NCBI RefSeq assembly: GCF_007671685.1
Contig: NZ_VCNL01000002.1
Coordinates: forward strand, 620,001 to 684,000
Direction: 5' to 3'
Origin: Halorubrum salsamenti
GTDB taxonomy: Archaea > Halobacteriota > Halobacteria > Halobacteriales > Haloferacaceae
DNA: 64,000 nucleotides
How positions within the stretch are numbered: the stretch's first letter is position 1; each line of letters begins with the position of its first letter. The position numbers were made by a program, and so were the translations under genes. The notes beneath the pieces were generated by a model. It saw only the letters and a list, made by a program, of their open reading frames with translations, was not told the origin of the DNA and searched no databases. This document shows, in pieces, positions 1 through 64,000 of the stretch.

Positions 1-174
1 ATCATCCAGCGGAAGCAGGGACAGGTCGTCTCCGTCTCCGGGAACGACGCGCAGGTCATGGATCTGGACACCTACGAGACGTTCACCATGCGCATCCCCG
101 AAGGCGAGGACTTCAACTCCGACGACAACATCGAGTACCTCGAGTACGAGGGTCAGCGCAAGGTCGTCGGGTAA
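1..174 (+). CDS. Translation initiation factor aIF5A, C-terminal part
   Basis: The first 57 codons of the window read in frame to a TAA stop and match the C-terminal OB-fold half of archaeal/eukaryotic IF5A (for example [18 protein letters not shown]). The N-terminal domain carrying the hypusinated lysine lies outside the window. IF5A helps the ribosome through difficult peptide bonds and needs a modified lysine. The next gene, nine bases downstream on the same strand, is an agmatinase-family enzyme; in haloarchaea that enzyme has been tied to hypusine/deoxyhypusine formation, so the two are probably one functional operon. The identification is firm; only the 5' part is missing. Confidence 0.93.
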
Positions 175-183
175 TCGAGGCCG

Positions 184-1014
184 ATGTTTCCGGGAGCGAC
201 GACGGACCGCGAGGCTGCTTCGTACGTGGTCGTCGGCGCTCCTCTCGACGCCACGACCACCTTTGAGCCGGGCACCCGGTTCGGACCGGACCGGATCCGG
301 CGTTTCGCCGAGACCTACGACGACTACGACCGCAGAACTGACAGCGACTTCTCCGCGCTCGGCGTCTGCGACGCGGGCGACGTGCGCCCGTGGGACGACG
401 TGGAGGGATACCTTGACCACCTCGCCGCCGAGCTCCGGAGCGTCACCTACGACGACGCCGTCCCCCTGACTCTCGGGGGCGAGCACACCGTCACGCACGC
501 CGGCGTCGAGGCGGTCGACCCCGACGCCCTCGTCGTCTGCGACGCCCACCTCGACTTACGCGACGCCTACGACGGAAACCCGCTGAGCCACGCCTGCGTC
601 ACCCGCCGCGCCCTCGACGACCTCGGCGTCGACCGCGCCGTGATCGTCGGCGCGCGCACCGGCTCCGAGGCCGAGTGGAACCGCGCCGCCGACGCCGACG
701 TGACGGTCGTCTCGCCCGAGGACGCCCGGGCGTGGGTCGACGGTCTCGACGCGGACACTTTTAAAGACGAATCGGTGTACTGCTCGGTGGATATCGACGG
801 GCTCGACCCCGGCTTCGCGCCGGGGACCGGGACGAAAGAGCCGTTCGGGCTCGGCCCGCGGGAGGTCCGCGACCTCGTCCGCGCGGTCGCGCCCGCCGCC
901 GACGGGTTCGACGTCGTCGAGGTGAACGACCGCGACGACGGGCAGGCCGCGGCGCTGGCGGGCAAGCTCCTCCGGGAGTTCGTGCGGTCGCACGCGGCGG
1001 CCCGGACCGAGTGA
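184..1014 (+). CDS. speB: Agmatinase family protein (ureohydrolase)
   Basis: 276 residues, a usual length for ureohydrolases. The binuclear manganese ligands are all visible: GGEHT around residues 98-102, DAHLDLRD at 120-127 and SVDIDGLDP at 201-209. The family hydrolyses agmatine to putrescine and urea. In Haloferax an agmatinase-like protein acts on an agmatine-modified lysine of IF5A to complete deoxyhypusination. The position nine bases behind aIF5A supports that role here. The ATG at 184 is preferred because it lies just after the aIF5A stop. Substrate (free agmatine or protein-bound) cannot be decided from sequence. Confidence 0.92.
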   Translation: MFPGATTDREAASYVVVGAPLDATTTFEPGTRFGPDRIRRFAETYDDYDRRTDSDFSALGVCDAGDVRPWDDVEGYLDHLAAELRSVTYDDAVPLTLGGEHTVTHAGVEAVDPDALVVCDAHLDLRDAYDGNPLSHACVTRRALDDLGVDRAVIVGARTGSEAEWNRAADADVTVVSPEDARAWVDGLDADTFKDESVYCSVDIDGLDPGFAPGTGTKEPFGLGPREVRDLVRAVAPAADGFDVVEVNDRDDGQAAALAGKLLREFVRSHAAARTE

Positions 1015-1045
1015 GCCGCGGCGCCTCGGACCGACCGATCGCTTC

Positions 1046-1297
1046 TCAGGACAGCTCCGAGAGCCGCCGTCGTACCGCGGTCACCGCCTCGACGGCGTCG
1101 ATCCACTCGCGGGGGTCCGTACACCAGATGCGGTCGCCCTCGACGCTGACGCAGAACACGGACTCGCTGGAGGGCGCGAGGGTGACTCGGTCGACGTCGG
1201 ACCGGTCGCCGAGGTAGGAGTCGATCAGGCGTCGGGCGGTCTCCGCCTCCGATCGGAGGCGACTGCCGGCGGCGTACTCGATGGCGATCTCGGCCAT
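1046..1297 (-). CDS. SelW/Rdx-like small protein without the CxxC motif
   Basis: 83 residues. The pattern IEY near the start, a helix rich in A/R/L, then VTLAPSSESVFCVSVEGDRI resembles the thioredoxin-like SelW/Rdx family, in which the sequence after IEY normally carries CxxC. Here that place reads AAGSRLRS, so the redox pair is absent and thiol chemistry is unlikely. It is transcribed towards the agmatinase gene (convergent), with a 31-base gap. Family assignment is by pattern memory and moderate; function unknown. Confidence 0.6.
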   Translation of the reverse strand: MAEIAIEYAAGSRLRSEAETARRLIDSYLGDRSDVDRVTLAPSSESVFCVSVEGDRIWCTDPREWIDAVEAVTAVRRRLSELS

Positions 1298-1414
1298 ACC
1301 CCACGTACATCCTACACGATTAATAACTACTGTTTTCTGGCAGCGCTTGCGTGGTTTCGGGGCGGGGCTCGGCCGGGAGACGCCCTCACCACTTGTCGTA
1401 CACCTCCGCCGCCC

Positions 1415-3013
1415 TCACCGCCCGTCGTACACGACCTCGCCGTCGACGACCGTCATCGCGGCGTCGATCCCGCGGATCGCCGCCGGCTCCTCCCACGGCG
1501 ACGAATCGAGGACGGCGAAGTCGGCGCGCTTACCGGGCTCGACCGTGCCGAGCCGGTCCTCGTCGAAGCCCGCGTACGCCGCGCCCCGGGCGTACGCGCG
1601 CAGGGCCTCGGTCACCGTGAGCCGCTGCGCCTCGTCGGGGGCGTTGACGGCGTGATGGACGCCGAGCAACGGGTCCATCGGCATCCCGTCGGAGCCGAAC
1701 GCGAGGTTCACGCCCGCGTCGAGCATGTCGCGGTACCGGTTCGTCGCGGCGGTGCGTTCCGGCCCGAGCCGCGCCTCGTAGAGCCCGCCGTCGCCCGCCC
1801 ACTTGAGGAAGTTCGGCTGGACGCTGGCGACGACGCCCGTCTCCGCGAGCCGTTCGAGAGCCGCGTCGTCCGCGAGTTCGGTGTGTTCGATCCGGTGGCG
1901 CGCCGCGCCGGGGTCGGTCTCGGAAGCCTCCTCGTAGGCGTCGAGGACGGCGTCGACCGCCTCGTCGCCGATGGCGTGAGCGGTGAACTGGTAGCCGGCC
2001 GCGGTCGCGTCCGCGACCCTCGCCGCCAGCTCGTCCGGGTCGACGACCCACTGGCCGGTCTCCTCGGGGTCGTCCGCGTACGGCTCGGAGATCCGCGCGG
2101 TCCGCCCGCCGAGGCTCCCGTCCGTGTACGACTTGATCGCGCCCGTCTCGACCATGTCGCTCCCGGCGTTCGTCGGGAGACCGACCTCCCGAAGGGCGTC
2201 GAGGTGGTCGCTCCAGTAGTTGATCCGGACGCGCGCGGTCAGCTCGCCGGCGGCGTCGAGGTCGCGGTAGACGCGCGGGGCGTGGGAGTTCCGCACCATG
2301 TCGTGAAAGCCCGTGATCCCCTTCGCGGCGCAGTCGTCGAGCGCGGCCGCCACGAGCTCGCGGGTCGCCGCCGGTCCCGGTTCGACCGCCTCGTAGATCG
2401 GGTCGATCGCGCTCTCCAGGAGGACGCCCGTCGGCTCGCCGGCGTCGTCGGTCGGCACCGTCTCGTCGGGAACGCTCGCTAACTCGCCCGCGAACCGGTC
2501 GAGAACGGCTCCGTTGACCGCGGCGACGTGCATGTCCTCGCGGAAGGCGGCGACCGGGCGCTCCGTCGAGACGCGGTCGAGATCCTCGCGGGTCAGGTAG
2601 CGATCCTCGTCCCACGTCGACTCGTCGTAGCCGTAGCCGAGGACCCAGTCGGTCGCGGAGCCGTCGGACCCGCCGTCCGGCGCGTCAGCGTTCTGGTCCT
2701 CGACCTCCGCGGCCCGCTCCGCGAGCAGATCGACCGCCTCGCTCGGCGAGTCGGCGGCGGAGAGGTCGGCGTGGACGAGGTAGCGCCCGACCGTCGTCAG
2801 GTGGGTGTGCGCGTCGACGAATCCGGGAAGGAGTACGCGACCGTCGAGGTCGGTCACCTCGGTGTCGACCCCTTCGAGGAACCGGACCTCGCGGCTCCGG
2901 CCGAGGCGGACGACCTCGCCGTCCCGCACGGCGACGGCCTCATGGGTCTCGTCGGGGGTCGCGAGCGTGTGTATCTCCCCGTTTACGAACAGTCGGTCCG
3001 CGGCGTCGGTCAT
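1415..3013 (-). CDS. Amidohydrolase family protein (YtcJ-like)
   Basis: 532 residues from the ATG at 3013 (MTDAADRLFVNGEIHT). A longer in-frame start upstream would run through the UspA promoter and is rejected. N-terminal composite beta domain, then the metal motif VDAHTHL, a central TIM barrel with HAIGDEAVD and HRIEHTE, and SDGMPMDP near the C-terminus, followed by KRADFAVLD. This is the pattern of metal-dependent amidohydrolases of the YtcJ type. The substrate is not predictable. It is divergent from the UspA gene at 3095, separated by 81 bases that must hold both promoters. Confidence 0.88.
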   Translation of the reverse strand: MTDAADRLFVNGEIHTLATPDETHEAVAVRDGEVVRLGRSREVRFLEGVDTEVTDLDGRVLLPGFVDAHTHLTTVGRYLVHADLSAADSPSEAVDLLAERAAEVEDQNADAPDGGSDGSATDWVLGYGYDESTWDEDRYLTREDLDRVSTERPVAAFREDMHVAAVNGAVLDRFAGELASVPDETVPTDDAGEPTGVLLESAIDPIYEAVEPGPAATRELVAAALDDCAAKGITGFHDMVRNSHAPRVYRDLDAAGELTARVRINYWSDHLDALREVGLPTNAGSDMVETGAIKSYTDGSLGGRTARISEPYADDPEETGQWVVDPDELAARVADATAAGYQFTAHAIGDEAVDAVLDAYEEASETDPGAARHRIEHTELADDAALERLAETGVVASVQPNFLKWAGDGGLYEARLGPERTAATNRYRDMLDAGVNLAFGSDGMPMDPLLGVHHAVNAPDEAQRLTVTEALRAYARGAAYAGFDEDRLGTVEPGKRADFAVLDSSPWEEPAAIRGIDAAMTVVDGEVVYDGR

Positions 3014-3094
3014 GGGCGATTCCGGGGGTGGCAGCGTGTTAACCGTTCGGGAAACGGCGACCGATTTATTCGGTGACGGGTCGAACCCCCGCGT

Positions 3095-3544
3095 ATGTAC
3101 GACCGGATACTGCTCCCCACGGACGGCAGCGAGGGCGTCGACCGCGCGATCGACCACGCGATCGACGCCGCCGAGCGCTACGGCGCGACCCTCCACGTGC
3201 TGTACGTCGTCGACAGCGACGTGGTCAACGCGTACTCCGGCGACGAGTTCGTCGACGGGTCGGAGGGCGCCGAGGAGACCTTAGAGGAGCGCGGCCGCGA
3301 GGCGCTCGACGAGGTGGCCTCGCACGCCGCGGACGCCGGCGTCGACGCGGTGACCGATCTGGTGTACGGCGTCCCCCACGAGGCGATCCTCAGCTACGTC
3401 GACGACGAGGACATCGACCTGACGGTGATGGGATCGAAGACCCGGTCGGGCGATTACCGCCGGATGCTCGGCTCCGTCACCGAGCGCGTCTCGCGGCAGT
3501 CGACCGCGCCCGTCAGCATCGTGAAGACGACCCTCTCGGAGTGA
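3095..3544 (+). CDS. Universal stress protein UspA family
   Basis: 149 residues starting MYDRILLPTDGSEGVDRA, the canonical Usp beta1-loop. The C-terminal nucleotide-loop region reads MGSKTRSGDYRRMLGSVTER; the usual second glycine of GxxGx9GS is replaced, so ATP binding is possible but not certain. Typical single-domain haloarchaeal Usp. A TTTATT-type TATA box near 3064-3069 is about 26 bases before the ATG, consistent with a leaderless transcript. A second Usp gene follows 137 bases downstream; the two share low identity, so this is not a recent duplication. Confidence 0.92.
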   Translation: MYDRILLPTDGSEGVDRAIDHAIDAAERYGATLHVLYVVDSDVVNAYSGDEFVDGSEGAEETLEERGREALDEVASHAADAGVDAVTDLVYGVPHEAILSYVDDEDIDLTVMGSKTRSGDYRRMLGSVTERVSRQSTAPVSIVKTTLSE

Positions 3545-3681
3545 GGCGGACGTGAAACGCTGACCGAGAGCCGACGCGATCGGAAACTCGACCGGCGTCG
3601 AACGCCGAGGCCTCCGGCGCCCCGTCGCCACCCGTGGTCGACGATCACTGTCGATATGTGCGAGGAGGCCCAAGACGGCGT

Positions 3682-4113
3682 ATGGCGCCATCGCACGTTC
3701 TCGTCCCGCTCGACGGATCGCCGCTGGCGGACGAGGCACTCACACAGGCGCTCGAACTCTTCGACTGTCGGGTGACGGTTCTGAACGTCGTGACACCGAT
3801 CGACGCAGCGATGAGCGAGGGAGGCGTCCTCGAACCCGGCGAGGAGCGCCGTGAGGCCGCCCGTGACCGTGCCAGCCGCGTCGTCGAGCGTGCGAAGACG
3901 CGGGCGACCGAGGCCGACAGACCGATCGAAACGGCGGTCGAGACCGGTGACCCGGCCGAGACCATCCTCGGGTACGTCGCCGCTCACGACGTCGACCACG
4001 TCGTGATGGGCGGGCACGGCGGTGAGCAGCGCGATCTCGCTCAGCGGTTGCTCGGAACCGTGGCGACGACCGTCGTCAGCGAGGCCCCCGTGACCGTGAC
4101 CGTCGTCCGCTGA
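3682..4113 (+). CDS. Universal stress protein UspA family
   Basis: 143 residues from the ATG at 3682 (MAPSHVLVPLDGSPLADEAL). An upstream in-frame GTG/ATG extension adds a basic, non-homologous segment and is rejected. The end of the domain shows VVMGGHGGEQ..AQRLLGTVATTVV, close to the Usp ATP motif GxxGx9-10GS/T, which is better preserved than in the neighbour at 3095. Role in stress or nucleotide sensing is only inferred from the family. Confidence 0.9.
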   Translation: MAPSHVLVPLDGSPLADEALTQALELFDCRVTVLNVVTPIDAAMSEGGVLEPGEERREAARDRASRVVERAKTRATEADRPIETAVETGDPAETILGYVAAHDVDHVVMGGHGGEQRDLAQRLLGTVATTVVSEAPVTVTVVR

Positions 4114-4143
4114 CCGGTTCTCCTCGCCTTATTTTACCTCATC

Positions 4144-5355
4144 TCAGCCACCCAGCACCGCGGCAAAGACCTTGTAGAGCCCGAATCCGATCGCGATCGA
4201 GGCGGCGAGCGTGATGAGCCAAAACGCGAGAGTGACACCGATTTTCCGCCGAGAGACGCCCGCAGAGCCGCCGGCGAGCCCACCGCCGATGACGCCGGAG
4301 ATGATGATGTTGTTGAACGAGATCGGAATCCCGAGCGCGATGGCCAGTTGCGCGATGATGAACCCGGGGACCAGCGCGGCGATCGAACGCCTGACTCCCA
4401 ACTGCGCGTACTCGCGGGAGGTCGCTTGGAGCAGTTTGGGCGCTCCCATCCACGCGCCCGCGAGAATCCCCGTTGCGCCGAGCGCGAGCAGGACGATGCC
4501 GGGGACCCCGAGCTCGACCCCGTAGAGGTTCTCGAGCGGGCCGGTCGCCAGGCCGACCTGACTGCCGCCACTGGAGAAGGCGACGACGCTCCCGAGGACG
4601 ATCAGGAACGTCCGGATGCCGCCCTCGACCGACGCCTGGGTCCGCCAGCGAATGAGCAGGAACCACGCCGCGGCGGCCGCCAGCGTGACGAGCACCGTCA
4701 CGGGATCGACGTCGGCGACCGTCGGCGTCTCGACCTGTCGCGCGATGAATCCCGCGATAGAGCTCTGGGTGGCGTCGGGCGGCGAGGGGATGACGCCCAG
4801 TTGGACGTTGGCGATGATGCCGCCGACGACCGCCGCGAGCAACGGGACGCCGATCGTCTCCGGGATGTCGTCTCGCCGGAGGATGGTGGCGGTGAGGTAG
4901 GCGAGCCCGCCCGAAACGGGAGGGACGAGCGCCCAAAAGAGCGCGATGCGGCGGTAGGTGTCGATGGCGGGGTCGCCGCCGAGCGAGAGCCCGACGCCGA
5001 CCATCGCCCCCGTGGTAGCGAACGCCGCCGGGACCGGGTAGCCGGTGTAGACGCCGAAGGCCATGAACCCGGTCGCGGTCAGCAGTCCCGCCGTCGCCGC
5101 CAGCGACGTTATCTGGACGCCGTCGATGAGCCCCGCCCCGACCGTCTCGGAGATCGCGCCGCCCTGCGTGAGCGCGCCGAGCGCGGCGAGGATGCCGATG
5201 AGGAAGGCCGCTCGCATCGTCGAGATGGCGTTGGCACCGATCGCCGGTGCGAACGGCGGCGAATTGCTGTTCGCGCCGAGGGTCCACGCCGTGGCGAGGC
5301 TGGTGAGCGTCGCCAGCACGACGAGCGCCCAGAAGACGGCTCCCGCCACGATCAA
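4144..5355 (-). CDS. PiT-family inorganic phosphate permease
   Basis: 403 residues, about ten hydrophobic segments. The N-terminal signature TLGANSNSPPFAPAIGANAI and its C-terminal counterpart (ISFNNIIISGVIGGG) are the two inverted PiT repeats. PiT proteins import phosphate with Na+ or H+ across the membrane. The stop lies 31 bases from the converging UspA gene. No PhoU-like partner gene is adjacent, which is common for PiT genes in haloarchaea but not universal. Substrate specificity (phosphate versus sulfate) is by family. Confidence 0.88.
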   Translation of the reverse strand: MIVAGAVFWALVVLATLTSLATAWTLGANSNSPPFAPAIGANAISTMRAAFLIGILAALGALTQGGAISETVGAGLIDGVQITSLAATAGLLTATGFMAFGVYTGYPVPAAFATTGAMVGVGLSLGGDPAIDTYRRIALFWALVPPVSGGLAYLTATILRRDDIPETIGVPLLAAVVGGIIANVQLGVIPSPPDATQSSIAGFIARQVETPTVADVDPVTVLVTLAAAAAWFLLIRWRTQASVEGGIRTFLIVLGSVVAFSSGGSQVGLATGPLENLYGVELGVPGIVLLALGATGILAGAWMGAPKLLQATSREYAQLGVRRSIAALVPGFIIAQLAIALGIPISFNNIIISGVIGGGLAGGSAGVSRRKIGVTLAFWLITLAASIAIGFGLYKVFAAVLGG

Positions 5356-5434
5356 CGGCCTCCACTAACGTGGGTCCGAGCCATGTCACCCACTTCGACA
5401 GAGGCGGTGATTAAACGTTCCCCCACGGGATCTG

Positions 5435-5806
5435 TCAGATCGCACCGAGCGACCGGACGAAGGGCACCCCGACCGCGTCGGTGACTCCCGCGAACGGGAG
5501 CACCGCCAGCACGAGCACCGCCGACGCCCACGCGACGAACCCGATGACCCCCGCGTGGACCCACGAGGTCCCGTAGCGCGCTCGAATGACCCATATCCAC
5601 GCGAGAAGCGGGACGAAGTCGCCGATCAGCGGGACCCACGAGAGGAAGAAGGCGGCGAGCCCCCAGACGATCGCGCCGACGAGCGCCGTGAACACGGCGT
5701 GGCCGTAGTCGCTCGCGCCGGTGACGACCGCGGCGGCGATGAAGATGGCCAGCCCGCCGACGAGCAGGCCGACGGCGAACGTGACCGCCGATCCGATGAG
5801 ACTCAT
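5435..5806 (-). CDS. Small multi-pass membrane protein
   Basis: 123 residues with three or four hydrophobic stretches (about 5-27, 36-55, 58-75, 84-105) and short loops; the segment SWVPLIGDFVPLLAWIWVIR is characteristic. Not recognised as a named family. It reads in the same direction as the PiT gene, 79 bases upstream of it, so the two might share a transcript. No catalytic residues are visible. Confidence 0.75.
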   Translation of the reverse strand: MSLIGSAVTFAVGLLVGGLAIFIAAAVVTGASDYGHAVFTALVGAIVWGLAAFFLSWVPLIGDFVPLLAWIWVIRARYGTSWVHAGVIGFVAWASAVLVLAVLPFAGVTDAVGVPFVRSLGAI

Positions 5807-5982
5807 GGTCGCCCGTTTCGAGGCGAGCCACTTGGGGGCGTCGCCGACGGATCGGAACCCCCCGCCCGCGACCTGCCCGCCCCTCCCCGTCGGCCACAGC
5901 CCGACAGCTGCTCCCGCGCGTCACCGGCGTGGGTTCGAGATCGAGTCCCCCCCGCGCGCCTGCCGGCGGGAGGCGGTGGCCA

Positions 5983-5990
5983 TTTATAAA
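5983..5990 (+). promoter_or_regulatory. TATA box of the XPB-type helicase gene
   Basis: TTTATAAA ends 20 bases before the ATG at 6011, the spacing expected for an archaeal core promoter with transcription starting at or next to the start codon. This fixes 6011 as the start and predicts a leaderless mRNA. Confidence 0.75.
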
Positions 5991-6010
5991 TCGGGCGGCA
6001 ACGTCCGGCG

Positions 6011-7441
6011 ATGAACGTCCGGCTGACCTACGAGGACGGAACGATCCGGGTCGCCGCCGGTGGCGCCGCTGACGACGGTGCGGGCGGTGTCGCCGGGGAC
6101 GGGGAAGCCGACGGCGACGCCCTCGAATCGCTCCCGCCGCTCCCGGGTGTCGAGAGCGATCCGCGGTCGGGGACCGGGCGCGCCCCGGCCCACCGCTACG
6201 CCGCGATCCGCCGGGCGCTGGAGGTCGCCGGGGTGAGCGTCGAGGATCACGTGCTAGACGCGAGCGACCGCGCCGCGGAAGCGGCCGGGCTCGGCGACGG
6301 ACTGTCGACCGACTACGACCTCCGGGAGTACCAGCGCGAGGCGCTCGACGCGTGGCGCGACGCCGGCGACCGGGGCGTGCTCGAACTCCCGACCGGGGCC
6401 GGCAAGACCGTGATCGCGATCCGCGCGATGGTCGAGTTGGGCGTGCCGACGCTCGTCGTGGTGCCCACGGTCGACCTGCTCGACCAGTGGCAGCGGGAGC
6501 TGGAGGCTGAGTTCGACGTCCCGATCGGGCGGTTCGGCGGCGGCGAGCAGCGGCGAGAGGCGATCACGGTGTCGACGTACGACTCGGCGTACCTGAAGGC
6601 CGAGGGCGTCGGCGACGCCTTCGAGTTCGTCGTCTTCGACGAGGTCCACCACCTCGGCGGCGAGGGGTACCGGGACGTGGCGCGCCTGCTCGCGGCCCCC
6701 GCGCGGCTCGGGCTCACCGCCACCTTCGAGCGCCCCGACGGCGCCCACGAGGCCGTCGCGGAGCTGATCGGCGACCGCGTGTACGCGCTCGACGTGGACG
6801 ACCTGGCCGGCGGCCACCTCGCGCCCTACGACATCCGCCGGATCGAGGTGGAACTGACGCCCGACGAGCGCGAGCGCTACGACGAGAAACAGGGGACGTT
6901 CGTCGAGTACGTCCGCGACGCGGGGATCACGTTCACGAGCGGGAGCGACTACCGGGAGCTCGCCAAGCGCTCGGGCAACGACCCGGCCGCGAGGGAGGCG
7001 CTCCTCGCGAAGCAGGACGCCCGCGAGATCATGATGAACGCGCGCCGGAAGATCGACCGCCTCGAGTCGATCCTCGACCGCCACCGCGACGACCGGGTGA
7101 TCGTCTTCACCGCGCACACCGACCTCGTCTACCGGCTCTCCGAGCGGTTCCTGCTGCCCGCGATCACCGCCGAGACGGGCGCGAAGGAGCGCCGCGAGAT
7201 TCTGGAGCGCTTCCGCGAGGGGACCTACGGCCGGGTCGTCGCCGCCAACGTCCTCGACGAGGGCGTCGACGTGCCCGACGCGAACGTCGCGGTCGTGCTC
7301 TCGGGGTCGGGCAGCGAGCGGGAGTTCACCCAGCGGCTCGGGCGGGTGCTCCGCCCGAAGGAGGACGACGGCCGGGCGGTCCTCTACGAGGTCGTCAGCG
7401 CGGAGACGGCGGAGGAACGGGTGGCGAGTCGGCGGCGATAG
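6011..7441 (+). CDS. XPB-type DEAD/DEAH helicase
   Basis: 476 residues. N-terminal domain 1-100, then SF2 motifs: LREYQREAL (Q-like, 104-112), Walker A LPTGAGKT (126-133), DEVHH (210-214), LTATFER (about 234-240), and in domain 2 VIVFTAHT, VLDEGVDVPD and motif VI QRLGRVLRP (441-449). Length and motifs fit archaeal XPB (Rad25), a DNA-opening ATPase in repair. In most archaea XPB is followed by the nuclease gene bax1 (DUF790); here the gene is followed by the repeat element at 7492 instead. Haloarchaea can carry several XPB paralogues, so this may be a secondary copy. Confidence 0.88.
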   Translation: MNVRLTYEDGTIRVAAGGAADDGAGGVAGDGEADGDALESLPPLPGVESDPRSGTGRAPAHRYAAIRRALEVAGVSVEDHVLDASDRAAEAAGLGDGLSTDYDLREYQREALDAWRDAGDRGVLELPTGAGKTVIAIRAMVELGVPTLVVVPTVDLLDQWQRELEAEFDVPIGRFGGGEQRREAITVSTYDSAYLKAEGVGDAFEFVVFDEVHHLGGEGYRDVARLLAAPARLGLTATFERPDGAHEAVAELIGDRVYALDVDDLAGGHLAPYDIRRIEVELTPDERERYDEKQGTFVEYVRDAGITFTSGSDYRELAKRSGNDPAAREALLAKQDAREIMMNARRKIDRLESILDRHRDDRVIVFTAHTDLVYRLSERFLLPAITAETGAKERREILERFREGTYGRVVAANVLDEGVDVPDANVAVVLSGSGSEREFTQRLGRVLRPKEDDGRAVLYEVVSAETAEERVASRRR

Positions 7442-7491
7442 GACCGTCGCGGGACGACAGTGCCGAATCCCGCGAGCGTTCGTCGACGAAC

Positions 7492-7932
7492 GCTTCCTGA
7501 TCGAGTACGGGAGTACGTCTCTCAGTGTGGTGGTGTGGTCATTTATAAGTCGGATCGGGGTGTTGCTGTTGGTGGTTTATAAGTGATCGGCGCTGTGGTG
7601 ACGACCTCCAAAGCCCCGGCCGCGAGGACTCGCGCGGCTCGCTGCGGTCCTCGTCACTCGCTGCGCTCGTTCCTGCAGTCCTTGCGTCGCCGAGCTTCGT
7701 CCTCGCGGCCGCCCCTTTGAGTCCCACCCGCACAGCACCGCAGCCTCACACCTCCCCAGCCTCGCGATTCGCGCTCTGCGAGCGCTCACCGCGTCCCTCG
7801 CGCGTGCTCCTCGCGCCCGGTGGGCGCTCGGAGGCACGCGCCACCGCACTCGTCAGTTATAAGCGATCGTCGCCGTCGCTCACGGCTATTTAAATACGGT
7901 TACGCAGACGCCGATCTGCAATACCTACTCCC
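7492..7932 (-). repeat. Dispersed structured intergenic element, copy A
   Basis: About 440 bases between the convergent helicase and YgaP-like genes; nearly identical to copy E (43895-44388) and related to copies B, C and D. The element's forward direction is the minus strand. It holds TTTATAAGT boxes at about 7552-7560 and 7576-7584, TTATAAG at about 7857, and TATTTAAAT near 7887. The 20-base core (plus strand 7744-7763, CCTCACACCTCCCCAGCCTC) is shared by all copies. A 12-base perfect inverted pair lies at 7618-7629 and 7699-7710. Short open frames on both strands are not credible genes. Confidence 0.85.
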
Positions 7933-7944
7933 GCCGTCGTTCAC

Positions 7945-8178
7945 CTATCGCGAGTTCTCTACGGACGATGGACACGTGTCGACGCCGAGCAGGGCGTAGA
8001 GCCCGCAGGTACCGGTCGCGGCGGTGCCGAGCATGACGAGAGCGATGACTCCGAGGACGGGTGCGGCGAGCGCGGGCAGCGGCACCGCGCCGCCGAGAGT
8101 TCCGAGCGAGGCGATCCCGAGGACCGCTCCGAGGGCCGTTCTGACGCGCTTGTCGGTCACTCCAACATTCTGTTGCAT
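7945..8178 (-). CDS. YgaP-type (DUF2892) membrane protein
   Basis: 77 residues. It starts MQQNVGVTDKRVRTALGAVL, then a hydrophobic pair (about 15-35 and 38-62), and ends CGLYALLGVDTCPS. The NVGxxDRxxR start, two membrane segments and the CxxY..LGxxTC end are the YgaP/DUF2892 pattern. In bacteria the domain is often fused or adjacent to rhodanese; here a two-domain sulfurtransferase lies 285 bases upstream on the same strand. Function is unproven. Its stop lies just outside repeat copy A. Confidence 0.82.
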   Translation of the reverse strand: MQQNVGVTDKRVRTALGAVLGIASLGTLGGAVPLPALAAPVLGVIALVMLGTAATGTCGLYALLGVDTCPSSVENSR

Positions 8179-8463
8179 ACATCACAATACAGCACACAAC
8201 TGTATATACGTTTGCACGCCCGGGATATCTCGGAGGTGAGACGATCCGTTTGCGATCGAATAGCCGGCACGGACGCCGCCGGCGCGCTCCGCGACTCCGT
8301 CTCCCTCCCGGGGATCGCGAGCGGTCGTCGAGGCCGACGGATCGACGCGGAGCGGAGCGCAGTCGCCGCGCTCGACGGGTGGCGGGGCGGCTTCAGCCTC
8401 GGCCGCCGGGCGAGTTAAACGGTGTTGCGGCAGTTGAAAGAGGCGATCGCCGCCTCACCCGTC
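8179..8463 (+). other. Intergenic region, no gene seen
   Basis: 285 bases between the YgaP-like and sulfurtransferase genes. A TATA-like GTATATAC (around 8202-8211) serves the YgaP gene on the minus strand. Open frames here have poor codon structure and no recognisable product. No repeats or hairpins of note. Confidence 0.5.
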
Positions 8464-9336
8464 CTACTCGCCCGTCTCGATCGGCGCGCCGACGAGGTTC
8501 CCCCACTCGGTCCACGAGCCGTCGTAGTTGCGAACGTCGTCGTAGCCGAGCAGCTCGTGCAGCAGGAACCACTCGATCGACGAGCGCTCGCCGACGCGGC
8601 AGTAGGTGATCGTCGACTCGTCGCCGTCGACGCCGGCGTCTGAGTACAGCTCGCGGAGCTCGTCGGCGCTCTTGAACGTCCCGTCCTCGTTCAGCGTCGT
8701 CCCGATCGGGACGTTGCTCGCGCCGGGGATGTGGCCGCCGCGCTGGGCGGTCTCGTTGAGTCCCTCGGGTGCGATGACCTCGCCGGAGAACTCCTCGGGG
8801 GAGCGCACGTCGACCATCGGGATCCCCTCCTCGATCGCCTTGTCGATGTCGTCCTTGTACGCGCGGACGCTCTCGAAGGGACCGCGGGCCTCGTACTCCT
8901 GTACCGGGAAGTCGGGCTCCTCGGTGGAGAGCGGGTAGTCGTTCTCGACCCAATACCCCTTCCCGCCGTCGATCACGCGCACGTCCTCGTGGCCGTAGTA
9001 CTTGTAGATCCAGTAGCCGAACAGCGCGAACCAGTTGGGGACGCGGCCGCCGCCGTACACGACGACGGTCGTGTCGGCGGTGATCCCGCCGTCGCCGTTT
9101 CGCTCGGCGAAGTCCCCCTTCGAGACGATGTCGCGCTCGGTCTCGTCGGTGAAGACCTCGTCCCACTCGAAGTTCAGCGCGCCCGGGATGTGGCCCTCCT
9201 CGTATGGCGTGTACTCCGACTCGTCGGTGACGGTCGGGTTGTTGATCTCGACGAGCCGATACGCCGGGTCGTCGCTCTCGAACTGCTCGAGGTTCGATTC
9301 GACCCAATCCGCCGTGACGAGTGCGTCTTCTGACAT
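8464..9336 (-). CDS. tssA: Thiosulfate/3-mercaptopyruvate sulfurtransferase
   Basis: 290 residues with two rhodanese domains (about 1-140 and 165-290). The catalytic loop is in the second domain: YCRVGERSS with Cys246; the first domain is inactive, as usual for the family. Transfers a sulfane sulfur from thiosulfate or mercaptopyruvate to a thiophilic acceptor. The loop sequence CRVGERS does not settle which donor is used. The ATG at 9336 (MSEDALVTADWVESNLEQF) matches family starts. Confidence 0.9.
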   Translation of the reverse strand: MSEDALVTADWVESNLEQFESDDPAYRLVEINNPTVTDESEYTPYEEGHIPGALNFEWDEVFTDETERDIVSKGDFAERNGDGGITADTTVVVYGGGRVPNWFALFGYWIYKYYGHEDVRVIDGGKGYWVENDYPLSTEEPDFPVQEYEARGPFESVRAYKDDIDKAIEEGIPMVDVRSPEEFSGEVIAPEGLNETAQRGGHIPGASNVPIGTTLNEDGTFKSADELRELYSDAGVDGDESTITYCRVGERSSIEWFLLHELLGYDDVRNYDGSWTEWGNLVGAPIETGE

Positions 9337-9447
9337 CGTGTCCTGTTACGCACCCAACGGTTTTTGAACTCCCGATATTGGTGGTCCTTGCCGTGGTCTC
9401 GGACGGGCCGGAGCCGTGCCGGCGCTACCGGAGTAGACTCGGCCGCG

Positions 9448-9873
9448 CTACCGGATCACCGTCACGGGTACGTCGGCCTTGTCGACGACGCTCTTCGCGA
9501 CGCTGCCGACGACCTGCTCGCGCTCCTCCGAGAGCCCGCGGTGGCCGACGTAGATGGCGTCGACGGCCTGCTCGGCCGCGTAGTCCGTGATCGCGTCGGC
9601 CGGACGGCCGGTGAGCAGTTGCGTCTCCACGTCGATGGGCTCGTCGCCGACCGCCTCCTCGGCGACGGTTCTGGCGCTCTCCAAGACGCCCTGTCCCGCC
9701 TCGACGGCGGCCTCCTCGCCCGGGAGGATGATCGTCCCGTCGACCAGCTCCGAGTCGGGCGTCAGCACGTGGGCGATCTCGAGCGTCTCGTAGAACGCGA
9801 CCGCCTGTCGCGCGGCGTACCGGACCGCTTCGTCGCTCTCCGTCGAACCGTCGGTCGCAACGAGGTAGCTCAT
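9448..9873 (-). CDS. Universal stress protein UspA family
   Basis: 141 residues from the ATG at 9873 (MSYLVATDGSTESDEAVRYA). A longer frame reaching 10059 would overlap the promoter of the divergent membrane-protein gene, so it is rejected. C-terminal nucleotide loop YVGHRGLSEEREQVVGSVAK fits GxxGx9GS. The long insert DGTIILPGEEAAVEAGQGVL is typical of a haloarchaeal Usp subgroup. Third of four Usp genes in this window. Confidence 0.9.
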   Translation of the reverse strand: MSYLVATDGSTESDEAVRYAARQAVAFYETLEIAHVLTPDSELVDGTIILPGEEAAVEAGQGVLESARTVAEEAVGDEPIDVETQLLTGRPADAITDYAAEQAVDAIYVGHRGLSEEREQVVGSVAKSVVDKADVPVTVIR

Positions 9874-10026
9874 ACCCGGAGATGGCACGGGGACGCACAT
9901 AACTCCTGTCCGGCGTTCCCGCGTCCTGAGTGCGCGGGGGCGTCCACCCGGCGCGCCGACCCAGTTCGTCGAGCCGCATTCACCGGTTCTTATACCCCCG
10001 GCCGATCGTTGCGGAGACGACGACAG

Positions 10027-11486
10027 ATGCCCTCCGTTCCCCGCCGGGAGCGGCTCCACTCCCTCGGAGCCACCGGGTTCCTCCCGGTCCTGCTCGCCAA
10101 CCTGGTCCCGCTCGTCGGCGTGGTCACCCTCGGGTGGGACCCCGCGACGCTCGCCGCGGTGTACGCGGTCGAGGTCGTGCTGTCGATCCCGCTGGCGGGC
10201 GCGACGGCGCTGTTCGCGGCCCGACCGCCCACCGAGGACCGCGAGTCGGGCGTCATCAGCGTCACGGAGTCGCCGTTGGCGAGCAAACGGGGCGCGTTCC
10301 GGCCGGTCTCGTGGCTCCCTCCGGTCTACCCCCGAAACCTCCCGTTCGCGGCGGCCGTCTGCGGCGCGACCGCGTGGATCGCGCTGTTCGTCGGCGTCGC
10401 GTTCTCGCAGGCGTTCGACGTGCCGGCCCTACTCGGTCGTCCGACAGTCCTCGCGTCGGCGCTCGCGCTCCTCGCGGGGCAAGCGGTCGAGGCCGCCCGC
10501 GACTACTTCGGCCGACGGCGGTACGCGGAGACCTCGCCGTACGCGGTCGTGGAAACTCCGACGAGGCGGGCGTTCTTCCTGGTGTTCGCCCTGTTCGCGC
10601 TCCCGCCGCTCCACGCCGCGGGCGGCGGGGTCACCGTGCTCGCCGCCTTCGTCGCCGTCAAGCTCGTCGTCGAGTGGTCGGCGTTCCGGACGGCTCACGC
10701 CGACGACGGTTCCGCCGGCGGTCAGATCACCGGCTGGCTCGCCGGTCCGACCGAGTCGCCCGGCGACCCGGAGCCGATCGCGGTTCCCGACGCCGAACCG
10801 GACGCAGGGGTCCCGGTTCATCGCCGGACCGCCGTCGCCACCGCCGTTCTGAAGACGCTCGTCGGCGTCGCCCCGATCTACGCGACCGGCTTCTTCGTCG
10901 TGTGGATCGCCGCTTTCGGTCTGTTCGTCGGCGGGGCGCCTCCGGTGCCGTCGTCAGCTGGTCCGCGGTCGCCCTCTTCGCGCTGTACCTCGGCGCGCTC
11001 GCCGCGAACGCCGCCGGATTCGCGCTCACCTACGCGCCGATCGAGTACCGTCGGTACGGCGACCGGCTAGTCGCGTACGACGCGTGGCTCGACGAACCGC
11101 AGTGGGCCGCCTCCGTCGATCGGATCCGGGGGGCGAGCGTGGTTCACACTCGGCTCCCGGACCGCGTGTTCGGCACGCGGACCGTGGAGCTGACCGCCGG
11201 CGTCGGCGACGAGGAGACGGAGCGGTTCGTCGGTCCGGTCGCCGACGGCGAGGCGCTCGTCTCGGCGTTCGACCTCCCGGTCCGCTCGACCGACCTGCCG
11301 GCGATGGACCGGCGGATCGCCGCGGGCGCGGTCGGGTTCGGGCTCGCGCTCGCGGCCGGCGCGCTCGCGTTGATCGCCGGGCCGTGGGGCGACTCAGGGA
11401 CCACCGTACGGGTCCTCTTCCTGCTGCCGTTCGGCGTCTGGTCGGTACGGCTGCTGTGGCGGCAGGCGTACGGCGAGCCGGAGTGA
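10027..11486 (+). pseudogene. Frameshifted DUF6498-like membrane protein gene
   Basis: Starts at ATG 10027 (MPSVPRRERLHSLGATGF) with four or five membrane segments and reads well to about residue 304 (LFVGG). It then loses sense and stops at 11070. The expected continuation (GASGAVVSWSAVALFALYLG, then a membrane segment and a PH-like domain to the stop at 11486) is in another frame. The switch falls in the run of four G at 10933-10936, as if one G is missing. Restoring one base gives a 486-residue protein with the organisation I recall for the haloarchaeal DUF6498 family. A sequencing error, a true pseudogene or programmed frameshifting all remain possible. Confidence 0.75.
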
Positions 11487-11509
11487 GCGTGAGCCCGCCC
11501 TCCCGGGGG

Positions 11510-12037
11510 TCAGCCGTCGAGGGGCCGCGCCACCATCTCGCCCCACGGTTCGAAGCCGTGGCGGTCGTAGAAGGCTTTCGCGCGCTCGTTCGCCGGATCC
11601 ACGTCGAGCACGATCCGGTCGAGCGGGAGGTCCTGATCACCCGCGAGGGAAACGACGGCGTCCAGCAGCTCGTCGGCGACGCCGGTCCCGCGGTACTCCG
11701 GGGCGACGTAGAGCTCGTTGATCACCGCGGCGTCCCAGACCATCGCGAGGCGCTCGGGGAGGACGTAGACGTAGCCGACGAGGTTCTCGTCGTCGCCCTC
11801 GATCCCCTCGCCGCCTCTGTCGACCGCGACCGTCACGCACCGCTCGTCGTCGGCGACGCACCGGTCCACCCACGCGAGCCACCGGTCGCGGTACTCGCCG
11901 GTGAGCTTCCCCTCGTAGACGGCGGCCTTCTCGTCCCCGCCGGTCGACTCGCCGAGCCCGCGCTCGAAGGCCGTCTTGAGGTCGTACAGCGCGTCGGCGT
12001 CGGTCTCGGCGTCGTAGGGGCGAATCTCGGCGGTCAT
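11510..12037 (-). CDS. GNAT-family N-acetyltransferase
   Basis: 175 residues from the ATG at 12037. GNAT core: INELYVAPEYRGTGVADELL is motif A (acetyl-CoA pyrophosphate loop R/QxxGxG/A as RGTGVA), followed by LDVDPANERAKAFYDRHGF (motif B). The start ATG overlaps the upstream TGA (ATGA) of the TIGR00300 gene, so the two are translationally coupled. Target amine unknown; coupling to an amino-acid enzyme could hint at a small-molecule substrate. Confidence 0.88.
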   Translation of the reverse strand: MTAEIRPYDAETDADALYDLKTAFERGLGESTGGDEKAAVYEGKLTGEYRDRWLAWVDRCVADDERCVTVAVDRGGEGIEGDDENLVGYVYVLPERLAMVWDAAVINELYVAPEYRGTGVADELLDAVVSLAGDQDLPLDRIVLDVDPANERAKAFYDRHGFEPWGEMVARPLDG

Positions 12038-13326
12038 TCCTCCTCGGCGTGAGGGTATCCGTCGTCGGCGACGGCGACGTCGCCGTCCTCGCCCTCCAGC
12101 ACGAACTTCGCGAGCGTGGGAACGAACGTCCCGATGTCGGTGACCATCCCGACCGCCTGCGCCGAGCCGCGGTCGAGCAGCTGGGTGACGGTGGCGGGGT
12201 TGATGTCGACGCAGACGGTCTTCGTCGTCGACGGGAGGCAGTTCCCGACCGCGACCGAGTGGAGCAGGGTCGCGAGCATCAACACGATGTCGGCGTCGTG
12301 GGCCTGCTCGCGGATGGCGTCCTGCGCCTCCACCGCGTCGGTGATCGTGTCCGGGAGCGGCCCGTCGTCGCGGATCGAGCCCGCGAGGACGGTGTCGACG
12401 TCGTTTCGCACGCACTGGTACATCACGCCCTCCGTGACGATCCCGTCTTCGACGGCGGCCTCGATCCCGCCCGCCCGGATGATCTCGGAGATGGTCCAGA
12501 TGTGGTGTTTGTGGCCCTTTCGCGGGTGTTCGAGCGTCTCCACGTCCATCCCGAGCGAGGTGCCGTACAGCGAGCGCTCCAAGTCGTGGGTGGCGAAGCC
12601 GTTGCCCGCCGAGAGGGAGTCGACGTGGCCCGCCTCGACCAGGTCCGCGAGCGCGTCGCCCGCCCCCGAGTGGATCACGGCGGGCCCGGCGACGACCATC
12701 ACGTTCCCGCCGGCCTCGGTCACCTCGCGGAGCTCCTCGGCGACCTCGCGGATCGTCGACTCGGAGGGGCGCTCGGAGGAGACGCCGCCCTGCATGAAGC
12801 CGAACGCGCCGCCCCCGCTGCGGGGGCGCTCGGGGGGGTTCACGCGGATCCCCGACTGGTCGGTCGCGACGAGATCGCCCTCCTCGACCGCGTTGAGCAC
12901 CTTCGTGTACGCCCGGGGACCGTCATCGGGACCGCCGTCGGGGTCCACGATCAGCGCGCAGTCCATCTCGATCCGTTCGACGTCGATCCACTCGCCGTCG
13001 TACAGCACCTCGGTCGGATGGTTCGTGGTGGAGTAGAAGTCCGGGGGAACGACCTTGTCGGCGGGCGCCGCAACGAGTTCCACGTCGCTCGGATCTTCGA
13101 GCACCGCGCCGTTCTGGTGGAGCTCGTGGAGGATCGCCTGGAGCGTCTCCGGGTCGTCGGCAGAGACCGCCATCCGGCAGTACGACTCCTCGTTCTCGTG
13201 TTTCCCCACGTCGAACTGCTCGACGTCGAAGGAGCCGCCGAGATCCATCACCGCGCCGAAACAGCGCTGCATCGTCCCGCTGTCGATGATGTGCCCCTCG
13301 ATCTCGACGGTGCGTGAGTGGCTCAT
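12034..13326 (-). CDS. TIGR00300 (LOR/SDH-like) protein, probable ornithine cyclodeaminase
   Basis: 430 residues from the ATG at 13326. N-terminal LOR/SDH domain (RTVEIEGHIIDSGTMQRCFG, 5-24) and a C-terminal domain with VMVVAGPAVIHSGAG, RKGHKHHIW and SVAVGNCLPSTTKTVCVDIN. Characterised relatives are an unusual NAD-dependent ornithine cyclodeaminase from Methanococcus and the C-terminal domain of cyanobacterial AgrE, which turn ornithine into proline and ammonia. That supports a role in arginine/ornithine catabolism or proline supply. Family membership is firm, the exact reaction is inferred. Followed with a 4-base overlap by a GNAT gene. Confidence 0.82.
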   Translation of the reverse strand: MSHSRTVEIEGHIIDSGTMQRCFGAVMDLGGSFDVEQFDVGKHENEESYCRMAVSADDPETLQAILHELHQNGAVLEDPSDVELVAAPADKVVPPDFYSTTNHPTEVLYDGEWIDVERIEMDCALIVDPDGGPDDGPRAYTKVLNAVEEGDLVATDQSGIRVNPPERPRSGGGAFGFMQGGVSSERPSESTIREVAEELREVTEAGGNVMVVAGPAVIHSGAGDALADLVEAGHVDSLSAGNGFATHDLERSLYGTSLGMDVETLEHPRKGHKHHIWTISEIIRAGGIEAAVEDGIVTEGVMYQCVRNDVDTVLAGSIRDDGPLPDTITDAVEAQDAIREQAHDADIVLMLATLLHSVAVGNCLPSTTKTVCVDINPATVTQLLDRGSAQAVGMVTDIGTFVPTLAKFVLEGEDGDVAVADDGYPHAEEE

Positions 13327-13406
13327 ACCACACGGTTTCGCCCCGCGGAGAAACCCGTTTCCCATTCGCCGAACGTCGCGGGGGACTCCCGATCGCCGAC
13401 TCGGGA

Positions 13407-15278
13407 TTATAACAAGCCGAGCGCCATGAGGATCTGATTCCCGAAGATCATCATGATCAGCCCGGCGAGCATGACGAGTCCGGACGAGACCGTGATCGTC
13501 CGGACCGCGGCGTGGCGGTCGGAGACGGGGACCCGGCTCACCACCGCCTCGGCGACCATCCGGAGGATGCGGCCGCCGTCGAGCGGGAACGCGGGTAGGC
13601 AGTTGAACAGCGCGAGCTGGATGTTGATCCACCCGGTCCAGAAGAGCAGGTTCGCGAGCAGGAACGTCCCGCCTCCGAAGGCGGCGAACGCGCCCTCGAC
13701 CACGTAGAAGTTGGTCATCTCGCCGGTGAACCCCGCGAAGTTGAACGGGAGCCCGAAGAGGCTGCCGAGCGGGAGGATGAGCGACGCGAACACGAGCCCG
13801 AGCGGCGAGTCCGTGAGCCCGCCGAGCGCGAGCCCGTCGGTCGCGCCCTCGCCGCCGTCGCCGCCGAGCAGTTCGAGGTACGCGCCGGCCGGGTACTCCG
13901 AGACGCCGAAGTCGTCGAGCGCGAGCCCGCTGGAGCCCGGGAAGACGCTCACGCCGACGAACCCGCCGTCGCGGTTCGGGTGCGGGTCGAGCTCCACGTC
14001 GTAGGGCACGCGCTCGTCGTCTGGGCCGTAGGCGACGACCTCGACGGTCGTTCCGGGCTGGCGCTCGCCGAGCGCCGCCGAGAGCTCGTCGTTGCTCCGG
14101 ACGCGCTCCCCGTCGATCGAGACGATCGTCATGGGCTCGCCGAGGGGGGCGCCCGCCGCGTGAAGGGGGCCGTCCTCCTGCACGCCGAGCGCGTAGGCGC
14201 CGATTGGGATCTCGGCGGTCTCGGCGTCGATCGTGGCGTTGGCCGCGCCGTCGGCGTCGACGGTCACCGTCGCGCGCTCGGCGTCGCCGACGGCGTCGAG
14301 GAACTGCCCCTCGGTCGCCACGGGCTCGCCGTTGACCGAGGCGATCGCCACCGGCTCCGACTCGATGGTCACCCCCAGCGGGTTCCCGCCCGCGGAGCCG
14401 ATCACGTGGAGCTCGCGGTCCACCTCGACGGTCCGCTCCCCGTCGCCGTCGTCGGCCGTGACGCTCACGGTCTCGCCGGCGTCGGCGAGGGCGGCCTCGA
14501 ACTCCTCGGCGGTGTCGACCGGCGCGCCGTCGACCGCGACCAGCCGGTCACCAGACGCGATGTCGGCCGCCGCGGCCGGCGACTCGGGGGTCACCTCGCC
14601 GACGCCGTAGCCCGGTGCCGGCGCGATCGCGCCGACGACGGGACCGAAGAGGAGCGCGAAGACGAGCACCGTGAGGACCGTGTTCGCGGTGACGCCGGCG
14701 GCGAACATCCGGGCGCGGGCGCCGCGGGAGGCCTCCTGTGTCGCCTCCTCGTCCGGCTCGACGAAGGCGCCGACCGGGAGGAACGTGAAGAAGACGAGTC
14801 CCATCGACTCGATGTCGATCCCCTCGACGCGACACAACAGGCCGTGTGCGCCCTCGTGGACGACCATCGCGACCGCGAGCCCGGCGACGATCTCGGGCGC
14901 GACCGAGAGGGGGAGGAAGTCGTTCACGCCGGGGATGATGAGGAAGTTCTGCGGCTGCTGGATCGCGGAGGGTTGGACGGTGCGGATCGCGGACAGCGCC
15001 GACGAGAGGATGAGAACGAACGACCCCACCATCGCGACGAGCGCGCCGCCGAGCCCGAGGTTCGCGACGGCCCGCCAGAGCCGCTCCGGCGCGGCGAGTC
15101 GATCGAGGAAAGCTCGGCCACGGAGGGTGCGAAGGGTCAGTACCGGTCCGGAGACGCGGACGGACTCCGGGAGGACTCCCCGGTTCCGGAGCCATATCGC
15201 GGCCGCGGAGTACGCGAGGACCCCCGTGAGGACCCACAGCAGCGTGTTCTCGGCGAACAGTTCCGTCAGGACGTTCAT
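13407..15278 (-). CDS. Site-2 protease family intramembrane metalloprotease with PDZ domains
   Basis: 623 residues from the ATG at 15278 (MNVLTELFAENTLLWVL). Zinc motif HEGAH at residues 141-145 in a membrane segment and NCLPAFPLDGGRI near 560-571 (third ligand D567). Two PDZ-like domains lie between (about 225-305 and 370-440), recognisable by SPAAAADIASGDRLVAVDG. These enzymes cleave membrane-anchored regulators. The N-terminal part adds several hydrophobic segments. An upstream in-frame start at 15362 adds 28 polar residues and is less likely. Confidence 0.9.
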   Translation of the reverse strand: MNVLTELFAENTLLWVLTGVLAYSAAAIWLRNRGVLPESVRVSGPVLTLRTLRGRAFLDRLAAPERLWRAVANLGLGGALVAMVGSFVLILSSALSAIRTVQPSAIQQPQNFLIIPGVNDFLPLSVAPEIVAGLAVAMVVHEGAHGLLCRVEGIDIESMGLVFFTFLPVGAFVEPDEEATQEASRGARARMFAAGVTANTVLTVLVFALLFGPVVGAIAPAPGYGVGEVTPESPAAAADIASGDRLVAVDGAPVDTAEEFEAALADAGETVSVTADDGDGERTVEVDRELHVIGSAGGNPLGVTIESEPVAIASVNGEPVATEGQFLDAVGDAERATVTVDADGAANATIDAETAEIPIGAYALGVQEDGPLHAAGAPLGEPMTIVSIDGERVRSNDELSAALGERQPGTTVEVVAYGPDDERVPYDVELDPHPNRDGGFVGVSVFPGSSGLALDDFGVSEYPAGAYLELLGGDGGEGATDGLALGGLTDSPLGLVFASLILPLGSLFGLPFNFAGFTGEMTNFYVVEGAFAAFGGGTFLLANLLFWTGWINIQLALFNCLPAFPLDGGRILRMVAEAVVSRVPVSDRHAAVRTITVSSGLVMLAGLIMMIFGNQILMALGLL

Positions 15279-15416
15279 GACGAACAGGTCCGTGTCGGTC
15301 GGGTGTAAGCCGTTCGGTTGTCGGGACGGTTCTTCGGTCCCGTTCCGGGCCGCAGTCACCAAGAAGGAAGGGCCGCCAACTCAACACCCAAGTACCCCCC
15401 GGTCCAACTGCCGGCC

Positions 15417-15656
15417 ATGATGGCGCTCACCGATGTCGTCACCCGACTCGTCGGAGACGTGGGGCGGTTCGTTGACCTGTTCTTGAACGACCTGATCCTC
15501 GGGGCCGGCGATCCGGTGTCGGCGCTCTTGGTGGTCGTCGGTCAGGTGCTGCTCGTCGCCGCGGTGGCCATATTCGGCTACGCGACGATCGGCGCCCTCT
15601 TACAGGAGATCGGCGTGACGCTCCCCTCGCTCGGTGGCCGCGGTCCGGCGGAGTAG
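15417..15656 (+). CDS. Small one-pass membrane protein
   Basis: 79 residues from ATG 15417 (a second ATG directly follows at 15420). One strong membrane segment at about 34-62 (PVSALLVVVGQVLLVAAVAI). Not recognised. Divergent from the site-2 protease gene and separated from it by 138 bases. Could be a haloarchaeal small membrane protein of unknown role. Confidence 0.65.
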   Translation: MMALTDVVTRLVGDVGRFVDLFLNDLILGAGDPVSALLVVVGQVLLVAAVAIFGYATIGALLQEIGVTLPSLGGRGPAE

Positions 15657-15680
15657 CGCGTCACAGTCGCGGGTCTCTCC

Positions 15681-17420
15681 TCAGTCGTCGTCGGCGCCCG
15701 CAGTCGACGCTCCCGATCGCTCCGCCTCGGGGACTTCCGTTCCGGTCGCGCGGTCGTCGCCACCGGCGTCCTCGGGAACGTCGAACTCGTCGAGCGTCGC
15801 GAGCAGTTCGTCCGACTGGTCAGAGAGCGCGTGGACCCGTCGGGTGACCTCGGACACCGTCGCGGTCTGCTCCTCGGCCGCGGCGGCGGCGGTCTCCGCC
15901 TCGGTCGCCGTCTGTCGGCTGACCGAGGCGATGTCGTCGACCATGTCGACGACCTCTTGGGTCGTCCGCGCCTGGTCGTCCGTCGCCTCGCTTATCTCCT
16001 GGACCGTCTCGTCGACGGTCGTCACGTCCTCGACGACCTCCTCGAACTCCCGGAGCGTCGACTCGATCGTGTCGACGCCGTCCGACACCTGCGACTCCAT
16101 TGCGTCTACGTCCTCCGCGGTCTCCGCAGACGCCGTCTGCACCTCGTCGATGCGCCCGGAGATCGCCGCGGCCTCTTCGCGGGTCTCCTCGGCGAGCGCC
16201 TTCACCTCGTCGGCGACGACCGCGAACCCGTCGCCGGAGCCGCCGGCCCGCGCCGCCTCGATTGAGGCGTTCAGCGCGAGCAGGTTCGTCTCCTCGGCGA
16301 TCCCGTCGATCACGGAGGCGATCTCGTCGATCTCGCCGATCCGGTCGACGAGGTCTTCGACCGCCGTCGCCGTCTCGGCGATGCTGGCTTCGAGCGCCTC
16401 CAGCTCCTCGATCGCCTCGGCCGCCTCCTCCCGCCCGGTCCGTCCCCGCTCCGCCGCGCTCCGGGCGGTCGCGGCCGCGTCGTCGGCCGACGCCGCGATC
16501 TCCTCCACGGTCGCCGAGAGCGTGCTCATCTCGCCGGAGACCGACTCCAGCTGCTCGGTCTGTTCGGCGGCGCCGTCGCTTATCTCTTGGACCGACCGCG
16601 CGACCTCCTCGCTGGCGTCGTCGACCTCGTCCATGCTCACGCGCACGTCGCCGCTCGCGTCCGCGACCTCGCCCGTGAACGACGCGACCTCGCCGACCGT
16701 CCCGCCGAGCGTGGTCACGAGCCGGTTGTAGTTCTCGACGAGCCCGACGTACCGGTCCTCGTCGGTCGCCAGCGCGCCGTCGTCGATCGTCGCGGTCAGG
16801 TCGCCGCCCCGCGCGCGCTCCGCCGCGTCGCCGAAGGCGTCGACGAGCGATTCGAGTTCGGTCGTGTACGACTCGAGGTTCGCGGCCATCTCGTCGAGCG
16901 AGTCGCCGAACGCGCCAGGCACGTCCTCGTCGAGCGCGGGGTCGTCGAACTCCTGTGTCGCGAGCGCCTCCGCCTGCGCCGAGACGGTGCCGAGGTAGCG
17001 CTCGACCTCGGCGAACGAGTTCGCGAGGCTCCCGATCTCGTCGGGCTGGTCGCTGCCGGCCAGCGCGGTGCCAGAGGCGTCACTCGCGCCGAGAACGCCG
17101 ACATCGCCCGAAGCGATCGCGTCGGCGCCGGTCTCCAGTTGCCGGATCGGAGTCACGAAGTCGCGGCGGACGATAAGGAGGGTGTTGTAGATCGCGACGA
17201 CGGCGCCGAGAAACAGGGCGCCGGAGAGAACGTACGAAAGCGTTCCCGAGACCAGAAGCGGCACGAGGAAGATACCGACGGTGACGAGAAACTGTATCCC
17301 GACGGCCGTGACGACCTTGCGCTCGATCGATTCGGAGATTTCGAGGCGGTCCATCGTCCCCCACAGGAGGGCCTCGTACCGCCCCTGAAGACCCGATCGT
17401 GGCTGTCGTGTCGTCGACAT
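15681..17420 (-). CDS. Methyl-accepting chemotaxis transducer (Htr family)
   Basis: 579 residues from the ATG at 17420 ([16 protein letters not shown]); an upstream start at 17456 is possible. Two membrane segments at about 36-60 and 62-84, a HAMP-like stretch, then long coiled coil. The signalling tip [18 protein letters not shown] (about 376-393) followed by [16 protein letters not shown] is diagnostic. There is no sizeable extracellular sensor domain, so it probably senses membrane or cytoplasmic signals. No other che genes are nearby. Confidence 0.93.
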
Positions 17421-17531
17421 ACACGGGACTCGACGGAAGCGGGTTATGAAGCTCACCCCGGAGTTATCAGGCGCGATTCCCGATTCTCGGGCCGCGGGAA
17501 CGCCGGGGACGCCGGGGATGGCGGGGACGGT

Positions 17532-18515
17532 TTAAAAGACTCCGCTCACGGCTTCGGCCGCGAGACCGACCGCACTCTCCAGGTCCGGGCCGAGCGGCGA
17601 TCCGACGACGAGCCCGTCGGCGTGTCCGGCGACGGCGGCCGCGCGCTCGCGGACGGTCTCGGGGGTGCCGGCCATGCAGAACGCGTCGATCATCTCGGGA
17701 GTCACGCGCTCGAAGGCCGCGGAGAACTCGCCGGCCGAGACGCGGTCGCCGATCGCGGCGGCGGCGTCGGGGTCGATCCCGTGGCGCTTCAGGACCGGCG
17801 GCGCCGCGCCCCCGGCGATGAACGCGACCGGCGGGCGGGCGGCCTCGCGGGCCGCGTCCTCCTCTTCGGCGATCGAGACCGCGGCGTACGCGATGAGGTC
17901 GAAGTCGCCGCGGTCGTCGGGGCGGTCCGCGAGCCCGTCGTCGACCTGTTCGCGGGCCCACGCGAGGTCCCTCGGATGCGACCCGTTGTACAGCAGCCCG
18001 TCGGCGTGTTTCGCGGCCATCCGACACATGTGCGGTCCCTCGCCGCCGACGTGGACCGGGATCGACGCGCCCTGCGGGGGCTCGTAGTTGAGCCCGGCCC
18101 CGTCGGCGTCGAAGGTCCCCTCGTGGTCGACGCGCTCGCCGGCCCACAGCCTCTGGGCGGTCTTGAACGCCTCCAGCACGGGGCGGAGCCCGCGCTCGTC
18201 TTCGAGCCCGAGGTTCCGGAGCGTCGAGGGGTCGCCGGGGCCGAGCCCGAAGACGGCGCGCCCCTCCGACAGCTCGTCGAGGGTCGCGACCTTCGAGGCG
18301 AGCGTCACGGGATGGGTCTCGTAGGGGTTGGCGACGCCCGGGCCGAGCCGGACCGAGTCGGTGGCGGTCGCGAGCTGCGAGAGGAACGCCCACGGGTCGC
18401 GGTTGTTGTAGTGACACGTCGAGTAGACGGCGTCGTAGCCGGCGTCCTCGGCGCGGACGCCGAGGTCGACGAGGCGATGCAGGTCGTGTTCGGGGGTGAG
18501 TTCGATGCCGAGCAT
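17532..18515 (-). CDS. mer: F420-dependent LLM-class oxidoreductase (Mer-like)
   Basis: 327 residues from the ATG at 18515, two bases after the cofE stop. Bacterial-luciferase-like barrel: MLGIELTPEHD, YSTCHYNNRDPW, LGPGVANPYETHP, ELSEGRAVFGLGPG and IPVHVGGEGPHM are typical of 5,10-methylenetetrahydromethanopterin reductase-like proteins. In haloarchaea, which do not make methane, the enzyme probably serves folate/one-carbon chemistry with F420. Adjacent cofE, which builds the F420 tail, supports F420 use. The true substrate is inferred. Confidence 0.85.
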   Translation of the reverse strand: MLGIELTPEHDLHRLVDLGVRAEDAGYDAVYSTCHYNNRDPWAFLSQLATATDSVRLGPGVANPYETHPVTLASKVATLDELSEGRAVFGLGPGDPSTLRNLGLEDERGLRPVLEAFKTAQRLWAGERVDHEGTFDADGAGLNYEPPQGASIPVHVGGEGPHMCRMAAKHADGLLYNGSHPRDLAWAREQVDDGLADRPDDRGDFDLIAYAAVSIAEEEDAAREAARPPVAFIAGGAAPPVLKRHGIDPDAAAAIGDRVSAGEFSAAFERVTPEMIDAFCMAGTPETVRERAAAVAGHADGLVVGSPLGPDLESAVGLAAEAVSGVF

Positions 18516-18517
18516 GG

Positions 18518-19279
18518 TTATCCGTCGAACGTCCACTGCCGGAGGGCCTGTCGCACGAAGTCGCTCTCGACGGCGCGGAAGTGGTTGTCCGAGCCGTCGT
18601 GGTCGCCGAACGCCCAGTCGCGGACGACGACGACCGGGGTGCCGCCCGCGCCTTCACCGGCGACGAGGTTGGCGGCCGACGCGAGCTCGTCGATCACGTT
18701 CTGGACGGTGACGCCCATCTCGCGGCCGTCGCGGTCGCGTTCGCCGCGCCAGTCGCGGCTGGCGGGCATCCCGGCCCAGCCGATCGCGACCCCGCGCTGA
18801 CCGTGTCTGAAGGGGCGCCCGCAGGTGTCGCTGACGACGACGCGGTCGGCCGCGAGCCCCTCGCGGATGCGGTCCGCGCTCTCGGAGGGGCGCTCCGGGA
18901 GCAACAGCAGGTCGCCGTCGGGGACGTTCGACCGGTCGATCCCGGCGTTGACGCCGATGTGGCCGAAGCGGGTCGCCGTCAGGAGGAACGGCGCCTCCAT
19001 GATCAGCTCCGTCGACTCCTCGATGACGGCCTGCGCGAAGCGCGGGTCCTTCTCCTCGCCGGCGATCGCCGCGAGCCGGTCGGCGACCTCCTCCGCGCGG
19101 GGGCTCGCCGGGAAGTCCGAGAGATCGAAGGCGCGTCCCTCCGCCTTGGAGACGACGGTGCTGGCGACGACGACCACGTCGTCCGCGCGGAGGTCGACGC
19201 GTTCGCCGATCATGGCCGCCAGATCGTCTCCTTCCCGGATCTCCGGGAGGTCCGGGACGGGGAACAGCTCCATGTGCAA
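18518..19279 (-). CDS. cofE: Coenzyme F420-0:L-glutamate ligase
   Basis: 253 residues. Typical CofE features: LPEIREGDDLAAMI at the start, DDVVVVASTVVSKAEGRA with the conserved KxEGR, IGVNAGIDRSNV, VVSDTCGRPFRHGQRGVAIG and IDELASAANLV. Adds glutamates to F420-0 with GTP. The start could be the first Met at 19279 or the third codon (19273). First gene of a two-gene operon with the Mer-like oxidoreductase. The upstream region abuts repeat copy B. Confidence 0.93.
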   Translation of the reverse strand: MHMELFPVPDLPEIREGDDLAAMIGERVDLRADDVVVVASTVVSKAEGRAFDLSDFPASPRAEEVADRLAAIAGEEKDPRFAQAVIEESTELIMEAPFLLTATRFGHIGVNAGIDRSNVPDGDLLLLPERPSESADRIREGLAADRVVVSDTCGRPFRHGQRGVAIGWAGMPASRDWRGERDRDGREMGVTVQNVIDELASAANLVAGEGAGGTPVVVVRDWAFGDHDGSDNHFRAVESDFVRQALRQWTFDG

Positions 19280-19381
19280 ACCTGCGTGGCGGTGAGGAAA
19301 AACCCCGCCGGTACCGGGTCGGTTTGACGGTATCGGGATTCAGGAGCGGGGCGGTGAGTTCATCGCGGTTGGCGGCGACGA

Positions 19382-19575
19382 TCGCTTATAAACGTAGTGC
19401 GGTGGCGCGTGCCTGCGAGCGGCCGCCATCGGCGGCCGCGAGGAGCACGCGCGAGGGACGCGGCGACCGGAGCGAAGCGGAGGGAGCCGCGAGGTTGGGG
19501 AGGTGTGAGGCCGCGGTGCGGGCTGGGGCTTTGGCGGTGTTCATCGTCGATCACCACCCGCCGACTTATAGACGA
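19382..19575 (+). repeat. Dispersed structured intergenic element, copy B (short form)
   Basis: About 190 bases between the divergent cofE and tsr3 genes. It opens with CTTATAAAC at 19385, then GCGGTGGCGCGTGCC. Outer stem GCGCGTGC/GCACGCGC encloses the perfect inner stem GCGGCCGCC (19419-19427) / GGCGGCCGC (19431-19439). The shared 20-base core GAGGTTGGGGAGGTGTGAGG is at 19491-19510, and the GGGGCTTTGG motif follows near 19527-19536. The long internal stem present in copies A, D and E is missing. A CTTATAG box near 19565 marks the far end. Confidence 0.8.
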
Positions 19576-19616
19576 GTGGCTGGAGCTTTCGCAGTGTACC
19601 CTTCCGCTCCGCACAC

Positions 19617-19624
19617 CTTATAAA
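19617..19624 (+). promoter_or_regulatory. TATA box deciding the tsr3 start
   Basis: CTTATAAA centred about 26 bases before the GTG at 19646. This makes the GTG the expected leaderless start and rules out upstream in-frame starts inside repeat copy B. Confidence 0.75.
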
Positions 19625-19645
19625 CAAACCCGCCAATTTCGTACT

Positions 19646-20149
19646 GTGGACCTGCACGTCCGGTACGAGGGCGACGACGACCCCGACAAGTGCACGGCCC
19701 GGAAGCTCGCGCGGTTCGACCTCGCGGAGCTCCACCGCTCCGACCGCGCCACGCCGTACGGCGTCGTGCTCAATCCCCACGCCGAGCGCGCGCTCTCGCC
19801 CGCGGACGCCGACCTCGCCGCCGACAACGCCTTGGTCGCGCTCGACTGCTCGTGGGAGTCGGCCGGCGAGAAGCAGTTCAGCCTCCCCGGCGAACACCGC
19901 GCGCTCCCGTACCTCGTCGCCGCCAACCCCGTGAACTTCGGGCGCCCGATGCAACTCACCACCGTCGAGGCGTTCGCGGCCGCGCTCGCGGTCCTCGGCG
20001 AGCCCGACCACGCCGAGCGGATCATGGCGAAGTTCACGTGGGGCGAGACGTTCCTCGAACTCAACGAGGAGCCGCTTCGGCGGTACGCAGCCTGCGAGGA
20101 CTCGTCCGAGATCGTCGCGATCCAACAGGAGTACCTCGACCGGGAGTAG
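19646..20149 (+). CDS. tsr3: Tsr3-type rRNA aminocarboxypropyltransferase (DUF367)
   Basis: 167 residues from a GTG start ([20 protein letters not shown]). Family motifs are [55 protein letters not shown] and [19 protein letters not shown]. Tsr3 transfers the aminocarboxypropyl group of SAM to a modified uridine in small-subunit rRNA during late ribosome maturation. Length is normal for archaea. The in-frame open stretch upstream is repeat-derived and not part of the protein. Confidence 0.9.
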
Positions 20150-20208
20150 TCGGGCGCCGACTGCGAACGCGGCAAGCCTTTTGGACGAGTCGGTCGTATT
20201 ACACGACG

Positions 20209-20682
20209 ATGGTATCCACAGGCGACGCCGCACCCACGTTCACCGCGACGGTCGGCACGAGCGACCACGAACCGTTCGACCTCGACGACCACATCGGCGA
20301 CGGGCCGGTCGTGCTCGCCTTCTTCCCGGGCGCGTTCACGCCCCCGTGCACGAACGAGATGGTGGCGTTACAGGAGCGCGCCGCCGCGTTCGACGACGCG
20401 GGCGCGACGCTGTTCGGCGTCAGCGCCGACTCCCCGTTCTCGCAGGGCGCGTTCCGCGAGGAGCACGGGATCGAGTTCGACCTCGTGAGCGACACGGCCG
20501 CCGACGCGATCCGGGCGTACGGGCTGGAGATGGACATCGCCGATCTGGGCCTTTACGGGATCGCCAACCGTGCCGTGTTCGTGATCGACGACGACGGCGA
20601 GGTCGTCTACGACTGGGTGGCCGACGACCCGACCAACGAGCCGGACTACGACGCCGTCCTCGACGCGGTCGAAAGCGCGTAG
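20209..20682 (+). CDS. Peroxiredoxin (AhpC/TSA, BCP-like, one cysteine)
   Basis: 157 residues from ATG 20209. Peroxidatic motif PGAFTPPCTNEM with Pro40, Thr44 and Cys47. No second cysteine occurs anywhere in the chain, so it must use an external thiol or act as a 1-Cys enzyme. Reduces peroxides. A TATA-like stretch (TCGTATTAC, about 20193-20201) lies just before the start. An antioxidant gene of this sort is standard in aerobic haloarchaea. Confidence 0.9.
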   Translation: MVSTGDAAPTFTATVGTSDHEPFDLDDHIGDGPVVLAFFPGAFTPPCTNEMVALQERAAAFDDAGATLFGVSADSPFSQGAFREEHGIEFDLVSDTAADAIRAYGLEMDIADLGLYGIANRAVFVIDDDGEVVYDWVADDPTNEPDYDAVLDAVESA

Positions 20683-20702
20683 GACGCAACTGGCAGGTGT
20701 TC

Positions 20703-20767
20703 TTTATAAGCAGTTGACCGCGATCGGGTAGCGGGCTCTTCCGAGGCTCTCGCTGTCAGCTTATAAA
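20703..20767. repeat. Inverted TTTATAAGC pair, possible minimal relic of the repeat family
   Basis: TTTATAAGC at 20703-20711 and its exact reverse complement GCTTATAAA at 20759-20767, 47 bases apart, in the gap between the converging peroxiredoxin and DUF5518-like genes. The right border (CTTATAAATAGCCG) equals the right border of copy D. Could be paired TATA boxes or the solo ends of a deleted element. Confidence 0.45.
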
Positions 20768-20830
20768 TAGCCGTTACGGAGAACACACTCACCAACCTCG
20801 CCGGTCCGTCCAACCTCGGAGAAAACGGTC

Positions 20831-21193
20831 TCAGTCCCCGAGTACGCCGCCGATCGCGCCCGCGAGCGCCGAGTCGATCGCGAACAGGAGCGTCAGGAGC
20901 AGTCCGACGACCAGCACGCCGGCGCCGCCGAGCAGGCTGCCCACCGGTCCCCCGACGAGCCCCACGAGCCCGCCGAACGCGGCCAGCAGCAGGGTGACGA
21001 CGATTCCGCTCACCGACCCGGCGAGCAGGCCGTGCCACGTCCCCGAGAGCAGCCCGCCGCCGGCGACGTAGCCGGCGACGAACCCTCCGATCAACCCCGC
21101 ACCGATGTGGCCGACGACCGGGACGAACGTCGCGAGGAGCCCGGCGATCAACATCACGATGAACCCGTAGCCGACGGCGCGCCAATCGGTCAT
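20831..21193 (-). CDS. DUF5518-like membrane protein
   Basis: 120 residues from the ATG at 21193 (MTDWRAVGYGFIVMLIAGLL). Four hydrophobic, glycine-rich segments; GHIGAGLIGGFVAGYVAGGG is the sort of sequence seen in the haloarchaeal DUF5518 family. Longer in-frame extension upstream would overlap the next gene on the other strand and is rejected. Function unknown. Confidence 0.7.
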   Translation of the reverse strand: MTDWRAVGYGFIVMLIAGLLATFVPVVGHIGAGLIGGFVAGYVAGGGLLSGTWHGLLAGSVSGIVVTLLLAAFGGLVGLVGGPVGSLLGGAGVLVVGLLLTLLFAIDSALAGAIGGVLGD

Positions 21194-21344
21194 ACGCACC
21201 GTACCCGGTCGCGAGATAAATACTCGCCGCCGCATCCGTTCACGTCGCTGCCGTCCGGACGCGACGGGGGGAGAGCCGACGCCGGCCACTTCCCGACCGG
21301 CGTGGCGACCGGAATTTAAGCCCTCACCGGCCCAACGAGTGTCC

Positions 21345-22373
21345 ATGCCCTCCGAGTCCGGCGCGTCGATCGACGGGATGCAGTCGCCGGGGGACCGAGA
21401 GCGCGGCGCGGACTCCGAGACCGATTCCGCCGCGGCCCTCGACTCCCATTCCGCCGCGGCTCCCGATTCCGACACCGGGCCCGACACGGCTCCCGTCGAG
21501 TGGGGACCGGTCCGTTTCGAGCGCCTGCGGTCGCTGGCGCTCGGCGCGAGCGTGACCGCGGGCGGACTCGTCCTCGCGGCGCTGCTGTTCGTCGCCGTCG
21601 GGATCGGCGCCTCACTGCTCGGCGGTGGCGGACCGCCCGCGTCGACGTGGGCGGTGGCCGTCATCCTCCTCGTCGGCGGTCCGATGTCGCTGCTCTACTG
21701 GCTCGTGGCGTACGACCGAACCTCCCCGGAGCGCCGCCGCGAACTCCTGTCGCAGTTCGGCGACTACTCGTTCGACCCCTCGCAGTTTCGGCTCGGCTGG
21801 ACCGTCGCCGGGGCGGGGGCCGTGTTCGCGGGCGCCGCGGCGGCGGTCGGCCCCGGATCGCTCTCGGCCGCGCCGTCGCTGCTCTCGGGATTCGCTCCGC
21901 TGCTCGTCTCGTTCATCGCGTTTCTCCCGGTGATCGCGGGCTCGCGGGGGACCGACCTGCGGCTCGATCCGGCCGCCGAGACTATCGAGCGGACCTCCCG
22001 GAGCCACGACCGGACGCGCTCGGACGACCTCGGGTCCGCGATCCGGACGCGCCGGATCGACCTCCCGTGGGCGACCGTGTTCCTGCTCGCGTACCGCGGG
22101 AACGCCTGGTACCGGTCGACGCCGTGGCTGTTCGTCCCGACCGACCTCGCCGACGAGGTCGAGCGGGGGCTGGACGCGGCGCTCGCGCGAAGCGACGGAC
22201 CAGACCGAGCCAGCGTCCCGGAGCGCGCCATCCTCGCGATCGCGGGATCCGCCTCGCTCGTCGTCGGCCTCGCGATGGCGCTCGCGGCCGGCGAGCCGGC
22301 GGCCGGCGCGCTGTTGGCGCTGCTGACGGCCCCGTTCAGCCTGCTCTTCCTCGCGCTCGCGGCCCGGCTGTGA
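21345..22373 (+). CDS. Membrane protein with acidic N-terminal tail
   Basis: 342 residues from ATG 21345 (a GTG two codons earlier is possible). An acidic low-complexity tail (about 1-50), paired hydrophobic segments near 65-90 and 100-115 and again at 150-200, a soluble stretch with a PH-like look (AETIERTSRSHDRTR, FVPTDLADEVERGL), then two final membrane segments. It resembles in layout the frameshifted gene at 10027. Not recognised by name. A TTTAAG box at 21314-21319 suggests a leaderless start. Confidence 0.72.
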   Translation: MPSESGASIDGMQSPGDRERGADSETDSAAALDSHSAAAPDSDTGPDTAPVEWGPVRFERLRSLALGASVTAGGLVLAALLFVAVGIGASLLGGGGPPASTWAVAVILLVGGPMSLLYWLVAYDRTSPERRRELLSQFGDYSFDPSQFRLGWTVAGAGAVFAGAAAAVGPGSLSAAPSLLSGFAPLLVSFIAFLPVIAGSRGTDLRLDPAAETIERTSRSHDRTRSDDLGSAIRTRRIDLPWATVFLLAYRGNAWYRSTPWLFVPTDLADEVERGLDAALARSDGPDRASVPERAILAIAGSASLVVGLAMALAAGEPAAGALLALLTAPFSLLFLALAARL

Positions 22374-22466
22374 CCCCTGCCGGAGCGTGGTCGCGGTGGG
22401 CCGTCGACACCGGATGTGCCATTTTCTACCACGCGACTCATATACTCGGGCCTCGTAGGTTCGCCC

Positions 22467-22766
22467 ATGGACCGACAGCGTCTGGAGAAGGCCCTCGAGG
22501 CGGAGTTCGGCGGGACCGAGGCCGAGCGGCGAGCGGTCGCTCGGGCGGCTCGCGACCTCGCCGACTCGGGGAAGCCCTCTCACGACCGGGGACACGCCCT
22601 CACCGTGCCCGGCGTGATCGACCACCTCGGCGACGCGCCGGACGGATCCTCGCTCGTCGAGCGCTGGAACTGGTGGCTGGGCGCGCTCGACGCCGCCTAC
22701 GGCGGCTACGACTACTTCACCGTGCGGTTCGTTGAGGGCGACGAGGAGGCGGGACTCCGGCGGTAG
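22467..22766 (+). CDS. Small soluble protein, unrecognised
   Basis: 99 residues from ATG 22467 (MDRQRLEKALEAEFGGTEAE). Helical N-terminal half, then LTVPGVIDHLGDAPDGSSLV and a tryptophan-rich WNWWLGALDAAYGGYDYFTV. Probably a haloarchaea-specific conserved protein. TATA-like CATATACTC lies about 25 bases upstream. No function assigned. Confidence 0.7.
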   Translation: MDRQRLEKALEAEFGGTEAERRAVARAARDLADSGKPSHDRGHALTVPGVIDHLGDAPDGSSLVERWNWWLGALDAAYGGYDYFTVRFVEGDEEAGLRR

Positions 22767-22845
22767 GCGGCGGCGAGACCTCGGTTCGTTCCCACGCTCG
22801 CACCGCCAACGCCTCCACTTTCACTTTCACTCCGCGCATGGCTCG

Positions 22846-22852
22846 CTTATAC
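22846..22852 (+). promoter_or_regulatory. TATA box of a 58-residue gene
   Basis: CTTATAC ends 25 bases before the ATG at 22878, the usual spacing for leaderless haloarchaeal mRNAs, and supports the small downstream gene. Confidence 0.55.
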
Positions 22853-22877
22853 GGGCGTTCCGACCCTCGTTGGAGAT

Positions 22878-23054
22878 ATGAGCGCGACGAGCCACGATCA
22901 ACCGCGGTACGCGACGCCGACTCGCGTCGACATCACTGAGTGCAAAACCGATCGGATCGCCGACCGCGCACGCCTGAACCGCGTGCAGGGCAGTGAGGTC
23001 CATCTCGAACGCCGCGGCGGGCGCACGTTCCTCGTGACGACCCCCGCCGAGTGA
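22878..23054 (+). CDS. 58-residue protein, unrecognised
   Basis: A short frame from ATG to TGA with haloarchaeal codon use (third-position C/G) and a well-placed TATA box. The protein starts MSATSHDQPRYATPTRVDIT and ends RRGGRTFLVTTPAE; it has one cysteine and a basic, arginine-rich second half. It converges on the GAPDH gene with a 24-base gap. Too short for most automatic calls; function unknown. Confidence 0.6.
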   Translation: MSATSHDQPRYATPTRVDITECKTDRIADRARLNRVQGSEVHLERRGGRTFLVTTPAE

Positions 23055-23078
23055 GGCGGGGGCTGGCGGGGGACCGAG

Positions 23079-24143
23079 TCAGTCGTCAGCGGCGACCTGG
23101 TCACGGGCGGATCCGTCGTCGGACAGCAGGCTGTCGAGCCCGACGCCGAGCGCCTCGTTCGTCCGCGCCACCGATTCCCCTCTGGAGACGTCGGTCGCCA
23201 GCGTGCGAACCGCGTCGACGTTTTCCGGGACCACGTCCGCCTCTTGGTGGACGTTCTGGAACAGGTACAGGTCTCGTCCTTCGACGCTTATCGACTCCTC
23301 CCAGATGCAGTTCTCCCAGAGATCACCGCGGGGACGCCCCACGTCGGCCGCGTAATCTTTCAGGGCTCCAGCGCCGTCGATGCCGGCGTGTTCGGGGATC
23401 AGAAACAGCCGCGTCTCCGCGCGGAACAGCTCCCGGACCTCCGCCGTGGTCGGCGCCTCCTCGAGCGTGACGTTGACGCTGTGAGTGTGCATGGCGGTGA
23501 CCGGTGCCTTCAGCGCGGCCGTGTCGATATCGATCTCGGGGAGAATCGCGTTCACGTCAGGCCCGTGGTGAGAGGGGACCGTCTTCGGATCCGGGACCAC
23601 GTCGTTTATCGGGCCGCGGTCGGTCTCGCTCGGGTCGCCGCCCCGACGAACGAGGGTCACGCGGGCCTTCTCGACGCCGTACGCCTCGTCGAGCGGAGCG
23701 AGGAGCCGCGAGAGCCCGGTCGTGTTACAGGAGACGACGCGAAGCGAGCCGACGTCGCCGATCTCCCCGCTAGCGCGGGCGTTGAAGGAGGCGTCCGCGA
23801 TCGCGGCGTCCTCGCCGCCCTGATAGATCGCGGGGGTGTCGTGTGCCTCGTAGGTCGGTTGGTTGCGCTCGCCGATCCCGGCCGGCGCGCAGTCGACGAT
23901 CACGTCGACGGCATCGAGCAGGTCACCGAGGGTCCCCGCGACGCCGAGGCCGGCGTCCTCGAACGCGGCGGCTCGCTCGTCGATCGCCGCGTACAGGTCG
24001 TAGCCGCGACGGATCGCGGCCTCGGCGACGTAGTCCGGGCTGGTCTTCGTTACGCCGACGAGTTCCATATCGGGCTGGGCCGCGACCGCGTCCGCGACGC
24101 GTTTCCCGATCGTCCCGTACCCGTTGACGCCCACACGTATCAT
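23079..24143 (-). CDS. gapB: Type II glyceraldehyde-3-phosphate dehydrogenase
   Basis: 354 residues from the ATG at 24143 ([20 protein letters not shown], Rossmann motif GYGTIG). The archaeal-type active site VVSCNTTG has Cys139. [20 protein letters not shown] and HTHSVNV are also typical of the archaeal enzyme, which is distinct from bacterial Gap. In haloarchaea this enzyme works in gluconeogenesis. A TrmB-like site upstream (24200-24215) fits control by carbon source. Confidence 0.94.
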
Positions 24144-24199
24144 GGATCCCGGTCGCTCGGGGAACAGCATAATCTTTTCGAGTGATGCAATAAGAAATT

Positions 24200-24215
24200 A
24201 ACTACGCCGAGAGTA
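24200..24215 (-). promoter_or_regulatory. TrmB-like operator upstream of GAPDH
   Basis: AACT-N7-GAGTA, one mismatch from the TACT-N7/8-GAGTA motif reported for the haloarchaeal sugar regulator TrmB. It lies 57-72 bases before the gapB start, just upstream of a TATA-like AGATTAT near 24170, the position expected for an activator. It overlaps one arm of AATTAAC (24196-24202) / GTTAATT (24224-24230). Confidence 0.5.
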
Positions 24216-24321
24216 ATCTGTCGGTTAATTCGCGCGCCGCAAAGATGAAACTGAATTTCGAAATGGAGTAAATCGATCGGCGATGGGAAGGACTAACGCC
24301 CGTCGTCGCCGATCGGAGGGT

Positions 24322-25272
24322 ATGTCGAGCGATCTTTCGGACGCCGCCGAGACCGCCGTCGAGCAGTGCCTGCGCGTCGCCCCCGAGGAGTCCGTGGTCG
24401 TCGTCACCGACGACAAGCGCGAACGCATCGGCGAGGCGCTCTACGAGGCCGCGAGCGCCGTCACCGACGACGCGACGATACTCCGGTACCCGCCGGCCGA
24501 TCAGCACGGCACCGAGCCGCCCGCGCCGGTCGCGGCCGCGATGGCCGAGAGCGACGCCTTCCTCGCACCGACGACGAAGAGCCTGAGTCACACCCGTGCC
24601 CGCGGGAGCGCCTGCGACGCCGGAGCGCGCGGCGCGACGCTCCCCGGGATCACGGAGCCCGTGTTCACCACCGGGCTCGACGCCGACTACGCCGCGATCG
24701 ACGCCGCCTGCGACGACGTGCTCGCACAGGTCGTCGACGCCGACGAGGTCCGGGTGACCTCGCCCGCGGGCACCGACATCGCGTTCGGGATCGGCGACCG
24801 CGAGTGGCTCGCCGACACTGGGATGGTCCACGAGCCCGGCGACTTCTCGAACCTGCCGGCCGGCGAGGTGTTCGTCGCGCCCGAGACCGCGACCGGCACC
24901 TACGTCGTCGACGGGACGATGATGCCACACGGCCTGCTCGGCGAGGGGCGTGAGCTGACGTTCGAGGTCGAGGACGGGCTCGTCACCTCGGTCAGCGACG
25001 ACGCGGTCCGCGAGGAGCTCGAGACCGCCGCCGAATCGGTCGGCGACGCCGCGTACAACCTCGCGGAGCTGGGGATCGGGACCAACGTCGGCGTCGACGA
25101 GCTGGTCGGCTCCGTCCTCTTAGACGAGAAGGCGGGCGGCACGGTCCACGTCGCGATCGGCGATAACGCCGGGATCGGCGGGGAGACCGACGCACCCGTC
25201 CACCTCGACGGAATCCTCCGGAACCCGACCGTCTACGCCGACGGCGAGGAGATCGAACTGCCGAGCGCGTAG
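24322..25272 (+). CDS. Aminopeptidase, M29 (AmpS-like) family
   Basis: 316 residues from ATG 24322 (MSSDLSDAAETAVEQCLRVA). The C-terminal pattern NLAELGIGTNVGVDELVGSV, then LLDEKAGGTVHVAIGDN and HLDGIL, carries the metal ligands of M29 metalloaminopeptidases (E, DEK, H, D). Shorter than bacterial M29 proteins (about 370-410), as in haloarchaeal members of COG2309. Removes N-terminal residues from peptides. Divergent from gapB. Confidence 0.83.
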   Translation: MSSDLSDAAETAVEQCLRVAPEESVVVVTDDKRERIGEALYEAASAVTDDATILRYPPADQHGTEPPAPVAAAMAESDAFLAPTTKSLSHTRARGSACDAGARGATLPGITEPVFTTGLDADYAAIDAACDDVLAQVVDADEVRVTSPAGTDIAFGIGDREWLADTGMVHEPGDFSNLPAGEVFVAPETATGTYVVDGTMMPHGLLGEGRELTFEVEDGLVTSVSDDAVREELETAAESVGDAAYNLAELGIGTNVGVDELVGSVLLDEKAGGTVHVAIGDNAGIGGETDAPVHLDGILRNPTVYADGEEIELPSA

Positions 25273-25303
25273 AGCGGGCGCTCAGACCGAAGGCGAGTGT
25301 TCA

Positions 25304-25343
25304 TTTATAAGTAAACGAGACGGTTGGATCAACTACTTATAAA
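25304..25343. repeat. Inverted TTTATAAGT pair
   Basis: TTTATAAGT (25304-25312) and its exact complement ACTTATAAA (25335-25343), separated by 22 bases, between the converging aminopeptidase and beta-propeller genes. The boxes match the borders of copies A and E. There is no gene start nearby that would need a TATA box. Confidence 0.45.
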
Positions 25344-25361
25344 GACCCGAAACGCAATTCG

Positions 25362-26273
25362 TCACTCCACGACCGCGAGCGCGACGCTCGCGACCCCCCG
25401 CACGCCGACGACCTGGTGGCGCCAGCCGTCGCCGGCGTCGACGCAGAGCGTGCCGACGTCGGTCACGGCCACCGACACGCCGGGACCGTAGCCGAGCGCG
25501 ACCGGCTCCTCGTCGACCGGGAGGTCCGCCACGGTCCACGTCTCGCCGTCCCACTCGGCGCCGTCGTCCGCGTGGACGAACAGGTCGCCGTCGATGACCG
25601 CCATCGCGTGCCCATCGCCGTCGGCGGCGACCGCGGTGGCGTCGCCCTCCAGCGCCGTCATCCAGCCGTTTCCCAGCCAGTAGGCGCCCGAGCCGGTCGC
25701 CGCGAGGGGCATCCCCGCTCCCGCCACGTCGCGGGCGTCGTCGAGGCCGACCGCGGTGAGCGCGCGGGTCGCACCCGCGCTATCGCCTCCGGTGACCCGG
25801 TGGACCCCGTCGCCAGCGGCGACGAGGGGACCGTCGATCGCGCGCGGGTCCGACACGGTCCCGACCGAGGTCGTCGTCGGCTCTGATCCCTCGTCATCGA
25901 CCGCGATCCGGTCGATCTCACCGTCCTCGCCAGCGACGAGGAACGCGTCGTCGTGGACGCCGACCGCGACGATCGACTTCGAGCCGACGGGGTCGGCCGT
26001 GACGGGCTCGAACTCGGGGTCGTCGCCCACGTCGGCGACGCGCAGGCCGTCCCCGGTCGCTATTCCGACGAGATCCGGGCCGCCGTCGCGAGGGAGGACC
26101 GCCGCGTCGCGGGCGGGGTCGCGCGCGACCATGTCGAACGCGCCGACCTTGTCGGCCGAGAGCGCCACCCGGACGACGCCGCTCTCGGTGGCGACGTACG
26201 CGTCGGTGCGGCCCGCCGTCCCGGCGTACACGCGCTTCTCCTCGATCGAGATGTCGTCTTCGGCGGGTGCCAT
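25362..26273 (-). CDS. Beta-propeller-like protein (HVO_0234-type)
   Basis: 303 residues from the ATG at 26273 (MAPAEDDISIEEKRVYAGTA). Repeated short blades such as AYVATESGVVRVALSADKVG, LVGIATGDGLRVADVG and HAMAVIDGDLFVHAD point to a beta-propeller with no signal peptide. I recall a conserved haloarchaeal family of this kind named after HVO_0234; the match is from memory. It is divergent from the nucleoside-recognition permease. Confidence 0.7.
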   Translation of the reverse strand: MAPAEDDISIEEKRVYAGTAGRTDAYVATESGVVRVALSADKVGAFDMVARDPARDAAVLPRDGGPDLVGIATGDGLRVADVGDDPEFEPVTADPVGSKSIVAVGVHDDAFLVAGEDGEIDRIAVDDEGSEPTTTSVGTVSDPRAIDGPLVAAGDGVHRVTGGDSAGATRALTAVGLDDARDVAGAGMPLAATGSGAYWLGNGWMTALEGDATAVAADGDGHAMAVIDGDLFVHADDGAEWDGETWTVADLPVDEEPVALGYGPGVSVAVTDVGTLCVDAGDGWRHQVVGVRGVASVALAVVE

Positions 26274-26402
26274 TGCCGGTGGTTCGGTCGGGGGTCCCAT
26301 AAGCCCCGCGCGGCGCGACGGCGGGGACGAGAACGGCGAGACGTCACCTCCCGGTCCGCCCCTTCCGACGCTCATTAGGTCGCCGACCTCGTACGGTCGG
26401 TA

Positions 26403-27386
26403 GTGCAATCGGTCGCCGCCGAACTCGTCGCCCTGCTCGCCGAGGTGGCCCCGCGGCTCGCCCGCATCGCGGCGTTCATCGCGGTCGGCGTCTTCGCCGC
26501 CAACGTCGCGGTCGCGTTCGGGCTGATCCGGTACGTCGCCGGGCTCGCCGGGTGGCTCACCCGGCCCGCGAACCTTCCCGACGAGGTCGGCACCGCGATC
26601 CTCACGACCGCGGCGTCGACCACGGCGGGATACGCCACGCTCGCCGAGTACCGGGAGTCGGGCCTGCTCGACGACCGGGCGACGCTGGTCGCCGTGACCA
26701 TCAACACGTTCTTCGGGTTCGTCCAGCACGTGTTCACCTACTACGTCCCCGTGTTGATCCCGATTCTGGGCGTCCGGACGGGGATCGTCTACGTCTCCGC
26801 GCGCGCCGGGATCGCGCTGGCGATCACCGTTACGGGCGTGCTCGCGGGCGGCGTTCTGCTGTCCGAGCGCAACGTCGACCGGAGCGCGCTCGCCGAGGTC
26901 GACGCGAGCGGGCCCGACGCCGACGACCGCACGAGCCGGGAGCGCGTGCGCGAGGCCGGCGAGAAGTCCTGGTCCACGCTCCGGCGGATCGTCCCGCGGC
27001 TCGCGGTCGTCTACACCCTCGTGATCGGGCTCGTCAACAACGCCGACGTGGAGGCCCTCACGAGCGTCGCCGAGCCGATCACCGGCCTCCTCGGGCTCCC
27101 CGGCGCCGCGGTCCCCGTGATCGCCGTCTACACCCTCGACACGACCGCCGGCGCGGTGACGCTGGCCGGCACTACGGAGGGGATCTTCACCGTTCGGACC
27201 GCGGTCGCGAGCCTGCTCATCGGCGGGATCCTCTCTTTCGCCGTCTCGACTTTCCGGCGCTCGATCCCCTTCCAGTACGGGATCTGGGGCGCCGAGTTCG
27301 GCACCAAGGTGATCGCCGTCAACACCGGCCTGAAGCTCGTCTTCATCTCGGTCACGGTCGCGCTGTTGCTCGCGCCGGTGTGGTGA
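26403..27386 (+). CDS. Nucleoside-recognition (Gate) domain membrane protein
   Basis: 327 residues from a GTG start. Seven or eight hydrophobic segments; IRYVAGLAGWLTRPANLPDE, LTTAASTTAGYATLAEYRES and INTFFGFVQHVFTYYVPVLI are Gate-domain-like, as in spore-maturation and nucleoside-recognition proteins. A second half repeats the fold (AEPITGLLGLPGAAVPVIAV). Transport substrate unknown. No better start exists upstream before an in-frame stop. Confidence 0.8.
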   Translation: MQSVAAELVALLAEVAPRLARIAAFIAVGVFAANVAVAFGLIRYVAGLAGWLTRPANLPDEVGTAILTTAASTTAGYATLAEYRESGLLDDRATLVAVTINTFFGFVQHVFTYYVPVLIPILGVRTGIVYVSARAGIALAITVTGVLAGGVLLSERNVDRSALAEVDASGPDADDRTSRERVREAGEKSWSTLRRIVPRLAVVYTLVIGLVNNADVEALTSVAEPITGLLGLPGAAVPVIAVYTLDTTAGAVTLAGTTEGIFTVRTAVASLLIGGILSFAVSTFRRSIPFQYGIWGAEFGTKVIAVNTGLKLVFISVTVALLLAPVW

Positions 27387-27426
27387 GACGAGACAGTACG
27401 GCGGTTAACCGGGATTTCGAGAAACG

Positions 27427-27555
27427 ATTTATAAACCGGATGCGGTCGGCGCGCGCCTCCGAGCGGTCGCCACTGCGACCGACGAGGCTGGGGAGGTGTG
27501 AGGTGCGGTTGCGGGCGGGTGGGACTTTGGAGGTGGCCACCGTCGATAATCGCGA
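27427..27555 (+). repeat. Dispersed structured intergenic element, copy C (shortest)
   Basis: Between converging permease and katG genes. It begins TTTATAAACCGG (27428) and GCGCGCGCCTCCGAG. One hairpin CGGTCGC CACT GCGACCG has a sequence different from other copies but is still fully paired. The core GAGGCTGGGGAGGTGTGAGG is at 27484-27503, then GGTGGGACTTTGGAGGTGG. The second hairpin and the long internal stem are deleted. About 130 further bases to the katG stop hold nothing recognisable. Confidence 0.78.
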
Positions 27556-27683
27556 TCGAACCGTCGACGACCAGTTCCGACTGAAAGCAACGGGCAAAAA
27601 GCGGCCCCTGACAGAACCGATCCGAAAAAGCGGTCAATTTCGAGGTTCAAAACCCCACCCGCGAAAAACCGCTATTTCCGATT

Positions 27684-30008
<2,325 letters not shown>

Positions 30009-30337
30009 TTAGTGACCTCAAATAAAAAGCTGGCTACTGTCGTCCGTGCCGCTTATTAGTTGGAAATTATCTTTCGACTTCATAAATAAGACTTTGAAAA
30101 ACCGAACCGCCATCGGGATGCCCCGCGGTCCCGTTCCGCGATGCCCCGCGGCCCCGTTCCGCGATGCCACTACTCCGGGTCAGCCCGCGGATCGAACTCG
30201 CCGTGTCGGATCCCCACTCTGACGGGCGTGTGTTCCGCGTCTGTCGGCGTCGAAACCGATCGCCGGCACATCACTCACCCATCCGGACGGGCGACGCGCA
30301 GTGGTCCCCCTCGATACCGGTCGACGGATCGGAAGCG

Positions 30338-30423
30338 GTGTCGATCACGGCCGGTCGAGCGGTGTCGATCACGGCCGGTCGAGCGGTGTCGATCACGGCC
30401 GGTCGAGCGGTGTCGATCACGGG
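30338..30423 (+). repeat. 24-base tandem repeat, three full units plus a partial
   Basis: Units at 30338-30361, 30362-30385 and 30386-30409 are identical (GTGTCGATCACGGCCGGTCG plus AGCG); a fourth breaks off near 30423. The unit length is a multiple of three and leaves open frames on both strands, which explains spurious repetitive ORFs here. It lies 35 bases before the regulatory motif of the DUF2249 gene. Confidence 0.85.
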
Positions 30424-30457
30424 CGACCGTTCGGAATCCGCGGGCGAGTGCGTGTCC

Positions 30458-30471
30458 CCGAACGTATTCGG
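30458..30471 (+). promoter_or_regulatory. CCGAA-N4-TTCGG inverted motif, DUF2249 promoter
   Basis: CCGAACGTATTCGG, an inverted repeat, 39 bases before the ATG at 30511. The identical 14-mer recurs at 31165-31178 and a variant at 31202-31213, each next to another gene start of this block. Confidence 0.65.
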
Positions 30472-30510
30472 CTCAACACGGAATCGGGTCGGACCCGACT
30501 CTCCGATCGC

Positions 30511-30744
30511 ATGCCCAGACTCGACGTCCGCGAGATCCCGCCGGTGAACCGCCACGACAAGATCCACGAGGAGTTCGACGGGATGGAGCCGGGCGAAACG
30601 CTCACGATCGTCAACGACCACGAACCGAAGCCCCTGTACTACGAGATGGCGGCCGAGGTCCCCGCGTTCGACGAGGAGGCGTACGAGGTGCGACAGAACG
30701 CGCCCGACGAGTTCGTCGCGGAGTTCCCGAAAACCGAGGAGTAG
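30511..30744 (+). CDS. DUF2249 domain protein
   Basis: 77 residues from ATG 30511. Typical DUF2249 core: LDVREIPPVNRHDKIHEEFD, GMEPGETLTIVNDHEPKPLY, with the invariant RH, PGE and NDHxPxPL. These small TusA-like proteins are common near denitrification, heme and nitric-oxide genes in haloarchaea and bacteria; the biochemical role is unknown. Its neighbours, a HemA-domain protein and a truncated hemoglobin, fit that theme, and all three share an upstream motif. Confidence 0.88.
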   Translation: MPRLDVREIPPVNRHDKIHEEFDGMEPGETLTIVNDHEPKPLYYEMAAEVPAFDEEAYEVRQNAPDEFVAEFPKTEE

Positions 30745-30783
30745 ACCCCAACGGGACACCTGAGACGTTTCTCCGGACCGAAG

Positions 30784-31128
30784 CTACGCCTCGTCGATGT
30801 CGAAGAGTCGACGGATCGCTCGCGCTCGCTCTCGCTCCCGTCTCCCCGTCCTCTCAGACCGCTCCGCCCGCTCCAGCGCCTGTTCCGGGGCGTCGGTCAG
30901 CCCTTCGACGAGCGCGGCCCCGAGCTCGCGGACGGTCTCGCGCTGCTCGTCGGAGAGATCACCGCGCGCGTCGAGCTTCGAGATGGCTTCCTCGAGCTCG
31001 CACCGCTCTATCTCGGCAGTTTGACGGCGGAACCGTCTCCGGAGCTGCTCCGCGTCGAGCGATGGTTCGGACCGATCGTGTGTCGCCTCGGTCCGATCGG
31101 GAGCCGCTTCGAGGCTCTCGGTACTCAT
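30784..31128 (-). CDS. Stand-alone HemA C-terminal (glutamyl-tRNA reductase dimerisation) domain-like protein
   Basis: 114 residues from the ATG at 31128. After an acidic leader, QTAEIERCELEEAISKLDAR, GDLSDEQRETVRELGAALVE and GLTDAPEQALERA follow the order of the C-terminal helical dimerisation domain of haloarchaeal glutamyl-tRNA reductase (KLxARGDL(S/T)DEQRE..A.ALV..L...P...L). The catalytic and NADPH domains are absent, so it cannot make glutamate semialdehyde; it could bind HemA or act as a regulator. Assignment is from remembered sequence pattern. Convergent with the DUF2249 gene. Confidence 0.6.
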   Translation of the reverse strand: MSTESLEAAPDRTEATHDRSEPSLDAEQLRRRFRRQTAEIERCELEEAISKLDARGDLSDEQRETVRELGAALVEGLTDAPEQALERAERSERTGRRERERARAIRRLFDIDEA

Positions 31129-31164
31129 ATCGGAACGTCGGTCGTCGGCGGGGTGCGTGTTCCC

Positions 31165-31178
31165 CCGAACGTATTCGG
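31165..31178 (-). promoter_or_regulatory. CCGAA-N4-TTCGG inverted motif, HemA-domain gene promoter
   Basis: Identical 14-mer to 30458-30471 and 36 bases upstream of the minus-strand start at 31128. It lies in the divergent promoter region shared with the truncated hemoglobin gene. Confidence 0.62.
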
Positions 31179-31201
31179 GGCCGATCGGGAGATACGGATA
31201 C

Positions 31202-31213
31202 CCGAACATGTTC
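31202..31213 (+). promoter_or_regulatory. CCGAACATGTTC motif, truncated hemoglobin promoter
   Basis: Variant of the shared motif containing the perfect palindrome GAACATGTTC (31204-31213), 41 bases before the ATG at 31255. Spacing matches that of the two CCGAACGTATTCGG copies. Confidence 0.6.
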
Positions 31214-31254
31214 TTTCGGAGGCGTCTTCCGTCGGAACGAAGTTGATAGACGTG

Positions 31255-31620
31255 ATGTCTAAATCCCAGTCGATCTACGAAACAATCGGCGGCAGAACGG
31301 CCGTCGAGGCAGTCGTCTCGGACTTCTACGACCGCGTCTTCGACGATCCCGTCCTCGAGCCGTATTTCGAGGGTATCGACCGCGAGGCGCTGTACGCCCA
31401 CCAGGTTCAGTTCATCAGCGCGGTCGCCGGCGGCCCGGTCTCGTACGAGGGCGCGGACATGCGGGCGGCTCACGAGGGGATGGGAATCACCGAGGAGGCG
31501 TTCGGTCGCGTCGCGACCTACCTCGGAGAGGCGCTCAGGGAGAACGATATCGACGAAGGGGACGTCGAGACGATCCTCGAAGAGGTCGGCGCGCTCGAAC
31601 CCGACGTCGTCGGGCAGTAG
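31255..31620 (+). CDS. Group I truncated hemoglobin
   Basis: 121 residues from ATG 31255 (MSKSQSIYETIGGRTAVEAV). TrHb1 features: YETIGG, then VVSDFYDRVFDDPVLEPYF with the B-helix Phe-Tyr (F24, Y25), HQVQFISAVAGGP, and proximal His73 in AAHEGMGIT. Binds heme and small gases; in microbes usually detoxifies nitric oxide or handles oxygen. Longer in-frame starts run back through the promoter motifs and are rejected. Confidence 0.92.
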   Translation: MSKSQSIYETIGGRTAVEAVVSDFYDRVFDDPVLEPYFEGIDREALYAHQVQFISAVAGGPVSYEGADMRAAHEGMGITEEAFGRVATYLGEALRENDIDEGDVETILEEVGALEPDVVGQ

Positions 31621-31703
31621 TCCGACCGGAGTCGGTCGGTCCTCGTCCCACGGCGATCGGGACTGGCAGGCACACTCAAGTCCCCGCCGAGAGACGTGCC
31701 GCC

Positions 31704-33014
31704 ATGGGCACCGAGCGCTTCCTCTTCGTCTCCGCGGACGCCGCGCTGATCACCGACCTCGCGTGGCAGGTCCACCGCGAGGGTCACGACGTGAAGTACT
31801 ATATCGAAGCCGAAAGCGATCAAGAGATCGGCGACGGTTTCGTCCCGAAGACGGACGACTGGCGCGCGGAGGTCGAGTGGGCGGATGTCATCATCTTCGA
31901 CGACATCTGGGTCGGGTCGGATATCGGCACGGGTGAACTCGCTGAGGAACTCCGTGAGAGAGGGAAAGCTGTCGTCGGCGGGACGCCGAACACCGATCAC
32001 CTCGAAGAGGATCGGGGATACGCGATGGAGGTCCTCGAAGACCACGGCGTCAACACCGTCGAACACCACATCTTCCACGACTTCGACGCCGGGATACAGC
32101 ACGTCGAAGAGAATCCTGCCCCGTACGTGATCAAACCGCTCGGCGAGGTCCAGAACGTCAAGCGCTTACTGTACGTCGGGAACGAGGACGACGGGAGCGA
32201 CGTCGTGGACGTGCTGAAGGCGTACAAGAAGGCGTGGGGTCACCGGATGAAGGGGTTCCAGCTCCAGCGGAAGGTCGAGGGCGTGGAAATCGCCATCTGC
32301 GGCTTTTTCAACGGCAACGAGTTCATCGATCAGGTCAACTTTAATTTCGAACATAAGAAGCTGTTCCCGGGCAACATCGGTCCCTCCACCGGCGAGATGG
32401 GAACGTCGATGTTCTGGGCCGGCCAGAACAAGCTGTTCAAAGAGACCTTCGGGAAGATCGAAGACTGGCTCGCCGACGAGGGGTACGTCGGGAGCATCGA
32501 CATCAACTGCATCGTCAACGACACCGGCATCTACCCGCTGGAGTTCACACCGCGGTTCGGGTACCCGACGATCGCCTTACAGGAGGAGTCGATCGAGTCG
32601 TCGACCGGTCAGTTCTTCGCCGATCTCGCGCGCGGCAACGAGCCCGAGGTAGCGGTTCACAACGGCTACCAGATCGCGGTTCGGGTCGTCCTCCCGCCGT
32701 TCCCGTTCGACGACGAGCAGACGTACGACGAGAACTCCCGGAACGCCGCCGTGGTGTTCGAAACGGAGAGCCGCGATGGAATCCATCTTGAAGACGCAAA
32801 GAAGATCGATGGCCAGTGGCGCGTCGCCGGCGACAACGGCATGCCCATCGTTGTGACCGGCAAGGGCGACACGATGCAGGCCGCGCGCGAGCAGGCGTAC
32901 GACCGGGTCGACGATATCGTCATGCCGAACATGTACTACCGCGATGACATCGGCGAGCGATGGGTCGACGGGGACGGCGATCGGTTGCAGGCGTGGGGAT
33001 ACCTCGGACCGTAA
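31704..33014 (+). CDS. ATP-grasp protein resembling phosphoribosylamine-glycine ligase
   Basis: 436 residues. GARS/ATP-grasp pattern: N-domain MGTERFLFVSADAALITDLA, a central APYVIKPLGEVQNVKRLLYV, GIYPLEFTPRFGYPTIALQ (metal/ATP site) and a C-terminal GKGDTMQAAREQAYDRV, as in PurD. Differences from canonical PurD (long QLQRKVEGVEIAICGFFNGN) suggest a paralogue with a different acceptor. The true purD is probably elsewhere. Codon use is slightly less GC-rich than neighbours. Confidence 0.75.
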   Translation: MGTERFLFVSADAALITDLAWQVHREGHDVKYYIEAESDQEIGDGFVPKTDDWRAEVEWADVIIFDDIWVGSDIGTGELAEELRERGKAVVGGTPNTDHLEEDRGYAMEVLEDHGVNTVEHHIFHDFDAGIQHVEENPAPYVIKPLGEVQNVKRLLYVGNEDDGSDVVDVLKAYKKAWGHRMKGFQLQRKVEGVEIAICGFFNGNEFIDQVNFNFEHKKLFPGNIGPSTGEMGTSMFWAGQNKLFKETFGKIEDWLADEGYVGSIDINCIVNDTGIYPLEFTPRFGYPTIALQEESIESSTGQFFADLARGNEPEVAVHNGYQIAVRVVLPPFPFDDEQTYDENSRNAAVVFETESRDGIHLEDAKKIDGQWRVAGDNGMPIVVTGKGDTMQAAREQAYDRVDDIVMPNMYYRDDIGERWVDGDGDRLQAWGYLGP

Positions 33015-33056
33015 TCGATTGCGGGAGTGGGTGTTTCAGAACCACGACAACGATAC

Positions 33057-33430
33057 AGTATTTAAACTATCGTGAGCGCCAGCAGCATCTACTTATAAAC
33101 GCGGTGCGGTGGCGCGCGCCTCCGAGTGGCCGCCCTCGGCGGCCGCGAGGAGCGCGTGCGAGGGAGCCCGCGGCCGCCAGAGGCGGCCGCGGCGAGGCTG
33201 GGGAGGTGTGAGGCTGTGCGGTTGGGTGGGGCTCAAAGGGGCGGCCGTGAGGCGGGCGCAGGAGACGTAAGCACCGCAACGAAGGAGCGATAGCGACTGA
33301 GTGAGGAGCGCAGCGAGCGTGCGCCCGCCTCACGGCTGGGGCTTTGGAGGGCATCACCGCAGAGCCGTCGATCACTTATAAATAGCCGACAAAACACCCA
33401 AACTCGACTTATAAATAACCACGCTATCAC
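33057..33430 (+). repeat. Dispersed structured intergenic element, copy D (full form)
   Basis: Fills most of the 518-base gap between the ATP-grasp and HerA-like genes. Order: TATTTAAAC (33059), CTTATAAACG (33092), GCGGTGGCGCGCGCC, hairpin GGCCGCC CTC GGCGGCC, second hairpin around CGCGGCCGCC AGA GGCGGCCGCG, core GAGGCTGGGGAGGTGTGAGG (33194-33213), CTCAAAGGGG, then a perfect 17-base stem at 33244-33260 / 33320-33336, GGGGCTTTGGAGG, and CTTATAAATAGCC twice-boxed right border (about 33374 and 33409). Same element order as A and E but opposite strand. Confidence 0.85.
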
Positions 33431-33532
33431 AGTGATTCATCCACTCCCGCCATCGATCGCCGCTGTTCCTGTACGAATCGCGTCGTCGGCCGAGCCGATA
33501 GTTTATGGGGCGGGCGGTACCTGTTCACGAGT

Positions 33533-35605
33533 ATGACCGAGCAGGAGACGGTCCACGTCGCGGACGTCAGCGAGGGGATCGGGGGCGACGCGACGGCGGA
33601 GCCGGGGTCACCGGTAGAGCTTCCGGTCGTCGACGTGCTCACCGGCCGATCGTTTATCACGGGTAAAAGCGGATCCGGCAAGAGCAACACGGCGTCAGTC
33701 GTCATCGAGAACCTCCTCGATAACGGGTTTCCCGTGATGATCGTCGACACGGACGGGGAGTACTACGGCCTCAAGGAGGAGTACGAGATCCTCCACGCCG
33801 GCGCCGACGACGAGTGCGACATCGTCGTCTCGCCCGAACACGCCGAGAAGCTCGCGAACCTCGCCTTAGAGCAGAACGTCCCGATCATCCTCGACGTCTC
33901 CGGCTACTTAGAGGAGGAGACCGCAAACGAGCTCCTCTTGGAGGTCGTCAAACAGCTGTTCGCCAAGGAGAAGCGCATGAAGAAGCCCTTCCTGCTCGTC
34001 GTCGAGGAGTGTCACGAGTACATCCCGGAGGGCGGCGGGATGGACGAGACGGGCAAGATGCTGATCAAGGTCGGCAAGCGCGGCCGGAAGCACGGCCTCG
34101 GCATCGTCGGGATCAGCCAGCGTCCGGCCGACGTGAAAAAGGACTTCATCACCCAGTGCGACTGGCTCTGCTGGCACCGGCTCACGTGGGACAACGACAC
34201 GAAGGTGGTGGGGCGAATCTTGGGGTCGAAGTACGCCAGCGCCGTCGAGGACCTCGGTGACGGCGAGGCGTTCCTGATGACCGACTGGGACGAGTCGATC
34301 CGCCGGATCCAGTTCCACCGCAAGCAGACGTTCGACGCGGGCGCGACGCCCGGGCTCGACGACTTCGAGCGCCCGGAGCTCAAGTCGGTCTCCAGCGACC
34401 TCGTGGGCGAGCTCCAGTCCATCTCCGACGAGAAGGAGCGCCGCGAGTCCGAAATCGCGGACCTCAGACAGGAGATCGACAAGAAAGACCAGCGGATCGC
34501 CGATCTCGAACGCGAGCTGGAGGAGGCCCGCGACCTGAGCAACATGGCCGACCAGTTCGCGCAGGCGCTCCTCGGAAAGGCCGAGGCTCCCTACCGGGGC
34601 GGAGGCGGGCGCTCCGCGGCCGCCGGCGGGGAGGAAGCGACCGGCGACCTGGGGGCGACCGGCGGCAACGGCGACCAGTCCGTGCTCAAGTCGTACGACG
34701 AGGCGGTAGCCGCGACCGAGAGAAGCGGCGAGAGCGCGACCGGATCGAGCGACTCGGCCGCCGACGGGGGGGCCGAGGTCGACGCGGACCCCGCCGCGAG
34801 CGAGGCCGACTTCAACGACCCGACCGACGAGGGGCTGAGCGATAACGACCCGGCCGTCGACGCCGCGACCGCCGGCGACGCCGCGACCGCCGCCGACGGG
34901 CCAACCAGCGACACTCCCGTCGACGACGTCGATCCGGTCACGCGCGCCGACGTGGCCGAGAGCGCGCTCCGGTTCGACGACGCCGTCGAACTCGGCACCC
35001 GCGAGGCCGTCATCGAGGAGCTCCGGAGCCGGATCGAGGCGCTCCCGGAACTCGCACAGGGGATGCTCCGGCACTACCGCCGCGAAGGAGTCAGCGACCC
35101 CGTCGCCGCCCACATCGACGCCGGCGGCGACGGCGACTCCGGCCACGCCTACAGCCGCCACCGACCCATCCGCCGGGCGGGGCTCATCCGGCACGCCGGC
35201 CGGGGCCACTACGCCTACGCCGTCCCCGACCTGATCCGCGAGGCGTACGCCGATCGGCTCGGCGAGGAGAGCGTCCGCGAGGTCGTTCGCGCCGTCGAGA
35301 CCGCGTTCGTCCCGCCGGCCGAGCGGAGCTACCCGCCGGACGCCGATCCCTCGGAGGTCGGCGTCGGTGACGGCTCGACGGAGACCGGTTTGGACGGCGA
35401 AGGCGTTTCGGCCGGGGCGGACGAGACGGACACCACCGACGCCGCTCCCGGCGACGGCCGCGTTGACAGCGACGACAGCGCCCGCGACGATGAGAGAGGC
35501 GACGGCGACGACCGGGAGACGGGGGAGAAGCCAGAGCGACCGACGGGCGGCCTGAGCGACGCCGCACGGCGGCTCGCGGAGCGTGGACACGCCGCTGACG
35601 AGTAA
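33533..35605 (+). CDS. HerA/DUF87-type ATPase with coiled coil
   Basis: 690 residues. Walker A GKSGSGKSN (44-52), Walker B FLLVVEECHEYIPEGGG, and the arginine-rich GKRGRKHGLGIVGISQRPAD typical of HerA/FtsK-like DUF87 ATPases. A coiled coil (about 300-345) and a long acidic, low-complexity linker (about 360-470) precede a C-terminal winged-helix-like region (YRREGVSDPVAAHIDAGGDG, then SRHRPIRRAGLIRHAGRGHY). No NurA gene is adjacent, so it is likely a haloarchaeal DUF87 paralogue rather than the end-resection HerA. TATA-like TTTATGG lies near 33504. Confidence 0.85.
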   Translation: MTEQETVHVADVSEGIGGDATAEPGSPVELPVVDVLTGRSFITGKSGSGKSNTASVVIENLLDNGFPVMIVDTDGEYYGLKEEYEILHAGADDECDIVVSPEHAEKLANLALEQNVPIILDVSGYLEEETANELLLEVVKQLFAKEKRMKKPFLLVVEECHEYIPEGGGMDETGKMLIKVGKRGRKHGLGIVGISQRPADVKKDFITQCDWLCWHRLTWDNDTKVVGRILGSKYASAVEDLGDGEAFLMTDWDESIRRIQFHRKQTFDAGATPGLDDFERPELKSVSSDLVGELQSISDEKERRESEIADLRQEIDKKDQRIADLERELEEARDLSNMADQFAQALLGKAEAPYRGGGGRSAAAGGEEATGDLGATGGNGDQSVLKSYDEAVAATERSGESATGSSDSAADGGAEVDADPAASEADFNDPTDEGLSDNDPAVDAATAGDAATAADGPTSDTPVDDVDPVTRADVAESALRFDDAVELGTREAVIEELRSRIEALPELAQGMLRHYRREGVSDPVAAHIDAGGDGDSGHAYSRHRPIRRAGLIRHAGRGHYAYAVPDLIREAYADRLGEESVREVVRAVETAFVPPAERSYPPDADPSEVGVGDGSTETGLDGEGVSAGADETDTTDAAPGDGRVDSDDSARDDERGDGDDRETGEKPERPTGGLSDAARRLAERGHAADE

Positions 35606-35610
35606 CTAGC

Positions 35611-35712
35611 CAGTACGGGAGACCGGTCAGTACGGAAGCCCGATCAGTACGGAAGCCCGATCAGTACGGAAGCCCGATCAGTACGGAAGCCCGATCAGTA
35701 CGGGACCGACGG
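35611..35712. repeat. 17-base tandem repeat array
   Basis: Six consecutive units of CAGTACGGAAGCCCGAT or close variants (35611, 35628, 35645, 35662, 35679, 35696); the four central units are identical and the two outer ones diverged. It starts five bases after the HerA-like stop. Units are adjacent without spacers, so it is not a CRISPR. Confidence 0.88.
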
Positions 35713-35877
35713 GTACTCGCTCGGGACCGCGTTCCACTGGGCCACCTGCGGGTCGACCGCCTCGCAGACGGTCCATTTCCGATGCGAACTCGTCGACGTG
35801 GCCGTCGCAGTGTGGGATCCCTTCTCGTGATGTCGTCTGATTCCGCGACCCGAAGACAAGTACCTCCCCGACGCCAC
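35695..35877 (-). other. Possible gene remnant, unrecognised
   Basis: A minus-strand frame whose last part, RKWTVCEAVDPQVAQWNAVP then SEYPSVPY, reads like a natural protein end. The stop falls at the edge of the 17-base array. The upstream part is not protein-like. It might be the 3' remnant of a decayed gene; I cannot name the family. Confidence 0.3.
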
Positions 35878-35911
35878 GAGGTCAGCCGGTCCTGCGACCG
35901 AGCGCGGGGCG

Positions 35912-36268
35912 TTACCGGAGCGAATGGAGGAGACGTGTGAGCCGTGATCGGAGGGTCGTCCGGCGATCGGAGTCGGAGTCCGCGTCGGACGCGTCCGCGA
36001 GCTTGCGGTTCTTCTCCGCGATCAGGTCCTCGTACCGCCGGGTGACGCATCGGAGCTGTTCTTCCTTGCGTTCGATTTCGGCTTCGAGCCGTTCGATCTC
36101 TCGGCTGTCGGCGACGGCCGGCTCCCCGAGATCGCCGTCACGTCGTCCCTCCACTCGCCTATCGGCGGCGTCGCTCGGACGATGCGACGCCGTCCGAACG
36201 GACGTGTCATCCGTCCGGCGCGATTCCGTTCGATCGGCCAGACTCTCAGCGGGGACATCGGAATCCAT
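35912..36268 (-). CDS. Coiled-coil protein, unrecognised
   Basis: 118 residues from the ATG at 36268. Charged, low-complexity first half, then a clear coiled coil (EIERLEAEIERKEEQLRCV, about 57-92) and a basic tail TTLRSRLTRLLHSLR. One cysteine. A TATTTAG sequence lies a few bases upstream of the start. Function unknown; it sits among decayed sequence, so it may be recent or strain-specific. Confidence 0.55.
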   Translation of the reverse strand: MDSDVPAESLADRTESRRTDDTSVRTASHRPSDAADRRVEGRRDGDLGEPAVADSREIERLEAEIERKEEQLRCVTRRYEDLIAEKNRKLADASDADSDSDRRTTLRSRLTRLLHSLR

Positions 36269-36345
36269 GGGGCATGGTAGTATTTAGCATGGAAGCACGA
36301 TAAAGGTCAGTCAGACGAATGGCGTGCGTTCAATATCGAGGGGCC

Positions 36346-36520
36346 GAGCCCGTCACGACGACGACTCGGCCGAACCCTCCCTGCGGGTGTCGGCGACACC
36401 GACGTAGCCGCCGTCGTCCTCGACGACGATGGACTGGACGTTGCCGATGGAATCGACGATGGAGACGTCGTGACCGGCGGCGTTCAGCTCCTCAGACGCG
36501 CGGCCGGTCCCGACCGGAAC
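36346..36520 (-). pseudogene. Gamma-glutamyltransferase C-terminal remnant
   Basis: On the minus strand, about 50 codons read RASEELNAAGHDVSIVDSIG, then NVQSIVVEDDGGYVGVADTR and REGSAESSS before a TGA (near 36355). That is the usual end of gamma-glutamyltranspeptidase, where the small subunit finishes with GN(V/A)Q.I and AD.R..G.A. Nothing of the rest of the enzyme, including the catalytic Thr region, is present upstream, so this is a truncated relic. Confidence 0.6.
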
Positions 36521-36655
36521 TATCCCACACCCAGTGTGACGCGTACTAGTAGAGAGTGCCGCGGTTGAGTGTCTCCAACTTGTATCGCTTCCCTATGTGA
36601 CACCCATATATAACGTTAGATCAACTTTACAAGTCAACATCGCTCAGTAGAGACA

Positions 36656-38086
36656 ATGATGTTCTCTCGGGAGCTCGCCCGTGTCTTTCTTCTCGTCGCC
36701 GTCGTCGTTCTCGCCGGCTGCGCGGGCGCACTCAGTGATCCGGAATCCACCGGTGCAACACCCGATAGCGGGGCGGATATCGAACCGACAAACGGCTCTC
36801 TCGAAGTTCACTATATCAACGTCGGACAATCCGTGAGTACGCTCGTCATCGAACCGGACGGCGAGACGATGCTCGTCGACACGGGCCACTACGACGACGA
36901 CGGGGAGCACGTGCTCGAGTACCTCCGACGACACGACGTCGAGCGGATCGACCACCTCGTGACCTCGCACAACGACGCGGATCACATCGGTGGGAACGCG
37001 GCGATCATCGACTACTACGAGACGGAGGCCGACGGGATCGGCGCCGTCTACGATCCGGGAATCGCGGCGAACACGCTGACGTACGACGAGTATCTCGACG
37101 CCGTCGAGGAACACGACGTGACGCTGTACGAGACGCGTGAGGGCGACACCATTTCCTTCGGTGAGGCTACCGTCGACGTGCTCGGTCCCCCCGAGCCGTA
37201 TCTCGAAAATGAAGACCGCAACGAGAACAGCATCGTTCTCAAACTCACGCACGGCGAGACGAGCTTCATGCTGTCCGGGGACGCCGAAAGCGACCAAGAG
37301 GCGTATCTCGTCGACGCGTACGGCGATGAACTCCGATCGACGGTGCTGAAAGCGGGTCACCACGGATCGAGCAGCTCCTCGAGCGGCGCGTTTATCGATG
37401 CGGTCGACCCGCAGGTCGCGGTCGTCTCGAGCGCCCACGACTCGCAGTACGGACATCCACACGACGAGGTCCTCCGGCGTTTCGCTGACCGGTCGGTGCC
37501 GACGTATTGGACGGCGACGCACGGTGATATCGTCTTCGTCAGCGACGGCACGAACGTCTCGGTACGAACGCAGCGGGACGCGCCGACGGATCCGCGGTCG
37601 CTCCGTGAGGGGAACCCGGTCGAACCCGGGACGGCTGGCGACGTCGCGGAACGAGCCCAGATTGGCAGTGGTGGAGCCGTCGCCGTTACCGACGGCGGCG
37701 ACGGTACAGACGACTCTGGCAGCAGCGATACCGAGACGGCCCCCAACTCGAACGGCACGCTCGCGATCGCGACGATCAACGCGGACGCCGCCGATGACGA
37801 CCGAGAGAACCTCAACGACGAGTACGTCGTCTTCGAGAACACGGGCACGGAGACGCTCGATCTGTCGGGGTGGACCGTCGAAGACGAGGCCGGGAAGCGC
37901 TACGTGGTTCCGGACGGCGCGACGCTCGCCCCCGGCGAGACGCTGACACTCAGAACGGGGAGCGGGACCGACACGGAAGGCGAGCTCTACTGGGGCGCCG
38001 GCTCGCCGGTCTGGAACAACGACGGCGACACCGTGATCGTCGCAAACGCTACCGGGGACCGCGTGCTAGAGGAGTCGTACGAATGA
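36656..38086 (+). CDS. Secreted metallo-beta-lactamase-fold lipoprotein with lamin-tail domain
   Basis: 476 residues. N-terminal signal with lipobox LAGC (Cys22). ComEC/Rec2-like MBL domain about 48-300: INVGQSVSTLVIEPDGETML, zinc motif HNDADH (105-110), SGDAESDQE and KAGHHGSSSSSSG. A linker follows, then a lamin-tail domain (about 365-476) with DEYVVFENTGTETLDLSGWT. ComEC-like nucleases/hydrolases of this kind act outside the cell, possibly on DNA. Its stop overlaps the next start (ATGA). A CATATATAAC box at about 36604 is 50 bases before the ATG, implying a short leader. Confidence 0.86.
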   Translation: MMFSRELARVFLLVAVVVLAGCAGALSDPESTGATPDSGADIEPTNGSLEVHYINVGQSVSTLVIEPDGETMLVDTGHYDDDGEHVLEYLRRHDVERIDHLVTSHNDADHIGGNAAIIDYYETEADGIGAVYDPGIAANTLTYDEYLDAVEEHDVTLYETREGDTISFGEATVDVLGPPEPYLENEDRNENSIVLKLTHGETSFMLSGDAESDQEAYLVDAYGDELRSTVLKAGHHGSSSSSSGAFIDAVDPQVAVVSSAHDSQYGHPHDEVLRRFADRSVPTYWTATHGDIVFVSDGTNVSVRTQRDAPTDPRSLREGNPVEPGTAGDVAERAQIGSGGAVAVTDGGDGTDDSGSSDTETAPNSNGTLAIATINADAADDDRENLNDEYVVFENTGTETLDLSGWTVEDEAGKRYVVPDGATLAPGETLTLRTGSGTDTEGELYWGAGSPVWNNDGDTVIVANATGDRVLEESYE

Positions 38087-38379
38087 CTGATATCGATCTT
38101 GCCGACGGTGAGTACACGGCGGTCGTGGACACGGTCGAAGACGGACTCGCGACCCTCTTCTTTGAGCGTGACGGTGCTGAAGTAGGCAACGCTGCCCTCG
38201 ATGTCGACCGACTACCGGATAAGGGGCGGCATGCAGATGCGATCTTGCAAGTACAGATCGAGAACGGATCGATCGCGACCGCGATCTACGACCCGGAACG
38301 CACCACGACCCGTTCTGAGGCCGCTCAAGACCGATTTGATCGGTTATCCAAACGGCCGCCGAGAGACGATCGAGAGTAG
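38083..38379 (+). CDS. DUF3006-like protein
   Basis: 98 residues from ATG 38083, overlapping the previous stop by four bases. VVDTVEDGLATLFFERDGAE and DVDRLPDKGRHADAILQVQI match the small beta-rich DUF3006 family, whose bacterial members often sit beside ComEC-type MBL genes. The translational coupling here repeats that association. Role unknown, perhaps a partner of the hydrolase though it lacks a signal peptide. Confidence 0.75.
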   Translation: MTDIDLADGEYTAVVDTVEDGLATLFFERDGAEVGNAALDVDRLPDKGRHADAILQVQIENGSIATAIYDPERTTTRSEAAQDRFDRLSKRPPRDDRE

Positions 38380-38628
38380 GAGATCGACCGCGTGAATCGC
38401 CCTACCGAGGTGCAGTCGTCAGTGACCGATGACACGCATCCGCGATGAATCCGCACTCGCGACTCTCCCGCTGTTCGATCGTGTTCAGGTAGCTGAAATC
38501 CATAATACACCCGTAATAGTGGGTAACACATATCAGCGGTGGGTCCGTACCGTTCGTCGATTCACTCGACGGACCCACGATGACCGAAGTCGACGAGGCG
38601 GTAAAACTGAGTCTCGGCCTCGACTGAG

Positions 38629-38922
38629 CTACCGGCTCTCTCTTTGTTCGACCTTGTTCAACTCGATCAGCAGGCGGAAGATCGCCTTCACGAGGTTGGC
38701 GTCGACGTCGAACCGCTCGGCGTTCTCGCCGGCGCGCTCCATCACGCGCTCCTCCTGTCCCTCGTCGGTCGTCGGGAGGTCGCGCTCGTCTTTCACGGCC
38801 GCGACGGTGTCGGCGACGTAGGTCCGGCGGGCGATCAGTTCCACGATCTCGCGGTCGATGTCCTCGATCTCGCGTCGCAGTTCGTCGAGGCTTCGGTCCT
38901 CCGTGTTCGGTGTGTCACTCAT
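38629..38922 (-). CDS. aroQ: Chorismate mutase (AroQ class)
   Basis: 97 residues from the ATG at 38922. AroQ helical pattern: LDELRREIEDIDREIVELIA, RRTYVADTVAAVK and EERVMERAGENAERFDVDAN. Converts chorismate to prephenate for phenylalanine and tyrosine. It follows shikimate kinase by 23 bases on the same strand, so both belong to one aromatic-biosynthesis operon. Confidence 0.92.
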   Translation of the reverse strand: MSDTPNTEDRSLDELRREIEDIDREIVELIARRTYVADTVAAVKDERDLPTTDEGQEERVMERAGENAERFDVDANLVKAIFRLLIELNKVEQRESR

Positions 38923-38945
38923 TGGTAGTGGGGTCGGTGGTGTGG

Positions 38946-39839
38946 TCATTCGACGGCCGCGCCGTCGTTTCTGGTGGTCGTTCGTCGCAGCGTTCCGGGG
39001 CGATCGCCCCACGCGTCGGCGACCGCGTCGAGGTCGGTCTCGGAGTCGTCGGTGTCCGCGACGGCGACGACGCTCGGACCGGTCCCCGACAGCGACACCC
39101 CGGTCGCGTGGGGCATCGCCTCGACCGCGGGATCGGCGTCGAAGCCGAGCGCGGCGGAGAACGCGAGTCCGTTGACGGTCATCGCCTCGGCGTACCGGCC
39201 GTCGAGCGCGAGGTCGGCGACGAGATCCGCCATCGGCGCGACGGCCTCGCAGCGGGCCACGTCCGCGTCCGCGCTGTAGGCGCGTTCGGGGGGCGTCCAC
39301 ACGAGGACGTTCCAGTCGACGGTCTCGTGCGACCGCAACTCGTCGGCGCCGTTGTCGGTGACGGTGACGCCACCGAGCATCGAGGCGGCGGCGTCGTCGA
39401 ACGCGCCCGTGACCGTGACGCCCGCTTCGCGCGCCGCCCGGACGCCGAGTCGGCAGGCGTCGATCCGGGTGACGTCGACGGACGGGTCGGAGTCGTCGTC
39501 TCCGACCGACAGCCCGAGAGCGTCGCAGGTCGCGAGCACGGTCGCGTTGGCGGCCGCGCTGGAGCTTTTGAGGCCCGCCGCGAGGGGTACGTCGCTGTCG
39601 GTCCGGACGGTGCCGCCCTCGCCGTCGCCCCAGCGCTCGGTCGCGACCGCGACGCAGCGCTCGATCAGGGCGGTGTCGGCCTCCGAGTCCTCGGCGATGG
39701 TCCCGCGTACCTCGTCGGCGTTCGAGTCGAGTGCGACGCTCGCGCGCGTCTCGACGTCGATCCCGAAGGCCGCGCCGGTACCCGTCGCGAGCGCGTTCAA
39801 CACGGTGCCGGCGCCGAGCGCCGCTGCCCGTCCCTCCAT
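38946..39839 (-). CDS. aroK: Archaeal shikimate kinase (GHMP family)
   Basis: 297 residues from the ATG at 39839 (MEGRAAALGAGTVLNALATG). GHMP motifs: VPLAAGLKSSSAAANATVLA (phosphate loop) and ATGVSLSGTGPSVVAVAD near the C-terminus. Phosphorylates shikimate; unrelated to the bacterial P-loop enzyme. Overlapping long frames on the other strands are shadows. Co-transcribed with chorismate mutase. Confidence 0.92.
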   Translation of the reverse strand: MEGRAAALGAGTVLNALATGTGAAFGIDVETRASVALDSNADEVRGTIAEDSEADTALIERCVAVATERWGDGEGGTVRTDSDVPLAAGLKSSSAAANATVLATCDALGLSVGDDDSDPSVDVTRIDACRLGVRAAREAGVTVTGAFDDAAASMLGGVTVTDNGADELRSHETVDWNVLVWTPPERAYSADADVARCEAVAPMADLVADLALDGRYAEAMTVNGLAFSAALGFDADPAVEAMPHATGVSLSGTGPSVVAVADTDDSETDLDAVADAWGDRPGTLRRTTTRNDGAAVE

Positions 39840-39961
39840 GCACTCACGGCTCGCGAGCGCGGACAAAGAGGTAGCGATCACGGCGAGTCTCTCGGGGCGA
39901 TCGGGGGCGTTACAGTGCGGGCTCGGAACGTCCTCTCCCTCAGGAACGTCCTCTCCCTCTC

Positions 39962-40594
39962 TCAGACCGGCTCCGCGCGCCGAACCGCGACCTCGATCTC
40001 GTACCAGTCCGGGTCGGCCCGCGCTCGGGTCTCCCGGCTCCGGAAGGCGATCTCGACCGTGAACCGCCGAGTGCCGTCGGCGAACCGGTCGCCCGACGAG
40101 TACTCCTCGCGGTGCTCCGCGAAGCCCACCGCCTCGCGCTCGATGGAGTTCGGACGGCTCGCGTACGCGTCGAGGCGAAAGAGGACCGTTCCGTAGGTGA
40201 ACTGTCCGGCGTTCTCCACGGTGAGCCGCGCACGGACGGTCGTCTCGTACCCGCCGTCGGTCACGCCCAGCACGTCGACGTTCGTGACCACGAGACCGGA
40301 GCCGTCGGGACCGGTCTCTTCCGGGGGATCCTCGTCGTCGGCCTGTTCGGCGTCGGACTCGTCGCTCTCGGGTCCCTCGCCCTCGGAGAGGGATTCGCGG
40401 TCGGCCTCGCTCCCGGTGCCGCCTTCGGCCTCGCTCCCGGTGCCGCCTTCGGCCTCGCTTCCAGCCTCGCCCGCGGAGGTCCCCGTCCCGTCTCCGGAGC
40501 CGTTGGCGTCCTCGCTCGACTCCACGAGGCAGCCGGCGAGCAGCCCGGGGACCGCGGCGGCTAGCAGGCGTCGACGGCGGAGCGAGGGCGTCAT
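39962..40594 (-). CDS. Tat lipoprotein with acidic repeat linker
   Basis: 210 residues from the ATG at 40594. RRRRLLAAAVPGLLAGC is a Tat signal with lipobox (Cys22). A linker has a tandem GSEAEGGT repeat (24-base DNA repeat) and then acidic residues. The folded part (about 100-210; LVVTNVDVLGVTDGGYETTV) looks like an immunoglobulin-like FxLyD-type beta domain. Anchored outside the membrane; function unknown. Confidence 0.75.
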   Translation of the reverse strand: MTPSLRRRRLLAAAVPGLLAGCLVESSEDANGSGDGTGTSAGEAGSEAEGGTGSEAEGGTGSEADRESLSEGEGPESDESDAEQADDEDPPEETGPDGSGLVVTNVDVLGVTDGGYETTVRARLTVENAGQFTYGTVLFRLDAYASRPNSIEREAVGFAEHREEYSSGDRFADGTRRFTVEIAFRSRETRARADPDWYEIEVAVRRAEPV

Positions 40595-40679
40595 GATCCC
40601 CTCCACGTCGTCGAGCGTCCTAAAAGTGGGCGCCGAGGCGTCCCGCGATCGCGACGGGTGAGCGTTCGGGCCGACATGG

Positions 40680-41141
40680 TCACCCCGTCACCGATCCGAG
40701 CACGCCGGCCACCGCGCCGACGACGGTGGAGACGATCGCCGTCGTGAGTATCGATCCGAACGCGTCGGCGATTCCGTGAGCCTGCGTCGCCGCTTCGCCC
40801 TGCGACGCGACGACGAGGACGACGACGACCAGCCCGTACGCCAGCGCGCCGAGCCCGCCCCCGAGCCCGCAGGTCGCGGCCGCCTCCCGCGCGCCGTACG
40901 CCCGCGACCCGACGAGGACGCCGAGCACGCCCGCGAGCAGGGGCGCGAGGACCAAGGCGGCGGCGGTGACCGCGAGGTACGACTGCGCGACGAACACCGG
41001 TGCGAACCGCGCGGTCTCGCCGGTGGCCGCCGTGGCGAGTACGGCCTCCGCCCACCCGGTGGTCGCGGCGGCGACGAGGCCGACGCCGGTGCCGACGACC
41101 GCGAACACCGCCGCCGTGAGACCGACTCCGTTCCCGTTCAT
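40680..41141 (-). CDS. Four-pass membrane protein, unrecognised
   Basis: 153 residues from the ATG at 41141, whose first base is shared with the last-but-two base of the upstream TGA (TGATG). Hydrophobic segments at about 5-25, 50-75, 85-110 and 125-150, rich in Ala, Gly and Val. Translationally coupled to the Tat lipoprotein gene upstream, which suggests a joint membrane role. No family recognised. Confidence 0.72.
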   Translation of the reverse strand: MNGNGVGLTAAVFAVVGTGVGLVAAATTGWAEAVLATAATGETARFAPVFVAQSYLAVTAAALVLAPLLAGVLGVLVGSRAYGAREAAATCGLGGGLGALAYGLVVVVLVVASQGEAATQAHGIADAFGSILTTAIVSTVVGAVAGVLGSVTG

Positions 41142-42502
41142 CAGACCACCGCCCACCCGTTCGTCAGCTGGCCCTGCCAGCCGGTGCGCTCCTCCCACGC
41201 GTCGCCGGAGAACCCGGCCGCGAGCACGAACTCGCCGGCCTGCACGACGTAGCCGTACTGGACGCCGGCGTGCTCGTCGAACCCGTACCGCTCGCCCTCG
41301 GCCTCGTGGTGGTAGAGGCGGTGCCAGCGGGTCGGCCCCTGATACGTCGGGGCCTCGCTGTCCCCGTTAGTTCCGTTCTCCTCCGCCGTCGCGTTCCCGG
41401 AGAAGTCGGAGCCGGCCGCGGTCGCGTCGGGGTCGATCGGCGCTCGTCCCTCGGTCGAGGCGGCGGCGAGCGCTCCGTCGAGCCGGTCGCTCGCCGTCGA
41501 CGCGTCCGGGTACCGCTGGACGTACAGGGGGACGCCGTCGAGCTCGTGCGCCCATCCCTCGAACGTCCGACTCGGTCGGTTGCCGGCGACGGGGCGGGTC
41601 GCGAAGGCGACGAACAGCTCCTCGGTCCGGTCTTCGGAGCGCGGTATCGGTCCGAGGCGCGCGCGCAACTCCTCTCGGCGGGCCGCCTCGAACGGGTTCC
41701 CGTAGATCCGCGGAATTCGGCCCCGGTCGTGCTCGTCGTCGTCGTACGGCTCGTGCGCGAACGCCGAGAACCCGCGACTCGCGAGCCCGATCTCCACGAA
41801 CGCCTCGCCGCGGACTCGCCGGCGCTCGGCGGGATCGTCGGGGAGAGGGAACAGCAGGCGGTTCAGGAGCCGGTTGTGGATCGGCTCTCGCGAGAACGCC
41901 TCGTCGACGTAGGTGGCGGTGCCGACGGCGGCGAAGCCGCGTCGCATCCGCGAGAGCTCCTCTAAGACGCGGTCGACGTCGTCTCGGGGGGCGAACTCCC
42001 GGAGCACCTCGACGTGGCGGTCGGTGCGCGAGACGATCCGGGAGCGGGGGTGGAAATGCGGCTCCAGCGCGTCGGCGGCGGTGTCGGCGGCCGCGCGGCC
42101 GGCGGCGTCGAGCCGGTCGGCCATCTCGACGGCCACCGCGTCGTTCGCGTCGGCCGCCTCCCGAACGTCATCGATCTCGGCGACGACCTCCTGGATCGCG
42201 TTCCGATAGGTCTCGGTCGCCGTCCGGTACTCGGTCGCGAACCACACCGCGTCGTCGACGACGTTCCGCGTCGCCGTCGCGAGCGCCTCGTTCGCGACCG
42301 ATTCGGGGTCGTCGTCGGGCCCGTCACTCTCGCCGCCATCGCCGCTGCCCTCGTCGTCATCGCCGTCGGCACCGTCGCTCGCGTTCGGTGAATCCTCCGC
42401 GGCCGCGTCGGGGTACTCGACCCCTTCGACGCCGAGACACCCGGAGATCCCGGCGACCGCGGCGGCGCCGACGCCCAACAGGCCCCGTCGCGTCCGTTGC
42501 AT
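41141..42502 (-). CDS. Tat lipoprotein, unrecognised
   Basis: 453 residues from the ATG at 42502. Tat signal TRRGLLGVGAAAVAGISGC with lipobox Cys22, then an acidic low-complexity linker (about 30-65), a helical region (70-140) and mixed regions with RYPDASTASDRLDGALAAAS and YGYVVQAGEFVLAAGFSGDA. No enzyme motif seen. It overlaps the following membrane-protein gene by the TGATG arrangement. Confidence 0.75.
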   Translation of the reverse strand: MQRTRRGLLGVGAAAVAGISGCLGVEGVEYPDAAAEDSPNASDGADGDDDEGSGDGGESDGPDDDPESVANEALATATRNVVDDAVWFATEYRTATETYRNAIQEVVAEIDDVREAADANDAVAVEMADRLDAAGRAAADTAADALEPHFHPRSRIVSRTDRHVEVLREFAPRDDVDRVLEELSRMRRGFAAVGTATYVDEAFSREPIHNRLLNRLLFPLPDDPAERRRVRGEAFVEIGLASRGFSAFAHEPYDDDEHDRGRIPRIYGNPFEAARREELRARLGPIPRSEDRTEELFVAFATRPVAGNRPSRTFEGWAHELDGVPLYVQRYPDASTASDRLDGALAAASTEGRAPIDPDATAAGSDFSGNATAEENGTNGDSEAPTYQGPTRWHRLYHHEAEGERYGFDEHAGVQYGYVVQAGEFVLAAGFSGDAWEERTGWQGQLTNGWAVV

Positions 42503-42619
42503 GGGATATCCTCCCGGCGGAGGGGTCTTAAATGTGCCATCCCCGATTCTCGCTTCTGAAGGAGCGACACGCGACCGCCGAGCGCGCCCCTTTTGAGTCG
42601 CGCGCACCGAACGGTGCGT

Positions 42620-43078
42620 ATGTCAGCACCTTCACGCAGCGACGTTCCCCCCACGTCGATCGGGATCGACCTCCGCGAGGAGGGCGTCGTCGTCGAGTAC
42701 CTCGACGGGCGGACCACCCTCTACCGCGGCGTCCCCGACGCCGTCGACGGGTCGGTGACGGCCGGTCCGGGCAAGGAGACGCACGTGCTCGTTACCGACC
42801 CGACCGAGACCGAGGGCGTGATGACGTACGTCAACGACTACAACACCGACGACGAGATCCTGGAGGACTCCGGCGTCGGCCGCGTCATCGTCGAGGACGG
42901 CGAGCGCGACGAGGTGTTCCCCGGTGTGATCGTCGGCCGAGAGGGCCAACGCAACGAGGTGATCGCCGACCCCGAGGTCGCCGGCGGCCGCGTGTTCGTC
43001 TTCGTCGAGGACGGCTGGACGGAGGGGAGCTACGAGATCGTCGAGGCGCCGGAGGACGGGCTCGACGCGCATCGGTGA
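42620..43078 (+). CDS. DUF5796-like haloarchaeal protein
   Basis: 152 residues from ATG 42620 (MSAPSRSDVPPTSIGIDLRE). Beta-rich: GVVVEYLDGRTTLYRGVPDA, HVLVTDPTETEGVMTYVNDY, VGRVIVEDGERDEVFPGVIV. Matches what I recall of the conserved haloarchaeal DUF5796 family. Likely leaderless (TTTTGAG near 42590). Function unknown. Confidence 0.75.
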   Translation: MSAPSRSDVPPTSIGIDLREEGVVVEYLDGRTTLYRGVPDAVDGSVTAGPGKETHVLVTDPTETEGVMTYVNDYNTDDEILEDSGVGRVIVEDGERDEVFPGVIVGREGQRNEVIADPEVAGGRVFVFVEDGWTEGSYEIVEAPEDGLDAHR

Positions 43079-43148
43079 GCGCTCCGCGGGAGCCCCTGAC
43101 GATGAAACCGACCGACAGACGAAAGTCCGGCCGGCGCCGATCACGGGT

Positions 43149-43499
43149 ATGAGCGACGAGGCGGACGCCGACGACGAGGTGCTACGCGCGAGCGACATCG
43201 GCGGCGAGGGACCCCCGATCGAGGAGAAGCCGTACAAGATCGTCTTCGAGGCGAACAAGTGCTTCGGGGCGGGCAAGTGCGCCGAGGTCGGCGACAACTG
43301 GGTGATGGACGTGCAGAGCGGGATGGCGAAGCCGCGCTCGTACTACATCGGTGAGGACGACCTGGAGGAGAACGTTCGGGCCGCCGAGGTGTGTCCCGCG
43401 AAGAAGGAACAGGGCGTCATCCACGTCGTCGACCGCCGCACCGACGAGGAGATCGCGCCGAACCCGCACGGCGACGGGACGCTCTCGGTGGACTGGTAG
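43149..43499 (+). CDS. Ferredoxin, probable [3Fe-4S] type
   Basis: 116 residues. Cluster residues Cys38 and Cys44 (KCFGAGKCAEV) and Cys82 (AAEVCPAKK). The usual CxxCxxC is C-x5-C here, so one ligand is missing and a 3Fe-4S cluster is expected. Carries electrons in the cytoplasm; partner unknown. The acidic N-terminal extension is a halophile trait. Confidence 0.88.
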   Translation: MSDEADADDEVLRASDIGGEGPPIEEKPYKIVFEANKCFGAGKCAEVGDNWVMDVQSGMAKPRSYYIGEDDLEENVRAAEVCPAKKEQGVIHVVDRRTDEEIAPNPHGDGTLSVDW

Positions 43500-43590
43500 G
43501 GGAGTCGGGGCGCGTGTGCGCTCCGGTCCTCCCGTGCGCCGCCGCGCCATCCGAAAGGGGTTTGACCCCGCCGCCGGAATCCGAACCCGC

Positions 43591-43675
43591 GCGGGGGTGG
43601 CTGAGCCTGGCCAAAAGCGGCGGACTTAAGATCCGCTCCTGTAGAGGTTCGAGGGTTCGAATCCCTTCCCCCGCA
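43591..43675 (+). tRNA. tRNA-Leu (anticodon TAA)
   Basis: Cloverleaf by eye: acceptor GCGGGGG pairs with CCCCCGC (43668-43674), D-arm GGCTGAGCCTGGCC, anticodon stem GCGGA/TCCGC with loop CTTAAGA (anticodon TAA), a long variable arm CTCCTGTAGAGGTTC typical of class II tRNA, and T-arm GAGGG TTCGAAT CCCTT. Discriminator A, no encoded CCA, no intron. Confidence 0.95.
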
Positions 43676-43716
43676 CTCCTGCGGCGAGCAATCCGCGAGC
43701 CGCAGGTGTCCGACTA

Positions 43717-43730
43717 GGAAGGGATTCGAA
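43717..43730 (-). repeat. Inverted copy of the tRNA-Leu T-arm
   Basis: GGAAGGGATTCGAA is the exact reverse complement of 14 bases of the tRNA-Leu T-arm (43656-43669). It follows a GTCCGACT octamer that also precedes the direct copy at 43772. Likely scar of integration or excision at this tRNA. Confidence 0.55.
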
Positions 43731-43771
43731 TCAAGGAGGTCGCGCGCAGCGAAGCGAGCACGTCCGACTGT

Positions 43772-43792
43772 GGTTCGAATCCCGTCCCCCGC
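43772..43792 (+). repeat. Direct partial duplication of the tRNA-Leu 3' end
   Basis: 21 bases, GGTTCGAATCCCGTCCCCCG plus C, match tRNA-Leu 43654-43674 at 20 of 21 positions. A partial tRNA 3' end about 100 bases downstream of an intact tRNA is what an attR/attL scar looks like; no integrase remains between. Confidence 0.6.
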
Positions 43793-43894
43793 GTGCCGTT
43801 ACGAGATGCTCTCCCGGAGAATTGTTCAAAAGTCTCCGTCGTGATGCCGTCCGTCAGACGCAGTTTCGTTCGAAACGGCTGGTCGTTGAAGACT

Positions 43895-44388
43895 GCTTCG
43901 TGATCGAGTGCGGGAGTACGTCTCTCAGTGTGGTGGTGTGGTCATTTATAAGTCGGATCGGGGTGTTGCTGTTGGTGGTTTATAAGTATTTGACGCTGTG
44001 GTGACGACCTCCAAAGCCCCGGCCGCGAGGACTCGCGCGGCTCGCTGCGGTCCTCGTCACTCGCTGCGCTCGTTCCTGCGGTCCTTGCATCGCCGAGCTT
44101 CGTCCTCGCGGCCGCCCCTTTGAGTCCCACCCTGCCGCACCGCACAGCACCTCACACCTCCCCAACCTCGCCGCTCGCTTCGTCGCCGGCGCTGCGCGCT
44201 GGCTGCATGAGGGGCCTCCGGTCCCTCTCTGCTCGCGGCGTCCCTCGCGGGCTAGCTCGCGGCCGCCGATGGCGGCCGCTCGCAGGCGCGCCACCGCACT
44301 CGTCATTTATAAGCTATCGTCGCCGTCGCTCACGCCTATTTAAATGCTGAACCGCGACCGGTGATCTGCAATACCCACTCTCGTACTC
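43895..44388 (-). repeat. Dispersed structured intergenic element, copy E
   Basis: About 490 bases, near-identical to copy A across both ends: TTTATAAGT boxes at about 43944 and 43979, 12-base stem 44021-44032 / 44102-44113 identical to A, core CCTCACACCTCCCCAACCTC at 44150-44169, GCGGCCGCC/GGCGGCCGC hairpin near 44260-44282, TTTATAAGC near 44306, TATTTAAAT near 44337 and GATCTGCAATACC at the far border. The middle (44170-44260) is longer and different from A. It lies between the tRNA-Leu scar and trpS. Confidence 0.85.
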
Positions 44389-44504
44389 GATCAAGGAGTA
44401 TCCTTCAGCGACCGGCTGTGGCATGTTGTGCCGTGACTGATGAGCGGGATCGCAACACAGCCAAAACGACACTGAAGCGGTCGTCCGCGAGGACGCGACC
44501 GGCC

Positions 44505-46103
44505 TCAGTGCTCGCCGCCCGTCCCCCGCCGGTCGGAGTCGAGGTCGATGTCGAGGTCGTCGAGGAGTTCCTCGGCCTCCTCGCGCTTCTCTTGGTGGTC
44601 TTCGAGGAACTCGCGCATCAGCTCGGCGGCCTGCTCCTTGCAGCCGCCACAGAGCCGCTCGCCGTTGACGCACTCGGAGTAGACGGTCTTGGTCAGCTCG
44701 TCGTCGTCGCCCGCGAGCAGGTAGGCGTACAGCTCGTAGACGGGGCACTCGTCGGCCTCGCCACCGAGTTCGCGCTGCTCCTCGGCGGTGTCGCGCCCGC
44801 CGGTGGTCGCCGCCCGGACCTTGTCGTAGCCGTCCTCGGGGTCGTCGAGCAGGGAGATGTGGCTCGCGGGGACCGACGAGGACATCTTCCCGCCGGTGAG
44901 CCCGGTCATGAAGCGGTGGTAGATCGAGGAGGGCTGCCGGAAGCCGAACCCGTCGTGGTCGATCTCGACCTCGCGCGCGACCGACTCGGCCTCGCCGCGG
45001 GTGAGCTCGAAGGCGTCGACGTGGCCCTCGAACACGCGCTTCTCGCCGTCGACCGCCTCGATCAGCGCCTCGAACGCCTCCTCGGTGGCGTTGCGGTCGA
45101 AGAAGCGCACGCGGGGGCGGAGCGGCTCCTTCCCGCCCGAGCGGAGCTTGTCGAGGGCGCCGGATTTCGCCTCGGAGACCGACTCGGGCGGCTCGTAGTC
45201 GGCGAGCCACTCGGCGGCGTCCTCGCAGCGCACGTCTGTCTCGGCGTCGTCGATCTCGGCGTCGTCCCCCGCGCTTCCCGCCGCGAGCGCGTCGTAGGCC
45301 GCCCGGACGAGTTGGCGCTCGTCGTCGTCGAGTTCGAAGGAGGCGAACGCCTCGGTCACCTTGAAGTAGCGCACACGGGTCGCCAGGTCGCGCGTGAGTC
45401 GGACGTGGGGGTCCTGATCGGGGCCGACCGGGATCACGGTGGGCTTCGGCTCGTCGACGAGCTGCGGGTAGAGGATGTCCGCGGTCTGGGTGATCACGCT
45501 CTGCATGTGCGAGATGTTGGTCTCGCCGTCGAAGCCGTAGATCGCCTCGAACTCCGAGAAGTTCGCCTTCGACCCCAGCTCGAACCCCAGGTCCTGCACC
45601 TCGCGGTTGTCGGACTGGCGGTACAGTTCTCCCTCCTCGGCGTCGAAGCCGAGCGCGAGCAGGCTCAGGAGGTAGTTGCGCGCGTGCTCGTCGATCTCGT
45701 CCCACGACATTCCCCGGGCGGAGTGGGCCTCCAGGTCGGCGATCAGCCCGAACGCGTCGCCGCCCTGCCGCTGGTGCCAGATGATCTCGTCGAACACGAG
45801 CTTGTGGCCGATGTGCGGGTCGCCGGTGGGCATGAACCCGGAGAGCGCGGCGAACGGCTCGTCGTTGGCCATCGCCTCGGCGACCGCGTCGTACTCGCGG
45901 TGCCCGAAGATGACGCCGCGGCGCATCAGGTAGTGCGGGTCCGTCACGTCGTCGGCGACGTCGTCGAACGCCTCGATGCCGAACTCCTCGAACAGGTCCG
46001 CGTAGTCGCCGACCGACGCCGACCCCCACGGGTCGAGCGCGACGTCCTCGGCCGGTTCCGCGCGCTCGGTCCCGCCGTCCGTCCGGGGGGTGTCCTCGTC
46101 CAT
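44505..46103 (-). CDS. trpS: Tryptophanyl-tRNA synthetase
   Basis: 532 residues. Class I signatures HIGHK (97-101) and KMSSS (406-410); GFMPTGDPHIGH and PVGPDQDPHVRLTRDLA are typical of archaeal/eukaryotic-type TrpRS. An acidic insertion (about 255-345) lies in the middle and CGGCKEQAAELMREFLEDHQ in the C-terminal tail resembles a short cysteine pair. Charges tRNA-Trp. Haloarchaea often have two trpS genes; this is the full-length form. Confidence 0.95.
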   Translation of the reverse strand: MDEDTPRTDGGTERAEPAEDVALDPWGSASVGDYADLFEEFGIEAFDDVADDVTDPHYLMRRGVIFGHREYDAVAEAMANDEPFAALSGFMPTGDPHIGHKLVFDEIIWHQRQGGDAFGLIADLEAHSARGMSWDEIDEHARNYLLSLLALGFDAEEGELYRQSDNREVQDLGFELGSKANFSEFEAIYGFDGETNISHMQSVITQTADILYPQLVDEPKPTVIPVGPDQDPHVRLTRDLATRVRYFKVTEAFASFELDDDERQLVRAAYDALAAGSAGDDAEIDDAETDVRCEDAAEWLADYEPPESVSEAKSGALDKLRSGGKEPLRPRVRFFDRNATEEAFEALIEAVDGEKRVFEGHVDAFELTRGEAESVAREVEIDHDGFGFRQPSSIYHRFMTGLTGGKMSSSVPASHISLLDDPEDGYDKVRAATTGGRDTAEEQRELGGEADECPVYELYAYLLAGDDDELTKTVYSECVNGERLCGGCKEQAAELMREFLEDHQEKREEAEELLDDLDIDLDSDRRGTGGEH

Positions 46104-46232
46104 ACGTCCCCTCCAGTCGGTCGACGCAAAAACCGTTCGCTTGCGAGGGAGCGGTTGGCACGCCTCGGACGGGGAGCGGGAGCGACGAACCGGCGTCCCG
46201 CGTTCCCACCGAGCGACCGAGAGGCCGTACCG

Positions 46233-46240
46233 TTATTTAA
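46233..46240 (+). promoter_or_regulatory. TATA box of UspA gene
   Basis: TTATTTAA ends 21 bases before the ATG at 46262, giving a leaderless transcript and fixing that start. Confidence 0.65.
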
Positions 46241-46261
46241 CACCGGATCGAACGATCGGCC

Positions 46262-46687
46262 ATGTACGACGATCTACTGGTGCCGACCGACGGGAGCGAG
46301 GCGGTCGACCGCGCGCTCGATCACGCGATCCGGCTGGCGAGCGACCACGACGCGACGATTCACGCGCTGTACGTCGTCGACCGACGTATCGCCACCGCGA
46401 GCTCCGGAGAGCTCCACGACGAGGTCGTCGCCGACCTCGAATCGCAGGGCGAGGCGGCGGTCGGTACGGTCGCCGACCGCGCCGAAGAGGCGGGCGTCGA
46501 CGTCGAGACTCACGTCGTGGAAGGGACGCCGGACACCGAGATCGTCGACTACGCCGACGAGTACGGGATCGACGTGATCGTGATGAGCCCCGAGGGGAAG
46601 TCGCCCCGCGAGCGGATCCGGTCGCTCGGAAGCGTCTCGGACCGGGTTGCCGACGACGCGAACGTCCCGGTGTTCCTGATCAAGTAG
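46262..46687 (+). CDS. Universal stress protein UspA family
   Basis: 141 residues, MYDDLLVPTDGSEAVDRALD at the start. The nucleotide loop is MSPEGKSPRERIRSLGSVSD, with the first glycine of GxxG absent. Closest in style to the Usp gene at 3095 (same MYDxxLxPTDGSExVDRA opening), so these two may be paralogues within the window. Confidence 0.92.
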   Translation: MYDDLLVPTDGSEAVDRALDHAIRLASDHDATIHALYVVDRRIATASSGELHDEVVADLESQGEAAVGTVADRAEEAGVDVETHVVEGTPDTEIVDYADEYGIDVIVMSPEGKSPRERIRSLGSVSDRVADDANVPVFLIK

Positions 46688-46780
46688 GCGTTCGGCGGTT
46701 CGGCAACCACCATCGAGCGGTTCGTCTCGGGGGCGCTCCGTCCGACCGAGTTAGGTGGGTGGGCGCACGGACACACGAGC

Positions 46781-47560
46781 ATGGAACTCACCGTCCTCGG
46801 GTCCGGCAGCGCGATGCCGGTCCCGGACCGCGTGCAGGCCGGCTACCTCCTCGACGACGGCCACCGATCCCTGCTCGTCGACTGCGGCAGCGGCGTCCTC
46901 CAGCGGCTCGCCGGCACCGAGACCGGCTACGAGGGGGTCTCGACCGTCCTCTTAACGCACCACCACCTCGACCACGTCTCGGCGCTGCTTCCCCTGATAA
47001 AGGCCCGGTGGCTCGCCGGCGAGGAGCACTTGGAGGTCGTCGGCCCCGCGGGGACCAAGTCGCTTCTCGACGGGCTGCTCGACGTGCACGAGTACCTCGA
47101 CGGGCGGATCGATCTGGCGGTCCGCGAGGTGTCGGCGGCGCGGCCCTTCGCCGCCGCCGGGTTCGACGTGACCGCCCGCGAGACGCGCCACTCGATGGAG
47201 GGGTTCGCCTACCGGTTCTCGCCGCCGAGCAGCGACCTCAACCCCGCGGACGGGCCGCTCACGCTCTCGGGAGACACGGAGGCGTTTGCGGGCATGGCGT
47301 CGTTCGCCGACGGGAGCGACCTGCTGGTCCACGACTGCTCGTTCCCGGACGGGACCGACGTGTCGAACCACCCGAACCCCGCGGAGCTCGGCGAGTCGCT
47401 CGCGGGCGTCGAGGTCGACACGCTGCTGCTCTCGCACCTCTACCCGCACACCGGCGGCCGCGAGCGAGAGATGGCACAGAGCGTCCGAGACGCGGGGTTC
47501 GACGGCGACGTCGAAGTCGCCAGCGACGGGCTCCGAATCGCGATCGCTGACAGTAATTAA
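46781..47560 (+). CDS. MBL-fold hydrolase, RNase Z/ElaC-like
   Basis: 259 residues. MELTVLGSGSAMPVPDRVQA at the start, zinc motif THHHLDH (about 64-70), LTLSGDTEAF and LLVHDCSFPD, then LLLSHLYPH. Layout fits the RNase Z branch of the metallo-beta-lactamase fold but lacks an obvious tRNA-binding exosite arm, so it may be a related phosphodiesterase. Ends 46 bases before tenA. Confidence 0.85.
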   Translation: MELTVLGSGSAMPVPDRVQAGYLLDDGHRSLLVDCGSGVLQRLAGTETGYEGVSTVLLTHHHLDHVSALLPLIKARWLAGEEHLEVVGPAGTKSLLDGLLDVHEYLDGRIDLAVREVSAARPFAAAGFDVTARETRHSMEGFAYRFSPPSSDLNPADGPLTLSGDTEAFAGMASFADGSDLLVHDCSFPDGTDVSNHPNPAELGESLAGVEVDTLLLSHLYPHTGGREREMAQSVRDAGFDGDVEVASDGLRIAIADSN

Positions 47561-47606
47561 TCAGTAATACCACAGACTTATACTCCGCCGTGTCGAGGGC
47601 TCGCCT

Positions 47607-48317
47607 ATGGCGTTCAGCGACGACCTTCTGACGGCGGGGGCGGAGATCTGGGCGGCCCAGTACGAGCACCCGTTCGTCCGCGAGTTGGCCGCCGGCGACC
47701 TCGACGAGGCGGCGTTTCGGCGGTGGCTCGAACAGGACTACCGGTACCTCTTCGACTACGCCCGCACGTACGCCGTCGCGGGCGCGAAGGCGCGAGACGA
47801 GGCGGCGATGGCGTCGCTCCTCGGCGGCGCCGACGCCGTGTTGAACGAGGAGCTCGACCTCCACCGGTCGTTCGCCGGCGAGTACGACGTCGCGCCGGCG
47901 GAGCTGGCCGCCGTGCGGAAACGCCCGACCTGCGAGGCGTACACGAGCTTCCTCGTTCGCACGGCGCACGAGCGCCCCGTCTCGGTCGCGGTCGCGGCGC
48001 TTTATCCCTGCATGCGGGGGTACCTCGACGTGGCGGACCACATGGCGGAGCTCGCGGACGAGAAGCACCGGTACACCCCGTTCATCGACACGTACACGAG
48101 CGAGGCGTTCCGCGCGGACGCCGCGTCGATGCGCGACCTCCTCGACGACTACGCGGCGGCGTACCCCGGCCATCGGGACGCGATGCGCGAGGCGTTCCTC
48201 ACGAGCGCTCGTCTCGAACTCGCATTCTGGGAGATGGCGTACGTCGGGGAGGAGTGGCCGACCGAGTCCGACGTGACCGACGAGATCGACACGGTTGACG
48301 CGGCCCACGAAATGTAA
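47607..48317 (+). CDS. tenA: TenA-family thiaminase-like protein
   Basis: 236 residues, all-helical. [40 protein letters not shown] (with conserved Asp and Tyr) and [10 protein letters not shown] holding the active-site cysteine type residue (about Cys136). TenA proteins hydrolyse aminopyrimidine breakdown products for thiamine salvage. CTTATACT at 47577-47584 is a well-spaced TATA box; the short 5' flank leaves no room for a thiamine riboswitch. Confidence 0.88.
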
Positions 48318-48352
48318 CCGTTCTCAGTTACGCACATCCGCGATCGACCCAG

Positions 48353-48361
48353 ATATTTAAG
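48353..48361 (+). promoter_or_regulatory. TATA box of moaA
   Basis: ATATTTAAG ends 24 bases before the ATG at 48386, predicting a leaderless mRNA. Confidence 0.65.
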
Positions 48362-48385
48362 CAAACGCGGCGGTTCCGATCGGAC

Positions 48386-49390
48386 ATGGCCGGTCCACTC
48401 GCGGACGACTTCGGACGGGAGGTGACGGGGGTTCGGATCTCGCTCACCGACCGCTGTAACTTCGACTGCGTCTACTGTCACAACGAGGGGTTAGGCGACA
48501 CGCGAGGGCCGATGGAGCCGAGCGACGACGAGATGACCGCCGACGACGTGGTGCGCTTCCTAGAGGTCGTCGAGGGGTACGGCGTCGACTCGGTGAAGTT
48601 CACCGGGGGTGAGCCCATGCTCCGGCAGGACTTAGCGGAGATCGTCGAGCGCACGCCCGACTCGATGGAGGTGTCGCTGACGACGAACGGGACCTTCCTC
48701 CCCGGGCGCGCCGAGGACCTGAAGGCGGCCGGACTCGACCGCGTGAACGTCTCGCAGGACGCGCTCGACCCGGACGACTTCGCGGAGGTGACCAAGTCCG
48801 GCGCGTACGAGCGCGTGCTCGAGGGGGTGAAGGCGGCCGTCGACGCCGGGCTCGACCCCGTGAAGCTCAACATGGTCGTGTTCACGCACACCGCGGGCTA
48901 CGTCGAGGAGATGGTCGAGCACGTCGCCGACAACGAGGGGCTCCAGCTCCAGCTCATCCAGTACATGCCGGAGCTGACCGGGAAGCCGGAGTGGAACGTC
49001 GACATCGGGCGCGTCCACGACTGGCTCGCCGAGAAGGCCGACCGCGTCGAGCGCCGCGAGATGCACGACCGGAAGCGGTACTTCGTGGGCGAGGACGGCG
49101 ACGACGACACGGGCGGCATGGTCGAAATCGTCGATCCCGTCGAGAACGAGGACTTCTGTGCCAACTGCGGCCGCGTCCGCGTCACCCACGAGGGGTATTT
49201 AAAGGGATGTCTCAACCGCAACGACGACCTCCGGTCGATGGGCGAGATGACGCGCGACGAGATCGCCGAGACGTTCGAGGAAGTGGTGGCGAACCGGGTG
49301 CCCTACTACGGCGAGTACCTGATCGAGAACGACGACGGCGAGTACGAGATCAACGAGGAGTACCTCGGGACGCCGAGCGTGGCGGACTGA
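48386..49390 (+). CDS. moaA: GTP 3',8-cyclase MoaA (radical SAM)
   Basis: 334 residues. Radical-SAM motif CNFDCVYC (Cys24, 28, 31), [13 protein letters not shown], and the C-terminal cluster [19 protein letters not shown] (about Cys258, 261, 275). First step of molybdenum cofactor synthesis: GTP to cyclic dehydro-GTP. The usual terminal GG dipeptide is not seen; the chain ends GTPSVAD, as in other haloarchaeal MoaA. Confidence 0.95.
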
Positions 49391-49540
49391 GGAGGCATTT
49401 ATAATCTCGGCGGGCCGTTCGACGGCTCGTTGAAATCCGAACTGAGACCGTCAGTAGTTTCTATAGAACTCCGTGATTTGACGCGAGAGACGTTCTTAGA
49501 CCTTCTTTCAACGAGAACGTCTAAAACGACGGTTCGCGTA

Positions 49541-49615
49541 CGGGCACAGTGGGATTCGAACCCACGACCGTCGGATTAGAAGTCCGACGCTCTATCCGGG
49601 CTGAGCTATGTGCCC
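49541..49615 (-). tRNA. tRNA-Arg (anticodon TCT)
   Basis: Minus-strand cloverleaf: acceptor GGGCACA/TGTGCCC, D-arm AGCTCAGCCCGGATAGAGC, anticodon stem TCGGA/TCCGA with loop CTTCTAA (anticodon TCT), T-arm GTGGG TTCGAAT CCCAC, discriminator G. Class I variable loop, no intron. Reads AGA codons, which are rare in this genome. Confidence 0.95.
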
Positions 49616-49726
49616 TCACTCGGAGTTCTCTCACTCAGCGACAAAAACGCCGACGGTTCGCGCCGACGTCGACGGCGCCACGTCCCAACAGCAGACCTAA
49701 GTCCGACACGGGACTACTCGCCGTCA

Positions 49727-50389
49727 ATGAACGTCATCGGAACCGTCGGTCTCCCCGGCAGCGGGAAGGGGGAGGCGGCGAACGTGGCCGAGGAGGCGGG
49801 GATCCCTGTCGTCGTCATGGGCGACGTGATCCGGGCGGAGTGCCGCCGACGCGGGCTTGACCCGGCCGAACACCACGGGCGAATGGCCGGTACCCTCCGC
49901 GAAGAGGAGGGCGACGACGCGATCGCCGCCCGGACGCTCCCGCGGATCCGGGAGGCGGCGGCCGACAGCGAGGGTGACACCGTCCTCGTCGACGGGCTCC
50001 GCTCGACCGTCGAACTGGAGTGCTTCCGGAAGGCGTTCGGCGACGACTTCACGCTTGTGGCGGTCCGCGCTCCCTTCGAGCTCCGCGCCGAGCGGCTCGA
50101 CGAGCGCGGCCGCGACGACTCCGATTCCGACCTGGAGGCCCTCCGCGAGCGCGACGCCCGCGAGATCGAACTCGGGCTCGGTGAAACCCTCGAACGGGCC
50201 GACGTCGAGATCGACAACACCGGGACGCTGGCGGCGTTTCGGCGCCGCGTCCGGGAGGCGCTCGGCGTCCGAAACGCCGAGGCGGGCGGGAGCGAGGACG
50301 TCGACGCCGACTCGGACCTCGATGACGACTCTGAAACCGATCCCGATGTCGATCGCGCGACCCCCAACGCCGGGGGTGAGGGCTCGTGA
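49727..50389 (+). CDS. P-loop kinase, UPF0200 family
   Basis: 220 residues from ATG 49727 (MNVIGTVGLPGSGKGEAANV). Walker A GLPGSGKG, VVVMGDVIRAECRRRGLDP and VLVDGLRSTVELECFRKAFG match archaeal UPF0200, related to adenylate/dephospho-CoA kinases. The acidic tail (about 185-220) is extra. Substrate unknown. Its TGA overlaps the GTG start of the UPF0201 gene (GTGA), so the pair is co-translated, as commonly seen in archaea. Confidence 0.88.
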   Translation: MNVIGTVGLPGSGKGEAANVAEEAGIPVVVMGDVIRAECRRRGLDPAEHHGRMAGTLREEEGDDAIAARTLPRIREAAADSEGDTVLVDGLRSTVELECFRKAFGDDFTLVAVRAPFELRAERLDERGRDDSDSDLEALRERDAREIELGLGETLERADVEIDNTGTLAAFRRRVREALGVRNAEAGGSEDVDADSDLDDDSETDPDVDRATPNAGGEGS

Positions 50390-50838
50390 TCTACAGCGTC
50401 GACGTGCGGATCGAGGCCCCCGTCCGCGACACGGAGGTGACCGACCGGGTCGCCGACGCGGTTCGGAACGTGTTCCCGGACGCGGAGCCGGTCCACGAGG
50501 ACGGGATGCTCGTCGCCGAGGCCCACACCCTCGACGCCTTCTCGGACGTGCTCCACGAACAGGAGATCCTCGACACCGCTCGGCGGGTGTTCCTGCAGAA
50601 CAGCACCGACGAGGGGTTCGACTTCTCCCTCAAGAAGCAGGCCGCGTTCGAGGGCGTCGTCAACTTCGCGGTCGGCGAGCCGGACGAGCTCGGCGAGATC
50701 GACGTCGAGGTCCGCGTCCGGGAGCCGGACGTCGAGGCGTTCATCGACTACGTCGCGCCCGAGACGGACGAGGGACGCCCGGTCGATCCCGCGAGGGAGT
50801 ACGGCGACCGATTCGACCCCGAGGACGCGGAGTACTGA
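50386..50838 (+). CDS. UPF0201 RNA-binding-like protein
   Basis: 150 residues from GTG 50386. MIYSVDVRIEAPVRDTEVTD, QEILDTARRVFLQNSTDEGF, FSLKKQAAFEGVVNFAVGEP fit the archaeal UPF0201 family (ribosomal L5-like fold). Function unknown; coupling with UPF0200 suggests a shared nucleotide or RNA-related role. Confidence 0.86.
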   Translation: MIYSVDVRIEAPVRDTEVTDRVADAVRNVFPDAEPVHEDGMLVAEAHTLDAFSDVLHEQEILDTARRVFLQNSTDEGFDFSLKKQAAFEGVVNFAVGEPDELGEIDVEVRVREPDVEAFIDYVAPETDEGRPVDPAREYGDRFDPEDAEY

Positions 50839-50928
50839 CCGTTCCGGGCGGGCGAGGGTGCGAAGGACGGAACGTCGTCAAGACGTGGTCGAGACGAGAC
50901 CGAGAAAGCGGGAGACCGGTTTTCAGGC

Positions 50929-51501
50929 TCAGTCACTCAGCAGCGACGAGGCGGCCCCCCCGATCGCGCCGAAGACGGCCGGGTAGACGGCGCCGGCGAG
51001 CAGCACGGCGGTGACGATGTCGGGCGCCACGGTTCCGTCGCCGACGGAGTACCGGAACAGGAACGCCCCGATCACCGCGAGCGGGAGGTACCCGACGAGG
51101 ACGAACGCGCCGGCCTGCGCCCCGTCGACCGGGTCCGACGCGCTGGCGGCCCGACCGGCGACGACGCCGGCGACGAGGAGCAGGAGCGGCGGGAGGACGA
51201 ACAGCAGCGACCCGCCCTCACCCTGCGAGAGGAGGTTCGCCGACTGCGCGCCGCCGATCAGGGAGGGAGCGTTGATGTCGACGAAGTGGGCGTTGTAGAA
51301 CATCCAGCCCGCGGCCTGCCACGTGGAGATCGGGTCACCGCCGAACAGGTCGGCGAAGAAGTTGATTCCGGAGAGGCCCTCCTCGATCCGGTCGCCCTGC
51401 GTCACGTATACGACCAGATAGCCGAGGACGTACGCGACGGCGCCGGCCGCCGCGCCGCCGGTGATTCCGCTCATTCGGTTCGATTGATCGGGGACAGACA
51501 T
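50929..51501 (-). CDS. Multi-pass membrane protein, haloarchaeal
   Basis: 190 residues from the ATG at 51501 (MSVPDQSNRMSGITGGAAAG). Four or five hydrophobic segments (about 13-33, 95-115, 127-147, 155-185). SGINFFADLFGGDPISTWQA lies in a loop. It looks like a conserved haloarchaeal membrane family sometimes called transporter; no transport motif is visible. Confidence 0.7.
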   Translation of the reverse strand: MSVPDQSNRMSGITGGAAAGAVAYVLGYLVVYVTQGDRIEEGLSGINFFADLFGGDPISTWQAAGWMFYNAHFVDINAPSLIGGAQSANLLSQGEGGSLLFVLPPLLLLVAGVVAGRAASASDPVDGAQAGAFVLVGYLPLAVIGAFLFRYSVGDGTVAPDIVTAVLLAGAVYPAVFGAIGGAASSLLSD

Positions 51502-51612
51502 GTGCCCGGAGTCGTTTCGGCGGTCATAAGTGTTTGTTGGGTCGGTTCGGACGGCGCCGAACGGGTTCGGATCCCTCGTCGGCGCGGTCCTCCGCGCTCC
51601 GCCGCTTTCCGT

Positions 51613-52206
51613 CTACTTGGTCGCCTCGCGCCACTCCTCCTGCGAGATCGAGTACCGGATCTCGTCGTGGACGCTGCCGTCCATGAAGGTGATCTGATTC
51701 CGCAACAGCCCCTCACGGCGGCCGCCGAACCGGTCCACGTACTTCTCGATCGCCCGCTGCGACTGCTCGTTCTCGGGAAGGTGGCTGACGGCGATCAGGT
51801 CGAGATCGAGGTCCCCGAAGGCGACTTCGACGAGCGCCGCGGCGCGCTCGCCGGAGTAGCCGCGGCCCCAGAACCGCTTGCGGAGCCAGGTGCCCAGAAC
51901 GGCGGTCCGTTTCTCCCAGTCGACCGTGAAGCCGCCGAAGCCGGCGATCTCACCGGCACCGTCCTCGCCTTCGCGGGGCCGGATGACGTAGTCCGCCGCC
52001 TCGTCGTCCTCCCACCGCTCGCGGCCGCGTTCGAGGAATTCGAGCGTCTCCTTCTTCGTCTCGTGGGGGTCCCACGTCACGTACTCGGTCACCTCGTCGA
52101 TCCCTGGGTCAGACGAGCAGATCCGGTAGCACTCGTCGAGGTCGACGCGCTCGGGCCACCGGGGTTCTAATCGTAGTCGGTCGGTCTCGACCGTCTCGGG
52201 GAACAT
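51613..52206 (-). CDS. GNAT acetyltransferase, RimJ/RimL-like
   Basis: 197 residues from the ATG at 52206 (MFPETVETDRLRLEPRWPER). TDRLRLEP opening, AVLGTWLRKRFWGRGYSGER (motif A with RGYSG) and HLPENEQSQRAIEKYVDRFG are the RimJ/L N-acetyltransferase pattern. Possible targets are protein N-termini or small amines. Confidence 0.88.
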   Translation of the reverse strand: MFPETVETDRLRLEPRWPERVDLDECYRICSSDPGIDEVTEYVTWDPHETKKETLEFLERGRERWEDDEAADYVIRPREGEDGAGEIAGFGGFTVDWEKRTAVLGTWLRKRFWGRGYSGERAAALVEVAFGDLDLDLIAVSHLPENEQSQRAIEKYVDRFGGRREGLLRNQITFMDGSVHDEIRYSISQEEWREATK

Positions 52207-52277
52207 ACCCGCTCGTCTCGCGGATCTGTCTAAAAACCACGCCGGACATGCTGCGTGTTGACGTGTCTAGTGTACCG

Positions 52278-53198
52278 TCAGCTGACGACGCCGTACTCGC
52301 GGAGCGCGTCCCTGAACGCCGCCCGCTTCACCAGCGCGAAGCCGGTGCAGATGATCAGGAAGCCGGCGACGGTGTTGGGGGTGATCGCCTCCCGCAGGAA
52401 CAGCCACCCGGAGACCGCGGCGAACACCGGCGCCACGTACGAGACGAGGTTGATCTCGATCGGCCCGAGCCGGTCGAGGAGGTCGAAGTAGATGAGGAAG
52501 CCGAGCCCGCTGGCGACGACCGAGAGGTACCCGAGCGCGAGGAGCGCCTCGGTAGTCCACGCCACGTCGGCGACCGACTCGCCCAGCCCGAGCGACAGCA
52601 GGTGCATCAGCGCGGCACCGAGGAGCATCGACCACGCCTCCATCGTCTCGATCGGGAGGTCGTCGTCGGACGCCCGCATCAGCACCGAACCGAGCGCGAA
52701 CGACGCGGCCGCAAGCAGCACGAGCAGCTTCGGGACCGTCCCGCCGCCGGCGAGGTTGCTCGGGTCCGGCGCGGCCAGCACGACCGCCCCGACGAGGCCG
52801 ACGACGAGGCCGATAACGCCGACGACCGTCAGCCGCTCCGAGGGGAGGAAGGCGCGCGCGAAGACGGTCGTCAGGACGGGCGAGAGGCTGACGATGACGG
52901 CCGCGACGGCGCTCGTCACGGCCGGGTCGCTCTCGCCGATGAAGAGGAACGCGTGGTAGGCGGCGATGACCAGCGTCGCGCCGACGGCGACGACGGCCCA
53001 CTCGTCGCGTCCCCGCGGGATCGGGTCGTCGACGACGTACGCCGCGTACGCGAGCATGACGACGCCGGCGACGTCGTACCTGAGCGCGGCGAACAGTACG
53101 GGAGGGAAGTACGCCAGCCCGGCTTTGATCGCCATGAACGCTGACCCCCACACCGCCGCGAGGACGAGAAACAACGCGAGGTTCCGTGTTCGGCTCAC
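52278..53198 (-). CDS. EamA/DMT-superfamily transporter
   Basis: 306 residues from the GTG at 53198 (VSRTRNLALFLVLAAVWGSA); a TTG nine codons earlier is the longer option. A CTTTTGG-type box about 28 bases upstream favours the GTG. Ten hydrophobic segments forming two EamA repeats (LRYDVAGVVMLAYAAYVVDD; LGYLSVVASGLGFLIYFDLL). Exports or imports small metabolites; substrate unknown. Confidence 0.88.
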   Translation of the reverse strand: MSRTRNLALFLVLAAVWGSAFMAIKAGLAYFPPVLFAALRYDVAGVVMLAYAAYVVDDPIPRGRDEWAVVAVGATLVIAAYHAFLFIGESDPAVTSAVAAVIVSLSPVLTTVFARAFLPSERLTVVGVIGLVVGLVGAVVLAAPDPSNLAGGGTVPKLLVLLAAASFALGSVLMRASDDDLPIETMEAWSMLLGAALMHLLSLGLGESVADVAWTTEALLALGYLSVVASGLGFLIYFDLLDRLGPIEINLVSYVAPVFAAVSGWLFLREAITPNTVAGFLIICTGFALVKRAAFRDALREYGVVS

Positions 53199-53288
53199 GA
53201 ACGACTTCTTCCGGGAACGCGCCAAAAGGTTCCGGAAGCGGCCGGGCGTGCGGGGATCGGTCCCCCGCGGCGATTCGGGCGTCCGATC

Positions 53289-53960
53289 CTACCGGATCCG
53301 GTAGCGGTCCACGTCTGCGGAGCCGTCGCGGGCGACGACCCCGACGTCGGCGAGCCGCCGGAGGGCGCCCGCGACCGTCTCCTCGCGGGCGCCGACCTCC
53401 TCGGCGACCGCCGCGGGGGTGCCGTCGGTCTCGACCAGCGCGGCGAGGACCGCCGCGAAAAAGCGGCTGTCCGACTCGGTTCCGAGCCGCTCGTCGATCT
53501 CCGACAGCGTGTCGTCCACGCGACCCTGCACCCACCGCTGGGCCAGCGAGAGCTCCTGATCGAGGGCTTGGAGTCGACCGTACTCGCCGGCGAGCTCGGC
53601 CAGGTCGCTCGACGACCCGGAGCCGTCGGGGGCCTCTATCGAGAGGTGTTGACAGCGCGACGCCATGTCGAAGCTGTTCTTCGCGGGGTACGCGCTCTTC
53701 GCGCCGAAGCCGTACGGAGAGACGCTCACCTCCAGTCGGAGGCTCCGCGCGATGCGGAAGTACTTGCGGCGCTGATCGTCGGTGGTCGACTCGATGAGAC
53801 CGGCCTCCTCCAACTTTCGCAGGTGGTCGATGACCGCCTTCGGGCTCACGTCGAGGTACTCCGAGATCTCCGTGACGTAGCAGGGCTTGGTGGCGAGCAG
53901 CCGGAGGATCCGCCGCCGGTTCTCGTTGCCGAGGAGATCGAGCAGTACCGCGGAGTCCAT
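53289..53960 (-). CDS. Winged-helix transcriptional regulator (ArsR/MarR-like) with second HTH
   Basis: 223 residues from the ATG at 53960 (MDSAVLLDLLGNENRRRILR). N-terminal winged helix: CYVTEISEYLDVSPKAVIDH (recognition helix), LRKLEEAGLIESTTDDQRRK wing. The middle is a helical linker; the C-terminal part (about 165-223; VETDGTPAAVAEEVGAREET) looks like another HTH. Very common haloarchaeal regulator class. It lies between two transporter genes; target unknown. Confidence 0.87.
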   Translation of the reverse strand: MDSAVLLDLLGNENRRRILRLLATKPCYVTEISEYLDVSPKAVIDHLRKLEEAGLIESTTDDQRRKYFRIARSLRLEVSVSPYGFGAKSAYPAKNSFDMASRCQHLSIEAPDGSGSSSDLAELAGEYGRLQALDQELSLAQRWVQGRVDDTLSEIDERLGTESDSRFFAAVLAALVETDGTPAAVAEEVGAREETVAGALRRLADVGVVARDGSADVDRYRIR

Positions 53961-54106
53961 TAACGTATGGTTAGCGTCGGAGCGTGAAAAGGCTGACTTC
54001 CTCGGCGAGCACCGTTTTCCACGTCCGTCGGTTGGATAGGTCCGTCTCGTCCCAGCCGGTGCGCTCGCATGCTCGGGTTCCAGACCGGCGAGACCGACCG
54101 AGGACG

Positions 54107-55432
54107 TCACTCGGCGTCGGCTCCTCCGGTTCCCCCGGACTCGACGTAGATCTCGTCCGACAGCAGCAGCGCGATGGGGATCGCCGAGAGGACGACCAGC
54201 CCCGAGATCAACAGAAACGCGCGACGCAGTCCCGCCGCATCCCCGATCCAGCCGACGACGGCGGGCGACGCCGAGGAGAGGACGAGCGCCCCGGTCCAGA
54301 GGTATCCGAACGTGCGACCTTCGCTCTCGGCCGGCGCGATGTCCGAAACGATCGCGTCTCGCGCCGGGTTGAAGCCCCAGAGACTGCCGCCCAAGACGAC
54401 GAGAACGAGAAACAGAACGGGAGGCGAAAGGACCGCCTCGGAGAGAACGGCCAACGTGGACGATCCGACGGCGAGGAACCCGAGCAGCACGTGCCGCGGG
54501 TCGTACCGATCGATGAGTCTCCCCGTCCCGATCTGGACGACACCAGCGGTCAACAACAACATCGAGTAGTAGAAACTCGCCGTCGATTCCGGTGTCACGG
54601 CGAACCCGCTGACCGAAAAGGAGTAGCCGTACTCGCTAGTGATGAACTCCGGGAGGAACACGGTCGTCCCGGCCGTCGCCACGAGCTGGATGACGAGAGC
54701 GACGAAGACGGCCAGGATTGGGTACAGGAACAGCCGACGGTCTGCGTCCCGGAGCGGGGACCGACCGGCGGGTTCCGCTCCGGTCGACGGCTCCGGAGGC
54801 GATGACCTCGGGGGTCGCGTCTCGAACGCGCCGAGCGTGACGAAGAGGTACGCGGCGTACAGCAGGCCGACGATTCCGAAGACGACGAGGATCGCCTCCC
54901 ATCCCGTGAGGAGCAGCCCGACGCCGACGAGCGCGGGTGAGATCCCCTCCCCGAACGACCGGGCGGATCCCCACATCCCGAGAACCGTCCCTTTGCGCTG
55001 TTCGGGCACGTTCTGGCTGATGAGCGGGTACCCGATCGGATGGAGCGTGCTCGATCCGAGTCCGACGACGAGCATCACGGCCAACATGCCGAAGAACTGG
55101 CCGTTCAGCGCCGTTCCCGCAATCGAAGTCTCGAACTCGAGGACGTGTAGCATCGGGAGTGCGGGGAAGACGGCGAAGCTCGCTCCCATCAGAGCGACCC
55201 CCGCCGGAAGCATGAGCCGACGATCGTACCGATCCGAGAGGTGTCCCATCGGCGCCTGTCCGACGGCGGAACCGAACGTCTGAGCGCCGAGCAACACCCC
55301 TAGTTGCCACAGCGGAAACCCGAACGCGGCCGCCCAGACGGGTATCAGCGGAGGGAACGATCGCTTCAGGAAGTGATCCATCCCGTGAGCCCCGCTGATC
55401 ACGAACGCGAAGCGACGTTCCTCGTCCTCCAT
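54107..55432 (-). CDS. Major facilitator superfamily transporter
   Basis: 441 residues from the ATG at 55432 (MEDEERRFAFVISGAHGMDH). Twelve hydrophobic segments; loop 2-3 motif GHLSDRYDRR (MFS motif A) and its repeat GRLIDRYDPR in the second half. Looks like a fosmidomycin-resistance/nitrate-type MFS subgroup but substrate cannot be assigned. Only 146 bases separate it from the regulator at 53960, both on the minus strand. Confidence 0.88.
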   Translation of the reverse strand: MEDEERRFAFVISGAHGMDHFLKRSFPPLIPVWAAAFGFPLWQLGVLLGAQTFGSAVGQAPMGHLSDRYDRRLMLPAGVALMGASFAVFPALPMLHVLEFETSIAGTALNGQFFGMLAVMLVVGLGSSTLHPIGYPLISQNVPEQRKGTVLGMWGSARSFGEGISPALVGVGLLLTGWEAILVVFGIVGLLYAAYLFVTLGAFETRPPRSSPPEPSTGAEPAGRSPLRDADRRLFLYPILAVFVALVIQLVATAGTTVFLPEFITSEYGYSFSVSGFAVTPESTASFYYSMLLLTAGVVQIGTGRLIDRYDPRHVLLGFLAVGSSTLAVLSEAVLSPPVLFLVLVVLGGSLWGFNPARDAIVSDIAPAESEGRTFGYLWTGALVLSSASPAVVGWIGDAAGLRRAFLLISGLVVLSAIPIALLLSDEIYVESGGTGGADAE

Positions 55433-55602
55433 TCGGTATGCGAGCGTCTCAATATCGACACATAACCGCTCCGGTATCACCGAGTCTTTGCCGGGATACG
55501 TCCCGCGATCGAACCGCCACAGCGGTCGATCGGCTCGGTCGGCTGGTCGACGCTTTCGGACCGGAGCGAAGGGTAATTATGCCGCCGCAGGCAGGTGAAC
55601 GT

Positions 55603-57168
55603 ATGCGAACAGCGCTCATCATCCTCGACGGATGGGGTCTCGGCGGCGGAGCGGACGACGGTGAGGGCGGCGAGACGGTCGACCCCTCGGGCCGACCGGC
55701 AGGCCGCGACGCGGTCGCGGCGGCCGACACGCCGGCGTTCGACGCCGCGACCGATCGCGGCGCAGATGGTCGGCTCGTCGTCCACGGACGACGTGTGGGA
55801 CTCCCGGAGGGCCAGATGGGGAACTCCGAGGTCGGCCACCTGAACATCGGCGCGGGCCGGGTCGTCAAACAGGCGTACACCCGCATTTCCGACGCGCTCG
55901 CCGAGGGATCGCTGTCCGACAACGACGCCATCGCGGACGCGCTGGCCCACGCCGACTCGACCGGCGGGCGGGTCCACTTCATGGGGCTCGTCTCCGACGG
56001 CGGGGTCCACTCGGACGTGGAGCACCTGCTCGCGCTGATCGACGCCGCCGCCGACGCCGGGGTGCCGGCGACGAGCCACGCGTTCACCGACGGCCGCGAC
56101 ACCGCCCCGGAGATCGCCGACCGGTTCCTCGCGGACGTGACCGCGAAGGCCGACGAGCGCGGGACGGGCCACGTCGCGACCGTGACGGGCCGCTACCACG
56201 CGATGGACCGCGACGAGAACTGGGCACGGACGAAGAAGGCGTACGACGCCATCGTCGAGCGCGAGGCCCCGCACGCGGCCGAGACGGCGGTCGAGGCCGC
56301 GACCGAGGCGCACGCCCGCGGCGAGACCGACGAGTTCATCGAGCCGACGCTCGTCGACGACCGGCCGGCGATCGATGACGGCGACGCGGTCGTCTTCTTC
56401 AACTTTCGCGCAGACCGCGCCCGACAGCTGGTCCGGATGCTCACCGACACCCGCCCCGACTGGGCGTTCGATCTGGACCAGCCCGACGTCCGGATGACGA
56501 CGATGACCGAGTACGACGAGACGTTCGCGTTTCCGGTCGCGTTCCCGCCACAGATACCCGAGAACACGATCGGCGAGGTCGTCTCCGACGCCGGCCTGAC
56601 CCAGCTCCGGATCGCCGAGTCGGAGAAGTACCCGCACGTGACGTACTTCCTCAACGGCGGCCGCGAGGTGGAGTTCCCCGGCGAGCGGCGCGAGATCGTC
56701 GAGAGCCCGGACGTCCCGACCTACGACCTCCAGCCGGAGATGTCGGCCCCCGCAGTGACAGACGAGGCGGTCGGGATCATCGAGGCCGACGACCCCGACC
56801 TGCTGGTGTTGAACTACGCGAACCCCGACATGGTTGGCCACACCGGCGACTTCGACGCCGCGGTCGCGGCGGTCGAGGCGGTCGACGCCCAGCTCGACCG
56901 ACTCCTCGACGCGATCGCCGACGCGGGCGGCCACGCGGTCGTGACGGCCGACCACGGCAACGCCGACGACATGGGAACCCCCGAAGACCCCCACACCGCC
57001 CACACGTTCAACCCGGTCCCGTTCGTCTACCTGACCCCCGACGGCGACGACGGGGGACGCGAGGTCCGCGAGAACGGCTCCCTCTGCGACATCGCTCCGA
57101 CGCTCGTGGACCTCATCGGCGTCGATCGCCCCGCCGAGATGACCGGCGAGAGTCTCCTGACGGAGTAA
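55603..57168 (+). CDS. gpmI: 2,3-bisphosphoglycerate-independent phosphoglycerate mutase
   Basis: 521 residues from ATG 55603 (MRTALIILDGWGLGGG, metal Asp9). Catalytic Ser75 in GQMGNSEVGHLNIGAGR. MDRDENWARTKKAYDAIV, FFNFRADRARQLVRML and VVTADHGNADDM complete the alkaline-phosphatase-type metal sites. Interconverts 3- and 2-phosphoglycerate. Compared with bacterial GpmI there is an acidic insert after residue 15 (ADDGEGGETVDPSG). Upstream in-frame extension rejected. Confidence 0.95.
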   Translation: MRTALIILDGWGLGGGADDGEGGETVDPSGRPAGRDAVAAADTPAFDAATDRGADGRLVVHGRRVGLPEGQMGNSEVGHLNIGAGRVVKQAYTRISDALAEGSLSDNDAIADALAHADSTGGRVHFMGLVSDGGVHSDVEHLLALIDAAADAGVPATSHAFTDGRDTAPEIADRFLADVTAKADERGTGHVATVTGRYHAMDRDENWARTKKAYDAIVEREAPHAAETAVEAATEAHARGETDEFIEPTLVDDRPAIDDGDAVVFFNFRADRARQLVRMLTDTRPDWAFDLDQPDVRMTTMTEYDETFAFPVAFPPQIPENTIGEVVSDAGLTQLRIAESEKYPHVTYFLNGGREVEFPGERREIVESPDVPTYDLQPEMSAPAVTDEAVGIIEADDPDLLVLNYANPDMVGHTGDFDAAVAAVEAVDAQLDRLLDAIADAGGHAVVTADHGNADDMGTPEDPHTAHTFNPVPFVYLTPDGDDGGREVRENGSLCDIAPTLVDLIGVDRPAEMTGESLLTE

Positions 57169-57206
57169 ACGGTAAACTGCGGTCGGATTCCCTCGGGTTC
57201 CACGCC

Positions 57207-57214
57207 GTTTTAAG
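57207..57214 (+). promoter_or_regulatory. TATA box of thiolase gene
   Basis: GTTTTAAG ends 24 bases before the ATG at 57239, consistent with leaderless transcription. Confidence 0.6.
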
Positions 57215-57238
57215 TCCCTCACCGGCCAGTGATCGTTC

Positions 57239-58381
57239 ATGACAGACGAGACCACGCCGGTTATCGCCGCCGCCTACCGAACCCCGCAGGGACGCGACGG
57301 GGGCGTCTACGCGGACGTCCGCAGCGAGGACCTCTCGACGCGCCTCATCGACCACACGCTCGCGGAGACGGGACTGACGAGCGACCACGTCGACGATCTG
57401 ATGTGGGGGGTCGCCCAGCAGCGCACGGAACAGGACAACAACGTCGCGCGGGTCATCGCGCTGCTCTCGGAGCTCGGCGAGTCGGTGCCGGCCACCTCGA
57501 TCAACCGCTGGTGCGCCTCCTCGATGCAGGCGATCATCTCGGCGGCGGACGCGATCGCGGCCGGAAACCGCGACTGCGTCATCGCCGGCGGCGTCGAGAA
57601 CATGAGCCGCGTCCCGATGGACGGCGACTCCTACCAGCACCTCCACCCGGAGCTCTCGGAGACGTACAACGTCTTCCAGCTCCAGATGGGGATGACGGCC
57701 GAGAAGGTCGCCGAGGAGTACGAGGTGAGCCGGGAGGCGCAGGACGAGTACGCCGCGCGGAGCCACCAGCGCGCCGCCGAGGCGACCGAGTCGGGCCGCT
57801 TCGACGACGAGATCGTCCCCGTGGAGACCGATGACGGCCTCGTCGAGGAAGATGAAGGGATCCGTCCGGACACGACCGCCGAGAAGCTCGCCGACCTCTC
57901 GCCCGCCTTCACGGGCGACGGCACGGTGACCGCGGGGAACTCCTCGCAGATCTCCGACGGCGCGTCGCTGACGCTCGTCACGAGCAAGGCGTTCGCGGAG
58001 GACCACGGTCTCGACGTGCTCGCGGAGGTCGGCACGAACAACGTCGCCGGCGTCGACCCCACAGTGATGGGAATCGGCCCGGTGCCCGCGACGCGGGGCC
58101 TGCTCGACCGTGCCGGCCGGACCATCGACGACTACGACCTCGTGGAGCTCAACGAGGCGTTCGCCTCCCAGTGCGAGTACTCGCGGCGCGAGCTCGGGAT
58201 CGACGAAGAGAGATACAACGTCAACGGCGGCGCCATCGCCATCGGCCACCCGCTCGGCGCCTCCGGCGCGCGGCTCCCCGTCACGCTAATCCACGAGATG
58301 CGGAAGCGCGACGCCGACCGCGGACTCGCGACGCTCTGCGTTGGCTTCGGTCAGGGCGCGGCGATCGAGTTCAGCCGCTAA
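57239..58381 (+). CDS. Acetyl-CoA C-acyltransferase (thiolase)
   Basis: 380 residues. Nucleophile Cys92 in SINRWCASSM, His337 in GGAIAIGHPLGASGAR and Cys367 in ATLCVGFGQG: all three thiolase catalytic residues are present. VELNEAFASQ is also canonical. Could act in beta-oxidation or in acetoacetyl-CoA formation (for mevalonate or polyhydroxyalkanoate); no pathway genes adjoin to decide. Confidence 0.93.
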   Translation: MTDETTPVIAAAYRTPQGRDGGVYADVRSEDLSTRLIDHTLAETGLTSDHVDDLMWGVAQQRTEQDNNVARVIALLSELGESVPATSINRWCASSMQAIISAADAIAAGNRDCVIAGGVENMSRVPMDGDSYQHLHPELSETYNVFQLQMGMTAEKVAEEYEVSREAQDEYAARSHQRAAEATESGRFDDEIVPVETDDGLVEEDEGIRPDTTAEKLADLSPAFTGDGTVTAGNSSQISDGASLTLVTSKAFAEDHGLDVLAEVGTNNVAGVDPTVMGIGPVPATRGLLDRAGRTIDDYDLVELNEAFASQCEYSRRELGIDEERYNVNGGAIAIGHPLGASGARLPVTLIHEMRKRDADRGLATLCVGFGQGAAIEFSR

Positions 58382-58440
58382 GCGCTCGGCGCCGTCGCTC
58401 GGGTTTAAAAGGTACGTCCCGTCGACACCGCATTGCGGCG

Positions 58441-58725
58441 TTACTGGATGTGGCCTTCGCGCCGGAGCTGGTCCGCGTCGTCGTCGTCGTACCGCCACTC
58501 GACGTTCGCCTTCTCGTCCTGCCAGTCCCACGGCTCCGCGAGGACCACGTCGCCCTCGCTGATCCAGGTCCGGTACTTCATGCGGCCGGGGATCCGGCCC
58601 ATCCGCGTCTCGCCGTCGACGCAGCGCAGTCGCACGTGGTTCCCGCCGAGGTGTTCCGTCACCACGGCGAACACTTCGTCGTCGTTGGGCATTCGGAGGT
58701 TCCGACGCCCGGATTCTTCGCTCAT
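58441..58725 (-). CDS. eif1A: Translation initiation factor aIF1A
   Basis: 94 residues from the ATG at 58725 ([20 protein letters not shown]). OB-fold signature [40 protein letters not shown]. Binds the 30S A site during initiation. Upstream frame extension to 58827 is non-conserved. The IS element sits just upstream of its promoter (TATA-like sequence near 58745-58755). Confidence 0.95.
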
Positions 58726-58954
58726 ACAGGTAATATGACGGTCGCCCGTATAAGTGATGGGAGATGCGTGTGCGCGTGTCTCGTGCGGATCGTTGACACG
58801 GTTCTCATGAAGTTGACGCGGCCTCAACTGAAGCGATAGCGCGGAGTCCCCTTCCTCAAGGAGCGGCTGAAGGGAGCGAGTAGGGAGGGAAGGAGCGCGT
58901 TCGTATCTGTCACAAACACCAGCCTATAAATAGCCACTTATACACATTGAACAC

Positions 58955-60211
58955 GTGGCAGACGACTACGTGCGTCGGACGGCAATCACCCGCCTCTCGG
59001 TAGATGGCGAGCAACGCGAGTTGCTTGAGGAAACCATCTCCGAGTGGAAGCGTGGTTGCCAACTCGCCACAGATATGGCGTGGGGGAAGTGTAACGCCAA
59101 GAGCGACGTACAACCCCTCGCCTACGACGACGTGCGCGAGGAAACCGACCTCGGGAGTCAGCACGCGATTCTCGCCACCCACCAAGCCGCACAAGCCATC
59201 ACCGGCTGTCTCGAACGCCGCTCGAACGGCAAGCAGGTCAGCAAACCCACGTTCACCGCACCCACGGTAAAGTACGACACTCGAACGATGACGCTGTTCG
59301 ATGACGATACAGTGTCGCTCTCCACGACGGAGAGTCGCGTCCGATGTGAACTTGCTCTCCCTGAAGCCGAGGATGGCTACCAACGGCAGTACCTCGACTC
59401 CGACAACTGGAACGTCACGGAAAGTACATTCACCACTCGTGAGGGCGACTACTTTTTACACATCGGCTTCCGCCGACATAAGACCGACACCGAGCGGAAC
59501 ACCGCCGAGGACGGAACGGTCCTCGGGGTCGACCTCGGTATCGAAAATCTCGCCGTCACGAGTACATCCTACTTCTTCAGCGGACGGGAGTTAACCCATA
59601 ATCTCCGCGAGTTCGAGAAGGTGCGTGCCGGGCTCCAACAGGCCGGAACGCGAAGCGCCCACCGAACGCTCGAACAGTCAAGTGGTCGGGAGATTCGCTA
59701 CGTCCGCGACGTACTCCACCGGGCGTCGAACGCCATCATAGACGAAGCACTCCGATACGAGTGCGACGTGATTGCGTTCGAAGACTTGACACGTATCCGC
59801 GACCGCACGGGAGCGTCGTGGGGACACAAGTGGGCGTTCCGAACGCTGTACGAGCAGGTGGAGTACAAGGCCGAAGCGGAAGGCGTCTCGGTGAAGCAAG
59901 TCGGGTCGGCGTACACGTCGAAACGGTGTGCCGAGTGTGGATTCACAGCTGAGGAGAATCGCGCGACTCGCAACGACTTCCGGTGCGTAAAGTGTGAGTC
60001 AGAAGCGAACGCGGACTACAATGCGGCGAAGAACATCGGGATGCGGTACGTCCGTCGAGGCCAACAGTCGTCTCGGCGGACGGGCAACAGTCAGCTTGCC
60101 CTCAAGTCTGGAACGGTGACGCCGAGTGGCGGATTCACCGCCTACCCGGACGGGTTCGAGGCCGAGTTCATGGACAAGCCCCATCACCAGAAGTCACAGA
60201 CTTCTGGTTAG
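58955..60211 (+). CDS. tnpB: TnpB, RNA-guided nuclease of IS1341-type element
   Basis: 418 residues from a GTG start, with TATAAATAG at 58924 about 25 bases before it. RuvC residues intact: Asp193 (GVDLGIENLAV), Glu276 (VIAFEDLTRI) and Asp354 (ANADYNAAKN). Zinc ribbon Cys325/328 and Cys344/347 (CAEC, CVKC). TnpB uses a right-end derived omega RNA to cut DNA, favouring element retention. The protein appears complete. Codon use is less GC-biased than the neighbours. Confidence 0.93.
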   Translation: MADDYVRRTAITRLSVDGEQRELLEETISEWKRGCQLATDMAWGKCNAKSDVQPLAYDDVREETDLGSQHAILATHQAAQAITGCLERRSNGKQVSKPTFTAPTVKYDTRTMTLFDDDTVSLSTTESRVRCELALPEAEDGYQRQYLDSDNWNVTESTFTTREGDYFLHIGFRRHKTDTERNTAEDGTVLGVDLGIENLAVTSTSYFFSGRELTHNLREFEKVRAGLQQAGTRSAHRTLEQSSGREIRYVRDVLHRASNAIIDEALRYECDVIAFEDLTRIRDRTGASWGHKWAFRTLYEQVEYKAEAEGVSVKQVGSAYTSKRCAECGFTAEENRATRNDFRCVKCESEANADYNAAKNIGMRYVRRGQQSSRRTGNSQLALKSGTVTPSGGFTAYPDGFEAEFMDKPHHQKSQTSG

Positions 60212-60235
60212 CAGCCAGAACTCTTCGAGTTCTGG
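60187..60235 (+). ncRNA. Probable 3' scaffold of the TnpB guide (omega) RNA
   Basis: Two perfect hairpins: CCAGAAGT/ACTTCTGG (60187-60194, 60200-60207) overlapping the tnpB stop and CCAGAACTC/GAGTTCTGG (60215-60223, 60227-60235). Followed by CACCCTCCACGAGCGAACCT to the element end. By analogy with other TnpB elements the guide would be the bases right after about 60292. The RNA start is not determined. Confidence 0.5.
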
Positions 60236-60404
60236 CGACACCCTCCACGAGCGAACCTCTCAGGGTGAGCGAAGTAGGGTGGGGTAGTTGACTAGCCTCT
60301 TTCGGTCCCGGTGGCGGCGCGGATTCGATCCCGTTCGGCGTTCCGACCGAGCCCGGAGACCGGCGAGCGAAGCGTTCAAATCCCGTCGCGACGACGGGTC
60401 TCGC

Positions 60405-60539
60405 ATGAAAGACATGGAGTCGCTCGTGCTCGATCAGGACGACGAGATCCTCGCGCCCGCGGTGGTGGTGGCGACGATCGCCCTCCTCGCTGTCTTCGTC
60501 GTCGGGTTCCTCGTGCAGATCGTCGGTCTAGTGGCTTGA
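60405..60539 (+). CDS. Small one-pass membrane protein
   Basis: 44 residues from ATG 60405 (MKDMESLVLDQDDEILAPAV); an internal ATG at 60414 is possible. One membrane segment, VVVATIALLAVFVVGFLVQI. A TTCAAAT box near 60376 gives leaderless spacing. Haloarchaea have many such DUF-type mini membrane proteins; function unknown. The sequence between the IS right end and this gene (60293-60404) holds nothing recognisable. Confidence 0.6.
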   Translation: MKDMESLVLDQDDEILAPAVVVATIALLAVFVVGFLVQIVGLVA

Positions 60540-60624
60540 GCGTCCTCGAACCGATCGATCGCTCTCCGTTCCAGACTCTCGCCCCGTCCGTTCCCTTTTT
60601 ACTGACGGGGGCGGGTCGACGGGT

Positions 60625-61347
60625 ATGAGCCGAGACCTTCTGACGGAGCTCCTCGACCGCAACGACGCGCACGTCGCGTCGCTCGACGCGGACGCCTTCG
60701 CGGACCAACGCGACGGCCAGCGTCCCCCGGTCGTCTCCGTCTGCTGTTCGGACTCCCGCGTGTCCCAGGAAGGGATGTGGGCGGTCGATCGGCCGGGATT
60801 CCTCTTTACCGCCGGCAACATCGGGAACCGCGTGAGCGACCGCGTCGACGGCGAGCGCGTGCTCGACGGCAGCGTCGCGTACCCGCTCGCGTACACCGGT
60901 ACGGAGGCGCTCGCGGTCGTCGGGCACACCGGATGCGGCGCGGTCGGCGCGGCTCTCTCCGCGGTTCAGACCGGCGACCTCCCCGCGGAACCCGGCGTCA
61001 GGGCCGACGTGGAGGACCTCGTTCCGATCGTCGAGGCCGGCCTCGACGCGCTCCGCGAAGGCGACGAAACCGACGGGGGCGACTCCGATGAAACCGGCGG
61101 CGAGGGCGCCGTCAGCGTCCGGAACCGGCTCGTCGAGTACAACGTCCACGAGCAGGTCGCGATCGCTCTCGAGAGCGAGACGGTCGCCAACACCGACGTG
61201 TACGGCTTCGTCTACGACTTTCACGGCGTGTACGGGAACCGCGACGGGGCGGCCTACCTCGTGAACGTCGGCGGTGAGCGCGACCTCGACTCCCTCCGGG
61301 ACCGAGTTGGACCGGCGTACGCGGACCGCGTCGCCACGCTGTTGTAG
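60625..61347 (+). CDS. Beta-class carbonic anhydrase
   Basis: 240 residues. Zinc ligands Cys41, His101 and Cys104 with the catalytic dyad Asp43-Arg45: SVCCSDSRV and VVGHTGCGAV. The loop FTAGNIGNRV is conserved. An acidic insertion (about 145-170) lies before NRLVEYNVHEQVAIALES. Interconverts CO2 and bicarbonate. Likely leaderless (CTTTTTACT about 60597). Confidence 0.92.
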   Translation: MSRDLLTELLDRNDAHVASLDADAFADQRDGQRPPVVSVCCSDSRVSQEGMWAVDRPGFLFTAGNIGNRVSDRVDGERVLDGSVAYPLAYTGTEALAVVGHTGCGAVGAALSAVQTGDLPAEPGVRADVEDLVPIVEAGLDALREGDETDGGDSDETGGEGAVSVRNRLVEYNVHEQVAIALESETVANTDVYGFVYDFHGVYGNRDGAAYLVNVGGERDLDSLRDRVGPAYADRVATLL

Positions 61348-61426
61348 TCCGTTCTCGCCACCCCGCCGTGGTTCGGCCCCGCCGCATCCGACAGGGGTAT
61401 CACGCCGCCGACCGAATCGAACGGTA

Positions 61427-62665
61427 ATGGACCGTCGCGTTCTGTTCGCGAGTCTGATCCTGTTCGCCGGCGGCGCGACCGGCGTCGGCGTCGCGCTCTT
61501 CGCGTTCGTCGGCGTCGACGACGCAACGATCGACGCCGAGGTCGTCTGGGAGTCCGAGCCCGTCGCCGGCGACGACGGCAGCGGCGCGGTCGTCGCCACC
61601 ATGGACGGCGACCCGCTCGTCCTCCAGCCGACGGTCGAAGACGGGGACCGAACGATACGCGCCACCGCCGTGGGCGGCGACGTGGAGTGGAGGACGACCG
61701 TCGGCGGGGGGAACGTCGGCGCTGGCGACACCGACGACGCCGACGGCACCGATCCCCCCGTGACGAGCGGGCTGGTCTCCGGCCGGCTCGGCGGTGACGA
61801 GGTCGTCGCGTTCACGACCGAATCCGGGTCTCTCGTCGTTCTCGACCCGGCCGACGGCACCGAGCGGTTCGCCGTCGACCTCGACGGACCGGGCGGGCTC
61901 ACGCCGGCGATCGGCGACCTCGACGGCGACGGCGATTCCGAGGCCGCGGCGGTCACGACCGACGGACGAGTTCGGGCCGTCGACGCCGCCGGCGACACGG
62001 TGTTCGAGACCGACCTCGATGCGCCTGTGGACCGCCGGCCGCTGGCCGTCGACTTCGGCGATCCCGAGGGCGACACCGCCCGCGGACTCGCCGTCGTAAC
62101 CGCGGTCGACGGAGAGCAGTCGATCAGTCTGCTCGACGCCACCGGTGAGGCCAGGTGGACGACGACCCCGTCGGTCACGGCCCTGAGCTGGAGCGCGGCG
62201 GACACCCGGAGCGGCCCGGTGCTCGCGCTCGGCGGCGCGAACGGGAATTTGGAGACGATCGACGTCGCCGACGGCGGGAGCCGCTACGAGGTCGGACTAC
62301 AGGACCTGCCCGTCACCGTCGGCGACGCGGACCCCGGCCGGGTCCACGTCGCCGGGAGCGGGAGCGTCTGGGCGGTCGACCTGCTCGACGGTGAGGTCGT
62401 CTGGAAACAGCAGTACGGTGGGGATACACGGGTGAACGCGCCCGGCGTCGCCGACGTCGACGGCGACGGTTTACCGGGGCCAGTCGTGGTGAACCGGAAC
62501 GGCGGCGTGCTCGCGCTGAACCAGAACGGCGAGGCGATCGCTCGCGGCGACATCGGCCGTGCCGTCGTGTACGCGGGGCCGTTGTTCGCAGACGCGACCG
62601 GAGACGGGAGCGCGGAGATGCTCGTGGTCGCCGAAGACGGCCGAATCGTGGCGCTGTCCGACTGA
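61427..62665 (+). CDS. FG-GAP/PQQ-like beta-propeller, membrane anchored
   Basis: 412 residues from ATG 61427. N-terminal signal anchor (VLFASLILFAGGATGVGVAL, about 5-24), then repeated blades. Calcium-type loops are DLDGDGDSEA, DVDGDGLPGP and ATGDGSAEM, and PQQ-like strands include VVLDPADGTERFAVDL and WAVDLLDGEVVWKQQ. Probably faces the outside. Binding partner unknown. Confidence 0.8.
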   Translation: MDRRVLFASLILFAGGATGVGVALFAFVGVDDATIDAEVVWESEPVAGDDGSGAVVATMDGDPLVLQPTVEDGDRTIRATAVGGDVEWRTTVGGGNVGAGDTDDADGTDPPVTSGLVSGRLGGDEVVAFTTESGSLVVLDPADGTERFAVDLDGPGGLTPAIGDLDGDGDSEAAAVTTDGRVRAVDAAGDTVFETDLDAPVDRRPLAVDFGDPEGDTARGLAVVTAVDGEQSISLLDATGEARWTTTPSVTALSWSAADTRSGPVLALGGANGNLETIDVADGGSRYEVGLQDLPVTVGDADPGRVHVAGSGSVWAVDLLDGEVVWKQQYGGDTRVNAPGVADVDGDGLPGPVVVNRNGGVLALNQNGEAIARGDIGRAVVYAGPLFADATGDGSAEMLVVAEDGRIVALSD

Positions 62666-62826
62666 GCCGCCGATCTCGTTCCGAGCGGGTTTATCAGTCG
62701 ATGGAGGGCGGTCATCCGCCGCAGTCACCGAATTTCAGATGTGATTTCACCGGAAATGAGGTGTGTCGGAATAGCTACCGCTCACGGGAACGCGGCGTCG
62801 AAGAAAGCGAAAAGCGGCGTCGCCGT

Positions 62827-63306
62827 TCAGTGCTGTTCGTCCTCGTACACCCACGCGGCGGTGTCGAGGCCGTAGTCGACGAGTTCGTCCTCGTCGAAGA
62901 ACAGGTCGATCTCGCGCTCGTTAGCGCCCTCGTCCTCGTGGTCCGACGCGTGGATCACGTTGTGACCGAGGTCTAAGCCGAAGTCGCCGCGGATCGTGCC
63001 CGGGGCGGACTCGGCGGGGTCGGTCTCGCCGACCATCGCGCGGACCTGTCGGGTCGCGTCAGCGCCCTCCCACACCATCGCGAAGACGGGGCCGGAAGTG
63101 ATGAACTCGACGAGGCCGTCGAAGAACGGCTTGCCCTCGTGTTCGCCGTAGTGCTCGTGGGCGAGGTCCTCGTCGATCTGCATGAACTTGCCGCCGACGA
63201 GCTTCAGACCGCGCTCCTCGAAACGGGAGACGATCTCGCCGATGAGACCGCGCTGCACGCCGTCGGGCTTCACCATCACGAAGGTGCGCTCGTCGTGGTG
63301 GCTCAT
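62827..63306 (-). CDS. ndk: Nucleoside diphosphate kinase
   Basis: 159 residues. Active-site His119 in GHNVIHASD and the start [20 protein letters not shown]. Balances NTP pools. Last gene of the operon rpl7ae-rps28e-rpl24e-ndk, the standard haloarchaeal order, with its ATG directly next to the rpl24e stop. Confidence 0.97.
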
Positions 63307-63495
63307 CTACTCGCCACCCTGCTCGCGCCCTTCCTCGGTCCACTCGAGGTCGCGCGCCTCACGGCCGAGGAAGTAGTTCTTCTCCGCCTTCGAGTCGACG
63401 AAGTGGAGAATCTGTCCGTTCTTCTTCACGTACATCGTGCCCGTGCCGGGCTCGATCTCTTCGCCGGTGTAGTCGCAGGTGCGTGTCTCGACCAT
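63307..63495 (-). CDS. rpl24e: Ribosomal protein L24e, zinc ligands mostly lost
   Basis: 62 residues. MVETRTCDYTGEEIEPGTGT, then MYVKKNGQILHFVDSKAEKN and YFLGREARDLEW. Many L24e proteins have a four-Cys zinc ribbon (C-x2-C and FCSSKC); here only the first Cys is left (the others read T, V and A). Large-subunit protein of the L24e/L30e type. Stop abuts ndk. Confidence 0.95.
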   Translation of the reverse strand: MVETRTCDYTGEEIEPGTGTMYVKKNGQILHFVDSKAEKNYFLGREARDLEWTEEGREQGGE

Positions 63496-63498
63496 TGG

Positions 63499-63723
63499 TT
63501 ATCGCCCTCCGATGGAGTCGGCGTCGCGCTGCGTCTCCCGGAGCTGGAGCACGTCGCCCATGCGGACGGGGCCCAGGACGTTCCGGGTGATGATCCGGCC
63601 CTGGTTCGATCCCTCCTGGATGCGGCACTTGACCTGCATGGCCTCGCCGTGCATCCCGGTCTTGCCGACGACCTCGATGACCTCCGCGGTCGTCGAGTCG
63701 CCGGTGCCCTCTTCTGCGCTCAT
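63499..63723 (-). CDS. rps28e: Ribosomal protein S28e
   Basis: 74 residues. [20 protein letters not shown] and [35 protein letters not shown] are canonical S28e. Small-subunit protein near the mRNA exit. Second gene in the operon, three bases before rpl24e. Confidence 0.97.
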
Positions 63724-63729
63724 GGGTGG

Positions 63730-64000
63730 TTATCGAAGCTCCGCGACCTTCTCGCCGATATCCTCGACGTCGTCGTCGGCGTCGCCGGCGTCGACGACGG
63801 CGGCGGCGGCCGAACCGACTTCGAGGCCGGCGGCGTGGCCGACTTCGTCCTGCGTGTCGACGAAGACGACCGGGATGCCCTTCTCCTCGGCGAGTTCGGG
63901 GAGGTGCATCACGATCTCCTCGGGGGAGACGTCCTCGGCGACGATGACGAGGTCCGCGTTGCCGCGCTCGACGGCCTTCGTGGTCTCGTTGGTTCCTTTC
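63730..64000 (-). CDS. rpl7ae: Ribosomal protein L7Ae, C-terminal part
   Basis: The visible 89 residues ([60 protein letters not shown]) are the kink-turn-binding L7Ae fold; the N-terminus is beyond the window. L7Ae is shared by the ribosome, box C/D and H/ACA RNPs and RNase P. First visible gene of the operon leading to ndk. Confidence 0.96.

Follow-up and report, generated by a model that had tools for sequence, protein, structure and literature searches.

Most prokaryotes rely on glutamyl-tRNA reductase (GluTR, HemA) to catalyse the committed step towards heme and B12. The plant enzyme is controlled through its dimerisation domain (PMC4726326). In Arabidopsis, the synthesis of ALA is controlled by the binding of proteins at this domain, as seen for FLU (4YVQ, 5CHE) and GBP (PMC4726326), and FLU, a negative GluTR regulator, was obtained in complex with the isolated dimerisation domain (PMC4726326; 4YVQ). 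A dimerisation domain on its own can thus fold and bind, and the domain is a known control surface. In Arabidopsis the free domain was made in the laboratory and the regulator FLU is a TPR protein, whereas the haloarchaeal free domain described below is natural. We know of no comparable control through the HemA dimerisation domain in archaea.

The second related system is the NarO/denitrification regulon of Haloferax, which has the same promoter motif and the same companions, a truncated hemoglobin and a DUF2249 protein, as the locus analysed here, with ahbD added in the literature. CGAA-X4-TTCG is reported to be essential for nirK transcription and to occur also at ahbD (PMC5746218), a variant form of the haloarchaeal denitrification/NarO motif is given as CGAAYATDKTYG (PMC10062603), and the truncated hemoglobin and DUF2249 genes of Haloferax mediterranei are described as induced under denitrification (PMC11218638). 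A keyword search of the main texts of the Haloferax denitrification papers found no mention of a stand-alone GluTR-domain protein.

The gene and its domain

The stretch of DNA analysed (the window) comprises 64,000 nucleotides of Halorubrum salsamenti. The features relevant to this study are listed below by window coordinates and strand.

27684..29831 (-), catalase-peroxidase KatG, a heme protein (PF00141, 234.5 bits)
30459..30470 (+), CGAACGTATTCG motif, at -52 of the DUF2249 gene
30511..30744 (+), DUF2249 protein of 77 aa (PF10006, 84.1 bits)
31128..30784 (-), stand-alone GluTR dimerisation-domain gene with an ATG start, 114 aa
31166..31177 (-), CGAA-N4-TTCG palindrome CGAATACGTTCG (CGAACGTATTCG), at -49 of the stand-alone gene start
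31203..31214 (+), CGAACATGTTCT, CGAA-N4-TTCG with one mismatch, at -52 of the truncated hemoglobin gene, read from the sequence
31255..31620 (+), truncated (bacterial-like) hemoglobin of 121 aa (Bac_globin PF01152, 77.7 bits, cut-off 21)

The initial annotation described the 114-aa product as a HemA dimerisation domain without catalytic domain, encoded next to a hemoglobin, and proposed a profile comparison as a check. The domain assignment, the missing catalytic part and the hemoglobin neighbour were all borne out. Residues 23-111 matched positions 19-99 of the 99 positions of the Pfam profile GlutR_dimer (PF00745) with 32.7 bits (E 9.7e-8; cut-off 22.9), while no Pfam match to a catalytic or NADPH-binding domain was found, and the globin profile confirmed the neighbour. 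The NCBIfam hemA model (TIGR01035) was reached weakly, through the same C-terminal part (15 bits versus a cut-off of 209.55). The domain content indicates that the protein is not a glutamyl-tRNA reductase, since the catalytic and NADPH-binding domains are missing. A separate full-length HemA is encoded once in the same genome (3.67 Mb), at C12:94350; BLASTP aligned only its C-terminal part with the 114-aa protein (43% over 67 residues, E 5e-11). Comparison of a profile of 20 homologs with one of 13 haloarchaeal HemA sequences yielded a probability of 99.2% over 74 columns, and PF00745 was matched individually by 20 of the 20 aligned homologs (E <= 0.01). An unrelated coiled coil, named at the outset as the result that would speak against the assignment, did not emerge from the profile searches and is ruled out by these matches. 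A sequence search of the PDB returned nothing useful for the 114-aa protein.

The stand-alone protein shares with HemA the domain and its core motifs. Core identity between each stand-alone protein and its own genome's HemA was 31-60% in the sequences checked and about 44% for the window protein, and the common columns include E, A, G, QR, L, L, P, L and LF. Relative to HemA, the stand-alone protein is a separate gene with its own promoter motif, and it has lost the YKRKRAD/MY stretch and, in the window's version, the conserved EDDW turn, together with the first 41 or so residues of the spinal helix; about 29 residues from the end of that helix are retained, along with the helices that follow. 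There is no conserved Cys and no His column common to more than 10 of 49 sequences.

AlphaFold2 models built with the 20 homologs (mean pLDDT 81.6) predicted a disordered N-terminus (residues 1 to about 25) followed by helices 26-54 and 60-108. HemA, modelled likewise, showed a spinal helix (290-359) and then helices 365-395 and 399-409, the last two of which correspond to the single merged helix 60-108 of the 114-aa protein. Owing to this merger, the dimer mode of the stand-alone protein may differ from that of HemA. With the start of the spinal helix and the EDDW turn missing, a HemA-like mode is not to be assumed. The best Foldseek match in the PDB, obtained independently of the Pfam result, was 4yvq_A, the Arabidopsis GluTR dimerisation domain, with a probability of 0.94 and a statistically weak E-value of 1.3; 5yjl and 5che were also listed, all with E-values above 1. 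Weak E-values of this kind are expected for a short helical protein.

Distribution and selection of the family

Stand-alone GluTR-domain proteins occur across the haloarchaeal order, with copies in Halorubrum, one other genus of its own family, and families f4, f5, f6, f7 and f17. Among 148 genomes sampled over the phylum as a whole, those outside the order that matched PF00745 did so once each, and these were HemA-length frames save for two short frames in less complete genomes. A homology scan of named genomes with a Halorubrum-only alignment recovered 12 loci, all from Halorubrum. A second stand-alone copy is present in the H. salsamenti genome itself (locus L052, C8:127-441). Its protein sequence is identical to that of locus L054 in another Halorubrum species (G312), where the gene precedes a NirK-family gene (NirK by clustering), and the identity suggests a recent transfer of a denitrification island. 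Several haloarchaea (G056:C1:3171999, G040:C2:366928, G031:C1:37125 and G055:C1:545589) have a further GlutR_dimer match whose frame is as long as HemA, which is likely a second full-length hemA.

The stand-alone genes are under purifying selection: for genus g19 dN/dS was 0.07-0.18, and most Halorubrum pairs gave values of about 0.2-0.5, with higher values in a few close or short pairs. In a first tree, the stand-alone proteins formed one clade (98%), but once the columns of the spinal helix and of EDDW had been removed, no split separated them from HemA; the family may thus have a single origin or more than one. A viral origin was rejected, as a scan of viral contigs contained no relative and PHROGs matches appeared only at E > 0.1. 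The same applies to carriage on plasmids: the window protein and that of L041 had no plasmid match, and L032 had two weak ones to Halomarina plasmids. No description of a stand-alone or truncated GluTR protein was found in the open-licence literature; the family is apparently undescribed, in agreement with the earlier statement that such a protein has no described function.

Promoter motif and gene context

The truncated hemoglobin gene is transcribed divergently from the stand-alone gene. The DUF2249 gene, a neighbour kept across the Halorubrum loci, is convergent with it, and KatG is also a conserved neighbour in Halorubrum. The same motif had been noted in front of the globin and the domain gene, and this holds, exactly for the latter and with one mismatch for the former. 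CGAA-N4-TTCG was not found before katG, upstream of its unrefined start codon. The region between katG and the DUF2249 gene also contains a 24-bp tandem repeat (AGCGGTGTCGATCACGGCCGGTCG, 3.7 perfect copies, 30334-30422), and a second short repeat array is located at 30117-30168.

In 14 Halorubrum loci, the window included, the distance from CGAA-N4-TTCG to the start codon is 49 bp, with a single case of 50 bp. It was also found at -50/-51 in L051, L084, L086 and L062, from two other families, if a GTG start is assumed; these starts were chosen with the motif in view and give weaker support. Counted in the window alone, the motif is not unusual (4 occurrences versus 2.18 expected), and its credibility derives from the fixed position in 14 orthologous loci rather than from this count. 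At the level of sequence, the window motif matches the published haloarchaeal denitrification/NarO motif, and we infer that the gene should be induced in Halorubrum at low oxygen or under denitrification. CGAA-N4-TTCG was not found in a 10-kb stretch with the HemA locus, which consists of an AhbA/B-like gene, a precorrin-2-dehydrogenase-like gene (both named by inspection of their translations) and hemA.

The initial annotation further suggested a link to heme synthesis, which was strengthened by the loci in which relatives of the gene lie as well as by the denitrification motif. Halorubrum loci contain truncated hemoglobin and/or DUF2249 genes, a cupin-like protein (by inspection) and KatG, and in other Halorubrum loci (L043, L047) NirK was confirmed by NCBIfam. 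In families f5, f6, f12 and f17, the gene is located directly 3' of a gene for a TIGR04053 radical-SAM protein, for which AhbD and NirJ2 are the next best models. Protoporphyrinogen oxidase adjoins the gene in L051, L084 and L086 and lies downstream of it in L084 and relatives, and in the cobalamin cluster of L061 and L070 the order is CobN, stand-alone gene, CbiC, CbiE-type methyltransferase.

Co-occurrence was evaluated in 88 sampled genomes, 27 of which were scored as carriers after matches had been classified by hand, with four uncertain genomes left out. In 12 of the 27 carriers, a TIGR04053 gene on the same strand is followed directly by the stand-alone gene; in one further carrier, G088, the stand-alone gene lies about 0.5 kb 3' of such a gene. 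NirK is present in 22/27 carriers and 21/61 others (p 6e-5) and TIGR04053 in 23/27 carriers and 30/61 others (p 0.002), p-values that ignore the kinship of the genomes; inclusion of the four uncertain genomes changed them to 7e-4 (NirK) and 2e-4 (TIGR04053).

Several other genes were recorded near the loci. Families of membrane proteins of about 430-450 aa (L043:2875-4230 (-)) and of proteins of about 180-215 aa (L043:917-1537 (-)) recur beside them; neither has an NCBIfam match, and relatives in L066 and L063 gave no Pfam match. Identification of the membrane protein as Nor-like was abandoned, as it had no Pfam or NCBIfam match, and a copper protein of about 292 aa near the genus g19 loci was rejected as NirK because NCBIfam assigns it to the multicopper oxidases, with a score below the NirK cut-off. 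Directly downstream of the stand-alone gene in L062, a 354-aa protein with four DUF2249 stretches is encoded (5658-6719 (+)). In L064, the TIGR04053 gene ahead of the stand-alone domain is itself closely preceded by a gene for a CGCGG family putative radical-SAM-modified RiPP (TIGR03995; 3946-4299 (+)).

Proposed role and alternatives

The neighbourhoods of the gene have tetrapyrrole supply in common, and the single enzyme that lies upstream of heme as well as B12 is HemA, which makes an accessory protein directed at HemA the simplest reading. The best-supported explanation, to which we give somewhat less than an even chance, is that the protein is induced anaerobically, assists or regulates tetrapyrrole synthesis, and works via the dimerisation fold of GluTR, most probably through contact with HemA. 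An activator bound to CGAA-N4-TTCG would switch the gene on at low oxygen or under denitrification, together with heme proteins, and the ratio of stand-alone protein to HemA would rise, because HemA is not under the motif. The protein would then bind HemA through the shared dimerisation surface, either in a mixed dimer or by capping the HemA dimer, and change its activity, stability or partners, such that ALA supply is adjusted when the cell switches to making heme by the anaerobic (Ahb) route or to making B12. The gene with its domain, family, motif and surroundings is shown by the data above; both the binding of HemA, already proposed in the initial annotation, and an effect, up or down, on ALA synthesis are speculative, and a negative regulator would be odd at a time of rising heme demand. 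The fuller proposal, that an oxygen-regulated free domain in mixed HemA complexes sets the flow of ALA to heme and B12, is possible but on balance doubtful.

The main alternative, which we regard as unlikely though worth serious attention, is a homodimer that reuses the dimerisation fold to scaffold or connect other enzymes of tetrapyrrole synthesis or heme proteins, with the TIGR04053 radical-SAM protein, protoporphyrinogen oxidase and CobN as candidate partners, and does not bind HemA. The gene indeed adjoins enzymes of later heme and cobalamin steps rather than hemA, and the absence of the spinal-helix start and the EDDW turn suggests a changed assembly; yet the hydrophobic and glycine/proline core common with HemA is kept at the identities given above, and the neighbours vary from lineage to lineage, as would be expected if the protein had a shared target, for example HemA, rather than one constant partner encoded nearby. 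By analogy with the Arabidopsis domain, which binds FLU on its own, the free domain might also act as a decoy or reservoir that titrates a regulator or protease adaptor which normally attaches to this domain in HemA, thereby protecting the enzyme. This would agree with an increase of the protein relative to HemA if the motif works, but its partner is hypothetical and we consider it improbable.

A heme or metal sensor with direct ligand binding would be in keeping with the adjoining heme proteins, but the lack of a conserved Cys or widely shared His column makes it very improbable. We give hardly any credence to a functionless, degenerate remnant of a duplicated hemA. In its favour are the truncated form of this paralog, the moderate dN/dS (0.3-0.5) of many Halorubrum pairs, and two Halorubrum copies (L046, L089) that seem to be cut short at the 3' end. 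Against it, the domain is conserved at similar length across several haloarchaeal families, selection is purifying, the promoter motif is kept at a fixed position, and the gene is placed repeatedly in tetrapyrrole and denitrification loci.

If the HemA-directed role is true, it would represent a post-translational control of archaeal tetrapyrrole synthesis that is made from a fragment of the enzyme itself. The conserved free domain in heme, cobalamin and denitrification loci, combined with an anaerobic motif, provides a specific candidate for the matching of tetrapyrrole supply to respiration in haloarchaea.
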